This document shows positions 1 through 44,792 of a DNA stretch of 44,792 bases, one piece after another. Both the position numbers and the translations under genes were made by a program. The notes under the pieces are model-generated. The model was not told the origin of the DNA, did no database searches, and saw only the letters and a list, made by a program, of their open reading frames with translations. The stretch comes from Acidimicrobiia bacterium (lineage in GTDB: Bacteria; Actinomycetota; Acidimicrobiia; IMCC26256; JAMXLJ01). Numbering within the stretch: the stretch's first letter is position 1; each line of letters opens with the position of its first letter. The stretch covers positions 1 to 44,792 of the forward strand of contig DASRES010000011.1 of assembly GCA_035651955.1 (NCBI GenBank), read 5' to 3'.

Positions 1-200
1 CCGAAGCTGCCCGTCCCTTCGATCGCCCACATCGTTGCGCTGTGCTTGCGACCGAACGCGAGGAGCTGCCGATAGCCCCTCGGGCACGCCGACGCCGTGA
101 GGCACTCGATGACCGCGCCCGTGCCGCTGACCGCGGCAGCCGTGTGCGTGTGCTTGTGCGTGTCGACACCGATGACGACGTCGAGATGTTCTGCCAGCAT
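1..200 (-). CDS. IS110-family transposase, N-terminal part (runs off window)
   Basis: Sixty-six codons are visible from an ATG at 200, read leftward to the window edge. The protein opens MLAEHLDVVIGVDTHKHTHT, with the GVDTHK motif that carries the first acidic residue of the RuvC-like DEDD domain of IS110 transposases. It continues with RGYRQLLAFG and WAIEGTGSF, both typical of this N-terminal domain. The family acts by a recombinase-like mechanism guided by a noncoding RNA from the element's own end. The catalytic serine domain would lie outside the window, so intactness cannot be judged. The noncoding stretch upstream (201-506) is where an IS110-group element would hold its guide RNA. Confidence 0.85.
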   Translation of the reverse strand, partial: MLAEHLDVVIGVDTHKHTHTAAAVSGTGAVIECLTASACPRGYRQLLAFGRKHSATMWAIEGTGSF

Positions 201-506
201 GGACACCGCTCCTTGACCAAGGGAGTGAACCGTTGTCGGTGCCGGTCCGAGCGGCGCTGCGGCAAGACTGTGATGAGTCACGCCGCATCGCGGCGGACGA
301 GCTTCTGATCAGGCCAACGCACGGCGACCGGGCCGGTGCCGGCGACGCCGCGGACAAGTCCCATTCAAGGCACCCGAAGGGCCGATCAGTTTTCGGGTCA
401 CGCGCCGTCACCGACAGCCAGCCTCAACGCCGGCGCCACTCAACCGGTGGACCCGAGACTCACAGTCAGTTTTCGACCGGTGATAAGGGGACGCTTCTAT
501 GTTGGG
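201..506 (-). ncRNA. IS110 noncoding end, candidate bridge RNA region
   Basis: This 306-bp stretch has no convincing protein gene. It lies immediately upstream of the IS110 transposase start, on the same (minus) strand. In IS110-group elements that noncoding end encodes the structured bridge RNA that pairs with donor and target DNA. Visible structure includes a hairpin at 209-225 (CTCCTT/AAGGGAG, next to the start codon), a perfect 6-bp stem at 281-295 (CGCCGC-ATC-GCGGCG), and a repeated TCAGTTTTCG at 386-395 and 466-475. The exact RNA ends and loops cannot be assigned by eye. Part of this interval, nearer 506, may be the right end of the neighbouring IS110 remnant. Confidence 0.3.
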
Positions 507-729
507 TCAAGTCGTTGACGGGAGCGCTTCAAGCTCGCGGAAGAGCCGCCGGGCGACGTAGCGCTTCAAGCACCGCTTGATCTCGCGGACGCTCTTGCCC
601 TCGGCGATCCGACGTTGTACGTAGATCTTCGTCTCGGCGTCTTGGCGCATCCGAACCATCACGATCGTGTGCAACGCGCGGTTGAGCTGGCGGTCACCGC
701 GGCGGTTCAGGCGGTGGCGTACGACGGTG
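507..729 (-). pseudogene. IS110-family transposase, C-terminal remnant
   Basis: Reading leftward from the IS3 boundary, about 74 codons match the C-terminal end of IS110-family transposases: VVRHRLNRRGDRQLNRALH, then MVRMRQDAETKIYVQRRIAEG and EIKRCLKRYVARRLFREL, ending at a stop at 507-509. The N-terminal and central parts are missing; the sequence is cut exactly where the IS3 inverted repeat begins (730). It belongs to a different copy from the N-terminal fragment at 1-200, because on the minus strand it lies upstream of that start. This is a deletion remnant with no function expected. Confidence 0.75.
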
Positions 730-755
730 TGAACCGCCTCGGGTTTGATGGAGAC
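730..755 (+). repeat. IS3 terminal inverted repeat (orfB side)
   Basis: Twenty-six bases beginning TGAACCGCCTCGGG. They match the reverse complement of 2017-2042 at 22 of 26 positions. Confidence 0.85.
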
Positions 756-759
756 CCGG

Positions 760-1988
<1,229 letters not shown>

Positions 1989-2016
1989 CGGCCCCATCCT
2001 CCCGCATAGGGACGGA

Positions 2017-2042
2017 GCCTCCACCAGACCCGGGGCGGTTCA
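2017..2042 (-). repeat. IS3 terminal inverted repeat (orfA side)
   Basis: Read on the minus strand this begins TGAACCGCCCCGGG and mirrors 730-755 with four mismatches. It marks the upstream end of the element, 29 bp before the orfA start. Confidence 0.85.
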
Positions 2043-2133
2043 CGTCAAGCCACGGCGACTACCGTCACCGCGGGACGCGACAGCCGTGCGCGGTTAGTCG
2101 CCACGTTGGCAACCACGTTCGTCACATGCCCCA

Positions 2134-2206
2134 GCCCTCGTAGCTCAGGGGATAGAGCAACGGTTTCCTAAACCGTGTGTCGCAGGTTCGAATCCTGCCG
2201 GGGGCG
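2134..2206 (+). tRNA. tRNA-Arg (anticodon CCT)
   Basis: A full cloverleaf can be folded by hand: acceptor 2134-2140 (GCCCTCG) with 2199-2205 (CGGGGGC, one G-U pair), D stem GCTC/GAGC (2143-2146, 2155-2158), anticodon stem ACGGT/ACCGT around loop TTCCTAA with CCT at 2167-2169, and T stem GCAGG/CCTGC around TTCGAAT (2187-2193). The discriminator is G2206. CCA is not encoded. It decodes AGG. IS debris stops about 90 bp upstream, consistent with tRNA genes serving as insertion hotspots. Confidence 0.93.
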
Positions 2207-2608
2207 CTACTTCCAGCCTGGGGTTCGGCCGGCCTGCTCGAGCCACGCGTGCAGCTCCGGTCCGTCCGCCTCCTCCATCGTGGTCACCTTGACGTAGCGG
2301 GTGCGGTCGGCCGTGCCGAGTGGCGGCGGGGCATCGAAGTCCGCGCCCCCGAGGAAGACGACATTCACGGAAACGTCGTACGCGGCGAGCTCGATGATCC
2401 ACCCGAGCTCCGGGAGCCCGTAGTACGGGCGCTTCCACTTGACGGCGTAGTGAAGGCCCGGGATCGTCGCTCGGATCGACTCGTCGAGGTGCCGGAGGAT
2501 GGGCTGCAGGTGGGGCACCTGGCGCTCGAACCACTCGTCGATGTCGGCGTGGCTCGCGGTCGGCTCGGGCGGCTTCCGCCCTGCATTCCCCTTGATCGCC
2601 TTCGGCAT
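2207..2608 (-). CDS. DUF1801 (YdhG-like) protein
   Basis: A 133-residue protein of the DUF1801 fold. It has an N-terminal Lys-rich tail (MPKAIKGNAGRKPP), then IDEWFERQVPHLQPILRHLD, IPGLHYAVKWKRPYYGLPE and a C-terminal block with TMEEADGPELHAWLEQAG. The KWKRPYYG stretch is the family hallmark. The ATG at 2608 follows a strong GGAGGG site. The stop codon abuts the 3' end of the tRNA with no gap, on the opposite strand. Members are often found beside SRPBCC and ArsR genes, as here, but no biochemical role is established from sequence. Confidence 0.8.
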   Translation of the reverse strand: MPKAIKGNAGRKPPEPTASHADIDEWFERQVPHLQPILRHLDESIRATIPGLHYAVKWKRPYYGLPELGWIIELAAYDVSVNVVFLGGADFDAPPPLGTADRTRYVKVTTMEEADGPELHAWLEQAGRTPGWK

Positions 2609-2746
2609 CGCGTGCCCTCCTTCGCCACCCTGTTCGCCGACGTACCCGCTCCGGTCTATCGAACTGCCCGAGCGTGAGACGACGCGGCGCCCGAGCGCGT
2701 CCGAGGGTCCGTCGTCGAGCGATGAGTCGGCGGCGCGAGGGGAGTC

Positions 2747-3373
2747 GTGAGGGGCATGACCAAGGTGCTGACGCACATGTGCATGTCGCTGGACGGGTTC
2801 GTCGCCCAGCCCGACGACAACCCGGCGGAGCTCTTCGACTGGTACTGGAGCGGCGACGTCGTCGTGCCGAGCGCGCAGCAGGGCATGACGTTCTCGGTCG
2901 ACGCGGCGAGCGCCCCGATGTTGCGGGACCTCACGTTGGGCTGCGGCGCGCTGATCGCGGGCCGTCGGTTGTTCGACCAGACCGACGGCTGGGGCGACAA
3001 CCATCCTGCCGGCGCGCCGGTGGTGGTGGTGACCCACCGTCCACCGCCCGAAGACGCCGCGGAGCGGTTCCCGCGAACGACCTTCACGGGCAGTGTCGAG
3101 GAGGCGGTCGCGACCGCGAAGGAGATCGCGGGCGACAAGTTCGTCACGATCGCGAGCGCCGACATCATCCAGCAGGCGTTGAACCTCGGCCTCGTCGACG
3201 AGCTCTGCATCAGCCAGGTGCCCGTGCTGTTCGGGAGCGGCATCCGCTACTTCGGCGAGCTCGTCGGCGGCCACGTCGTGCTCGACGATCCCGTCGTCGT
3301 CCAAGGCACGCGCGCGCTGCACCTCCGGTACCCGGTGCGCCGTTCCGGCGCGGTCACCAGTGATCCCGCGTGA
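2747..3373 (+). CDS. Dihydrofolate reductase-like (RibD C-terminal domain) protein
   Basis: About 208 residues with the DHFR/RibD_C fold: an N-terminal strand with HMCMSLDGFVAQPDDNP, a middle section with GCGALIAGRRLFDQTDGWGD, VVVVTHRPPP, then DKFVTIASADIIQQALNLGLVDEL and VPVLFGSGIRYF near the end. These are the NADPH-binding elements of the family. Members reduce pterin or pyrimidine-like substrates, or are of unknown function; true folate reductase activity is not implied. Start is GTG 2747 or ATG 2756; GAGGGG precedes both. It is followed 40 bp later by a second member. Confidence 0.8.
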   Translation: MRGMTKVLTHMCMSLDGFVAQPDDNPAELFDWYWSGDVVVPSAQQGMTFSVDAASAPMLRDLTLGCGALIAGRRLFDQTDGWGDNHPAGAPVVVVTHRPPPEDAAERFPRTTFTGSVEEAVATAKEIAGDKFVTIASADIIQQALNLGLVDELCISQVPVLFGSGIRYFGELVGGHVVLDDPVVVQGTRALHLRYPVRRSGAVTSDPA

Positions 3374-3413
3374 GACGCGCTCAGAATCGGTGGCGCGCGT
3401 CGTCTGCATCGAC

Positions 3414-4040
3414 ATGAAGCTCACCGTTCAGACGTTCCTGACCCTCGACGGCGTGATGCAGGCCCCGGGCGGACCCGAGGAGGATCCGAGCGGGGCGTTC
3501 GTGCACGGCGGTTGGCAGGCCCCGTTCGCGGACCCGGCCGTCGGCGAGTTCGTCACCGAGCTCAACGGGCACGCGAGCGCGTTCTTGTTGGGTCGCCGGA
3601 CGTTCGAGATCTTCCGCGGCTACTGGCCCGATCAGACCGACCCCGCCAATCCGATCGCCAGCGCGATCAACTCGCGGCCCAAGTACGTCGTGTCGCACTC
3701 GCTCGGCGAGGCCGACGCGACGTGGCGCGGCGAGCACCCCGACACGGCGCGCCTCGTGACGGGCGACATCGTCGCAGCGGTGCGCGCGCTGAAGGACGAA
3801 CCCGGCGACGAGCTGCAGATCTGGGGAAGCGGCAACCTGCTCCGCACGCTGTTGCAGCACGAGCTCGTCGACCGCTTTCGGTTGATGACGTTCCCGCTCG
3901 TGCTCGGCTCGGGTCGCCGCTTGTTCGACGAGGGCGTCCGCCCGGCGACGATGCGTCCCGTCGACGTCACCGTCACCGAGCTCGGAATCGTCCTCGGCAC
4001 GTACGAACCAGCCGGCCCGGTTCGCCACGGCGAGATGTGA
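3414..4040 (+). CDS. Dihydrofolate reductase-like protein, second copy
   Basis: A 208-residue RibD_C/DHFR-like protein. It opens MKLTVQTFLTLDGVMQAPGG, carries AFLLGRRTFEIFRGYWP, KYVVSHSL and ELQIWGSGNLLRTLLQHEL, and ends with the typical PLVLGSGRRLFDEG segment. The ATG at 3414 matches the family N-terminus; an upstream in-frame extension from 3360 lacks family character. It has the same fold and similar length as the preceding gene but diverged sequence, so the pair is an old duplication or separate recruitment. It converges on the ArsR gene with a 21-bp gap. Confidence 0.8.
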   Translation: MKLTVQTFLTLDGVMQAPGGPEEDPSGAFVHGGWQAPFADPAVGEFVTELNGHASAFLLGRRTFEIFRGYWPDQTDPANPIASAINSRPKYVVSHSLGEADATWRGEHPDTARLVTGDIVAAVRALKDEPGDELQIWGSGNLLRTLLQHELVDRFRLMTFPLVLGSGRRLFDEGVRPATMRPVDVTVTELGIVLGTYEPAGPVRHGEM

Positions 4041-4061
4041 CGGAGCCGTCGACCACAAAGG

Positions 4062-4442
4062 TCAGGTCGTCGGACGCTGATCCGCGTCGCGTTCGGCGCG
4101 CGTCGCGCGCTCGGCGGCGTGCGCCTCTTCGGCGAGTTGCTTGATCACTCGTAACCGGCGATCCCAACGCTTGGCGACCTCGGACAGCGCTCCGGTCGCT
4201 TCGGCGAGACGTTGTTCGCGGACCTCGTAGCGAACCTCGCGCCCTTGGCGGTGTCCGTCGACGAGGCCGACGCGCTGCAGCAGCGCGAGATGCTTCGAGA
4301 TCGCTTGCCGACTGACGGGCATCTCCGTCGTGAGCGTCGTCGCGGTGGCCTGACCGCGCGCGACGAGCAGATCCAGCAGCTTGCGGCGCGTCGGATCCGC
4401 CACCGCCTCCCAGAGATCGTCGTCGTCGGATGCATTGGTCAT
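4062..4442 (-). CDS. ArsR-family transcriptional regulator (SRPBCC-associated)
   Basis: A 126-residue winged-helix protein. DLWEAVADPTRRKLLDLL leads into the HTH with ATTLTTEMPVSRQAISKHLALL, followed by the wing with GREVRYEVREQRL. No metal-binding ELCVC-type motif is present, so it is not a classical arsenic sensor. It matches the subgroup that sits next to START/SRPBCC genes. It overlaps the upstream SRPBCC gene by ATGA (4439-4442), so it is co-translated. Its probable target is the repeated GCAAC-N5-GTTGC site at 5531-5582 before the first gene of this set. Confidence 0.88.
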   Translation of the reverse strand: MTNASDDDDLWEAVADPTRRKLLDLLVARGQATATTLTTEMPVSRQAISKHLALLQRVGLVDGHRQGREVRYEVREQRLAEATGALSEVAKRWDRRLRVIKQLAEEAHAAERATRAERDADQRPTT

Positions 4443-4903
4443 GGCGATGCGCGTCCGGCGGCGAACAGGTCGCGCAGGCGGTCTCCCTGGACCTGCCAAC
4501 CGTGTCGGTGCTCTTCGAAGAACTTCCGCTTGTCGTCCTCGGTCATGTCCATCTGGTCGAGGCCGCTCTCGACGACGCGCAGTCGTGTGCGTTCGTCGCC
4601 GTCCGCGACGAGTGTGAACGTCACGAGCGTCGAGTTCGTCTCCGTCGCGCGCTCACCGGGCGGATACACCCAGCGGTACGAGAAGCGGTGCGGACGATCG
4701 GCGGTGACGACCGTGATGCCGACGACGTTGGGCGCGTCGCTGTCGGCCCGGAACGTGAGCGACCCGACGGCGCCCGGTCGCGCCTCGACGTCGGCGACGT
4801 CCGCGAACCACGTGCGGATCAGGTCCGGTTCGGTGATCGTGCGCCACACCACCTCGACGGGCGCGTCGATCTCGATCTCACGTTCGATCGTGTAGTCGCT
4901 CAT
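4439..4903 (-). CDS. SRPBCC (AHSA1-like) domain protein
   Basis: A 154-residue START-like fold. It begins MSDYTIEREIEIDAPVEVVW, the standard first strand and helix of the family, followed by ITEPDLIRTWFADV, VGSLTFRA, HRFSYRWVYP and a C-terminal helix with FFEEHRHGWQVQGDRLRDLF. These proteins bind hydrophobic ligands or act as Hsp90-activator-like modules; the ligand is unknown. ATG at 4903 is preceded by AAGGAGA. The stop overlaps the ArsR start. This is the second gene of a leftward set with the next SRPBCC gene. Confidence 0.85.
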   Translation of the reverse strand: MSDYTIEREIEIDAPVEVVWRTITEPDLIRTWFADVADVEARPGAVGSLTFRADSDAPNVVGITVVTADRPHRFSYRWVYPPGERATETNSTLVTFTLVADGDERTRLRVVESGLDQMDMTEDDKRKFFEEHRHGWQVQGDRLRDLFAAGRASP

Positions 4904-5003
4904 CGGACCAGTCTCCTTCGCGGTCGGGTTCGGCGCCGTCCGGCAGTGCTCGCTGCCAGTCGGCGCCGAACCCGACGCGTCGTGCGAGGAGGCGGCGTCG
5001 GGA

Positions 5004-5486
5004 TCAAGCCGACGGGTCGCGGGGCTGGTTCGGCCGGCCCTCGCCGGTCTCGAGGAACTGGTGCAGGCTCGGCATGAAGTGGTTCCAGCCGGCGCGGCAC
5101 TGGTCGAAGCACTCGAGCGCGGGGCGCAACCCGACGTGGCGGAACTCGACCGCGCTCGTGCCGTCGTCGTTCTGTCGCGCCGAGAACGAGGGCTTGGTGC
5201 CGATCCAGTCGTCGAGCACGCACTCGGTGACGGTCCACGTGACGGCGTCGGTTCCTGGCGCGTGCTCGATCGTGAAGCCGGCGAGCAGCGCGCCGTTGTC
5301 CATGAAGAGGCGCACGTCGTCGCCGTCACGCTCGGACCGTGTCGCGGCGGTCCACCAACCGCGGATCAGCGCGTCGTCGGTCACCGCCGCGATGACCTGG
5401 GGCAGCGAGGCGTGCACCGTCATCGCGTAGGCGTAGTCGTCGGAAGCTGCGGTGAGCGGAGCGGGGGAACCTGAGCGGGTGGCCAT
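5004..5486 (-). CDS. SRPBCC domain protein, first gene of ArsR set
   Basis: A 160-residue SRPBCC protein, with YAYAMTVHASLPQVIAAVTD, DALIRGWWTAATRSERDG, FTIEHAPG and a C-terminal helix with CFDQCRAGWNHFMPSLHQFL. It is about the size of the downstream relative but diverged. ATG 5486 has a good AAGGAGA site. About 100 bp separate it from the next SRPBCC gene, so an internal promoter is possible. The upstream region holds two near-identical palindromes, implying control by the ArsR protein encoded at the end of the set. Confidence 0.82.
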   Translation of the reverse strand: MATRSGSPAPLTAASDDYAYAMTVHASLPQVIAAVTDDALIRGWWTAATRSERDGDDVRLFMDNGALLAGFTIEHAPGTDAVTWTVTECVLDDWIGTKPSFSARQNDDGTSAVEFRHVGLRPALECFDQCRAGWNHFMPSLHQFLETGEGRPNQPRDPSA

Positions 5487-5530
5487 GATCGTCTCCTTGT
5501 CTCGTGGTCTCGTGCCGCCGGGCTCGTCCC

Positions 5531-5582
5531 GACGCGCAACCGATAGTTGCACATCCCGGCCGGACGCGCAACCCCTAGTTGC
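5531..5582. promoter_or_regulatory. Duplicated palindromic operator, probable ArsR site
   Basis: Two copies of GACGCGCAACC..TAGTTGC occur at 5531-5550 and 5563-5582, identical at 18 of 20 positions and 32 bp apart, about three helical turns. Each contains the palindrome GCAAC-N5-GTTGC. The pair stands 45-96 bp upstream of the SRPBCC gene start at 5486 (minus strand), between it and the rightward hydrolase gene. The only regulator in the adjacent set is the ArsR protein at 4062-4442, hence the assignment. Binding itself is inferred. Confidence 0.65.
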
Positions 5583-5686
5583 GTGTTTTTGGGTCCCGCG
5601 CTCGCTCGGTGCGATGTTTGAGCCCGCCCGAAGACGAACACGCTGGTCACACGGCGTCGACGGGGGGTCATCGGGGGGTGCGCGGG

Positions 5687-8017
5687 ATGCGGACGGGCAG
5701 GGCGGGACGGACCATCATCGCCACGGGCGCCGCCGTGCTCCTCGCCCTGACGGCGGTCGCCTGCACGCCCGGGGGACCGCCGCCACCGCCGTTCACCGCC
5801 GTGGGCAGCGCCGAGCAGGTGTACGTCACCGGTCTCGCGCCGAACGCGCAGATGTCGCTCCTCACGCCGACCGGGGCGACGCTGTCCACGCAGAACGCCG
5901 ATTCGCTCGGCGGCTTGCTCTTCCGCAACGTGCCGCCCGGCAGTGGCTACCGCGTGCGGCTGCAGCCGGGCGGGCCCGAGTCGGGTCCGCTGACCGTTCA
6001 CTCGAACGCCGCCGCGCCGTGGGATCCCGGCATCTACAACCAGTCGATCCCCGACAACGGCTACACGTACCTCACGACGCGCGACGGCACGAAGCTCGCG
6101 ATCGACGTCCACCCGCCGACGAGCCCCGCGGGTGAGCCCGGCCTTCCGTCGTCGATCCACCTTCCGAACCTGCCGGCCAGCACGAGCTACGCGCCGCCGT
6201 ACCCGACGCTGATCGAGTACTCGGGCTACGGCTACGCGGACCCGGCCGGGCCGGTGAACGGCATCGCGGTCCTCGCGAACCTCATGGGGTTCGCGGTCGT
6301 CGACGTGAACATGCGCGGGACCGGTTGCTCGGGCGGCGCGTTCGACTTCTTCGAGCCGCTCCAGAACCTCGACGGCTACGACGTGATCGAGACGATCGCG
6401 CACCAGCCGTGGGTGCTCGGCAACAAGGTCGGCATGATCGGCATCTCCTACGGCGGCATCAGCCAGCTCTTCACCGCCCAGCTCCAGCCGCCGCATCTCG
6501 AAGCGATCGCGCCGCTGTCGGTGCTCGACGCGACCGCGACGACGCTCTACCCGGGCGGGATCCTGAACACCGGGTTCGCGGTCGCGTGGGCGCAGCAACG
6601 CCAGCAGGAAGCACAGCCCGCTCCCGCGCCCGGCACGCAGCCGTACGCGAGCCAGCAGATCCAGTCGGGTGACCAGACCTGCAAGGACAACCAGGTCCTG
6701 CACGGCGAGGCCGCGGACCTCATGAGCAAGATCCGCGCGAACAACTACTACAACCCGTCCGTCGCCGACCCGCTCGACCCGGTGACGTTCGTGAACAAGA
6801 TCAACGTGCCGACGTTCCTCGCCTGCCAGTGGGAGGACGAGCAGACGGGCGGCCACTGCGCGGATCTCGCGCAGCACTTCACCGGCACGAACCAGAAGTG
6901 GTTCACGTTCACCAACGGCGCGCACATCGACTCACTCGATCCGTACACGTACGACCGCTGGTACGACTTCCTCCAGCTCTTCGTCGCGCACCAGGCGCCG
7001 ATCGTGAACCAGGCCGCGACCAGAGCCGCGGCGCCGGTGATCTACCAGGCGGCGATGGGGCTTCCCCAGAGCGACGTCGTCACGTTGCCGCCCGATCCGA
7101 TCCAGCTGCAGCCGACCTACCAGAGCGCGCTGTCCGCGTTCGAGGCGTTGCCCCCGGTTCGCATCCTGTTCGACAACGGCGCCGGGCACCTGGTGGGCGC
7201 GAGCTCGAACCCCGGCGACCCGTATCCGGCGTTCGAGCAGTCCTTCTCGGCGTTCCCGATCCCGGGCACGACCGCGCGCACGTGGTACTTCGGGCCCGGC
7301 GGCACGCTGAACGCGACGCCTCCGGTCCTCCCCGGCAGCGACACCTACACCTCCGACGTCACCGCGCTCCCGCCGAACGACTACTCGGGCAACACCGGAT
7401 CGGGCGGCCTCTGGGGCAACGCGTCCCAGTGGCAGTGGAACTGGCAGCACAACCCGGCCGGCACCGCGGTGTCGTACACGTCCGCGCCACTCGCGACGGA
7501 CACGTCCGTCATCGGGGGTGGTTCGGTCCAGGCGTGGGTGAAGTCGTCGACGCCCGACGTCGACCTCCAAGCGACCATCAGCGAGGTCCGGCCCGACGGC
7601 AGCGAGACGTTCGTGCAGAACGGTTGGATCCGCGCGAGCGAGCGCAAGCTCTCGACGACGTCGGACAACATCTTCAAGCAGCCGAGCACGCCGCTCGAGC
7701 CCATCCCGACGTTCCTGGCGTCCGACGCGCAGCCGATGCCGGCAGGACAGTTCGCCGCGGTGACGATCCCGCTCTACTTCGAAGGACACGTCTACCGCGC
7801 CGGCTCGCGGATCAAGGTCACGATCGCGGCACCGAACGGCACCCAGCCGATCTGGTCGTCCGACGAGACCAAGCCGCCGACGGGCACCGCGACCGAGTCG
7901 ATCGCGTTCTCGACGGCCATGCCGTCGAACCTGACCCTCCCGGTCGTTCCGGGCGTGCTCGTCCCGTCCGCGTTGCCGGCCTGCCCGAGTCTGCGCAACG
8001 AGCCCTGCCGCCCGTAA
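5687..8017 (+). CDS. CocE/NonD-family hydrolase, probable lipoprotein
   Basis: A 776-residue secreted serine hydrolase of the X-Pro dipeptidyl-peptidase S15/CocE type. The signal sequence has arginines, a hydrophobic core and LTAVAC with C26 as the likely lipidated residue. An N-terminal extension of about 100 residues precedes the alpha/beta-hydrolase domain, which shows YTYLTTRDGTKLAIDVHPP, VDVNMRGTGCSGG and the nucleophile elbow GISYGG (S254). The C-terminal third is the jelly-roll domain, with a segment containing YRAGSRIKVTIAAPN. It probably acts on esters or peptides outside the membrane; substrate unknown. ATG 5687 gives a proper signal peptide; the in-frame extension to 5579 does not. 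Confidence 0.88.
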   Translation: MRTGRAGRTIIATGAAVLLALTAVACTPGGPPPPPFTAVGSAEQVYVTGLAPNAQMSLLTPTGATLSTQNADSLGGLLFRNVPPGSGYRVRLQPGGPESGPLTVHSNAAAPWDPGIYNQSIPDNGYTYLTTRDGTKLAIDVHPPTSPAGEPGLPSSIHLPNLPASTSYAPPYPTLIEYSGYGYADPAGPVNGIAVLANLMGFAVVDVNMRGTGCSGGAFDFFEPLQNLDGYDVIETIAHQPWVLGNKVGMIGISYGGISQLFTAQLQPPHLEAIAPLSVLDATATTLYPGGILNTGFAVAWAQQRQQEAQPAPAPGTQPYASQQIQSGDQTCKDNQVLHGEAADLMSKIRANNYYNPSVADPLDPVTFVNKINVPTFLACQWEDEQTGGHCADLAQHFTGTNQKWFTFTNGAHIDSLDPYTYDRWYDFLQLFVAHQAPIVNQAATRAAAPVIYQAAMGLPQSDVVTLPPDPIQLQPTYQSALSAFEALPPVRILFDNGAGHLVGASSNPGDPYPAFEQSFSAFPIPGTTARTWYFGPGGTLNATPPVLPGSDTYTSDVTALPPNDYSGNTGSGGLWGNASQWQWNWQHNPAGTAVSYTSAPLATDTSVIGGGSVQAWVKSSTPDVDLQATISEVRPDGSETFVQNGWIRASERKLSTTSDNIFKQPSTPLEPIPTFLASDAQPMPAGQFAAVTIPLYFEGHVYRAGSRIKVTIAAPNGTQPIWSSDETKPPTGTATESIAFSTAMPSNLTLPVVPGVLVPSALPACPSLRNEPCRP

Positions 8018-8061
8018 CGAATGGCGCGCGGCGCGCGGACGCCGACGACACGGGCTCGCGA

Positions 8062-8598
8062 TCAGGAGCGGACGTCCACGCCGTGGAGGCGCGCGCCTTG
8101 GAGGCGAGAGCCGCGCCTATGAACGAGCAGCGCGCGGGCCTCGTCCTCCTCCATGCACTCGCCGACGGTCTCCATGCCGTGCGCGGCCATCAGGTGCGCC
8201 AGGGTGTCGGCGTCGGGACCATGTGCTCGCGGGCCTGCGTCTGCGGGCGTGCCGATCGCTCGCGCGAACGCCAGGAACGAGTCGTCCGCGTGAACCATGA
8301 GGACGCGCGCGGGGCCGTCGAGCACCCGGAAGGTGTGCGGGGCGCCGCGCGGGAACGGCACCCAGTCGCCTGCAGTGACGACGTCGACGTCGTCACCGCA
8401 CCGGACGACCATGCAGCCGTCCAACATGAAGAAGCTGTCGTCGAGATCGTGGTGGACGTGCAGCGGCGGCGACGCCCCCTCGGGCAACGTCGCGAGCGCG
8501 ACGACCGGGCGAGCGTCCCGGTCCGACAGCTCCTCGACGAACACGTCGAGGAACCACCACGGACGACGGCTGCCGCGCCCGGTCAGGCCGCGGTTCAC
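8062..8598 (-). CDS. Cupin-domain protein
   Basis: A 178-residue single-cupin protein. Metal-binding motif 1 is visible as PPLHVHHDLDDSFFMLDG (H47, H49, H50 and acidic residues) and motif 2 as FPRGAPHTF (H88). The N-terminus has RRPWWFLDVFVEEL and the C-terminal tail holds DADTLAHLMAAHGM. It may be an oxygenase or isomerase-like enzyme or a ligand binder; no substrate can be assigned. GTG 8598 overlaps the stop of the upstream NTF2-like gene as GTGA (8595-8598), so translation is coupled and the products probably act together. Confidence 0.82.
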   Translation of the reverse strand: MNRGLTGRGSRRPWWFLDVFVEELSDRDARPVVALATLPEGASPPLHVHHDLDDSFFMLDGCMVVRCGDDVDVVTAGDWVPFPRGAPHTFRVLDGPARVLMVHADDSFLAFARAIGTPADAGPRAHGPDADTLAHLMAAHGMETVGECMEEDEARALLVHRRGSRLQGARLHGVDVRS

Positions 8599-9023
8599 GA
8601 CCGCTCCGGGACGGGTTGGAACATGTAGCGCGCGATCTTCCACGCGTCCGTCCCGCGCCGCAGCACGAACAGCTCGCGGTAGCGACCGGGCACGAGGTCG
8701 CCTGTCGCGCGGACGGTGTTCGTCCCGACGGTGTGCGAGCGAACCGTCGCGGTGTCGCCCCAGACGGCGACGTCGTCGAACGTGAACGTGAAGTCCATCG
8801 CGACCGCGTCCAGCGCGGCGCGATAGACGTCCGTGAGCGCGGCCCGCCCGACCGCGACGTCGAGGTCGGGCGCCATGACGGCGGCGTCCTCGGTGAACAG
8901 GTCGACGATGCTTGCGACATCGTCGGCGCGCATGCGGTCGGCGTACGCCTCGATGACGCGACGGACGGCCGTTGCTTCGTCGTCGGTCGCCACACGTGCG
9001 GTCGCCTGCTCGGACTGGATCAT
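8595..9023 (-). CDS. NTF2/SnoaL-like protein (SgcJ/EcaC type)
   Basis: A 142-residue cone-shaped alpha+beta fold. ATAVRRVIEAYADRMRADD is followed by IVDLFTEDAAVMAPDLD, VAVGRAALTDVYRAALD, then strands with MDFTFTFDDVAVWGDTATVR and a final WKIARYMFQPVPE. This is the usual layout of the SgcJ/EcaC subgroup, whose members include isomerase-like and ligand-binding proteins. ATG 9023 has GGAGG eight bases upstream. It is coupled to the cupin gene by 4-bp overlap. A GTCGCACATCGG element lies at 9077-9088 in the leader, repeated before another operon (33873-33884). Confidence 0.8.
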   Translation of the reverse strand: MIQSEQATARVATDDEATAVRRVIEAYADRMRADDVASIVDLFTEDAAVMAPDLDVAVGRAALTDVYRAALDAVAMDFTFTFDDVAVWGDTATVRSHTVGTNTVRATGDLVPGRYRELFVLRRGTDAWKIARYMFQPVPERS

Positions 9024-9140
9024 CCTGTTGACCTCCTGGACCGGTGTCCGCGGCCAGGGTGTGACGCCAGCCGGGCGTCGCACATCGGCAGGACCACGTA
9101 GGCGTGCGGAGCGGTCTACGTAGTGAGGTCGCGTGAGTCG

Positions 9141-11915
9141 CTACGAGTTGCGCCGGCGGGCGGGCGACGCGCTCGCGACCGCCAGCTCGGTGCGGCTCCG
9201 CGCACCGGTCTTGCGCAGCAGGCTCTCGACGTGCTTCTCGACCGTGCGCGGCGAGACGCGCAGCTCGGCCGCGATCTCCTTGTTCGCGAGCCCTTCGATG
9301 ACGAGACGCAGCACGTCCGCCTCGCGCGCGGTGATGCCGTTGCCGGCCCACGGGTTCGCTCGCGTGCTCGCGAGCAGCTCGCGACAACGCTGGGCCGGCC
9401 ACGGCAGCCCGCGCTCGGCGAAGTGCGCGGCTGCCGCGGTCAGCCAGCGCTCGGGATCGCCCCAGCCGTCGGCGAGCGCCGCTTCGGCGGCGAGCAGGCG
9501 AGCCAGCTCGGCCCAGGCCTCGCAGTTGCGGAACGCTCGATCGGCGTCGGCGACCAGCTCGTCGGCTCGGCGCCCTTGCCCGGCCCGCCCCGCGAGGATC
9601 GCCTCCGCGTACGCGATGAGCCCGCGGTTCAGGTGGAACGCGGCGACACCGAGCCGGCGCGCCTCGTCGATCGCGGGCTGGGCACGCCGATCGCCGACCG
9701 ACGCCAGCAGCACCGGCCACAGCGCGCGGATCGCGGCGGGCTCGGCGTGGGGGAGACGTGCGAGGACGCCCATGCCCCGCCCGAACAGCGCGAGCGCCTC
9801 CTCCGTGTCACCGCGGAGCAGCGCGACCGTGCCCCGGGCTCCGGAGCCGAACCCTTCGAGCATCCGGTCCTCCGGCGCAGCGCTCGTCATCAACGTGACG
9901 TAGCGCTCGGTCTCCGCGACGTCGGCGCGCATGCTCGCGCTGCCCGCGAGCATCGCGAGCGCCTTCGAACGGACGATGTCCAACGCGAGCCGCTCGGCGA
10001 TCGCGATCGCGGCGCGCGCGTGGTCGTCGCACGCGTCGAGATCCCACCGGCAGGTGAACGCGGCGGCGAGCTGGAGGTCGAGGACGGCGGCGGTGCTGAG
10101 CGCACCCATCTGCTCGGCGGCGCGCCGCGCGTCCGAGAGACGCGCGATGCCGGCGTGGTCGAAGAGGTCGATCGTGCCGAGCTCGTGGAGCGCGCGCAGC
10201 CGCCAGACGGGCAGGTTCGCGGCCTCCGCGGTCGCGAGCGCGCGCTCGAACGCGTCACGCGCGGCGACGAGATCGTCGAACCGGTGGCTGCGCCCGACGA
10301 TCTCGAGCGCGTGGCACCGGACGTCCGCACTCACGTCGCGCGCGCCGAGAGCGTCCTCGGCGAGCCGTCGCGCGGCGTCGAGGTCGTCCGCGGCGAACGC
10401 GATCTCGGCCTCGAGGACGTCGATGCGCGGCCGCACCGCGGGCGCAGGCCGGTCCCGGCACAGCGCGCGAGCCGCGTCGAGCTGGTTGCGCGCGGTCGGC
10501 CAGCGCGATGCGGCGACCGCGGCCTGCGCGAGACGGAGGTACACCTCGACGCGCGTCGGCTCGGTCTCCGGATCGTCACGCAGACGCGCGATGAGCTGGC
10601 CGCCCGCCGCGGACGCCTCGTCGGCCCGTCCCGCGAGCGCGAGCGCCTCCACGAGCAGCACCTCGCTCCGCGTCGCCTGGGTCTCGCGCTGCAGCTCGAC
10701 CGCACGCCGCAGCGCGTCGATCGCGGTGGCGAGCGCACCCCAGTCGAGCGCCTCGCGCCCCGTCTCTGCGAGCAGCGCGCCTGCCCGCGGCCGGTCGCCG
10801 GCCCGCTCGGCGAGGTCCGCGGCGACCTCGCGCCAGGAGCCGTCGAGCGCGGGATGGGCCGTGTCGACGGCGGCCAACGCGGCCGCCGCGACCGCGCGGT
10901 GGGCCGGTGGGAGCATCCCGTCCAGCACGGCCTCACGGGTCAGCGCGTGCCGGAAGCGGTACGACAGCCCGTCGGAGGTCAGGAGCAAGCGGTCGTGTGC
11001 GCGCGCGAGCGCGTCGCACACCGTGTCGACGGACGCGCCCGTCACTGCGGGCAGCAGCTCCCAGTCGAAGTCGCGACCCAGCACCGCTGCCGCCTCCACG
11101 ACCGCGCGCGCGTCGGGCGTGAGGTCGGCCAGGCGCTCGCGCACCGTCTCCGCGAACGACTGTGGCAGACCGGGCGACGCGAGCAGCTCCTCGACGAGGA
11201 GGGGAACGCCCTCGGCCGTGCGCTGCACGTGCGTGATCACCTCGTGCGGCGCATCGGGGACGCACGCGGCCGCCATCGCGGCCATCGCCTGGGCGTCGAG
11301 GCGCTCCAACGCGAGATGCACGACGCCAGCGCGGCCGCGCAGGCGTCGGAGGAGCTCGAGCGCGGGTGACTCCGGCGCGTCGCGCAAGGTCATCGCGCAC
11401 AGCACCCGTTCCGAGGTGAGGTTGTCGGCGAGGTACTCCAGCACCGCGACCGTGTCGCGGTCGGCCCAGTGCAGGTCCTCCAGCACGACGACGAGCCCGT
11501 CGGGCGCGACCCGTCGCAGGAGCTGGACGAGCGCTTCGCCCCGGATCGCGGGTGACGTCGCGGTCGCGGTCTCCGTCTCCGCGACACCGGGCAGCAGCGC
11601 GCCGAGCGCGCCACGCCACGGCGCGAAGCGCTCGTCGTCGGGCAGGTCGCGGTCGCGCAGCAGCTGCAGCAGCGCCTCGGTCAGCGGCCGGTACGGCACG
11701 CTCGTGGACGACGGCACCGCGCGACCGCACACCGTCGGGACGCCGTGCGCGGCGGCCCGCGCCGTCAGCTCGCGCACGAGACGCGACTTGCCGATCCCCG
11801 GCTCACCGCTGAGGACGACACACCCGCCCCGGCCGTCGAGCGCGCCGGTCAGCGACGCGTCGAGCCGTGACAGCTCGGCGTCCCGGCCGACGAGCGTCGG
11901 GCACAGCACCTGCAC
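9141..11915 (-). CDS. LuxR-family regulator with N-terminal ATPase (LAL type)
   Basis: About 924 residues. The N-terminal STAND-like ATPase has Walker A GEPGIGKS (about residues 37-44) and a Walker B region with VVVLEDLHWADRD. A long helical, TPR-like middle region follows. The C-terminal LuxR HTH lies in the last 65 residues, with ITAREADVLRLVIEGLANKE then SPRTVEKHVESLLRK. Such proteins are large ATP-dependent activators; the inducer is unknown. GTG 11915 gives PTLVGRDAEL near the N-terminus, as usual; TTG 11945 is a weaker choice. Its stop is 117 bp before the NTF2-like/cupin pair on the same strand, which it may control. Confidence 0.88.
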   Translation of the reverse strand: MQVLCPTLVGRDAELSRLDASLTGALDGRGGCVVLSGEPGIGKSRLVRELTARAAAHGVPTVCGRAVPSSTSVPYRPLTEALLQLLRDRDLPDDERFAPWRGALGALLPGVAETETATATSPAIRGEALVQLLRRVAPDGLVVVLEDLHWADRDTVAVLEYLADNLTSERVLCAMTLRDAPESPALELLRRLRGRAGVVHLALERLDAQAMAAMAAACVPDAPHEVITHVQRTAEGVPLLVEELLASPGLPQSFAETVRERLADLTPDARAVVEAAAVLGRDFDWELLPAVTGASVDTVCDALARAHDRLLLTSDGLSYRFRHALTREAVLDGMLPPAHRAVAAAALAAVDTAHPALDGSWREVAADLAERAGDRPRAGALLAETGREALDWGALATAIDALRRAVELQRETQATRSEVLLVEALALAGRADEASAAGGQLIARLRDDPETEPTRVEVYLRLAQAAVAASRWPTARNQLDAARALCRDRPAPAVRPRIDVLEAEIAFAADDLDAARRLAEDALGARDVSADVRCHALEIVGRSHRFDDLVAARDAFERALATAEAANLPVWRLRALHELGTIDLFDHAGIARLSDARRAAEQMGALSTAAVLDLQLAAAFTCRWDLDACDDHARAAIAIAERLALDIVRSKALAMLAGSASMRADVAETERYVTLMTSAAPEDRMLEGFGSGARGTVALLRGDTEEALALFGRGMGVLARLPHAEPAAIRALWPVLLASVGDRRAQPAIDEARRLGVAAFHLNRGLIAYAEAILAGRAGQGRRADELVADADRAFRNCEAWAELARLLAAEAALADGWGDPERWLTAAAAHFAERGLPWPAQRCRELLASTRANPWAGNGITAREADVLRLVIEGLANKEIAAELRVSPRTVEKHVESLLRKTGARSRTELAVASASPARRRNS

Positions 11916-11987
11916 CGGGACAGTCTGCCGCCTGCCGGACGGCAACCGACACGGTCACGACACCGCTGCGACACTGCTCCGACGCTG

Positions 11988-13229
11988 CTACGTCGCTACG
12001 GGACCCGCGACCACCGGCAACGACGTCAGGCCGCGCAGCACGAGCCCGTCGCCGTGCCCCCAGTGGAGCCGCTCGACGGGCACCGCGAGTCGCAGGTCGG
12101 GGAAGCGCCGGAACAGCTCGCCCAAGGCGATCTCGCCCTCCATCCGGGCGAGCGGCGCGCCGAGGCAGAAGTGGATCCCGTGGCCGAAGCCGAGGTGTCG
12201 ACCGTTCGAACGTGTGATGTCGAAGTCGTCGGGCCGCGCGTAGTGCGACGGGTCGCGGTTGGCGGACGCCAGGTTGACGACGATCTGCGCGCCGGCGGGG
12301 ATCACGACGCCACCGAGCTCGATGTCCTCACGCGCGTACCGGAACGTCGCGTGCGGTACGGGCGCGTCGTACCGGATCACCTCCTCGACCACGTTCGCGA
12401 CCAGTGACGGATCGCGGCGGAGTCGAGCGAGCTGGTCCGGATGCGTCAACAGCGCGACGACCGCGTTGCCGATCAGGCTGGCCGTCGTGTCGTGGCCGGC
12501 GACGATCAGCTGGAAGATCGTCGACAGGAGCTCCTGCTCGCTCAACCGGTCCTCACCGTCGCGCGCGCCGATCAACGCGCTCACGAGCGCGTCGTCCGGC
12601 TCTCGTCGCTTGCGCGCGACGAGCTCGACCAGGGTGGCGACGACGTCGTCGGAAGCGAGCTTCGCGGCCGCGAGCTCCTCGGGTGTGCGCGTCGGCACGA
12701 GCATGTCGCGCAGCGAGCGGCCGAACGGTGCGCGCCACGCTTCCGGCACGCCGAGCAGCGCGCAGATCACGGTGAACGGCAGCGGGAACGCGAACGACGG
12801 CACGAGGTCGACGACCGCGTCGGGACCGCGGGCGACGATCGCGTCGAGCATCGTCCCGACGATCGCTTCGACATCGGCGCGGAGCGCTTCGACCCGTCGC
12901 ATCGAGAAGGCACCCGCGACGAGGCGGCGGAGGCGGGTGTGGTCCGGGGGATCGACGGCGAGCATGTGGCGCGCGAACGCGGGCCCCGGCAGGCCTTCCG
13001 CGACGACGCCGCCCGACGACGCGAGGGCCGCGTGCATGTCCTTCGAGATGCGCGGGTCGTTCAGGGCGGCCTTTGCCTCCGCGTACCGGACGACCAGCCA
13101 GGCGTCGTGACCGTCGGCGAGCGTCACCTCGTGCACCGGCGCGCGCCGGCGTACCTCGTCGAACAACGGGAAGGGGTCGTCCGGATCGAAGTCGCCCCAC
13201 GCCGCCAGCGCCCGGTCGATGGTCTCCAC
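11988..13229 (-). CDS. Cytochrome P450
   Basis: A 413-residue bacterial class I-type P450. All hallmarks are present: I-helix AGHDTT (244-249), the K-helix ExxR in EEVIR (E283, R286), RYAREDIELGGVVIPAG, and the haem loop FGHGIHFCLGAPLAR with the thiolate C355. It is soluble, with no membrane anchor. No ferredoxin or ferredoxin reductase lies next to it, so electrons must come from elsewhere. The GTG start at 13229 yields the normal N-terminus. A palindromic box (13263-13280) stands 33 bp upstream, matched by an identical arrangement before the NTF2-like gene at 14969. Substrate unknown. Confidence 0.93.
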   Translation of the reverse strand: METIDRALAAWGDFDPDDPFPLFDEVRRRAPVHEVTLADGHDAWLVVRYAEAKAALNDPRISKDMHAALASSGGVVAEGLPGPAFARHMLAVDPPDHTRLRRLVAGAFSMRRVEALRADVEAIVGTMLDAIVARGPDAVVDLVPSFAFPLPFTVICALLGVPEAWRAPFGRSLRDMLVPTRTPEELAAAKLASDDVVATLVELVARKRREPDDALVSALIGARDGEDRLSEQELLSTIFQLIVAGHDTTASLIGNAVVALLTHPDQLARLRRDPSLVANVVEEVIRYDAPVPHATFRYAREDIELGGVVIPAGAQIVVNLASANRDPSHYARPDDFDITRSNGRHLGFGHGIHFCLGAPLARMEGEIALGELFRRFPDLRLAVPVERLHWGHGDGLVLRGLTSLPVVAGPVAT

Positions 13230-13262
13230 GGTGCGGTTCTACGCCGCCGGCGCGCGGAGCGA

Positions 13263-13280
13263 ATCGGGTGATTGCCCGAT
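13263..13280 (-). promoter_or_regulatory. Palindromic box before P450 gene
   Basis: ATCGGG-TGATTG-CCCGAT has perfect 6-bp arms around a 6-bp spacer. On the minus strand it is preceded by GAAAG and ends exactly 33 bp before the P450 start codon. The same GAAAG-box, in the same orientation and at the same distance, precedes the gene at 14969. It is likely an operator or activator site; the HD-GYP/LuxR gene lying between the two boxes is the first candidate to bind it. Confidence 0.65.
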
Positions 13281-13298
13281 CTTTCTGGCCGCGCGTCG

Positions 13299-14855
13299 TC
13301 AGCCCGCGGTGCCGCTGGTGAAGCCGTGCTGCATCGCGAACAGCGCGGCTTCGGTGCGGGTCGAGATGCCGAGCTTGGCGTAGATGTGCTCGAGGTGCGA
13401 GGACACCGTCTTGCGCGAGATCGACAGCTCCTTGGCGATCTCCGGGTTCGACCGGCCGCGCGCGAGGCAGACGAGCACGTCCGCCTCACGCGGCGTGATA
13501 CCGCCCGGAAGCTCGGCCCGGCGGCGCACGCGCTCACCGCTCGCGCGCAGCACCGCGTTCACGACCTCGCCGTCGAGACGGGCGGCCCGCACCTCGTCGC
13601 GCATGATCTCCGCGACGCGCGTGGGATCGACGGCGTCGCGGTGCGGGCGGGGCTGCCCGAGCGCGTTGTGCACGTCGGCAGCCGCGAGGATCCGGGCCGG
13701 CAGCGGCAGCGCGTCGCCGCGCAGACCGTGCGGATAGCCCGACCCGTCGAGCCGCTCGTGGTGCAGCGACGCGCAGCGCGCGACGTCGGCCAGCAACGGT
13801 GTGCGCGCCAGCATGCGCTCCAGCAGGTAGGGATGTGTCCGCGCGCGTTCGCGCCGGCTCAACGACCACGGGCCCGGCTCGTCCCACACGCCGCTCGGGA
13901 CACCGATCATCCCGACGTCGTGCACGAGCGCGGCACGGCGGATCATCTGCACGTCGCCCGCACCCAGCCCCAGCGCGGTCGCTGCCGTCGCGGCCGTCGC
14001 GGCGACACCGCGTGAGTGACCCGCCCGGCACGGTGACTTCAGGTCGGCGAAGTCCGCGAGCGCTTCGAGCGCGGCGTCGAGCTGCTCGTCGCTCAGCTCG
14101 GCACCGAGACGGGGGTCGAGCGCGATCACCTCGTCCCACGCCGAGACCTCGTCGATGCCGGCGAGCACGTCAGCAGCGTGCCCGCAGAACACGTCGACGA
14201 GCTCGGGATCGAAGTGCGTGCCCCGCCGTCGACGGGCGACGTCGACGGCCGCCTCGCGTCCCGCGGTGAAGTGGTACGCCTCGACCGCGTCCGCGAGCTG
14301 GACGATGCGCGCGGCCAACGCGAGGTCGTCCCTCCCGACCGCGCCCGGAACACCGCGCCCGTCCCATCGTTCGAACGCCTGCACGAGCGGCCGCTGCACC
14401 TGGTCGCCGAGGCCGAGACGCTGCGCGAGCTCGCCGGTCGACTGGCAGTGCGAGAGCATCACCTGCCGTACCGAGCGACCGCCGCTCGCGACGAACCGGC
14501 TCGCCATGCTGAAGCGCCGGACCGGTGAGCGGCCCCGGCCGAGATGGCGGAGCATGAAGACGGCCAGCGTCATCCCCGCGAGATCGCCGTCGTGCGTGTC
14601 CGCGAACAGTCCCGTCTCGTCGCCGAACAGCTCCGCGAGATCACTCGTGTCGGCCGCGCAGCCGACCCACGTCAGCAACGACGTGTAGTACGTCGCCGAT
14701 CGAACCTCGTCGCCCGCACCGGCGAGGTCGGCGAGGCGCATCGCGATCACCGTCTGCCGCAGCACGCGCTCGACTGGCCGGCCCATGCCGAGGTCGGACA
14801 CCAACGACAACGTCGCCACGAGCTCCGAGAGCCGCACGGTCGAGGTCGACTGCAT
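13299..14855 (-). CDS. Tandem HD-GYP-like / LuxR HTH regulator
   Basis: A 518-residue protein. The first half (about 1-235) is a degenerate HD-GYP module, with SHCQSTGELAQRLGL, ERWDGRGVPG and ARIVQLADAVEAY but no intact HD pair. A second module (about 280-440) keeps RAALVHDVGMIGVPSGVWDE and HHERLDGSGYPHGL, so it may hydrolyse or sense a nucleotide. The last 65 residues form a LuxR HTH with ITPREADVLVCLARGRSNPE and SRKTVSSHLEHIYAKLG. Coupling a phosphodiesterase-like sensor to a DNA-binding domain suggests nucleotide-responsive transcription control. ATG 14855 was chosen because the upstream extension lacks domain character. Matching palindromes flank the gene on both sides. Confidence 0.87.
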   Translation of the reverse strand: MQSTSTVRLSELVATLSLVSDLGMGRPVERVLRQTVIAMRLADLAGAGDEVRSATYYTSLLTWVGCAADTSDLAELFGDETGLFADTHDGDLAGMTLAVFMLRHLGRGRSPVRRFSMASRFVASGGRSVRQVMLSHCQSTGELAQRLGLGDQVQRPLVQAFERWDGRGVPGAVGRDDLALAARIVQLADAVEAYHFTAGREAAVDVARRRRGTHFDPELVDVFCGHAADVLAGIDEVSAWDEVIALDPRLGAELSDEQLDAALEALADFADLKSPCRAGHSRGVAATAATAATALGLGAGDVQMIRRAALVHDVGMIGVPSGVWDEPGPWSLSRRERARTHPYLLERMLARTPLLADVARCASLHHERLDGSGYPHGLRGDALPLPARILAAADVHNALGQPRPHRDAVDPTRVAEIMRDEVRAARLDGEVVNAVLRASGERVRRRAELPGGITPREADVLVCLARGRSNPEIAKELSISRKTVSSHLEHIYAKLGISTRTEAALFAMQHGFTSGTAG

Positions 14856-14917
14856 CGCACGAATCCTCCCACGTGCCGCGGAGGCAGCGAGCCGCTGTGC
14901 CGTTGCGCGCCCGAAAG

Positions 14918-14935
14918 ATCGGGTGGTTGCCCGAT
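14918..14935 (+). promoter_or_regulatory. Palindromic box before NTF2-like/DsrE genes
   Basis: ATCGGG-TGGTTG-CCCGAT, preceded by GAAAG at 14913-14917, ends exactly 33 bp before the ATG at 14969. It is the counterpart of the box at 13263-13280. It also lies 62 bp upstream of the divergent HD-GYP/LuxR start at 14855, so it could serve autoregulation. Confidence 0.65.
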
Positions 14936-14968
14936 GTGGACGCGCCGGACCCGTCGTACAACGACACC

Positions 14969-15379
14969 ATGACCGAGGTTCAGCCGGCCGCCAACGCGCA
15001 GTTCGGTGTCGCGGGTGTGCTCCTCGACGCGTTCGCCGCGCACGACTTCGACGGGCTCGCGGCCGCGCTCGATCCCGCCGCGACGATGTCCGCGCTGCTG
15101 CCACGCGGTCTCGTCGAGTGGGAGGGCGCGGACGAGATCTGCGGCGCGTTCGGGACGTGGTTCGGCGACGTCGAGGACTTCGAGGTCGTCGACGTCGCGG
15201 TCGGCCAGGTGGGCGCGCTGCTCCAGCTCCGCTGGCGTGTGCGCGTCCGCGGCGGCCGCTTCGGTGACGAGGCGACGATCGCCGAGCAGTGCGCGTACGC
15301 GAGCTGCGGTCCGAGTGCGCGCATCACCCGCGTCAGGTTGCTGTGCTCCGGGTTCTGGCCCGAGCACGGCGCGACCTGA
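14969..15379 (+). CDS. NTF2/SnoaL-like protein
   Basis: A 136-residue protein with the NTF2-like pattern. FGVAGVLLDAFAAHDFDGLA is followed by LDPAATMSALLPRGLVEWEG, ADEICGAFGTWFGDVEDFEV, a strand with GALLQLRWRVRV and a final strand with ARITRVRLLCSGFWP. No catalytic residues can be assigned with confidence. ATG 14969 lies 33 bp after the palindromic box shared with the P450 gene, linking the two genes in one regulatory unit. The DsrE gene follows after 46 bp on the same strand and is probably co-transcribed. Confidence 0.78.
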   Translation: MTEVQPAANAQFGVAGVLLDAFAAHDFDGLAAALDPAATMSALLPRGLVEWEGADEICGAFGTWFGDVEDFEVVDVAVGQVGALLQLRWRVRVRGGRFGDEATIAEQCAYASCGPSARITRVRLLCSGFWPEHGAT

Positions 15380-15425
15380 CCGCCGCGCACCGCACATCCC
15401 CGACCACCCGAGAGGAGCACCAGCC

Positions 15426-15806
15426 GTGACGACCACCGCCGCCCCCGACAGCAAGGTCCTCATCTGCCTGAACCACGGGGCCGAGGAGCCCGAGAACGTG
15501 CTGATCGCCTACCTCGTCGGCGTCGAGGCACTCCGCGCCGGCAAGCAGGCGCTGATGTTCCTCACCAAGGACGGGATCCACGCCGCGACGCCGGGGTTCG
15601 CCGAGAAGATCGAGGTGCCCGGTGCGCCGTCGGCCAGCGCGCTGAACGACGAGTACCTCGAGAGGGGCGGCCGGTTCTTCGCCTGCCCCGTGTGCGTGAA
15701 GACGCGCGACATGCAGAACGCCGAGTGGCTGCCGAACGCCGAGGTCGCCGGCATGCCATCGGTGTACGAGTACACGCAGGGCGGTGCACTCGTCTTCAAC
15801 TACTGA
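15426..15806 (+). CDS. DsrE-family protein
   Basis: A 126-residue DsrE/DsrF-like protein. It has KVLICLNHGAEEPENVLIAY at the N-terminus, then VEALRAGKQALMFLTKDGIH and a conserved pair of cysteines in FFACPVCVKTRDM. It ends with a segment containing EYTQGGALVFNY. The family includes sulfur-relay subunits and peroxiredoxin-like proteins of unknown role; the CxxC invites a redox or sulfur-carrier function. GTG 15426 has GAGAGGAG upstream. It follows the NTF2-like gene in what looks like a two-gene unit. Confidence 0.85.
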   Translation: MTTTAAPDSKVLICLNHGAEEPENVLIAYLVGVEALRAGKQALMFLTKDGIHAATPGFAEKIEVPGAPSASALNDEYLERGGRFFACPVCVKTRDMQNAEWLPNAEVAGMPSVYEYTQGGALVFNY

Positions 15807-15981
15807 TCCGCGCACGGCGGCGGCCGTCACAGCGTCCATGCGTCGCCGGCACGGCGCCGGGCCAGACGAGCGACGCATGAAACGAGGGCTGTGCGGCGAG
15901 GCCGGTGGCGCCCGCCGAGCTTCGTGCCGTCGGCGAGTACCCTTCGCTGGGACGCGCGCGTCGCGCGCAGAACGGCGGCCG

Positions 15982-16169
15982 ATGGATCGTCCGAGTGAGA
16001 CGACGCGGCCGCGACCGGGGCGGGGTCGGCCGGCGGACGAAAGGCGTACGAGCGGGCCGCACGAGCGCATCGCGTCGCCGAGGAGCGGCATCTCGACGCC
16101 GCGAATTGTCACGACCGCGCCGCGCTGCTCCAGGCGGAGCACGCGCGGCACCTCGTCGAGGGTTTCTAG
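15982..16169 (+). pseudogene. Frameshifted small helical protein, paralogue of the 42186-42470 gene
   Basis: An ATG at 15982 opens a frame (MDRPSETTRPRP..., ...RPADE) that loses sense near 16039-16044. A -1 shift there enters a frame reading KAYERAARAHRVAEERHLDA, then NCHDRAALLQAEHARHL, and stops at 16167-16169. The second part matches the C-terminus of the 42186-42470 product at 23 of 33 positions, including LQAEHxRHL. Its stop overlaps the stop of the convergent dehydratase gene in CTAG. One missing base in GACGAAAGG would restore a 62-63-residue protein, so decay or a sequence error are both possible. Function unknown. Confidence 0.45.
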
Positions 16170-17131
16170 CCCGCGGCTCCGCGGTCGAAGGGCAGCCGGG
16201 CGGGGTCGGCGTTGCCTCCCGACAGCACGATGCCGACCGTGTCGGGAAGCGCACGTGTTCGCGCGAGCGCGAGGACGCCGGCGAGCGCGGTCGCCGCGCT
16301 CGTCTCGACGACGAGCTTCGTGCGCGTGAACAGCAGACCCATCGCGTCGACGATCTCGGCGTCGGTGACGCGGACGATGCCGGTCGCGAGGCACGACAGG
16401 ATCGAGAACGTGCGGTCGCTCAGCTCGGTCAGCAGGCCGTCGGCGATCGACGCCGCGGTGGCGTTCTGCTGACGACGGCCCGAGGCGAGCGCCCGGTAGG
16501 CGTCGTCGACCGTCTCGGGCTCGGCACCCCAGACCTCGCGGGCGGGGTCGAGCGCGCGTGACGCGATCGCGGTGCCGCTGAGCAGGCCGCCGCCACCGAC
16601 GGGCGTGATCACGAGCCCGGTCTCGGGATGGTCCGTCAGGAGCTCGAGCGCGGCGGTCCCCGCGCCCGCGATCACGTCCGGGTCGTCGTAGGGGTGGACG
16701 ACGCACGCACCCGTCTCGTCGACGACCGCGCGCAACGTGCGCTCGCGGTCTGCCAGCGTCGGCTCGCACGGCACCACGTGAGCGCCGTAGGCGCGGACGG
16801 CGTCGAGCTTGACGCGCGGCGCCGTCGTCGGGATGACGACGTGGGCCGGGATCCCGCGCCGCGCTGCCGCGTAGGCGAGCGCGGCCGCGTGATTGCCCGA
16901 CGAGTGCGTCGCCACGCCGCGCCCGGCGTCGTCCGCGCCGAGCCGGAACACCGCGTTGCACGCGCCGCGGGCCTTGAACGAACCCGTGCGTTGGAACGTC
17001 TCGCACTTGAGCAGCAGGCGCGTGCCGGCGAGGGAGTCGAGCAGGCGGCTCGTGAAGACCGGCGTCCGGATCACGTGCGGCGCGATGCGCGCGCTCGCGT
17101 CACGGATGTCGTCGATCGTCGGGGCGGTCAC
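16166..17131 (-). CDS. Threonine/serine dehydratase-like PLP enzyme
   Basis: A 321-residue fold-type II PLP enzyme. The Schiff-base lysine is K53 in RTGSFKARGA, the substrate-carboxylate loop is THSSGNHAAALAYAA, and the phosphate-binding glycine loop is PVGGGGLLSG. It ends with VGIVLSGGNADPARLPF. No C-terminal ACT domain is present, so it resembles catabolic threonine/serine dehydratases or serine racemase rather than feedback-inhibited IlvA. GTG 17131 overlaps the M28 peptidase stop as GTGA (17128-17131), indicating translational coupling and perhaps a shared peptide or amino-acid breakdown role. Confidence 0.9.
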   Translation of the reverse strand: MTAPTIDDIRDASARIAPHVIRTPVFTSRLLDSLAGTRLLLKCETFQRTGSFKARGACNAVFRLGADDAGRGVATHSSGNHAAALAYAAARRGIPAHVVIPTTAPRVKLDAVRAYGAHVVPCEPTLADRERTLRAVVDETGACVVHPYDDPDVIAGAGTAALELLTDHPETGLVITPVGGGGLLSGTAIASRALDPAREVWGAEPETVDDAYRALASGRRQQNATAASIADGLLTELSDRTFSILSCLATGIVRVTDAEIVDAMGLLFTRTKLVVETSAATALAGVLALARTRALPDTVGIVLSGGNADPARLPFDRGAAG

Positions 17132-18501
17132 CGGTGCGCGGCGCGCATCGTCGAGGCGGACCTGCCCGCGGTCGCCGCGACGATGTCGAACGTCGCGCGC
17201 GTCAGCGCGACGAGCGTCCGCCGGTCGACCTTGTCGATGGTGTCGGCCGGGTCGAACAGGTACCACGGCGCGGCGAGATGGTTGACGAGCGGGACGCCGA
17301 CCTCGTGGAAGAAGCCGCCGTCCGTCGTCGGTCGCGGGCCCAGCGCGGTCGGGGTCATGAGCAGCGACCGGTCCAGATCGTGCGTCCGGATCGCGTCCCA
17401 CACGATCTGCTCGAGCGGCGGGATCTCGCTCGTGAACCACCAGCGCGGGGTGACGGGCATGCCGTCGACGGGCGGCCCGGCGCCGGTCGCGTCGAGGGCG
17501 GCGTGCTCGAGATGGACCTCGAGCACGATGTCGTCGAGCGCGTCACGGTGCTGCGCGATGAACGCGCGCGTTCCCGCGCCATCGGCCATGTGCGCGGCGG
17601 TCGCGACGAAGACGAGCCGGTGCGGCCGCTCGTTCGCCGCCACCGAGGCCCAGGCCTGCGCCTGCGCGCGCACGAGCGCGAGGCCGGTTCCGTCCTCGAC
17701 CGCGGACGCCCACGGCGCGTCGTGATGCGTGCCGACGACGACCCACTCGTCGTCTACACCGGGCAGCTCGCCGACGACGTTGCGCGTCGTCGTCCTGTCG
17801 CGCGTCGCGTCGACGGTGATGCTCGCGAGCGCGTTGTTCGCGGCTGCCTCGTAGACGCGGTCGGCGTCCGCTTCGGCTATGTACACACCCGGGATCGGCC
17901 GCGCGCGACCGTCGTACGGCACGTAGTACCGGCAGTCACCCGGATAGCCTTGCAGCACGCCGACGAACCCGACCGCGCCCGCGTCGATCGCGGGCTGCAT
18001 CGTGTCGTGGATCTCCGGCGCGAAGGGCAGCACGTGCAGACGACCCTCGAAGGTGTCGTTCGGGTCGTACGCCCAACCCCCGGCAGCGGGCGAGCCCGGT
18101 TCGGCGCTGTCGGTCGGGCGCGCGCTGACGGGGAACCGTTCTGGGAACGTCATCATCGTGACGTCGTAGACGGCGATCCGGTCGCGCACGAGCTCGGGCG
18201 TGCCGCGTTCGAGTCGCGCGAGCGGCGCCTCGACGGTTGTCGGCTCGGACAGGGGAACGGCCGAGCACGTCACGGTGGCGGCGTCGTCGCGCGCGTGCAG
18301 GTCGAGTCGCGCGTTCGTGTCGCGCCAGTACGTGCACTCGACCGGCTCGTAGCGCACGTGGTCGAGCCCGAGGTCGACGAACGCGGCGTGGATCCACTCC
18401 TCCGTCCAGCGGTCGGCCTCGTACCCCGGGCGGCGGACACCGCGCGCGACGACGTCCTCGATCCACGAGCACATCTCGCGTTCGGTCGGGAAGCTCGGCA
18501 C
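17128..18501 (-). CDS. M28-family metallopeptidase-like protein
   Basis: About 457 residues. An N-terminal segment with MCSWIEDVV and RPGYEADRWTEEWIHAAF leads to a PA-like inserted domain (about 130-260). The M28 catalytic core follows, with candidate metal ligands in GTHHDAPWASAVEDGTGLAL, EVHLEHAALDATG and VNHLAAPWYLF. No signal peptide is visible, so it is probably cytoplasmic. The start is uncertain: GTG 18501 gives VPSFPTEREM, ATG 18474 is the alternative, and neither has a strong ribosome site. It is divergent from the LLM oxidoreductase with a short 51-bp gap, so promoters overlap. Confidence 0.78.
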   Translation of the reverse strand: MPSFPTEREMCSWIEDVVARGVRRPGYEADRWTEEWIHAAFVDLGLDHVRYEPVECTYWRDTNARLDLHARDDAATVTCSAVPLSEPTTVEAPLARLERGTPELVRDRIAVYDVTMMTFPERFPVSARPTDSAEPGSPAAGGWAYDPNDTFEGRLHVLPFAPEIHDTMQPAIDAGAVGFVGVLQGYPGDCRYYVPYDGRARPIPGVYIAEADADRVYEAAANNALASITVDATRDRTTTRNVVGELPGVDDEWVVVGTHHDAPWASAVEDGTGLALVRAQAQAWASVAANERPHRLVFVATAAHMADGAGTRAFIAQHRDALDDIVLEVHLEHAALDATGAGPPVDGMPVTPRWWFTSEIPPLEQIVWDAIRTHDLDRSLLMTPTALGPRPTTDGGFFHEVGVPLVNHLAAPWYLFDPADTIDKVDRRTLVALTRATFDIVAATAGRSASTMRAAHR

Positions 18502-18552
18502 GCGCGGCCACAGTACCGACGGTGTCGACGGCGCGAAGGCGAGGATGGGGTG

Positions 18553-19428
18553 ATGGACCTCGGTGTGGTGTTCCTGCCCGAGCACCGCTGGAGCGAGGGG
18601 GCTCGGCTGTGGCGGCGCGCGGAGGAGCTCGGCTTCGCGCACGCGTGGACGTACGACCATCTCGCGTGGCGCACGCTGCGCGACGGCCCGTGGTTCGGGA
18701 GCGTCCCGACCCTGACCGCGGCCGCGACGGTGACGCAGCGGATCCGGCTCGGGCCGCTCGTCGCGTCACCGAACTTCCGTCATCCGGTGCCGTTCGCCAA
18801 AGAGCTGATGACGCTCGACGACGTGTCCGGCGGTCGTCTCGTCGTCGGCATCGGGGCCGGCGGGTACGGCTGGGACTCGAGCGTGCTCGGCGAGCAGCCG
18901 CTGTCGCCCGTCGAGCGCGCGGCTCGGTTCGCCGAGTTCGTCGAGCTGACCGACCTCCTGCTCCGGCAGCCCGAGACGACGTACCGCGGCCGCTTCTACG
19001 CGGCCGACGGCGCGACGAACCATCCGGGGTGCGTGCAGCGGCCGCGAGCGCCGTTTGCCGTCGCCGCCACCGGTCGGCGCGGCATGGAGCTCGCGGCGCG
19101 CTTCGGCGACTCCTGGGTCACGACAGGTGACCCGTCGCTCGGCGAGGACGTCGCGCCCGACGACGGCGCACGGGCCGTCGCCCGTCAGATCGAGCGGCTC
19201 GACGAATGTTGCGCGCGCGTCGGCCGTGACCCGTCGACGCTTCGTCGCATGGTCCTCACGGGCCCGCAACTCGATGCCGGCCTCGACTCGGAGGGCGCGT
19301 TCGGTCACGCGCTCGGCTGCTACGCGGCCGTCGGCGTGGACGATCTCGTCGTGCACTGGCCGCGGCCGACCGACCCGTATCGAGGCGACGTCGACACGTT
19401 CGAACGCGTCGTCACGTCCGCGCTGTGA
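18553..19428 (+). CDS. LLM-class flavin-dependent oxidoreductase
   Basis: A 291-residue luciferase-like TIM barrel. It has MDLGVVFLPEHRWSEGARLW, AWTYDHLAWRTLRDGPWF, RIRLGPLVASPNFRHPVP and the characteristic GRLVVGIGAGG, followed by a gated-substrate region and VAATGRRGMELAARFGDSWV. F420-using members of the class are common in actinomycetes, but FMN use cannot be excluded. The ATG at 18553 was chosen because the conserved N-terminus begins there; the frame stays open far upstream, antisense to the peptidase, without coding character. Confidence 0.88.
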   Translation: MDLGVVFLPEHRWSEGARLWRRAEELGFAHAWTYDHLAWRTLRDGPWFGSVPTLTAAATVTQRIRLGPLVASPNFRHPVPFAKELMTLDDVSGGRLVVGIGAGGYGWDSSVLGEQPLSPVERAARFAEFVELTDLLLRQPETTYRGRFYAADGATNHPGCVQRPRAPFAVAATGRRGMELAARFGDSWVTTGDPSLGEDVAPDDGARAVARQIERLDECCARVGRDPSTLRRMVLTGPQLDAGLDSEGAFGHALGCYAAVGVDDLVVHWPRPTDPYRGDVDTFERVVTSAL

Positions 19429-19471
19429 CGCCGCGGTGGCGTCGTCAGCTCGGTGGGGCGAGAATCGGGCG

Positions 19472-19852
19472 ATGGCGTCGTTCGATCTCGGTCGTGCCGT
19501 GGTCGCGCTGCTGCGCGACGGGTCCTCGTCCGTGATCGATCCCGCGCCCGGGCCGCCCGTCCGCGTCGACGGCTACACGGTCGGTGCGCCCGAGCTGACG
19601 GGCAACCCGCCCCATCGCGGCGAGCTCCATCCCGACGGTGACGAGCTGCTGTTCCTCGTATCCGGTCGCGTCGACGTGATCCTCGAACAGGGCGGCGACC
19701 AGCACACCGTCGGCGTCGAACGTGTCCACCCGCTCGGTGCGGGCGAGGCGATCGTCGTGCCGAAGGGGGTGTGGCACCGGATCGAGGTGCGCGAGCCGAG
19801 CCGGCTCGTGCATGTCACACCGGGGCCGGGTGACGGCCACCGCCCGCTGTGA
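19472..19852 (+). CDS. Small cupin protein
   Basis: A 126-residue single-cupin protein. Motif 1 spans PPHRGELHPDGDELLFLVSG (H48, H53, E58) and motif 2 VPKGVWHRIEV (H102), enough for one bound metal. It ends VHVTPGPGDGHRPL. It could be a small dioxygenase or a sensor; substrate not assignable. It is 43 bp after the LLM oxidoreductase, on the same strand, so co-expression is likely. A long GC hairpin covers its stop codon. Confidence 0.8.
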   Translation: MASFDLGRAVVALLRDGSSSVIDPAPGPPVRVDGYTVGAPELTGNPPHRGELHPDGDELLFLVSGRVDVILEQGGDQHTVGVERVHPLGAGEAIVVPKGVWHRIEVREPSRLVHVTPGPGDGHRPL

Positions 19853-19863
19853 CGCGGGCGGTG
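19838..19863. terminator. Bidirectional GC-rich hairpin between convergent genes
   Basis: CACCGCCCGC and GCGGGCGGTG form a perfect 10-bp stem around TGTGAC, across the stop of the cupin gene and 8 bp from the end of the thioesterase gene. No T-tract follows on either strand, as is common in high-GC actinomycetes, so terminator function is likely but not certain. Confidence 0.5.
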
Positions 19864-19870
19864 GGCGGCG

Positions 19871-20767
19871 TCAGTCGACGCGCAGGCGAGCAGGATCGGG
19901 CGCGCCGTCCGGGAAGCTGAAGAACATCGTCTGGGTCGCGAACGCGACGAGACCGCGCTCGGGGTCCCAGATCGAGTTCTGCGCCGACGCGTAGCCGTCG
20001 CTCGCGTGGCGGGCCTCGGTGTGGGTGAGGAGCCACTCCGAGTACGCGTCGCCGAGGATCTGCACGTTGAGATCGACGCTGGGCGAGTAGCCGACGGGCA
20101 TGTCGTCGGCGCGTCCGATCCGTTCGAACACCGCGCCGGGCATCGAGTCGCATACGCTGACGAGCGCGAGCGGGTCGAGACGGCCGTCGGAGAGTCGCGG
20201 CGGCTCGTCGAACCGCCACCAGTACGCGCAGCCGTCGGGATCGGGTGGGTGGTTCTCCCATGCCGGGTGCCCGAACGCGGCGCGGCTCTCGACGTTGTCC
20301 CAGTAGCCGAACCGCATGCCGCGCAGCTCGACGCCGTCCGGAGGCGGGTCGCGCCACGGCCGGGACTCCTCGGGCGGCGGGACGACGGGCATCGTCACGT
20401 TCGTGAACTCGAAGCCGACACGCGTCGTGCCGAACACGGCGGTGACCGTGTGGCCCGCGCGCTCACCGGGCGCGCGGATCGTCGCCGTCGCGTGCGACAT
20501 CGTGCGCCCGCGTCGTAACACCGCGACGTCGACCTCGAGCGACCCGGACGGCACCTGCGCGACGAACACCGTGTTGACGGTGCGCAGCTGCTCGTGCGGC
20601 TGGTCGAGCTCGGCCATCATCGCCCGCAACGCGACGACCGTCGTGATCCCACCCTGCGGGTTGAGCGGCGCGTTCCAGTCGTCGGTGAGCTCCGCGACGT
20701 AGCGGCCGGGGACCGCAGGATCTGCCTTGACTGCGGTGTCGAGCGCGAACTTCGAGTCGTTCCCCAC
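19871..20767 (-). CDS. TesB-like acyl-CoA thioesterase family protein
   Basis: A 298-residue double-hotdog protein. The N-terminal domain has SKFALDTAVKADP, LTDDWNAPLNPQGGITTVVA and VNTVFVAQVPSGSLEVDVAV; the C-terminal domain has WWRFDEPPRL, VGYSPSVDLNVQIL and FATQTMFFSFPDG. It likely hydrolyses acyl-CoA; chain length unknown. GTG 20767 is preferred because GAAGG lies 8 bp upstream and the family N-terminus begins here; GTG 20818 would add 17 residues without a ribosome site. It is convergent with the cupin gene. Confidence 0.8.
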   Translation of the reverse strand: MGNDSKFALDTAVKADPAVPGRYVAELTDDWNAPLNPQGGITTVVALRAMMAELDQPHEQLRTVNTVFVAQVPSGSLEVDVAVLRRGRTMSHATATIRAPGERAGHTVTAVFGTTRVGFEFTNVTMPVVPPPEESRPWRDPPPDGVELRGMRFGYWDNVESRAAFGHPAWENHPPDPDGCAYWWRFDEPPRLSDGRLDPLALVSVCDSMPGAVFERIGRADDMPVGYSPSVDLNVQILGDAYSEWLLTHTEARHASDGYASAQNSIWDPERGLVAFATQTMFFSFPDGAPDPARLRVD

Positions 20768-20897
20768 CGCGCGACCTTCGCACACGAGTCGCACCGGCTG
20801 CGCACGAGATTCATTCACTGATGCGGGACCACGTATGCGGACCGGGCCGATCGGGTAGCCCCCCGTGACGTGCAGTCGGCACCTTGGAGGTGCGGGG

Positions 20898-21314
20898 GTG
20901 GATCGCAGTCAGTTGATCGCGGCGTTGAACGAGGATCTCGAGCTCGAGTTCCGCTCGATCGTGCAGTACGTGTCGCACATCTCGACGGTGAAGGGCGCTG
21001 AGTACCAGTCCGTGCTCGACGAGCTCACCGTCCACGTGCGCCAGGAGCTCGACCATGCGTTGACGCTCGCGCGCCAGGTCGACTTCCTCGGCGCGACACC
21101 GTCGACGAAGGTCCCCGACGTTCCCGTGGAGACCGATCCACGTCGCGCGCTCCGTCAGGATCTCGCGCTCGAAGAGGCGCAGCTCCAGCGCTACCGCGAT
21201 CGGGTCGAGCAGGCCGAAGGGGTCGGGCTCCCCGACGTCGCGAGCGTGCTCGCGCCACTGCTCGAGCAGACCCAGGAGCACGTTCGCGACCTGCGGAGCG
21301 CCCTCGGCGACTGA
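20898..21314 (+). CDS. Ferritin-like diiron protein (bacterioferritin-related)
   Basis: A 138-residue four-helix bundle. Candidate iron ligands are E17 in ELEFRSIVQY, E50 and H53 in RQELDHALTLARQ, E92/E93 in LEEAQLQRYRD, and E123, E127 and H128 in EQTQEHVRDL, the order expected for a ferritin-like diiron site. It is shorter than true bacterioferritin and lacks an evident haem methionine, so mini-ferritin-like storage or an oxidase role are both open. GTG 20898 follows GGAGG by 7 bp; that site sits in a small hairpin (20879-20893). Confidence 0.8.
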   Translation: MDRSQLIAALNEDLELEFRSIVQYVSHISTVKGAEYQSVLDELTVHVRQELDHALTLARQVDFLGATPSTKVPDVPVETDPRRALRQDLALEEAQLQRYRDRVEQAEGVGLPDVASVLAPLLEQTQEHVRDLRSALGD

Positions 21315-21323
21315 CGCAGTTGG

Positions 21324-24300
21324 TCACCCTTGCTGGATGCGTGCTCCGCGAAGGTCGCCGGCCGCGTCGCGGATCGCCTCGGCGCGGCTCGCGAGCGCCG
21401 GCATGTCGAGCTCGCGACACGTCGCGAGACAGGCCTCGAGCAACCGGTCGGCGCGCTCGCGGTCGTCCGGCCGGTCGCGCGCCAGGAGTACGCCGGCCAG
21501 CTCCGCCTGCGTCGTCGCGAGCCACGGGCGCGCGCCCATCCGCTCGTTGCAGGCCAACGCTTCGCGCGCGTGGCGCTCGAAGTCGTCCCAGTCCTCCGAC
21601 GTCGCCGCGAGCAGCATCAGGAAGTGGTGCGCCGAGCCGAGGATGTCGGCCGGTAGCCCGGCCAAGACGACCGCGTCCTCGTAGCGCGACAGCTGGTCGT
21701 ATAGCACGGCCGCTCGCGCGCGATCGCCGACGAGATGGCACACGGTCGCGAGGATCGCGGCGCCCACCATCCAGTTGCCGTCGGGGGGCAGCGCCGCGAA
21801 CTCGTGGACCGCGAGCACCTCGAGCTGCTCGCGCGCGTGCTCGACGTCACCGAGCTCGCGGTACAGGTACGCGAGTCCCGAGCGCCACGCCGGGACCAGC
21901 GGGTACTCCTCCACCATCGCCGCCACGAGCGGCACCAGCTCCTCGAGCCCGCCCCGGAGACGGCGCAGCGCCATCTGCGTCACGCCGTACATCTGCATCG
22001 TGCTCTGGATGCCGACCTGCTGCCCGACCGCGAGTGCCTCGTCGGCGAACCGCTGCGCGTCGTCGAGACGACCGGTGAGCGTCGCCAATGCCGACGCGTG
22101 GACGAGCGCACCCCAACGCAGCTCGGGCTGGCGCAGCGCGTCGGACAGCTCCGTCTCGCGCGCGGAGTGCTCCCTCACGGCGTCGACGTCGCCGATCTCG
22201 GCGAAATCGGTGAGCAGCCACGAGTGCGCGACCACCTCGGCACCGCGGTCGTTCGACGCCTCGGCGACCGCGAGCAGCTCCCGGCCGGCCGCGACCCGCT
22301 GCGGCGCGTTGCCCGGCACAAACATTCCCCAGTGCGCCGCGCTCAGGACGTACGCCAGCGTCGGCACGTCACCGAGCCGTCGTGCCATCGCGATCGCCTC
22401 GTCCGACAGCGCGCGCCGCCGGTCGTCCGCGCCTTCCGCGAAGTAGAGCTCCGCGGCGAGACGCGCGGTGACCATCGCCCGCAGGCCGGAGTCGCCCGGT
22501 GGCAGCAGTGTGAGGGTCTCCTCCATGAGCTGCACGAGGCGCTCGTCGACGAGGCCGGCCTCCGTCCACGCCCGGATCCCGCCACTCGTGATCACCGCGT
22601 CGGCGAAGACGTCCGCGCGGCCGCATTCCCGCGCGAGGGCGATCGCTTCGTCGAGATGCTGACGCGCACGCGCGCGCTCACCCCCGATCCAGACGGCGCG
22701 CCCGATGTCGACCAGAAGCTCCGCGCGCGTTGCGCGGTCCTCGGAGCGTTCGGGGTCGAGGCTCGCCAGCGCGCGCTCGTAGTCGGCTGCGGCCTCCTCG
22801 TACGCGAGGCGGTCGAGCGCGCGCTGCGCCGCGCGCCGGCCGTACTCGAGTGCCTTGGCGGTTTCGCCGAGCGCGGCTGCCTCGGCGAAGTGGTGCGCGA
22901 GCTCGTCGAGATGTGCGTCCGCGTCACGCACCTCGAGTGCCTCCGCGACGCGCCGGTGCAGACGCAGTCGACGCGTCGTCGGGATCTCGTCGTACAGCGT
23001 CGACCGCACGAGCGCGTGCACGAACGCGTACCGACCGAGTCCGCCGACCGCGGTGACGAGGCGCGCCTCCTCCGCCTCCTCGAGCGCGTCGAGCACCGCC
23101 TCTCCGTCCGCAGACGCCGCGGTCGTGAGGATGTCGCGGTCGAACTCGCGTCCGATGACCGCGGCGGCGGCGAGCACGTCGTTCGTCGCAGGGTCGAGTC
23201 GCGCGAGGCGCCGGCCGACGACCTCGCGCACGCCTTCGGGGATCCCGAGGTCGTCCCCCGCGACGCCGCGCGACCACCGACCGTCACGCTCGACGATCGT
23301 GCCCGTCTCCACGAGGTGACGCAGCACTTGGCCCATGAAGAACGGGTTGCCCTCCGTCTCGTCGTGGATGAGGCGGGCCAGGCGCATGCCCTCGCGGTCC
23401 AGCTCGTGGCCCGCGGCCGCGCTGAGGAACGTGACGACCTCGTCGGCGTCGAGACCGTGCAGTGCGAGCCGTTCCACCTCGGGGCTGCGCCGAAGGTCGG
23501 CGAGCATGTCGGCGAGCGGGTGCGTACGGCTCAGGTCGGTGTCGCGGTACGTCGCGAGCAGCAGCAGTGGGCCGGACCACTCCGTGCGCGTCAGATGACG
23601 CAGCATGAGCAAGGTCGGCTTGGCGGCCCAGTGCAGGTCGTCGAGCACGAGCAGCACGGGCGCACCGGATGCGATCCTCGCCAGCCACGACGTGACGGCG
23701 TCGAACAGGCGGTAGCGCTCCGTCTCGGGCTCGGCCCGCAACGCATCCGGGAGATCGGGGACGCGCTCCGCGAGCTGCGGGACGAGGCGCGCGAGATCGC
23801 CGCCGTAGGGCGCGACCTGCGCGGCGAGCTCGTCGTCGGCGACGTGCGCGACGTAGGGGCGCAGCGCCTCGACGAACGGTTGGTACGGCACGCCGAGGTC
23901 CTCGTCGCAGCGGCCGTACAGCACGATCGCGCCCTCGTCGTGCGCGAGCCGGGCGAGCTCTCCGGCGAGACGCGTCTTGCCGACGCCCGGCTCGCCCGAC
24001 ACGAACGCGACGCGACGTGTGCCGGACGCGGCGTCCTTCCACGTGCGGACGAGATGCTCGCGTTCGCTCGTGCGCCCGACGAACGCGACCTGTCCGGCGG
24101 TGAGGAGCGCGCTCGGCAGCGGCGGTCGCGCGTCGCGTTGCTCCTCCCACAGCACCTCCGCGGTCGGCAGCGGCGCGGCGAGACCCTTGAGCGCGATGTC
24201 GCCGCGTGAGACGTACCGGTGATCACCCCGCGTGCCGGCGAGGACGCGGACGACGTCGCTCGCGAGGATCTGGCCCGCGTCCGCCGCGGCGCACAGACGG

Positions 24301-24668
24301 CTTGCCTCGACGACGGGCGTCCCGAAGCAGTCGTCGTCCTCCCAGACGACGTCGCCCGCGCTGATCCCGACTCGGATGCGCAGCGGCTCCGTGCTCCGGC
24401 GCGAGAGGCGCTCGATGGCGCGCTGGATCGAGATCGCGGCGCCGACCGCCTCCACCGCCGCGCCGAAGACGAGCATGAACCCGTCACCGAGCGCCTTGAC
24501 CTCCGTCCCGCGGTGCTGCGCCGTGGCCTGACGCACGAGCCGGTCGTGCTCGCGACGCAGCCGGTCGGCGCGGTCGTCGCCCAGCGCCTGTCGCAACGCG
24601 GTCGACTCGACCACGTCGGTGAACATGACGGTCACCGTCCCGGCGCGGGCGCCGCCAGCATCGCCCAT
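21324..24668 (-). CDS. Class III adenylate cyclase / AAA ATPase / TPR regulator
   Basis: A 1,114-residue multidomain protein. The cyclase domain (about 10-180) has metal aspartates D18 (FTDVVEST) and D62 (ALGDGFMLVF), an adenine-type lysine K58, and VVEASRL, in which the usual transition-state Asn is Val120 while R124 remains. Walker A GEPGVGKT is at 225-232, with LLVLDDLHWAAKP as Walker B. About 500 C-terminal residues form TPR-like repeats. No LuxR HTH is present, so it signals by cyclic nucleotide or protein contacts rather than DNA binding. ATG 24668 gives the normal cyclase N-terminus; the frame upstream has no family similarity. Confidence 0.87.
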   Translation of the reverse strand: MGDAGGARAGTVTVMFTDVVESTALRQALGDDRADRLRREHDRLVRQATAQHRGTEVKALGDGFMLVFGAAVEAVGAAISIQRAIERLSRRSTEPLRIRVGISAGDVVWEDDDCFGTPVVEASRLCAAADAGQILASDVVRVLAGTRGDHRYVSRGDIALKGLAAPLPTAEVLWEEQRDARPPLPSALLTAGQVAFVGRTSEREHLVRTWKDAASGTRRVAFVSGEPGVGKTRLAGELARLAHDEGAIVLYGRCDEDLGVPYQPFVEALRPYVAHVADDELAAQVAPYGGDLARLVPQLAERVPDLPDALRAEPETERYRLFDAVTSWLARIASGAPVLLVLDDLHWAAKPTLLMLRHLTRTEWSGPLLLLATYRDTDLSRTHPLADMLADLRRSPEVERLALHGLDADEVVTFLSAAAGHELDREGMRLARLIHDETEGNPFFMGQVLRHLVETGTIVERDGRWSRGVAGDDLGIPEGVREVVGRRLARLDPATNDVLAAAAVIGREFDRDILTTAASADGEAVLDALEEAEEARLVTAVGGLGRYAFVHALVRSTLYDEIPTTRRLRLHRRVAEALEVRDADAHLDELAHHFAEAAALGETAKALEYGRRAAQRALDRLAYEEAAADYERALASLDPERSEDRATRAELLVDIGRAVWIGGERARARQHLDEAIALARECGRADVFADAVITSGGIRAWTEAGLVDERLVQLMEETLTLLPPGDSGLRAMVTARLAAELYFAEGADDRRRALSDEAIAMARRLGDVPTLAYVLSAAHWGMFVPGNAPQRVAAGRELLAVAEASNDRGAEVVAHSWLLTDFAEIGDVDAVREHSARETELSDALRQPELRWGALVHASALATLTGRLDDAQRFADEALAVGQQVGIQSTMQMYGVTQMALRRLRGGLEELVPLVAAMVEEYPLVPAWRSGLAYLYRELGDVEHAREQLEVLAVHEFAALPPDGNWMVGAAILATVCHLVGDRARAAVLYDQLSRYEDAVVLAGLPADILGSAHHFLMLLAATSEDWDDFERHAREALACNERMGARPWLATTQAELAGVLLARDRPDDRERADRLLEACLATCRELDMPALASRAEAIRDAAGDLRGARIQQG

Positions 24669-24720
24669 GGTGGGCAATCGTACGGAGCCGACGGCACGAG
24701 CGCCGGCGGATTCAGTGCGC

Positions 24721-25255
24721 TCACGAACGTCGCGCGTGCGGGTGGTGATGGGCCGGGGCCGGCGCACCGAGCGGCAGCAACTCGTCGATCCGCCGGTTGA
24801 GCGCCTGCTGGTCGAGCAGGTGGACGTACACGTCGTTCGGGCGGGGCGACACGGTCCGCCAGGACAGCCCGCCCTGCGCGTTGATGACGGCCGCGCCGCC
24901 GCGACCGAGCTCGGTGAACACGCCGGGGAGGTCGCCGACCGCGTACAGGAACGCGGGCGCGTCCCAGTCGCCGTCGCGTGGCGGTCCGCACGCGAACAGC
25001 GCCTCGTACACGATGCGCCTGGGATTGGCCGGTGATGCGGTGGTGCACAGCGTCTCGCCGACCTGGGTCCGGATGCCGTCGAAGCCGTCGACCCAGGCGA
25101 TCGGCCTGGGCCAACCGGCGCCGCCGACAACGGCCCGTGCCGCCGCGAGGTCAAGAGCCTGGTTCGTGAACGGGGGACCGCCGCTCGGGAACAGGCCGTC
25201 CATGATCACGAGACGCTTGACCTTCTTCGCGACGAGGGCACGCCCGTCGAGCGAG
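24721..25255 (-). pseudogene. Nucleoside hydrolase-like gene, 5'-truncated
   Basis: Read leftward, about 178 codons resemble the C-terminal half of inosine/uridine-preferring nucleoside hydrolases: KVKRLVIMDGLFPSGGPP, WDAPAFLYAVGDLPGVFTEL, AAVINAQGGLSWRTVSP and DVYVHLLDQQALNRRIDEL. The N-terminal half with the Asp-rich calcium site is missing; the similarity stops near 25255, where the transposon sequence begins. The frame remains open into the transposon, which adds a spurious leader. Family assignment is moderate because only the less conserved half remains. Confidence 0.6.
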
Positions 25256-26433
25256 CTGCGGGAGGTTGTCCCCGGTCTTGTTGAAGTGAGGTGGCGGTCC
25301 CCCGCCTGAGACCTTGCCGCTGGCAGGGTGTCGGGCGTCCGCCAAGACATCCGAGCAAGGAAGGGGACCACCACCGATGAACAAGAACGTAGCTGCTGTG
25401 CGTCTCGTCGAGCGCGACGACGCGGCCGCGGTCGTCGAACTGCCCGAGGAACTGCGTGTGTCGCTCGCGGCGATCGCCGGTGTGGCCCGTGAGGGCCTGT
25501 TGGCGGTCGGCGCGTCGGTCGGTTTGATGGTGATGCACGAGATGATGAACGCGGAGATGACCGCCAAGGTCGGCGGCCCGAAGCACGCCAAGCTCACGGA
25601 CCGGAACGGCAACTGGCATGGCGACGCCCCGGGTTCGGTCGTGCTGGGTGGACGGCGCGTGCGGGTCGATCGGCCGCGAGGCCGCACGACCGACGGCCAC
25701 GAGATCGAGCTCGACACCTACGCCGAGTTCGCGAACGATGACCTGCTGTCGCAGCTGGTGTCGGAACGGATGCTCGTTGGTGTCGCGACGCGCCGGCACG
25801 CGGCGGTGAACGAACCGGTCGGCGACGATCTCGACACGAATTCGATGTCGACGTCGCGGTGAGCCGCCGGTTCAAGACCGCGACGCAGGCCGGCCTGGAC
25901 GAGTTGATGAGTCGCGATCTCTCTGAGCTGCGGCGCTGCGTGTTGATGCTCGACGGCGTGCACTTCGCCGAACAGTGCTGTGTCGTCGCCCTGGCCATCC
26001 TGGCCGACGGCACCAAGGTGCCGGTCGGCCTGTGGTTGGGCGACACCGAGAACAAGACCGTCGTCACTGCCCTGCTCGCGGACCTCGTCGACCGCGGCCT
26101 GTCCGCCGACGGCGGGCTGCTGGTCGTGATCGACGGTGCGAAGGCGCTCGCCACCGCGGTGCGCAAGGTGTTCGGCGACACCGCGTTGATCCAACGCTGC
26201 ACGCTGCACAAGCGTCGCAACGTCCGAGACCATCTGCCGAAGGATCAGCAGGCGTGGGTCGACCGGAAGCTCGCCGCCGCGTTCACGAACACCGATCCGG
26301 CCGCCGGTGAACGCGCGTGCCGTGAGCTCGCGACCCAGCTCGAGGACCGCTGGCCGGACGCGGCCGCGAGCCTGCGCGAACGCCTCACCGAGATGTTCAC
26401 CGTTCGTCGTCTCGGCGTCACCGGGCGGCTCGA
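25256..26433 (+). mobile_element. Truncated IS256-family element
   Basis: The left flank (about 25256-25377) is noncoding and contains the presumed left end. The transposase follows but loses its C-terminal quarter at about 26433, where MMPL transporter sequence starts. No right terminal repeat remains. The element separates two unrelated gene remnants, indicating a deletion formed next to it. The exact left boundary is uncertain. Confidence 0.7.
25378..26433 (+). pseudogene. IS256-family transposase, frameshifted and 3'-truncated
   Basis: ATG 25378 starts a frame (MNKNVAAVRLVERDD, then GLMVMHEMMNAEMTAKVGGP, GNWHGDAPGSVVL and RVDRPRGRTTDGHEIEL) that ends at 25862. The transposase continues in the next frame from about 25859: SRRFKTATQAGLDELM, CVLMLDGVHFAEQC with a catalytic Asp, VVIDGAKALATAV with the second Asp, and RCTLHKRRNVRDHLPKD. 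The conserved Ser-Ala-Val-Ser-Arg-Arg junction is broken at 25855-25865, so a small deletion caused the shift. The final Glu-bearing segment is absent, so the enzyme should be inactive. Confidence 0.8.
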
Positions 26434-26728
26434 GCGGTACGAGGCGACGGGCGACACCCGCCGTGCCGTGAGCGACGGGATCGCGCGCACCGGCCGACCC
26501 ATCACGAACGCGGCGCTGGTGATGATCGTCGTGTTCATCGCGTTCGGTATGACGGGACCGATCCCGCCGACCGAGCTCGGCATCACGCTCGCGCTCGCGG
26601 TGCTCCTCGACGCCACGATCGTCCGTGTCCTGCTCGTGCCCGCGACCATGGCGCTGATCGGCGACCGCAACTGGTACCTGCCCCGCTGGCTCGACCGCGT
26701 GCTGCCGCACGTTCACTTCAGTCACTGA
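26434..26728 (+). pseudogene. MMPL/RND-family transporter, C-terminal remnant
   Basis: About 97 codons continue in frame from the transposase and match the end of MMPL-type transporters: GDTRRAVSDGIARTGRPIT, two hydrophobic segments (ALVMIVVFIAFGMT and LGITLALAVLLDATIVRVL), then PATMALIGDRNWYLPRWLDR and the family-typical ending. More than 80 percent of the transporter is missing. A ribosome-like AAGGAG and a GTG follow at 26737-26753, perhaps the lost start of a downstream partner gene. Confidence 0.75.
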
Positions 26729-26800
26729 TCACACAAGGAGCCGAGCACACGTGACCGGCGCGGGCGCGACGATGCGCGTCGCGGGTACGGATGCGCATGT

Positions 26801-27400
26801 TCAGGCGACGTCCAGCTCGGTGTACATGCCGGCGCTGTAGTGCCCGGGCAGGTTGCAGACGAGCTCGTAGTTGCCGGCCGGTAGCTCCAGCGTCACCCAG
26901 CCCACCGAGCCCGGCTCGATGCCGTCGCCCGCGCCCTTGCCGCACGTGCGCGACGCCTCGCCGAGACTGCCGGTCTCGTCGACGCGCCCGTCGGTGCCGA
27001 CCGGACGCTCGCCCGCGTGCGCGCCGGGCGCGAGCGGCAACACGACGAGCTCGTGCACGAGGCTGCCGGCGTTCACGACGCGGAAGGACACGGTCCCGGC
27101 CGGCACGTTCGTCCGGTCGGCGCGCACGCGCATCGCGCCTCCCGCCCAGTCGCCCATCATGGGCCCGCCATGACGCGCCATCGGTCCGCCCATGCTCATC
27201 AGCGCGACGTTCACGACGTTGCCCGGCAGCGCGGGAACGTGGCAGCCGCCGGCCGGTGTCGTCATGTCGCGCGCGGCGCCGCGCGACGTGTGGAAGCCGC
27301 CGACGACCGCGGCGACGGCGACCGTCGACAGCGCCGCGAGCGCGAGCACCGCAACGGTCGCCGTGACGGCGACGCCCGTGCGCGAGCGGAAGGCCTTCAC
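26801..27400 (-). CDS. Membrane-anchored cupredoxin-like protein
   Basis: A 199-residue protein. An N-terminal hydrophobic segment (about 9-34) acts as signal or anchor. A Met/His-rich stretch (GGPMARHGGPMMGDW) follows. The C-terminal cupredoxin domain has H116 (SLVHELVVLPL) and the type-1 copper loop CNLPGHYSAGM (C182, H187, M192). It could carry electrons or hold copper outside the membrane. GTG 27400 overlaps the SHOCT stop as GTGA (27397-27400). It is the last gene of the leftward metal cluster. Confidence 0.82.
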   Translation of the reverse strand: MKAFRSRTGVAVTATVAVLALAALSTVAVAAVVGGFHTSRGAARDMTTPAGGCHVPALPGNVVNVALMSMGGPMARHGGPMMGDWAGGAMRVRADRTNVPAGTVSFRVVNAGSLVHELVVLPLAPGAHAGERPVGTDGRVDETGSLGEASRTCGKGAGDGIEPGSVGWVTLELPAGNYELVCNLPGHYSAGMYTELDVA

Positions 27401-27657
27401 CGTGTGCGGAGCAGCTCGCGACGGTGCGTGTACTCCTCGGCATCGATGTCGCCACGGGCGAAGCGCTCGTCGAGGATGCGCAGCGCCTCGTCCTCCGGGC
27501 GCGCCTGCGGTCGCGGTGCCGGCGCGTCGTGTGTCCGGCCCGTCGAGCGAACGACGTAGACGATGACCGCGGCGACGGCGGCCCAGAACGCGAGCATGAG
27601 GAGGCCCATCGCGACCCAACCGCCCGGGCCCCAACCGCCGTACCAGTCGTGCATCAT
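27397..27657 (-). CDS. Small SHOCT-domain membrane protein
   Basis: An 86-residue protein. A glycine/tryptophan-rich N-terminus (MMHDWYGGWGPGGW) is followed by one transmembrane helix (about 17-37) and a C-terminal SHOCT motif (EALRILDERFARGDIDAEEY). SHOCT modules often promote oligomerisation. Proteins of this size occur beside copper-handling genes in actinomycetes. The ATG pair at 27657/27654 is uncertain by one codon. The stop overlaps the cupredoxin start. Confidence 0.82.
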   Translation of the reverse strand: MMHDWYGGWGPGGWVAMGLLMLAFWAAVAAVIVYVVRSTGRTHDAPAPRPQARPEDEALRILDERFARGDIDAEEYTHRRELLRTR

Positions 27658-27756
27658 GGTCGACCACGTCCGCCGTCCAGCCTCGCGACGAGTCGGCTGC
27701 CCGGGTAGGGTCGGACGTCCCAGAGGCAGCGCGCGGAATGCCCGTTCCCGCGTCGC

Positions 27757-27785
27757 CTCAGCGGGCTGAGCCGCCGCATACGGCG
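27757..27785 (-). terminator. Two small GC hairpins after the transglycosylase-like gene
   Basis: CTCAG-CGGG-CTGAG (27757-27770) and CGCCG-CATA-CGGCG (27772-27785) lie just below the stop at 27792 on the minus strand. Each stem is only 5 bp and no T-tract follows, so termination is tentative; they could split the cluster into two units. Confidence 0.3.
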
Positions 27786-27791
27786 ATCACG

Positions 27792-28595
27792 TCACGCGTT
27801 GACACGGAACTCGACGCGCGGAGACGTCGCCCCCGCGCGTTCCCACGTACCTCTCGTCGCCGACCATTCCCACCCTGCGAACGTCACGTCGACGATTCCG
27901 TACGTGGGTGCGTGGCCGACGAGCCACGATGCGATCGTCCAGCCCCGTCCCGTCGAGACCGGCACGTTGGTGCCCGGTGACCCGAGCGCGGCGACGGCGG
28001 CGTTCGCGGCCTCGTCCGCGCTCGTCGTGGTGGGGACCGTGACGAAACGGCATGCGAATCCGGCTGCGACCTCCCCGGTCAGCACCCGCGCGAGCACGCG
28101 CGCCTCGGTCTCCCAACGCGCGTACGCCGCGGGAGTCGCGCTGCGTTGCACGCGTTGAGCGGCGTCGGTGACCGGCATCTCCGCCCACCCCGGGACACGT
28201 GCCAGCGCGCGGTAGAAGGCGGTCGCCGCATAGCTGGGATCCGACAACTGCGCGGCGCGCCCCCAACCTTGCGACGGTCGCTGCTGGAAGAGGCCGACCG
28301 AGTCGCGGTCGCCGCCCGGGAGGTTGTCGAGCCGGGACTCCTGGAGCGCGGCAGCCAGCGCGACCGTGACCGCGTGGTCCGGCATCCCGAGGCGTACGCC
28401 CGCGGCCGCGATGGTGGTCGCGTTCGCCGCTCGTGACGGCGTCAGCTCGTAACGCTCGTTCGGGACGGATGCGGTGCACGTCGCTCGTCGTGTGCCGCGC
28501 AGATGTGACACGACGAGCAGCACCGCGGCGACGAGCACGCCCGCCAGACCGATCGCGGTCGCGAGGCGCAGCCGTCGACGCACGGTGGAACGCAT
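27792..28595 (-). CDS. Membrane-anchored transglycosylase-like protein
   Basis: A 267-residue protein with an N-terminal transmembrane helix (about 11-30) after a basic start. The conserved block is ALQESRLDNL, with E86 as the possible catalytic residue, then GDRDSVGLFQQRPSQGWG, and W-rich strands at the C-terminus (ASWLVGHAPTYGIVDVTFAG). Related actinomycete proteins are often labelled heavy metal transporter, but the sequence looks like a lysozyme-like cell-wall protein. ATG 28595 avoids overlap with the CDF gene; an in-frame codon at 28631 would overlap it by 23 bp. Confidence 0.7.
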   Translation of the reverse strand: MRSTVRRRLRLATAIGLAGVLVAAVLLVVSHLRGTRRATCTASVPNERYELTPSRAANATTIAAAGVRLGMPDHAVTVALAAALQESRLDNLPGGDRDSVGLFQQRPSQGWGRAAQLSDPSYAATAFYRALARVPGWAEMPVTDAAQRVQRSATPAAYARWETEARVLARVLTGEVAAGFACRFVTVPTTTSADEAANAAVAALGSPGTNVPVSTGRGWTIASWLVGHAPTYGIVDVTFAGWEWSATRGTWERAGATSPRVEFRVNA

Positions 28596-28608
28596 GTCAG
28601 CGGCGCAC

Positions 28609-29388
28609 TCAGTCGGTGTCGCCGTGTGCAACCGTCCGCCACGCGTCCCAGGTGATGCGGAGGATCACACCGGTCATCGCCAGTCCGATCAGTGGGTCGG
28701 CGAGGCGCAGGCCGACTGCGACCGCAACGGCACTGGCGACGACGGCGAGCGAGACGTAGCCGTCGACGCGAGCGTGCCGACCGTCGGCGACGAGCGCGGA
28801 GCTGTCCAGGCGGCGGCCCGCGTTCAATCGCACTCGCGCGGCGAGCTCGTTGCCGGCGAAGCCAATGATCCCCGCGACCCCGAGCGCCGGGAGGTAGTTG
28901 AGGTGCTCGGGGTGCACGAGCCGCTGCACGGCTTCGAATGCGGCGACGAGCGCGGAGACGAAGATCGCTCCGACCACCGCGTACCCGCTCCACCGTTCCC
29001 CGCGTTCGCTCCGCGCCAGGAACGCGATCCCGAGCGGGATCGCCGTGAGGGCGTCACCGCCGTTGTGGATCAGATCGGCGAGCAACGCGATCGATCCCGT
29101 GAGGACGAACACCGCCGCCTGCAGCGCAGCGGTGACGGCGAGGACGGCGAGGCTGATCGCGACGGCTCGGACGCCGGCCCGCGACCGGATGATGGAACGA
29201 TCGACCCGACCATGCGAGTGGCCGTGGCGGTGCCCCTCCGCCGCGTGTTCGTGTTCGTGTTCGTGCCCATCGCGACGCGACGGAGCGGCGACCGGTCTGG
29301 ACGCTCGCAACATCGTCGGATGCCGGTGCGGCCGGTCGTGCGGATGGCAGTGGGTGCGCCGGCCGTGCCGGTGGACCGCGTGATGCAC
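28609..29388 (-). CDS. Cation diffusion facilitator (zinc-type exporter)
   Basis: A 259-residue CDF transporter. The first 60 residues are strikingly His-rich (HRHGRRTHCHPHDRPHRH, HEHEHEHAAEGHRHGHSHG), a probable metal reservoir or sensor. About five to six membrane helices follow. The transport-site motifs are DLIHNGGD (DxxHxxxD) and DGRHARVD (HxxxD). The C-terminal cytoplasmic domain is missing or very short, since the protein ends after VILRITWDAWRTVAHGDTD. It probably exports zinc or a similar divalent ion. GTG 29388 lies 24 bp after the flavoprotein stop. Confidence 0.88.
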   Translation of the reverse strand: MHHAVHRHGRRTHCHPHDRPHRHPTMLRASRPVAAPSRRDGHEHEHEHAAEGHRHGHSHGRVDRSIIRSRAGVRAVAISLAVLAVTAALQAAVFVLTGSIALLADLIHNGGDALTAIPLGIAFLARSERGERWSGYAVVGAIFVSALVAAFEAVQRLVHPEHLNYLPALGVAGIIGFAGNELAARVRLNAGRRLDSSALVADGRHARVDGYVSLAVVASAVAVAVGLRLADPLIGLAMTGVILRITWDAWRTVAHGDTD

Positions 29389-29412
29389 GCGTTCGAGCGT
29401 AGTGACGTCGCG

Positions 29413-31104
29413 TCACGACCGGTCGCCGTCAGCTCCCGGGGTCTCGGCGTCGAGGTACTCGTGGACGACGCGGACGCAGACGGCGCCCTCGCCGGCCGCG
29501 GACGCGACGCGCTTCACCGATCCCTGGCGGACGTCGCCGACGGCGAACACGCCGGGCATCGTCGTCTCGAACATGAGCGGTGCACGCGTGGCGTCGTCGT
29601 CGACGTGACAGTCACAGTGCCCGCCCGTCGCGATGTACCCCCAGGCGTCGCGGGCGACCGACGGGGGGAGCCAGTCGGTGCAGGGGTCCGCGCCGATGAG
29701 GACGAACAGCGCGGCTGCGCCGGTCCGCGCGATCACGCCGGTCGAGCGGTCCCTGAGGTCGATCCACTCGAGGCGGCCGTCACCTCCGCCGTCTGCGACT
29801 TCGGTCGCGTAGCGGATCTCGATGTTGCGTGTGCGCTCGATGCTCTTGACGAGGTAGTCGGACATGCTCGCCGCGAGCGACGTCGACCGAACGACGATCG
29901 TCACCTGCGCGGCGTACTGAGCGAGGTGGATCGCGGCTTGGCCCGCGGAGTTGCCGCCGCCGACGACGCAGACGTGCTCGCCGGTCAGCGCCCGCGCCTG
30001 CGACATCGCCGAGCCGTAGTGGACGCCGACGCCGTTCAACGCGTCGAGTGACGGCACGTCGAGCGTGCGGTAGGCGACGCCGGTCGCGATGACGACCGCC
30101 CGCGTCGTCAGACTCGTGCCGTCGGCGAGCTCGACGATCCGGAGGGGGCCTTCGGCACGCAGCGCGACGACGTCGCCGCCGTACACCATCTCGGTGCCGA
30201 ACAGGATCGCCTGGTCGAGCGCCCGAGTAGCGAGCTCCGCGCCGCTGATGCCGCGCGGGAAGCCGAGGTAATTGCGGATCATCGAGCTCGTCCCGGCTTG
30301 ACCGCCCATCGACGTACGTTCGACGAGCGCGACGCGCAACCCTTCGGAGCCTGCGTACACCGCGGCCGCCAGTCCGGCCGGGCCGCCACCGATCACGACG
30401 ACGTCGTACGTCCCCTCGCCGGCGCGCGTCCGCGCACCGAGCGCTTCGGCGACGTCGAGGTTCGCGGGGTCGACGAGCGGCGCGTGCCCTTCGACCACGA
30501 CGACCGGTTCCCGCGTCGGTGTCATCCCCGCAGCTTCGAGCGCCGCACGCCCCGCATCGGAGTCGACGCTGTGGAACGCGTACGGGAAGTCGTGCCGGTG
30601 GAGCAGGTCGCAGATCTCGTGCACGCGCGCCGAGCGGACGTCGCCGATGACGTTGACCGTGTCGTACGGTCGGCCCCGCAACCGCCACCAGTCGTCGAGG
30701 AGCTCGGTGACCGCGCGATGGAAGCGCTCGTCGGGTGACCCCATCGGCTTCGTGACGTAGTAGTCCGCGTCGCCACGTGCGAGCAGCTGCACGACCTCCT
30801 CACGTGCGGAGCGGTTCTCGTTCCATCCGACGAGCAGCGCGCGCTTGGCGTGCGGATGCCGTGCGCGCACCCTCGTGAGGAGCTGCGAGTGGTCGTCGCG
30901 GCGCTCGGCGAGGACGAGCGCGACATCCGCGGATGCCGCGTCGTCGAGGTCCGCGAGCACGTCTTCGCCGGACCGTGCCACGACGACGTCGTAGTGACGG
31001 CCGTAGCGGGAGTCGAGCTCGTCGGCGAGCCGCGCCCGGGTGCTCGCCTCGTGATCGACGGCGACGATTCGTGGACGTCGGGACGCACGCCGTTCGTCGT
31101 GCAT
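29413..31104 (-). CDS. Fused REC-like / thioredoxin-reductase-like FAD oxidoreductase
   Basis: A 563-residue three-part protein. Residues about 10-125 look like a receiver domain (RPRIVAVDHEASTRARLADE, VTKP), but the phospho-acceptor position in VALVLAERRD is not Asp. A glutaredoxin-like region (about 145-220) follows. The rest is a thioredoxin-reductase-like flavoprotein with GGGPAGLAAAVYAGSEGL, CVVGGGNSAGQAAIHLAQ and MPGVFAVGDVRQGSVKRV. The redox-active CxxC of true thioredoxin reductase is absent. NAD(P)H-linked redox activity in a metal-stress setting is inferred. ATG 31104 has GGAG at the right distance; GTG 31116 is the alternative. Confidence 0.85.
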   Translation of the reverse strand: MHDERRASRRPRIVAVDHEASTRARLADELDSRYGRHYDVVVARSGEDVLADLDDAASADVALVLAERRDDHSQLLTRVRARHPHAKRALLVGWNENRSAREEVVQLLARGDADYYVTKPMGSPDERFHRAVTELLDDWWRLRGRPYDTVNVIGDVRSARVHEICDLLHRHDFPYAFHSVDSDAGRAALEAAGMTPTREPVVVVEGHAPLVDPANLDVAEALGARTRAGEGTYDVVVIGGGPAGLAAAVYAGSEGLRVALVERTSMGGQAGTSSMIRNYLGFPRGISGAELATRALDQAILFGTEMVYGGDVVALRAEGPLRIVELADGTSLTTRAVVIATGVAYRTLDVPSLDALNGVGVHYGSAMSQARALTGEHVCVVGGGNSAGQAAIHLAQYAAQVTIVVRSTSLAASMSDYLVKSIERTRNIEIRYATEVADGGGDGRLEWIDLRDRSTGVIARTGAAALFVLIGADPCTDWLPPSVARDAWGYIATGGHCDCHVDDDATRAPLMFETTMPGVFAVGDVRQGSVKRVASAAGEGAVCVRVVHEYLDAETPGADGDRS

Positions 31105-31117
31105 CACGCGCTCCACG

Positions 31118-32764
31118 TCACGACTCGAGTACGGGGAACGAGAACATCATCCCGCTCTGGTTGTGCTCGGCGATGTGGCAGTGCGCCATCCACAACCCCG
31201 GGTTCGTCACGTCGAGCAGGATGTCGACGGTCTCCCCCGAGCGGACGAGGACGGTGTCCTTCCACGCGAGGTTCGACTCGACGACGTCGTCACGGGCGAG
31301 GATCAGGAACCGTCCCGCGCCGTGGACGTGGAAGGGATGGTGCATCGGGTGGTCCTGGTCCATGTCGTTGACGAGGCGGATCTTGACGAGATCGCCGACC
31401 CGGAAGGCCCAGTCGATCTCCCAGTTCTCCTTGCCGGTGCTCGTGTCGACGAGCTTCCAGATCATGTTCTGCGCGTCGGACGCCGCGTTGATCTCCGGCA
31501 TGAGGTCCTCCCACTCGAGCCCGTCGGCCGTCTCGTGGCCGTGCGAGTGCTCGTGCGCGACACCGTGGTCGTGCGCGTCGTCGGCGCTCGCGGTCTGCGG
31601 GACGAGCCGCATCCCGCACTTCGCGCACGTGGCGGGCTCCGTCGCGACGACGTCGGGATGCATCGGACACGTGTACGCGGCCGCCGTCGTGTCCGTGTCG
31701 CCGTAGAGCAACGGCATGAGCGACTTGAAGGCGAGGCTCTTGTCCGGCGGGCGCGCGATGTGCGCGTCGAGCCGGCTGCGCCACGCCGCCAGCTCGTCGT
31801 CCGTCCGCAGCTCGTCGAACGCGGACGTGTCCGACGAGGGACCAGGCGCTTCGGTCACGTCGATCGTGCCGAGCGTGTAGGTGCGTCCCGGCGTGCGGTG
31901 CTCGAGCGCGACGGTGCCCGGGGACTCGAACTGCACGTCGACGATCGCCCGCTCTGACGGCGCGAGGAGGACTTCGTCGACGAACGTCTCGTGCTCGTAG
32001 CGCCCGCTGTCACCGCCGACGAGCTTCATCCGCGTACCCGGGAGCGCGACGTTGAACAGCCGCGTGTTCGCGGTGTTCGTGAAGGAGAAGCGCACGACCT
32101 CGCCGACTCGGGCGTCGAGCGCGAGGTCTGTCTCACCACCCGTCAGCATGACGTTGCCGAAGCGGCCCATCGCGACGTGCGTCGGACCAGCCTCGTGGAA
32201 CGCGGCGATGCGCCCGTCCTCGACGAGGACGTCGTCGAGCGTGACGACGACCTCACGGTCGACGGCCGGCCAGTAGCCGGCGTCCGCGGGTTCGACGACG
32301 ATGTTGCCGTACAGACCCATGTCGAGCCCGTAGTCCTCCCGGATGTGCGGGTGGTACCAGTACAGGCCGGCGTCCGGGAAGCGCAGCCGGTACGTGAACT
32401 CGCCGCCGACGTCGATCGGCGGTTGCGTCTCGAACGGGACGCCGTCGTACGCGTTGTCGAGCCGCAACCCGTGCCAGTGCACCGTCGCCTCGGTGTCACC
32501 GTCGTTGCGCACGTGCACGACGACCTCGGATCCCTGCCGGACGCGCAACGTCGGGCCCGGGATCGACCCGTTGTACGACAGCATGCGAACGCGGTCGTCA
32601 CCGAGCGTCTTCGCGACGGGCGCGATGTGCAGCTCGTAGGTGGCGCCGTCGTGGAGCTCGACGACGGTGGCTCCGGTCGCGTCGTCGAGACCGGTGACGT
32701 CGGTGGAGAACGTCGCGGTCGTGTCGGTCGTCTCGGTCGTCGTCTCGTGCGCGCTGTGGTTCAC
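31118..32764 (-). CDS. Multicopper oxidase with inserted heavy-metal-binding domain
   Basis: A 548-residue three-cupredoxin oxidase. Copper ligands are visible in HWHG (97-100), YWYHPH (135-140), DHPMHHPFHVHG (471-482) and MAHCHIAEH (526-534) with a Met after it, so type 1 and trinuclear sites appear complete. Between cupredoxin domains 2 and 3 lies a heavy-metal-binding module (YTCPMHP, then CAKCGM, about 364-389) and a His-rich linker (398-410). No signal peptide is seen, unusual for a laccase-like enzyme. It may oxidise Cu(I) or an organic substrate. GTG 32764 overlaps the DUF3703 stop as GTGA (32761-32764). Confidence 0.92.
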   Translation of the reverse strand: MNHSAHETTTETTDTTATFSTDVTGLDDATGATVVELHDGATYELHIAPVAKTLGDDRVRMLSYNGSIPGPTLRVRQGSEVVVHVRNDGDTEATVHWHGLRLDNAYDGVPFETQPPIDVGGEFTYRLRFPDAGLYWYHPHIREDYGLDMGLYGNIVVEPADAGYWPAVDREVVVTLDDVLVEDGRIAAFHEAGPTHVAMGRFGNVMLTGGETDLALDARVGEVVRFSFTNTANTRLFNVALPGTRMKLVGGDSGRYEHETFVDEVLLAPSERAIVDVQFESPGTVALEHRTPGRTYTLGTIDVTEAPGPSSDTSAFDELRTDDELAAWRSRLDAHIARPPDKSLAFKSLMPLLYGDTDTTAAAYTCPMHPDVVATEPATCAKCGMRLVPQTASADDAHDHGVAHEHSHGHETADGLEWEDLMPEINAASDAQNMIWKLVDTSTGKENWEIDWAFRVGDLVKIRLVNDMDQDHPMHHPFHVHGAGRFLILARDDVVESNLAWKDTVLVRSGETVDILLDVTNPGLWMAHCHIAEHNQSGMMFSFPVLES

Positions 32765-33144
32765 GATGCCTCCACGGTGTCGGCCAGCAGCGGCCGCAGG
32801 TCGTCGGGGACGGGCATGGGAGCGAACGGGCTGACGTCGGCGCCGCCGGTGTTGCCGACCGGGTACCTGCCGGTCATCGACGCCGGGCCGGCGACGACGG
32901 TTCGGAACAGCTGCCCGACGATCTCGCGACGGTCGCGGCGACGCAACGCTGTCGCGAGCATCGCGACGTGGGTGCGGACGTGGGCACCTGCGAGCGGTTG
33001 GCTGAGCACGTGGGCCCGTTCGAGGTGTGCCCACTCCGCACGCGTGTCGCCACTCACGCGTGCGGTGCGCGCGGCGCGGATCTCCTCGGTCCACGCGGTG
33101 CGCAGCTGCGTGCGCGTGTCGGGGGTGACCGTCGGAGCGCTCAT
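32761..33144 (-). CDS. DUF3703 family protein
   Basis: A 127-residue helical protein of DUF3703. The conserved core runs WAHLERAHVLSQPLAGAHVR, THVAMLATALRRRDRREIVG and YPVGNTGGADVSPFAPMP, the last being highly characteristic. The family has no established biochemical role but recurs next to copper and heavy-metal genes, which fits here. It overlaps both neighbours: ATGA with the DJ-1-like gene (33141-33144) and GTGA with the multicopper oxidase, so its translation is locked into the operon. Confidence 0.85.
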   Translation of the reverse strand: MSAPTVTPDTRTQLRTAWTEEIRAARTARVSGDTRAEWAHLERAHVLSQPLAGAHVRTHVAMLATALRRRDRREIVGQLFRTVVAGPASMTGRYPVGNTGGADVSPFAPMPVPDDLRPLLADTVEAS

Positions 33145-33800
33145 CGTGCGCCTCCCGCGGTCGGGGCGGGGAGCGCGGGACCCTCGCCGATGAGCTGCCG
33201 GACGACGTCGACGAGCGCGGCGGGCGCCTTGGCCGGTGCGCCGGTGTCGAAAGGCGGCTGCGGGTCGTACTCGACGGCCAGCTGGATCATCTGCGCCATC
33301 TCGGGCCCGTACATGCGGTCGAGCAGCACGAGCGCCATGTCGATGCCACTCGACACGCCGGCCGCGGTGATCACCTTGCCGCGCTCCACGACGCGCTCTG
33401 TCGTGTAATGCGCGCCGAGCTGCTCGAGCGCGTGCTCGCGCGCCCAGTGCGTCGTGGCGTCGAGTCCGTCGAGGATCCCGGCCGCGGCCAGGTAGACGGC
33501 ACCGGTGCAGACGCTCGTCGTCCACGTCGTCATCGGGTGCACGGCGCGGAGCCACTCGACGAGCTCGGGCTGGAGCTCGGTGTCGCCGAGGCCGCCCGGC
33601 ACGACGACGACGTCCGGGTCGCGGACCTCGGCGAAGGACTTCTCCGCGATCAGCGTCGCCCGGCCGGTGTGGTCCACGACGGGACCGGCCTCGGCGGCGA
33701 CGAACACGACCTCGTGGCCGGGGACGTCGGCCAGGATCTGGAACGGCCCGACGATGTCGAGCATCGTGAACTTCGGGTAGAGCGCGAGTGCGATCTGCAT
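33141..33800 (-). CDS. DJ-1/PfpI-family (isonitrile hydratase-like) protein
   Basis: A 219-residue class I glutamine-amidotransferase-like fold. It shows MQIALALYPKFTMLDIVGPF with D15, DVVVVPGGLGD, and the nucleophile C98 in TTWTTSVCTGAVYLAAAG. A late ITAAGVSSGIDMALVLLDRM completes the pattern. This resembles isonitrile hydratases and the sensor domains of GlxA-type regulators but has no HTH. ATG 33800 follows GAGGAGG. It is the first gene of the metal cluster; the promoter probably lies in 33801-33970, with the composite inverted repeat at 33861-33898. Confidence 0.85.
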   Translation of the reverse strand: MQIALALYPKFTMLDIVGPFQILADVPGHEVVFVAAEAGPVVDHTGRATLIAEKSFAEVRDPDVVVVPGGLGDTELQPELVEWLRAVHPMTTWTTSVCTGAVYLAAAGILDGLDATTHWAREHALEQLGAHYTTERVVERGKVITAAGVSSGIDMALVLLDRMYGPEMAQMIQLAVEYDPQPPFDTGAPAKAPAALVDVVRQLIGEGPALPAPTAGGAR

Positions 33801-33860
33801 CTGGCCTCCTCGGGGCTCGGTGCGGTGCGCTGCGGTGCTTGCCATGCGCCCACCCTCGCC

Positions 33861-33898
33861 CTAAGGGGCCCGGTCGCACATCGGGCGCGACCCCTCAG
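33861..33898. promoter_or_regulatory. Composite inverted repeat before the metal cluster
   Basis: Outer arms CTAAGGGG (33861-33868) and CCCCTCAG (33891-33898) pair with one mismatch. Inside them GGTCGC (33872-33877) and GCGACC (33887-33892) are a perfect inverted pair. The element stands 61-98 bp upstream of the DJ-1-like start and contains GTCGCACATCGG, also present at 9077-9088 in another leader. It is a probable regulator site; which protein binds is not shown. The LuxR-ATPase gene that ends at 33971 is one candidate. Confidence 0.45.
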
Positions 33899-33970
33899 AT
33901 CTGACGGCTCCCTCGGGCAGCGCCGTCCCGGCCGTCCGGCCACGGCGCCGCTTCGTCCGCACGGTTCGCC

Positions 33971-36838
33971 TCACGCCATCCCGAGGCGTTGCGCGACGGC
34001 CGCCGCCTCCACACGGCTCGTCGCCCCGAGCTTGCGCAGGATGTTCGAGACGTGGACGCTCACCGTCTTCTCGGAGACGAACAGCTCGGCACCGATCTGG
34101 CGGTTCGTGCGGCCGGCGGCGACGAGCGCGAGGACCTCGGCTTCCCGCGACGTCAGCCCCAGGCGCGACGCGTCGCTTGCGCCGAGAGCGGTGACGGGCT
34201 CCTGCTCCACACGCAGGCGCGTGCGCGTCGCGACTGCGTCGATGTCGGCGAGCAACGGCGTCGCCTGGAGCTCTACGGCGGTGTGGTGCGCCGCGCGCAG
34301 AGCGTCGCTCGCGCGCGCCGCCTCACCGACCGCGGCGGCGGCCTCGGCCTCGCGCACACGGGCAACCGCCGCACCCCAACGATCGGCGTGCTCGTCCCAC
34401 GCGGCCGCCGCGCGCGCCCACGCTTCCGGATCGCCGGTCGTCAGCCGCGTGATGCTCGCTTCGGCGTGCGCGAGGAACGGCGCGACACCCACGGGCAGCT
34501 CGCCCGTGTCCGGACGCGTGCACGCCGTGCGTGCGTCCGCGACGCGTTGCGCGAGGCACGCCACGACGGCGTCGACGTCTACGGGCTCCCGCCGCGCGAG
34601 CGCGTCGAGTGCCTGTTCGACCTCGGCCGCGACGGCGAGCAGTGCGAAGCGGGCCGGCCAGCGGTGGTCCCGTCCGCATTCGCTCGTCCAGCCGTCGCCG
34701 GCCGCGCTCGCCGCGACCGCCGGCTCGCCGCACAGCAACGCGACGTCCGCGCGTCCCGCGCTCAGGTGGATCACGTGCCACGGGTCGACCTGCAACTGCT
34801 CGGCACGCGCGATCTCGGCCCGGGCGCGTTCGCGCTCGCCGCGACGCGCCGCGAGCGCGGCCGCCGCGACACGGAGACGCAGCGCCGTCGGCGGGACGGC
34901 GTCGACTCCTGCGAGCCGTTCGAGCAGTGCTCTCGCCTCCGACCAGCGGCCGAGGCGGGTCAGGCCCTCGACCGCCATCGCCGACAGGTAGCCGCCCATG
35001 CTGCGATCGAAGCCGGCCCGCTGTCCCTCCGCGGCACCGTCGAGCGCGACGGCGACGGCGGCATCGAACCGCGCGGCGTGCAGGAGGGACTCGGCGAGGT
35101 AGATCGTGGCGAGTGCCCGGTCGTCCGGGAGCTCGGCTGCTGCAGCAGCGCGTTCGCAGAGCGCGATCGCGGCGTCCGTGTCGCCGAGGTGGCTGTGTAC
35201 GAGACCGAGCACGCGAGTCGCGTGCACCCACGTCGCCCGGTCGACGTCCGGATCGGTCACGACGGCGAGCGCCTGCTCGCACCATGTCTGCGCAGCCGCG
35301 TAGCGGCAGAACAGGAACTCGCCCTGCGCGAGCCCGGCGCACACGATCGCGGTGTCGACGGTGCGGTCGTCCGGGTCGACCAGCGCAGCCGCAAGCCGGT
35401 ACTCGACCTCGCTCTCCGCGAGCCGCCCCGCGGTCCACAAGTAGCGTGCCAACCTTTCGTGGCCCCACGCCTCACCGCGCGAGGGCGCACGGCGCGCGAG
35501 CGCCTCGGTCGCGAACGTCACTGCACGGGCACCGTCGCCGGTCACGTACGCCAGCTCGGCCGCCTGCCACTCGCGCGGGGCGCGCTCGTCGTCGGGCGCG
35601 CCGGCCTGGTCCCACAGCGCGAGCGCGCGCTCGACCTGCGCGAGCGCCGCTGCGGGCGCGACGCACTGAAGCTCGTCGCTCGCACGCAACATCGCGTGGA
35701 ACGCCCCTGTGACGTCGCCGGCGCGCTCGAGGTGAAATGCGAGCTCGCCCGCGGCCATCGTCGGCGTCGCCGCGAGCTCCGGCCTCGTCACCAGCGTGTC
35801 CGCGATCCGGCCGTGCAGTCGCCGTCGCTCGGACGGCAGCAGCTGCGACGCGACGACGTCGCCGATCAGCGCGTGACGAAACGCGAATCCGTCGGCACGC
35901 TCGTCGAGCACGATGACGTCCGCGGCGAGCGCCGCGTGCAGCGCTGCGTCGAGCGCGGCGTCGTCGACGTCGACAACCGCGCGCAGCAGCGCGTCCGGCG
36001 TCTCACGCCCGAGCGTCGCGAGCGCCGCGAGGACGGCCTTTGCGTCGTGGTCGAGGTGGCCGATGTCGGCGGCGAAGAGATCCGACAGCAGTTGCGGTAT
36101 CGACTCGCCTGCGGCGCTGGCCGCCGCCAGCTCCTCGGTGAACAGGGGATTTCCGTCACCACGCGCCATGATCTCGTCGACGACCTCGGGCGGCACGGCA
36201 TCACCGACGACCGCGGCAGTCAGTCGCGCGACGTCCGCGCGCGCCAGGCGTCCGGGTTGGATGCGACGGACGAGCGGCAACCGGCTCAGCTCCGCGAGGC
36301 GCCGGCGATCCTCGACGTCACGCACGGTCGACCCCGCGCGGTACGTCCCGACGACGACGACTCCTTCGTCGACGAGGTACCGCGCCAGGAAGTCGAACAG
36401 GTCCCAGGTCAAGGGATCGGCCCACTGTAGGTCCTCGAACAGGACCACTCGCGTGCCGACGGCCGCGAGACGCGCGAGGAGCGTGAGGGTCGCGTCGAAC
36501 ACGGCCAGCGGTGACGACTCCGGCCCCGTGACCGCGGCGCGCCGGCTGACGAGCTGCGCGAGCGCTTCCGCGTCCGGTGAGTCGAGCAGCTCCGGGTGCG
36601 CGCGTCGCACCGCGCGCAGGATGTCGACGAGCGACGCGAACGGGATCGTCTCGGCGCTGCCTCGCGACGAGCGCCCGACGACGAGCTCGACACCGGCGGC
36701 CGCGGCGGCGTGCGCGACGAGCGTCGACTTGCCGATCCCCGCCTCTCCGAGCACGAGGACGACCGCGGCACCGCCCGCAGCGGCGGTCGCGATCGCGCCC
36801 TCGAACTGCGTCAGCTCGCGTTCGCGCCCCACGAACAC
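33971..36838 (-). CDS. LuxR-family regulator with N-terminal ATPase (second LAL)
   Basis: A 955-residue relative of the 9141-11915 protein. [15 protein letters not shown] is followed by Walker A GEAGIGKS (31-38) and a Walker B region [21 protein letters not shown] long TPR-like helical section occupies the middle. The C-terminal LuxR HTH (about 885-950) has [20 protein letters not shown] and [20 protein letters not shown] 36838 begins directly at the conserved FVGRE. The gene is 15 bp after the AraC gene on the same strand, so the two regulators are likely co-transcribed. It ends upstream of the metal cluster. Confidence 0.88.
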
Positions 36839-36853
36839 CCGACGATCCCCGGT

Positions 36854-37825
36854 TCAGACGGCCGAGAGCTCAGTATCGCCGTTCTCGGCGATCCGTGCGT
36901 CCGCGGCCGGGCGACCGGCGCGCCGCCAGCGCAACGGCGTCGTCCCGTGCGCGCGGCGGAACGTGCGTACGAAGTACGCGGGATCCTCGTAGCCGACTCG
37001 ACGCGCGATGTCGGCAACCGCGAGGTCCGTGGTCACGAGGAGGCGGCGCGCCTCGGACAGCCGCCGCGCCGTGATCCACTCCTGCACGGTGCGTCCCGTC
37101 CTCCGGCGGACGACGGTGGTGAGATAGCCCGGCGACAGGGCGACGCCGCGGGCGACGTCCTTCAGCGATATGGACTGCGCGTATCGCTGCTCGATGTAGT
37201 CGAAGACGTCGGCGAGCAGCGGTTCCTCGTTGACGCGCAGATCGGTGACGAGATCGGCTGCGAGTCGCGCCGCGTCGACGAGCAGAAGCGTGAGATGCGC
37301 GACGACCGCCTCGGAGAACCCGTCGCGTCGCGCGCGCAGCTCCTCGTCGAGCGCCGCGATCCGCGCCGTCCACCGCGGCCGGTCTTCGGCCGGGACTCGC
37401 AGGTGTTGCACTCCCGTTCCCTCACCGCGCGCGAAGAGGAACAGCAACGGGTGCGCGCGCCACGACAGCAGCGCGTTCGGCACGGCGTCACCGAGGCCGT
37501 CGATCGGGAAGTAGACGGCCCACCCTCGCCCGTACTCGTCGCCCGCGGCGTCGACGACCGCGCCGACGACCTCACCGGGCGCGACGACGTACACGTCTCC
37601 CGGCTCGATCTCCCAGCGACGCGAGCCGACACGGATCGTGCCGCCGCCACGCTCGAAGTACGCAAGGGTGAGGAAGTCGTGCGCGTGCGCGTGCTCGCCG
37701 GCCGTACCGGCGAGGTCGACGAGCTCCAGCCGGTCCACGCTGATCGGCGGCATGCCCGACACCGGCTCGTACGTGTAGACGGGCGGGCCCGAGCCCCGCC
37801 GGCTCACGCGTCGTGTCGTCGCCAT
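36854..37825 (-). CDS. AraC-family transcriptional regulator
   Basis: A 323-residue regulator. The N-terminal cupin-like effector domain (about 20-150) has HAHDFLTLAYFERGGGTI and WEIEPGDVYVVAPGEV. The C-terminal double HTH shows YAQSISLKDVARGVALSPGY and TTDLAVADIARRVGYEDPAY with VRTFRRAHGTTPLRWRR, the signature end of AraC. ATG 37825 follows GAGGTGA. It precedes the LAL regulator in one unit and faces the ABC exporter across a 167-bp divergent promoter region, so controlling the exporter is a natural hypothesis. Confidence 0.92.
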   Translation of the reverse strand: MATTRRVSRRGSGPPVYTYEPVSGMPPISVDRLELVDLAGTAGEHAHAHDFLTLAYFERGGGTIRVGSRRWEIEPGDVYVVAPGEVVGAVVDAAGDEYGRGWAVYFPIDGLGDAVPNALLSWRAHPLLFLFARGEGTGVQHLRVPAEDRPRWTARIAALDEELRARRDGFSEAVVAHLTLLLVDAARLAADLVTDLRVNEEPLLADVFDYIEQRYAQSISLKDVARGVALSPGYLTTVVRRRTGRTVQEWITARRLSEARRLLVTTDLAVADIARRVGYEDPAYFVRTFRRAHGTTPLRWRRAGRPAADARIAENGDTELSAV

Positions 37826-37992
37826 CGTCGTCACCTCGTCGGTCGTCGCCGGCCGGCACGGAGCGCAGGGTCGGCCGCGCCGCCGGTCCCAAAGATCGTC
37901 CTGGAATCGCCAAGCATCGAGGCTAGGACCGTGTCGTGGCTGAGCTCGATACTCGACGTGCCGACAATGATCGTCCCATACCGAGGTGCATC
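37826..37992. promoter_or_regulatory. Divergent promoter region (AraC / ABC exporter)
   Basis: This 167-bp gap separates divergent start codons, so promoters in both directions must lie here or overlap the genes. TTGGCG on the minus strand near 37899-37904 is a possible -35 for araC. A clear AraC-type direct repeat was not found by eye. Confidence 0.3.
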
Positions 37993-38991
37993 GTGACCGT
38001 CGCCCCGACGACCCAACCGTCCCTGCCGCGCCCCGCCGTCGAGGTGACGCGCCTCGTGAAGACGTTCGGCGCGACACGGGCGCTCGACGGCCTGGACCTC
38101 GTCGTCCGGCGCGGCGGCGTGCACGCGCTGTTGGGTCCGAACGGTGCGGGCAAGACAACGCTCATCCGCATCCTCGCCACGCTCGTGCGCGCCGACGCCG
38201 GTCGCGCCCGGGTGCTCGGTCACGACGTCGCGCGCGCTGCGGACGAGGTCCGTTCGCGCATCGCCCTCACGGGGCAGTTCGCATCGGTCGACCCCGATCT
38301 CACCGGCCGCGAGAACCTCGTCCTCGTCGCGCGGCTGCTCGGTCACACGTGGCGATCGGCGAAGCGTCGCACCGACGAGTCGCTCGAGGCGTTCGATCTC
38401 ACGGACTCGGCCGGCCGTCAGGTGAAGACGTACTCGGGCGGGATGCGTCGTCGCCTCGACCTGGCGGCGAGTCTCGTCGTCGCACCCGAGTTGCTCTTCC
38501 TCGACGAGCCCACCACGGGTCTCGACCCCCACCACCGCGTCGAGCTGTGGGAGATGGTGCGCCGTCTCGTCGGTGGGGGCACCACCGTCCTGCTCACGAC
38601 GCAGTACCTCGACGAAGCCGACCAGCTCGCGGACCGTGTCGCGGTGCTCGATCGCGGTCGCGTGATCGCGGACGGTTCGACGAGCGAACTCAAGGCGAGC
38701 GTCGGCGCGGGCTCGGTCACCGTGCGCGTGCGTGATCCCGAACGTCGTTGCGACGCCGCGGAGCTCCTCGCGCGCACGTTCGCGCAGGACGTCCATCTCG
38801 GCCGCGACCGGGCAGTCCTCCAGCTGCGCGCGTCCGATCCGGACGCGGTCGCTCGCGCGTTGCTGGACCTGTCGCGAGCCGGTGTCGCCGTGAGCGAGTT
38901 CGCGTTCGGTCAGCCCACGCTCGACGAGGTCTTCCTGACGTTGACCGGGCACGGCGCCGACCCCGACGCGCCGGTGGAGGAGGTCGCATGA
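37993..38991 (+). CDS. ABC exporter ATPase (DrrA-type)
   Basis: A 332-residue nucleotide-binding subunit. Walker A GPNGAGKTT (48-56), the signature YSGGM (147-151), Walker B LLFLDEP (167-173) and the switch loop TTQYLDEADQLADRV are all intact. The C-terminal extension with FGQPTLDEVFLTLTGH is the DrrA-type regulatory tail. With the next gene it forms a daunorubicin-resistance-type drug or lipid exporter. GTG 37993 has GAGGTG upstream; an earlier ATG at 37936 adds a poor leader. It overlaps the permease by ATGA. Confidence 0.92.
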   Translation: MTVAPTTQPSLPRPAVEVTRLVKTFGATRALDGLDLVVRRGGVHALLGPNGAGKTTLIRILATLVRADAGRARVLGHDVARAADEVRSRIALTGQFASVDPDLTGRENLVLVARLLGHTWRSAKRRTDESLEAFDLTDSAGRQVKTYSGGMRRRLDLAASLVVAPELLFLDEPTTGLDPHHRVELWEMVRRLVGGGTTVLLTTQYLDEADQLADRVAVLDRGRVIADGSTSELKASVGAGSVTVRVRDPERRCDAAELLARTFAQDVHLGRDRAVLQLRASDPDAVARALLDLSRAGVAVSEFAFGQPTLDEVFLTLTGHGADPDAPVEEVA

Positions 38992-39776
38992 GGGCCGTGA
39001 CGGCGACACCGCCGCACCGGCTGCGGGCCGGCAGGGTCACTGCGTCACTCACGTTCGGGTGGCGAGGTCTGTTGAAGATCAAGCACGTCCCCGAACAGCT
39101 TGCCGACGTCATCTTCATCCCCGTGCTCTTCACGGTGCTGTTCACGTACCTGTTCGGCGGCGCGCTGGCGGGTTCGACCGGTCGGTATCTGCACTCGCTG
39201 CTGCCCGGCACGCTCGTCATGACCCTCCTGCTTGTGAGCGTCTACACGGGCGTCGGCCTCAACACGGACGTGACGACCGGGACGTTCGACCGCTTCCGGA
39301 CGCTGCCGATCTGGCGACCCGCCGCGCTCGTCGGCGCGCTGCTCGGTGACGTCGTGCGCAACGCGCTCGCCGGGACAATCGTGATCGCGGTCGGGGTGGC
39401 GATGGGCTACCGGGCGGATCCACTCGGCGTTATCGCTGGCGTCGCGCTGATGCTGCTCTTCTCCTTCGGGATCGCCTGGATCTGGATCGTGCTCGGACTG
39501 ACGTTGCGCGCACCGAGCGCCGTCTCGAGCGTCAGCCTTCTCGTCGTCTTCCCGCTCACGTTCGCGAGCAACGTGTTCGTCGAGCCCGCCACGATGCCGC
39601 GATGGCTGCGGTCGTTCGTCGACGCGAACCCGATCTCGCATCTGGTCGACGCCGAGCGCGGGCTTCTGAACGGTGGCGCGACCGCGGCACAGGTCGTCTG
39701 GGTCGTCACCGCGGCAGTGGTGTTGATCGCGGTATTCGCGCCGCTTGCCGTGCATCTCTACCGGAACAAGTCGTAA
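38988..39776 (+). CDS. ABC-2 type permease (DrrB-type)
   Basis: A 262-residue membrane subunit with six predicted helices: early ADVIFIPVLFTVLFTYLFGG, SLLPGTLVMTLLLVSVYTGV, then the conserved DRFRTLPIWRPAALVGALLG loop, further helices and a final AAVVLIAVFAPLAVHLYRN. FASNVFVEPATMPRW is the typical periplasmic loop of the DrrB group. ATG 38988 overlaps the ATPase stop. The substrate is unknown; the nearby AraC regulator may respond to it. Confidence 0.9.
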   Translation: MRAVTATPPHRLRAGRVTASLTFGWRGLLKIKHVPEQLADVIFIPVLFTVLFTYLFGGALAGSTGRYLHSLLPGTLVMTLLLVSVYTGVGLNTDVTTGTFDRFRTLPIWRPAALVGALLGDVVRNALAGTIVIAVGVAMGYRADPLGVIAGVALMLLFSFGIAWIWIVLGLTLRAPSAVSSVSLLVVFPLTFASNVFVEPATMPRWLRSFVDANPISHLVDAERGLLNGGATAAQVVWVVTAAVVLIAVFAPLAVHLYRNKS

Positions 39777-39780
39777 CCCC

Positions 39781-39797
39781 TCGCACCACCGGTGCGA
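39781..39797 (+). promoter_or_regulatory. Short perfect hairpin after the permease gene
   Basis: TCGCACC-ACC-GGTGCGA forms a 7-bp stem with a 3-nt loop in the 44-bp gap between the permease and the next gene. It may attenuate read-through or be an operator half-pair; no T-tract follows. Confidence 0.3.
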
Positions 39798-39820
39798 CCG
39801 AGCGAATGGAGAGCAACGAG

Positions 39821-40249
39821 ATGGCGGAACCCTTCGTGTTCATCACGACGCACCGCGTCGACCCCGCACAGCTCGACGAATTCACGGCGTTGACGCGTGA
39901 ATACGTCGAGTACGTGACGGCGAACGAGCCCGACGTGTGGGCGCACCTCGCGTGCCTCGACGAGGCCGGGTCGGAGGTGGCACTCGTGCAGGTGCACGGC
40001 GACGCGGCGTCGGCCGAGCACCACATGCAGATCGCCGGGGAGATGATCGGTCGTGGGCTCGCGCTCGCGACGACGGTCACGGTCGAGGTGTTCGGCGAGC
40101 CCGGGCCGATCGTGCGCCAGGCGCTCGAGGCCAACGCCGCGCAGGGCATCCCGGTAACGGTTCGTGCGCACCGTCTCGCGAGCGCGGTCAATCCCTCGAT
40201 CGTCGGGCGTGATCGCGCGCCGTCAGCGGCCCGCGCCGGCGCCGGTTGA
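39821..40249 (+). CDS. Small ABM-like (antibiotic monooxygenase fold) protein
   Basis: A 142-residue protein. The first 95 residues look like a dimeric alpha-beta barrel: EPFVFITTHRVDPAQLDEFT, REYVEYVTANEPDVWAHLAC, EVALVQVHGDAASAEHHMQI. Such proteins act as quinol-type monooxygenases or simple binders; the His pattern is not diagnostic. ATG 39821 is 12 bp after GGAGAG; ATG 39806 is possible. The last 27 bp overlap the convergent GAF-ANTAR gene. It follows the ABC exporter on the same strand. Confidence 0.65.
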   Translation: MAEPFVFITTHRVDPAQLDEFTALTREYVEYVTANEPDVWAHLACLDEAGSEVALVQVHGDAASAEHHMQIAGEMIGRGLALATTVTVEVFGEPGPIVRQALEANAAQGIPVTVRAHRLASAVNPSIVGRDRAPSAARAGAG

Positions 40250-41538
40250 CCGGGCGCGGCCGAACCCGAAGTCACGGTCGTCTTCGGCGATCTCACCTGT
40301 GTGCGTCAGATCGTCGGCGACGTCGCGCAGCCGGCGGTTGAGGCGCTGGGACGCGCGCTTCAGGACGTCGAACGCTTCGTCAGCAGTGAGACGGTCGCGC
40401 TCCATCAGGATCCCTTTGGCCTGCCCGATGACGTCTCGCGTCGCGACAGCTTCGGAGGGCTGGCGGGTCGTCGTGTCCGCTTGGGCGGCGCGTGCGGCAA
40501 GTGTGACGACCGCACCGAGGTGAGCGGTGAGCAGCATGACGCATTCGCGCGCGTCGGCGTCGAAGGCACAGGCCTTGTTGCCGTAATTGTTGAGCGACCC
40601 GAACGCGGCGACCGGATCGCGCTCGTCGACGATGGGGGACGCGATGGCGCCGACGGCGACACCCGCCGCGGCGACCGCGGCCGCGAGGTCGGGCCAGCGG
40701 GAGTCGGCCGCGAGCTCGTCGCTGATCACGAGATGCAGCGTCGAGAGCGCGTCGAGGGACGGCCCCTGGCCGCTGTCGTATTGCAGGCAGTCGAGGGCGC
40801 GCGCCGCGGGGTTCGTCGCTGCGACCGTCACGGGGTCGTCGCCGACGAGCTTCGAGAAGCTGGCGGCGTCGCATCCGGGTACGACCTGCGCCGCCGCGGC
40901 GACGATTCGCGCCGTGGCGTCGTCGGGCTCGCACGTGTGAGCGAGGAGACGCGCGATGTCGAGGAGGTGCGACGTCAGCGGTCGAGCGAAGTCCTGGCGG
41001 GCGAGGTCCGCGTCGGCGCGCCGCCGTTCTCGCCGGGCGTCCGCCCGCGCGGCGGCGGCCTCCCCGCGCTCCGCTTCGAAGACCGTGGACCCGAGCGCGC
41101 TCCCGGTACCCGCCGTCGCGGACGCCGCGTGCAGCCCGACGTCGATCGCCAGCTCACGAAGCTGCTGTTCGCGCGCGTCCGCGAGCACCTCGCGCTCGTC
41201 GTCGAGCGTCTCCGCGCGGTCCGCCTGCGCCTGCCGATCGTCGGCGAGGAACTCGCGCCGTTCGCCCGCCCAGTCCGAGTCCTCCGCGCGGTGATCGTCC
41301 GTCCGGGGTGTGGCGCGGCCGGCCCGCTCCGCCTGCTGTTCGCGCCGGCGGCGGTTCGAGCGCCGGGCGGCGCAACCACGTCCAGCGCGTCCAGGAGCGC
41401 CGCAGCGGAGCTTGGCGCGCGCCGCCGAAGCGCGTCCTCGGCGGCATCCGCCTCGATCTCGCGCCGGTCGGCGAGCTCGTCGCGCTCCGTTGCGAGCTTG
41501 TCCCGCTCGTCGGCGACGCGACCTCGCTCGTCGGCCAT
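40223..41538 (-). CDS. GAF-ANTAR protein with apparent internal frameshift
   Basis: The C-terminal 240 codons are clear: a GAF domain (SHLLDIARLLAHTC to AAFGSLNNYGNKACAFDADA) and an ANTAR RNA-binding domain with VIGQAKGILMERDRLTADEA followed by VLKRASQRLNRRLRD. ANTAR proteins act as antiterminators. Upstream is a charged helical region (LADDRQAQADRAETLDDERE). The best N-terminus, ATG 41538 with MADERGRVADERDKLATERD after GAGGG, is in another frame, and the span is not a multiple of three. A single shift between about 41440 and 41290 would join them. Decay or a sequencing error are both possible; both frames stay open throughout the overlap. Confidence 0.75.
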
Positions 41539-41657
41539 TCGTGCCCTCACGGCATCTCAGTGTCCCGTCCCGCGTGCGACGCTCGGTCGTCGAAGCGGTC
41601 ATCCATCGCGTGACTCGAGTGCGAGCGATTGGTGGCGACGCCGAGCGCGACGCGAGG

Positions 41658-41987
41658 TCAAGCGCGGTCGCTCAACAGCTCGTCGGTGTTCGTCAGCTCG
41701 AACAGCCGTCGCACGATCGGCTGCGGCGATCGGAGCTCCAAGCCGGCGCCCTGGCGCTCCGCTTCGGTGCGGCATTGCAGGAACGTCTCGAGCCCGGACG
41801 AGTCGCAGAACCTCAGACCCGCGAGGTCGACCGTCACGTGCATGACACCGCTCGCGCACAGGTGGTGAAGGCACGCTGCGAGCTCGGGAGCGCCTGCCAT
41901 GTCGAGCTCGCCGTGAACGCTCACGACCGTGTGCCCGTCCTCGCCTCGGAGCTCGTATCCGAAGCCCGTTCCGCCGGGCGATCCCAT
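41658..41987 (-). CDS. STAS-domain anti-sigma factor antagonist-like protein
   Basis: A 109-residue STAS domain. The first strand has FGYELRGEDGHTVVSVHGEL and the central motif is VDLAGLRFCDSSGLETFLQC, where the Ser of DSSG is the usual phosphorylation site. It ends with PIVRRLFELTNTDELL. Partner-switching proteins of this kind free a sigma factor when unphosphorylated; no anti-sigma kinase or phosphatase gene lies next to it. ATG 41987 is preceded by GGAGGG. It sits upstream of the GAF-ANTAR gene on the same strand. Confidence 0.87.
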   Translation of the reverse strand: MGSPGGTGFGYELRGEDGHTVVSVHGELDMAGAPELAACLHHLCASGVMHVTVDLAGLRFCDSSGLETFLQCRTEAERQGAGLELRSPQPIVRRLFELTNTDELLSDRA

Positions 41988-42185
41988 GCGCCCTCCTGAG
42001 AGGTAGGGGGAGTGCGCGAGACGGTCTGCTTCACCCCTTGTCCGCACGCGTTCCGTTGACCAGCCATGCTCCGCCCTTCACAACGCTCTGACAACGCAGC
42101 GAACAGCTTCCGCGACGCCGCGAACGAGCCGCCACGTACCGTGATACGACGCGGCGCCGTGGTTCGGCCGGTCGTGCCGGTCGCC

Positions 42186-42470
42186 CTACACGCGTTCGGG
42201 ACCGTCGAGATGTCGCGTGTGCTCCGCTTGGAGCGATGCGGCGCGCTCGTGGCACGCGACCGCGTCCAGGTGAGCCTTCTCGGCTGCACGGTGCGTGCTC
42301 GCAGCGTGTGCGTGCTGCTCGCGACCGGCGGACGTATCCGCGTGTCTCGCGGCCTCGTCGTCGGCGAGGGCCGCGTCGTGCTCGCGCGCGGCGCGACGGC
42401 GAGCCTCGTTCGCCCGCTGCAGTGCGCGGGCCTCACGGGTGCCACGGTCGGCCGCTGTCCGATCGTCCAT
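42186..42470 (-). CDS. Small charged helical protein of unknown function
   Basis: A 94-residue protein, almost entirely helical and rich in Ala, Arg, His and Glu (ANEARRRAAREHDAALADDE, REQHAHAASTHRAAEKAHLD). It ends LQAEHTRHLDGP. No signal, membrane segment or known domain is evident; a coiled coil is likely. ATG 42470 is 10 bp after GAGG; GTG 42476 is possible. A broken relative lies at 15982-16169, matching 23 of 33 residues at the C-terminus. The location beside STAS and GAF-ANTAR genes hints at a stress role, but this is only context. Confidence 0.65.
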   Translation of the reverse strand: MDDRTAADRGTREARALQRANEARRRAAREHDAALADDEAARHADTSAGREQHAHAASTHRAAEKAHLDAVACHERAASLQAEHTRHLDGPERV

Positions 42471-42625
42471 GCTCACGCCGCCTCGGTGACGACAACGCTA
42501 CCCGTTGCCGCTTCTGCGGCTGTCCCGGCCGGATGCAATGGAGCGAGCGCTGAGCAGCGACGCGCCGAGCGCAGGATCCGGGACCGTGGTTCAATCCGGG
42601 CCGTATCCGAAGCGCAGGGGGGCGG

Positions 42626-43780
42626 ATGGGATCGCTGCGTCGCCTGACGGGAGTCCTCGTCGCGACACTGTTGCTGGCAGGGTTGTGCTCGTCGTGCCTG
42701 CTGACACCGGGCGACACGTCGAAGATCACGCTCGTGAGCTCCACGACGCTGAACGGCTGGCGTTACGACTACTACCGGAACAACGCGTATCCCTGCAGCA
42801 TCAGCGGCTACCAGACGTTCGTGATCGGGACGAAGGTCGGATCGTCCGCGAGCGCGTCGGCGCCGCTGTTCGTTTGGATGCACGGGGGCGGGATCGGCTG
42901 GTTCGACAGCACGGGCACACCGCGGCCCGACACGCAGCAGATGACCGAGCAGTCTGCGTCCGCACTGCAGTCCACGCTCACGAATCCGGGGCTGTTGACG
43001 AGCATCCGCAACGACGCCGCCGGCTTCCGCGTCCTCGCGGTGTCCTACTGCAACCGCGATCTCTACAGCGGCGCGGACGTTCGGGATCCGAACAACCCGA
43101 ACCTCAATGCCGACGGCTCCGCGAAGACGACCAACGGGCTCGTCGCGACGAAGGCGGCGATCGCGTTCGCGCAGTCCACGTATCCCACGTCGAGGTACTT
43201 CCTCGCGGGCGGGAGCGCGGGGTCGGCGGGTGCGTACGAGGTCGCGTGGGCGGAGCAGGAGTCGAAAGACCCGCCGGCCGGCGTCGTCGGCGACGCGAGC
43301 GTGCTCAACGCCGAGCAAGGGCAGGCCGCGTACCAGCAGGGGATCTGCTCGAACCCGGCCTTCGGCGCCGCGACGAGCATCATCCAGCAGCGTTTCACAC
43401 CGGAGATCGGCAACCTCGACAACGAACCCGACAAGCTCGTCAGCCGCGGCCAGCTCACGGTCCCGCTGCTGCACATCTGGAACCACGGCGACACGAACAC
43501 GTGCGGCAGCACGCCGATGCAGTGCCCCCTGCGTGACGGTTCCGTCGTGACGATGGGCGCGACCGATTGCAACCACCAACCGCTCGCCGCGGCGATCGCC
43601 GCGAGCGGCAACAGCCGCTCCATGAACCTGCCGGTGTGCGTCGACGACGACGGCACGCCCGACTGCTCGCTGCACGTCGTGACGACGCACACAGGGTTGA
43701 CGAACACCGACCCGTCGACACCGCCGGACTACCTCGGCGCGGTCGTCGCCTGGGTCGACGCGCGGCTCACCGATCCGTAG
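42626..43780 (+). CDS. Secreted alpha/beta hydrolase-like protein
   Basis: A 384-residue exported protein. The signal peptide (MGSLRRLTGVLVATLLLAGL) is followed by cysteines in LCSSC, perhaps a lipoprotein site though not canonical. The hydrolase fold shows the oxyanion HGGG (MHGGGIGWFDS), the nucleophile elbow with AGGSAGSAGA, and a late VVTTHTGLTNTDPS that may hold the catalytic His. The GxSxG version resembles pectin-acetylesterase or related extracellular esterases; substrate unknown. ATG 42626 has a GGGGGG-type site. Two Cys-containing loops (NTCGSTPMQCPL, VCVDDDGTPDCS) suggest disulfides. Confidence 0.82.
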   Translation: MGSLRRLTGVLVATLLLAGLCSSCLLTPGDTSKITLVSSTTLNGWRYDYYRNNAYPCSISGYQTFVIGTKVGSSASASAPLFVWMHGGGIGWFDSTGTPRPDTQQMTEQSASALQSTLTNPGLLTSIRNDAAGFRVLAVSYCNRDLYSGADVRDPNNPNLNADGSAKTTNGLVATKAAIAFAQSTYPTSRYFLAGGSAGSAGAYEVAWAEQESKDPPAGVVGDASVLNAEQGQAAYQQGICSNPAFGAATSIIQQRFTPEIGNLDNEPDKLVSRGQLTVPLLHIWNHGDTNTCGSTPMQCPLRDGSVVTMGATDCNHQPLAAAIAASGNSRSMNLPVCVDDDGTPDCSLHVVTTHTGLTNTDPSTPPDYLGAVVAWVDARLTDP

Positions 43781-43786
43781 ACGCGG

Positions 43787-43808
43787 GTCCCTCGGTAAAA
43801 AGAGGGAC
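43787..43808 (+). promoter_or_regulatory. Hairpin covering the ribosome-binding site of the next gene
   Basis: GTCCCTC (43787-43793) and GAGGGAC (43802-43808) form a perfect 7-bp stem around an A-rich loop. The 3' arm contains GAGGGA, the ribosome-binding site 9 bp before GTG 43817. Folding would block translation initiation, so RNA-level control or a terminator for the upstream hydrolase gene are both plausible. Confidence 0.45.
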
Positions 43809-43816
43809 AACTGATC

Positions 43817-44140
43817 GTGCCGGGGGTCATGCCGCCTGACCCTGTTGACGGCGAGCGCGAGCATCAAGTGCTCGAAGCGACCCCGCGCACCCGGACAGGG
43901 CGAGCGTCCCGCCGTTTCTACGGCCAGCGCCTGGACCAGGTGCCGGACGGGCCAGCGGAGTACGCGGTCGGTGGCCGTGTCTATCGGGCACAGATCGACC
44001 TGGGCGAGATCGTCCTCGCGGACGGGCGCCGCTTCACGTCGCCGTCGAGTGCGGGACGCGCCGCGCACGGGACCGCGATCAACGGCTGGAAGGCATGGAC
44101 CCGCGATGGTCGGACGCTCGCGGACTTCGTCAAAGAGTAG
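43817..44140 (+). CDS. RAMA/DUF4357-like small protein
   Basis: A 107-residue protein. Its C-terminal 70 residues resemble the RAMA (restriction-associated) / DUF4357 module: EYAVGGRVYRAQIDLGEIVL, FTSPSSAGRAAHGTAINGWK, and AWTRDGRTLADFV. Such modules usually sit at the end of DNA methyltransferases or nucleases and may recognise modified DNA; here the module stands almost alone behind a short basic N-terminus. GTG 43817 is preferred over ATG 43829 because of the GAGGGA site. That site lies in a hairpin, suggesting controlled translation. Confidence 0.7.
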   Translation: MPGVMPPDPVDGEREHQVLEATPRTRTGRASRRFYGQRLDQVPDGPAEYAVGGRVYRAQIDLGEIVLADGRRFTSPSSAGRAAHGTAINGWKAWTRDGRTLADFVKE

Positions 44141-44153
44141 TTCCTCGACGCCG

Positions 44154-44792
44154 CTAACGCCGGCGCGCCATGTACTTCTTGTAGTTCTCGGCGGCTTGGG
44201 CGAGCTCGGGGCGCGCGTCGAGGACGGGCTGCATCTTCTTCCACGCCTCCTCGCGCTTGTACGGGATGAACTCGGTCGGGAAGTAGCCCTCGTGCGGGCG
44301 GTAGTCCTTGAGCACGCGGCGCGCGACCGTCGCCTTGTGCACCTCGTCCACACCGTCCGCGATGCCCATCGTCGGCGCGGCCGCGTACATCGCCTGGATT
44401 GGCGTCAGGTCCGTCGTGCCGAGCGAGCCGAGGATGTGCAGCGCGTTGTACGACACCTCGCGCAGCACCTTCGCCATCGTGAACTTCACCGCGGCGATGT
44501 CAGTCCGTGCCTCCTGCGTGGACGTCTGGTCGATCTTCCACGCGGTCTCGAGCACGAACAGGCGCAGCATCCGGATCGCGGCGTACGACTCGGCGATCTT
44601 CTCCTGCACCATCTGGTGCTCGCCGATGATCTTGCCGTGCGACTCGCGGCTCAGCGCGCGCTCGCACATCATGTCGAACGCCAGCTTGCACTGCGCGATG
44701 GTCCGCATCGCGTGGTGGATGCGCCCACCGCCGAGCCGCCGCTGCGCGAGCACCTTCGCCCCGTCTTCCGGGCCGAGGAGATGGTCGAGGGG
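44154..44792 (-). CDS. Acyl-CoA dehydrogenase, C-terminal part (runs off window)
   Basis: The last 212 codons of an acyl-CoA dehydrogenase; the N-terminal part lies outside. The C-terminal helical domain is visible: GGRIHHAMRTIAQCKLAFDM, CERALSRESHGKIIGEHQMV, AWKIDQTSTQEARTDIAAVK, ending with the FAD/substrate segment ADGVDEVHKATVARRVLKD. The GVDEVH context resembles the ACAD10/11-like group. It catalyses flavin-dependent alpha,beta-oxidation of acyl-CoA; the substrate cannot be assigned. It ends 13 bp from the RAMA-like gene, convergent. Confidence 0.9.
   Translation of the reverse strand, partial: PLDHLLGPEDGAKVLAQRRLGGGRIHHAMRTIAQCKLAFDMMCERALSRESHGKIIGEHQMVQEKIAESYAAIRMLRLFVLETAWKIDQTSTQEARTDIAAVKFTMAKVLREVSYNALHILGSLGTTDLTPIQAMYAAAPTMGIADGVDEVHKATVARRVLKDYRPHEGYFPTEFIPYKREEAWKKMQPVLDARPELAQAAENYKKYMARRR

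Follow-up and report, generated by a model that had tools for sequence, protein, structure and literature searches.

Of the described systems that we compared with our locus, the closest working model is PdeL (YahA) of Escherichia coli, a LuxR-EAL 'trigger phosphodiesterase' that, like the regulator analysed here, fuses a LuxR-type DNA-binding domain to a cyclic-dinucleotide phosphodiesterase domain. PdeL recognises an imperfect palindrome and is a transcriptional activator (PMC5052742). A 2016 review of the trigger concept sees HD-GYP proteins as candidates that might act likewise and names none (PMC5052742). By comparison of architectures, our regulator seems to fit a trigger phosphodiesterase in which EAL has been replaced by HD-GYP. 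The two differ in that PdeL carries its DNA-binding domain at the N-terminus and has its own gene as known target, whereas the regulator here combines an HD-[HD-GYP] half with a C-terminal DNA-binding domain.

For the sensor half, the nearest relative of known structure and activity is V-cGAP3 of Vibrio cholerae (PDB 5z7c), an HD-[HD-GYP] phosphodiesterase for 3'3'-cGAMP that aligns across residues 8-438 (E 5.5e-61), including the degenerate N-terminal HD and both conserved cysteines. V-cGAP3 has the HDxGK lysine and, in the aligned chain, no DNA-binding domain, while the regulator family shows the opposite on both counts. DvhD of Desulfovibrio vulgaris (PDB 9rbz), the second best sequence match and top row of the fold comparison for our regulator, uses the HD-GYP fold to perceive c-di-GMP and not for catalysis; unlike the regulator, it is a receptor that includes a periplasmic domain, acts together with the protease DvhG and is no transcription factor (PMC13090378). 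In Streptomyces lunaelactis, SLUN_31535 has an HD-GYP followed by a LuxR-type DNA-binding domain and is described, with no target or site given, as unique in its genus and as missing key GYP residues (PMC6205966), in contrast to our regulator family, which keeps both G373 and Y374 (59/59 relatives).

As for the DNA site, PAS-LuxR regulators (PimM type) recognise CTVGGGAWWTCCCBAG, that is GGG-N4-CCC, in the -35 region of their targets (PMC9774167). They resemble our putative activator in being of LuxR type and in having a GGG/CCC palindrome at the -35 region of targets, yet they differ in sensor (PAS versus HD-[HD-GYP]) and in spacing (GGG-N4-CCC versus GGG-N6-CCC), and Pfam finds no PAS domain in the regulator, which thus falls outside the PimM type. 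Some PAS-LuxR target promoters belong to P450 genes. In the literature searched, neither the regulator-operator pair described below nor the GGG-N6-CCC box, the pairing of box and regulator or the targets had been described.

Boxes and promoters around the regulator gene

The window, by which we mean the whole stretch of 44,792 nucleotides that was analysed, contains the following features at the locus.

11988 to 13229, minus strand: cytochrome P450 gene, 413 aa, behind box 1 (Pfam; a P450 with 48% identity lies in a box-led operon of relative G020)
13236 to 13241, minus strand: -10-like element TAGAAC, 6 nt ahead of the P450 start codon (read from the sequence; a TA at this spacing recurs after relatives' boxes)
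13263 to 13280, minus strand: box 1, ATCGGG-CAATCA-CCCGAT, read toward the P450 gene (exact match of ATCGGG-N6-CCCGAT; recurs beside relatives of the regulator)
13281 to 13285, minus strand: GAAAG leader of box 1 (the same five bases precede box 2 and the boxes of L038, L039 and L042)
13299 to 14855, minus strand: regulator gene, 518 aa, with degenerate N-terminal HD, HD-GYP (HD_5, residues 265-431) and LuxR/GerE (residues 454-507) domains (Pfam; PDB match to V-cGAP3; fold comparison)
14913 to 14917, plus strand: GAAAG leader of box 2 (identical to that of box 1)
14918 to 14935, plus strand: box 2, ATCGGG-TGGTTG-CCCGAT, read toward the NTF2-like gene (exact match of the same pattern; recurs beside relatives of the regulator)
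14957 to 14962, plus strand: -10-like element TACAAC, 6 nt ahead of the NTF2-like start codon (read from the sequence; a TA at this spacing recurs after relatives' boxes)
14969 to 15379, plus strand: SnoaL/NTF2-like gene, 136 aa, first behind box 2 (Pfam SnoaL_2; commonest box-side neighbour in close relatives)
15426 to 15806, plus strand: DsrE-family gene, 126 aa, second behind box 2 (Pfam DsrE; gene order shared with G152 and G243)

Read each toward its own gene, the two boxes share all 12 arm bases and the 5-bp leader and differ in their spacers; box 1 ends 33 bp before the P450 GTG at 13229 (-) and box 2 ends 33 bp before the NTF2-like ATG at 14969 (+). This arrangement, claimed in the original prediction, proved exact when checked on the sequence, and the genome scan that it had proposed returned precisely two exact copies of ATCGGG-N6-CCCGAT in the entire 4.1-Mb genome, both flanking the HD-GYP/LuxR gene. 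Chance at 71% GC would give ~0.45 exact copies per 4.1-Mb genome and ~0.0002 per 1.7 kb, and the reversed control pattern had no match in the whole genome. When the GAAAG leader was included, the genome scan found nothing elsewhere better than three mismatches, such leader-bearing near matches being scattered singles. As far as exact boxes go, a wider regulon was rejected, since the 4.1 Mb hold no more than these two.

Both promoters in the window follow one layout: the box, 21 bp, TAGAAC or TACAAC, 6 bp and the start codon. Sequence inspection reveals no ribosome site upstream of the P450 and NTF2-like starts, whereas the second gene, DsrE, has AGGAG at normal distance (15413-15417) and the regulator has GGAGG (14865-14869, minus strand). 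With a -10-like element 6 nt before the start and no ribosome site, the P450 and NTF2-like promoters therefore show the layout of leaderless promoters, in which the transcript would begin at the start codon. Relative to that codon the centre of each box falls at exactly -42.5, where LuxR-type class II activators classically have their site. The end of the box extends into the -35 position, which lacks a TTGACA-like sequence.

Elsewhere in the window, a large ATP-binding LuxR-type regulator with a GerE domain (9141-11945; Pfam) is the next gene after the P450 gene and shares its strand, and a second such regulator with a GerE match lies at 33971-36838. Two adjacent minus-strand reading frames (760-1943; gene call) resemble, by eye, an insertion-sequence transposase pair.

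Domains and conserved residues of the regulator

The protein encoded between the boxes had been described as a tandem HD-GYP sensor with a LuxR DNA-binding domain. The latter is clearly present as a C-terminal GerE helix-turn-helix (PF00196, 62 bits, above the Pfam cut-off), and in the fold comparison this half resembles LiaR, DosR and NarL. Also upheld is the tandem arrangement, with two HD_5 stretches in Pfam, but not a tandem of two HD-GYP domains: the N-terminal copy is degenerate and the metal-binding motif is kept in the C-terminal copy only.

In the C-terminal copy, the window protein has H280, H312, D313, H341, H365, H366 and D394 together with GSGYP, and most of the 59 aligned relatives keep H280, H312-D313, H341, H365-H366, E367, GxGY and D394. 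The lysine of HDxGK, however, is replaced by M316 in the window protein and by Arg (44/59) or Met (8/59) in relatives, with no Lys among the residues listed. Since the metal ligands are mostly kept while this lysine is replaced, ligand binding by the HD-GYP half is plausible and catalysis is doubtful and may be lost; for the latter reason we do not claim an active phosphodiesterase. The host probably makes c-di-GMP, given 21 GGDEF matches in its genome, and these matches together with the homology to V-cGAP3 make it plausible to call the regulator 'nucleotide-responsive'.

Two Cys residues of the degenerate N-terminal HD copy are kept among relatives (C66 in 59/59, C137 in 56/59), both also found in the V-cGAP3 alignment. 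C66 sits where active HD-GYP domains carry the HDxGK lysine, and judging from conservation a redox or metal site is possible. As the predicted structure is of middling quality (mean pLDDT 66.7, residues 64-109 poor), we read no C66-C137 distance from it.

Recurrence of the box beside relatives of the regulator

Sixty loci were tested, namely the window and 59 relatives of the regulator drawn from relatives of the genome, its class, its phylum and named genomes (five Amycolatopsis, whose loci are mutually non-independent, and one Nocardioides; regulator identity 66-68%). Flanks of most loci were 1.5 kb, so that boxes farther out would be missed. In an early subset, five relatives had the exact ATCGGG-N6-CCCGAT close to the regulator and others a near form. 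Scored as ATSGGG-N6-CCCSAT with at most one mismatch, the box occurs in 41/60 loci (shuffled expectation 5.8), as against 2/29 control loci, which are mostly other LuxR or HD genes. Placed 33-35 bp before a start codon it occurs in 29/60 loci, where shuffling predicts 0.2 and the controls have none (0/29). Distances from the box to a frame-opening ATG peak at 33, 34 and 35 bp (10, 9 and 9 cases) and no other distance has more than four.

The promoter layout recurs with the box. Across 28 boxes the TA of the -10 element lies 21 or 22 bp past the box in 20, the -10 hexamer is 6-7 nt from the start, a Shine-Dalgarno-like motif precedes the start in only three and no TTGACA-like -35 was seen. One locus (L061) has an exact box with TAGCGT at the usual distance before a SnoaL-like gene whose start codon is farther off; because the -10 spacing is kept there, this suggests that the constrained distance is the one from box to -10.

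Recurring partner genes are SnoaL/NTF2-like, DsrE, P450 and SCO4226-like. In G020 the regulator is followed directly by a box, an NTF2-like gene and a P450 gene; in G152 it is box, NTF2-like, DsrE (74% identical), SCO4226-like and regulator; in G243 it is regulator, box, NTF2-like and DsrE; and in Amycolatopsis and Nocardioides it is regulator, box and NTF2-like, to which one of these loci adds an SCO4226-like gene. As these relatives hold the partner genes together behind a box, the window looks like a rearranged form, with P450 and the NTF2-DsrE pair on opposite sides and a box for each. A tree places the window protein together with those of G020, Nocardioides and Amycolatopsis. The small SCO4226-like gene (nickel-responsive family, PF14026) recurs beside the regulator at L047 (1188-1469), L056 (3173-3454) and L040 (7977-8255) and has no counterpart in the window.

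The local regulon that had been proposed (boxes, regulator, P450, NTF2-like and DsrE) is well supported by the uniqueness of the boxes in the genome and by their recurrence with shared genes. Loss of the box from loci sharing the gene order had been set beforehand as an outcome that counts against it, and most close relatives speak in its favour: the box is present in G020, G152, G243, Amycolatopsis and Nocardioides, while two fairly close relatives (L010, L011) have no recognisable box. About half of the relatives, one large clade among them, have no recognisable box at the 33-35 bp spacing, and a general scan of box-less loci for GGG/CCC palindromes gave no convincing substitute except at L058 (GTGGGG-N6-CCCAAT). 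Scanning relatives for the box with TA spacing yielded mostly scattered matches that are likely due to chance, and by eye there was no clear co-variation between box letter 3 (C or G) and one recognition-helix residue.

In distant clades the box precedes an EamA-like transporter gene (by eye), a small protein plus a flavin monooxygenase-like gene, an NnrU-family gene or a class III cyclase gene. Five loci of one family with 5-6 Mb genomes (L114, L116, L118, L119, L121; f78) carry the form WTGGGG-N6-CCCCAT, and the gene behind it encodes a class III nucleotide cyclase, a 250-aa protein or a member of the NnrU family.

Proposed mode of control

Because the box recurs beside relatives in many genomes and at a fixed promoter distance, the two palindromes are very probably binding sites of the adjoining regulator, in which a cyclic-nucleotide-type domain is fused to a DNA-binding domain. 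We further consider it probable that the boxes allow the regulator to activate the adjacent genes, and that a ligand of its HD-GYP half controls this activation. A dimer of the C-terminal LuxR-type helix-turn-helix would bind ATCGGG-N6-CCCGAT, and since the box is centred at -42.5 in a promoter of leaderless layout, over a poor -35 region, the bound protein would most likely recruit RNA polymerase in a class II mode of activation, as LuxR does at luxI. Thus bound, it would turn on genes to both sides, namely P450 and the SnoaL/NTF2-like–DsrE pair, and through box 2 it may feed back on the divergent promoter of its own gene. Its V-cGAP3-related HD-[HD-GYP] half would be expected to bind a cyclic dinucleotide, and perhaps to hydrolyse it slowly; this ligand in turn would alter dimerisation or DNA binding.

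Taken alone, the position of the box also fits repression, with the regulator blocking the -35 region until its ligand releases it: the end of the expected -35 region lies within the box, and local self-contained regulators are often repressors. To our minds this scenario is unlikely, given that poor -35 sequences are what activator-dependent promoters are expected to have and that -42.5 is the established place for a LuxR-type activator. Binding by some other LuxR-type protein seems more improbable still. The obvious candidate, the large ATP-binding regulator at 9141-11945, does have a GerE domain and adjoins the P450 gene on a shared strand, yet across many families the box tracks the HD-GYP/LuxR gene while the other neighbours differ, and the control loci, most of which hold other LuxR or HD genes, have no box at 33-35 bp (0/29).

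ATCGGG-N6-CCCGAT is also able to fold as a hairpin, and box 1 lies closely behind the stop codon of the regulator, as might be seen with a transcription terminator or RNA hairpin. But neither box is followed by a T-run, box 2 follows no gene at all, there are only two copies in the genome, and in two relatives (L049, L059) the EamA gene behind the box does not lie downstream of the regulator. The conserved distance runs to the downstream -10 and start codon rather than to an upstream stop. The absent T-run and this conserved distance led us to reject the terminator or hairpin reading, to which we attach next to no weight.

With activation by the adjoining regulator as the preferred reading, a little-studied kind of sensor-regulator is now paired, in many genomes, with a probable DNA site and target genes. 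The box and its spacing rule let anyone predict targets of the HD-GYP/LuxR family by computer, and a short DNA and one protein suffice to test ligand, binding and direction of control. More tentatively, and with somewhat less than even confidence, the widespread HD-[HD-GYP]-LuxR family might consist of one-component activators gated by cyclic dinucleotides and be the HD-GYP counterpart of PdeL, with each member controlling one to three neighbouring promoters via a GGG-N6-CCC box in a fixed place; the two near-invariant cysteines of the degenerate N-terminal HD may provide a further input, redox or metal, suited to oxidative targets (P450, flavin monooxygenase, DsrE). The locus thereby bears on whether HD-GYP proteins may act directly as transcription factors of the 'trigger' type, like the EAL-type PdeL (PMC5052742).
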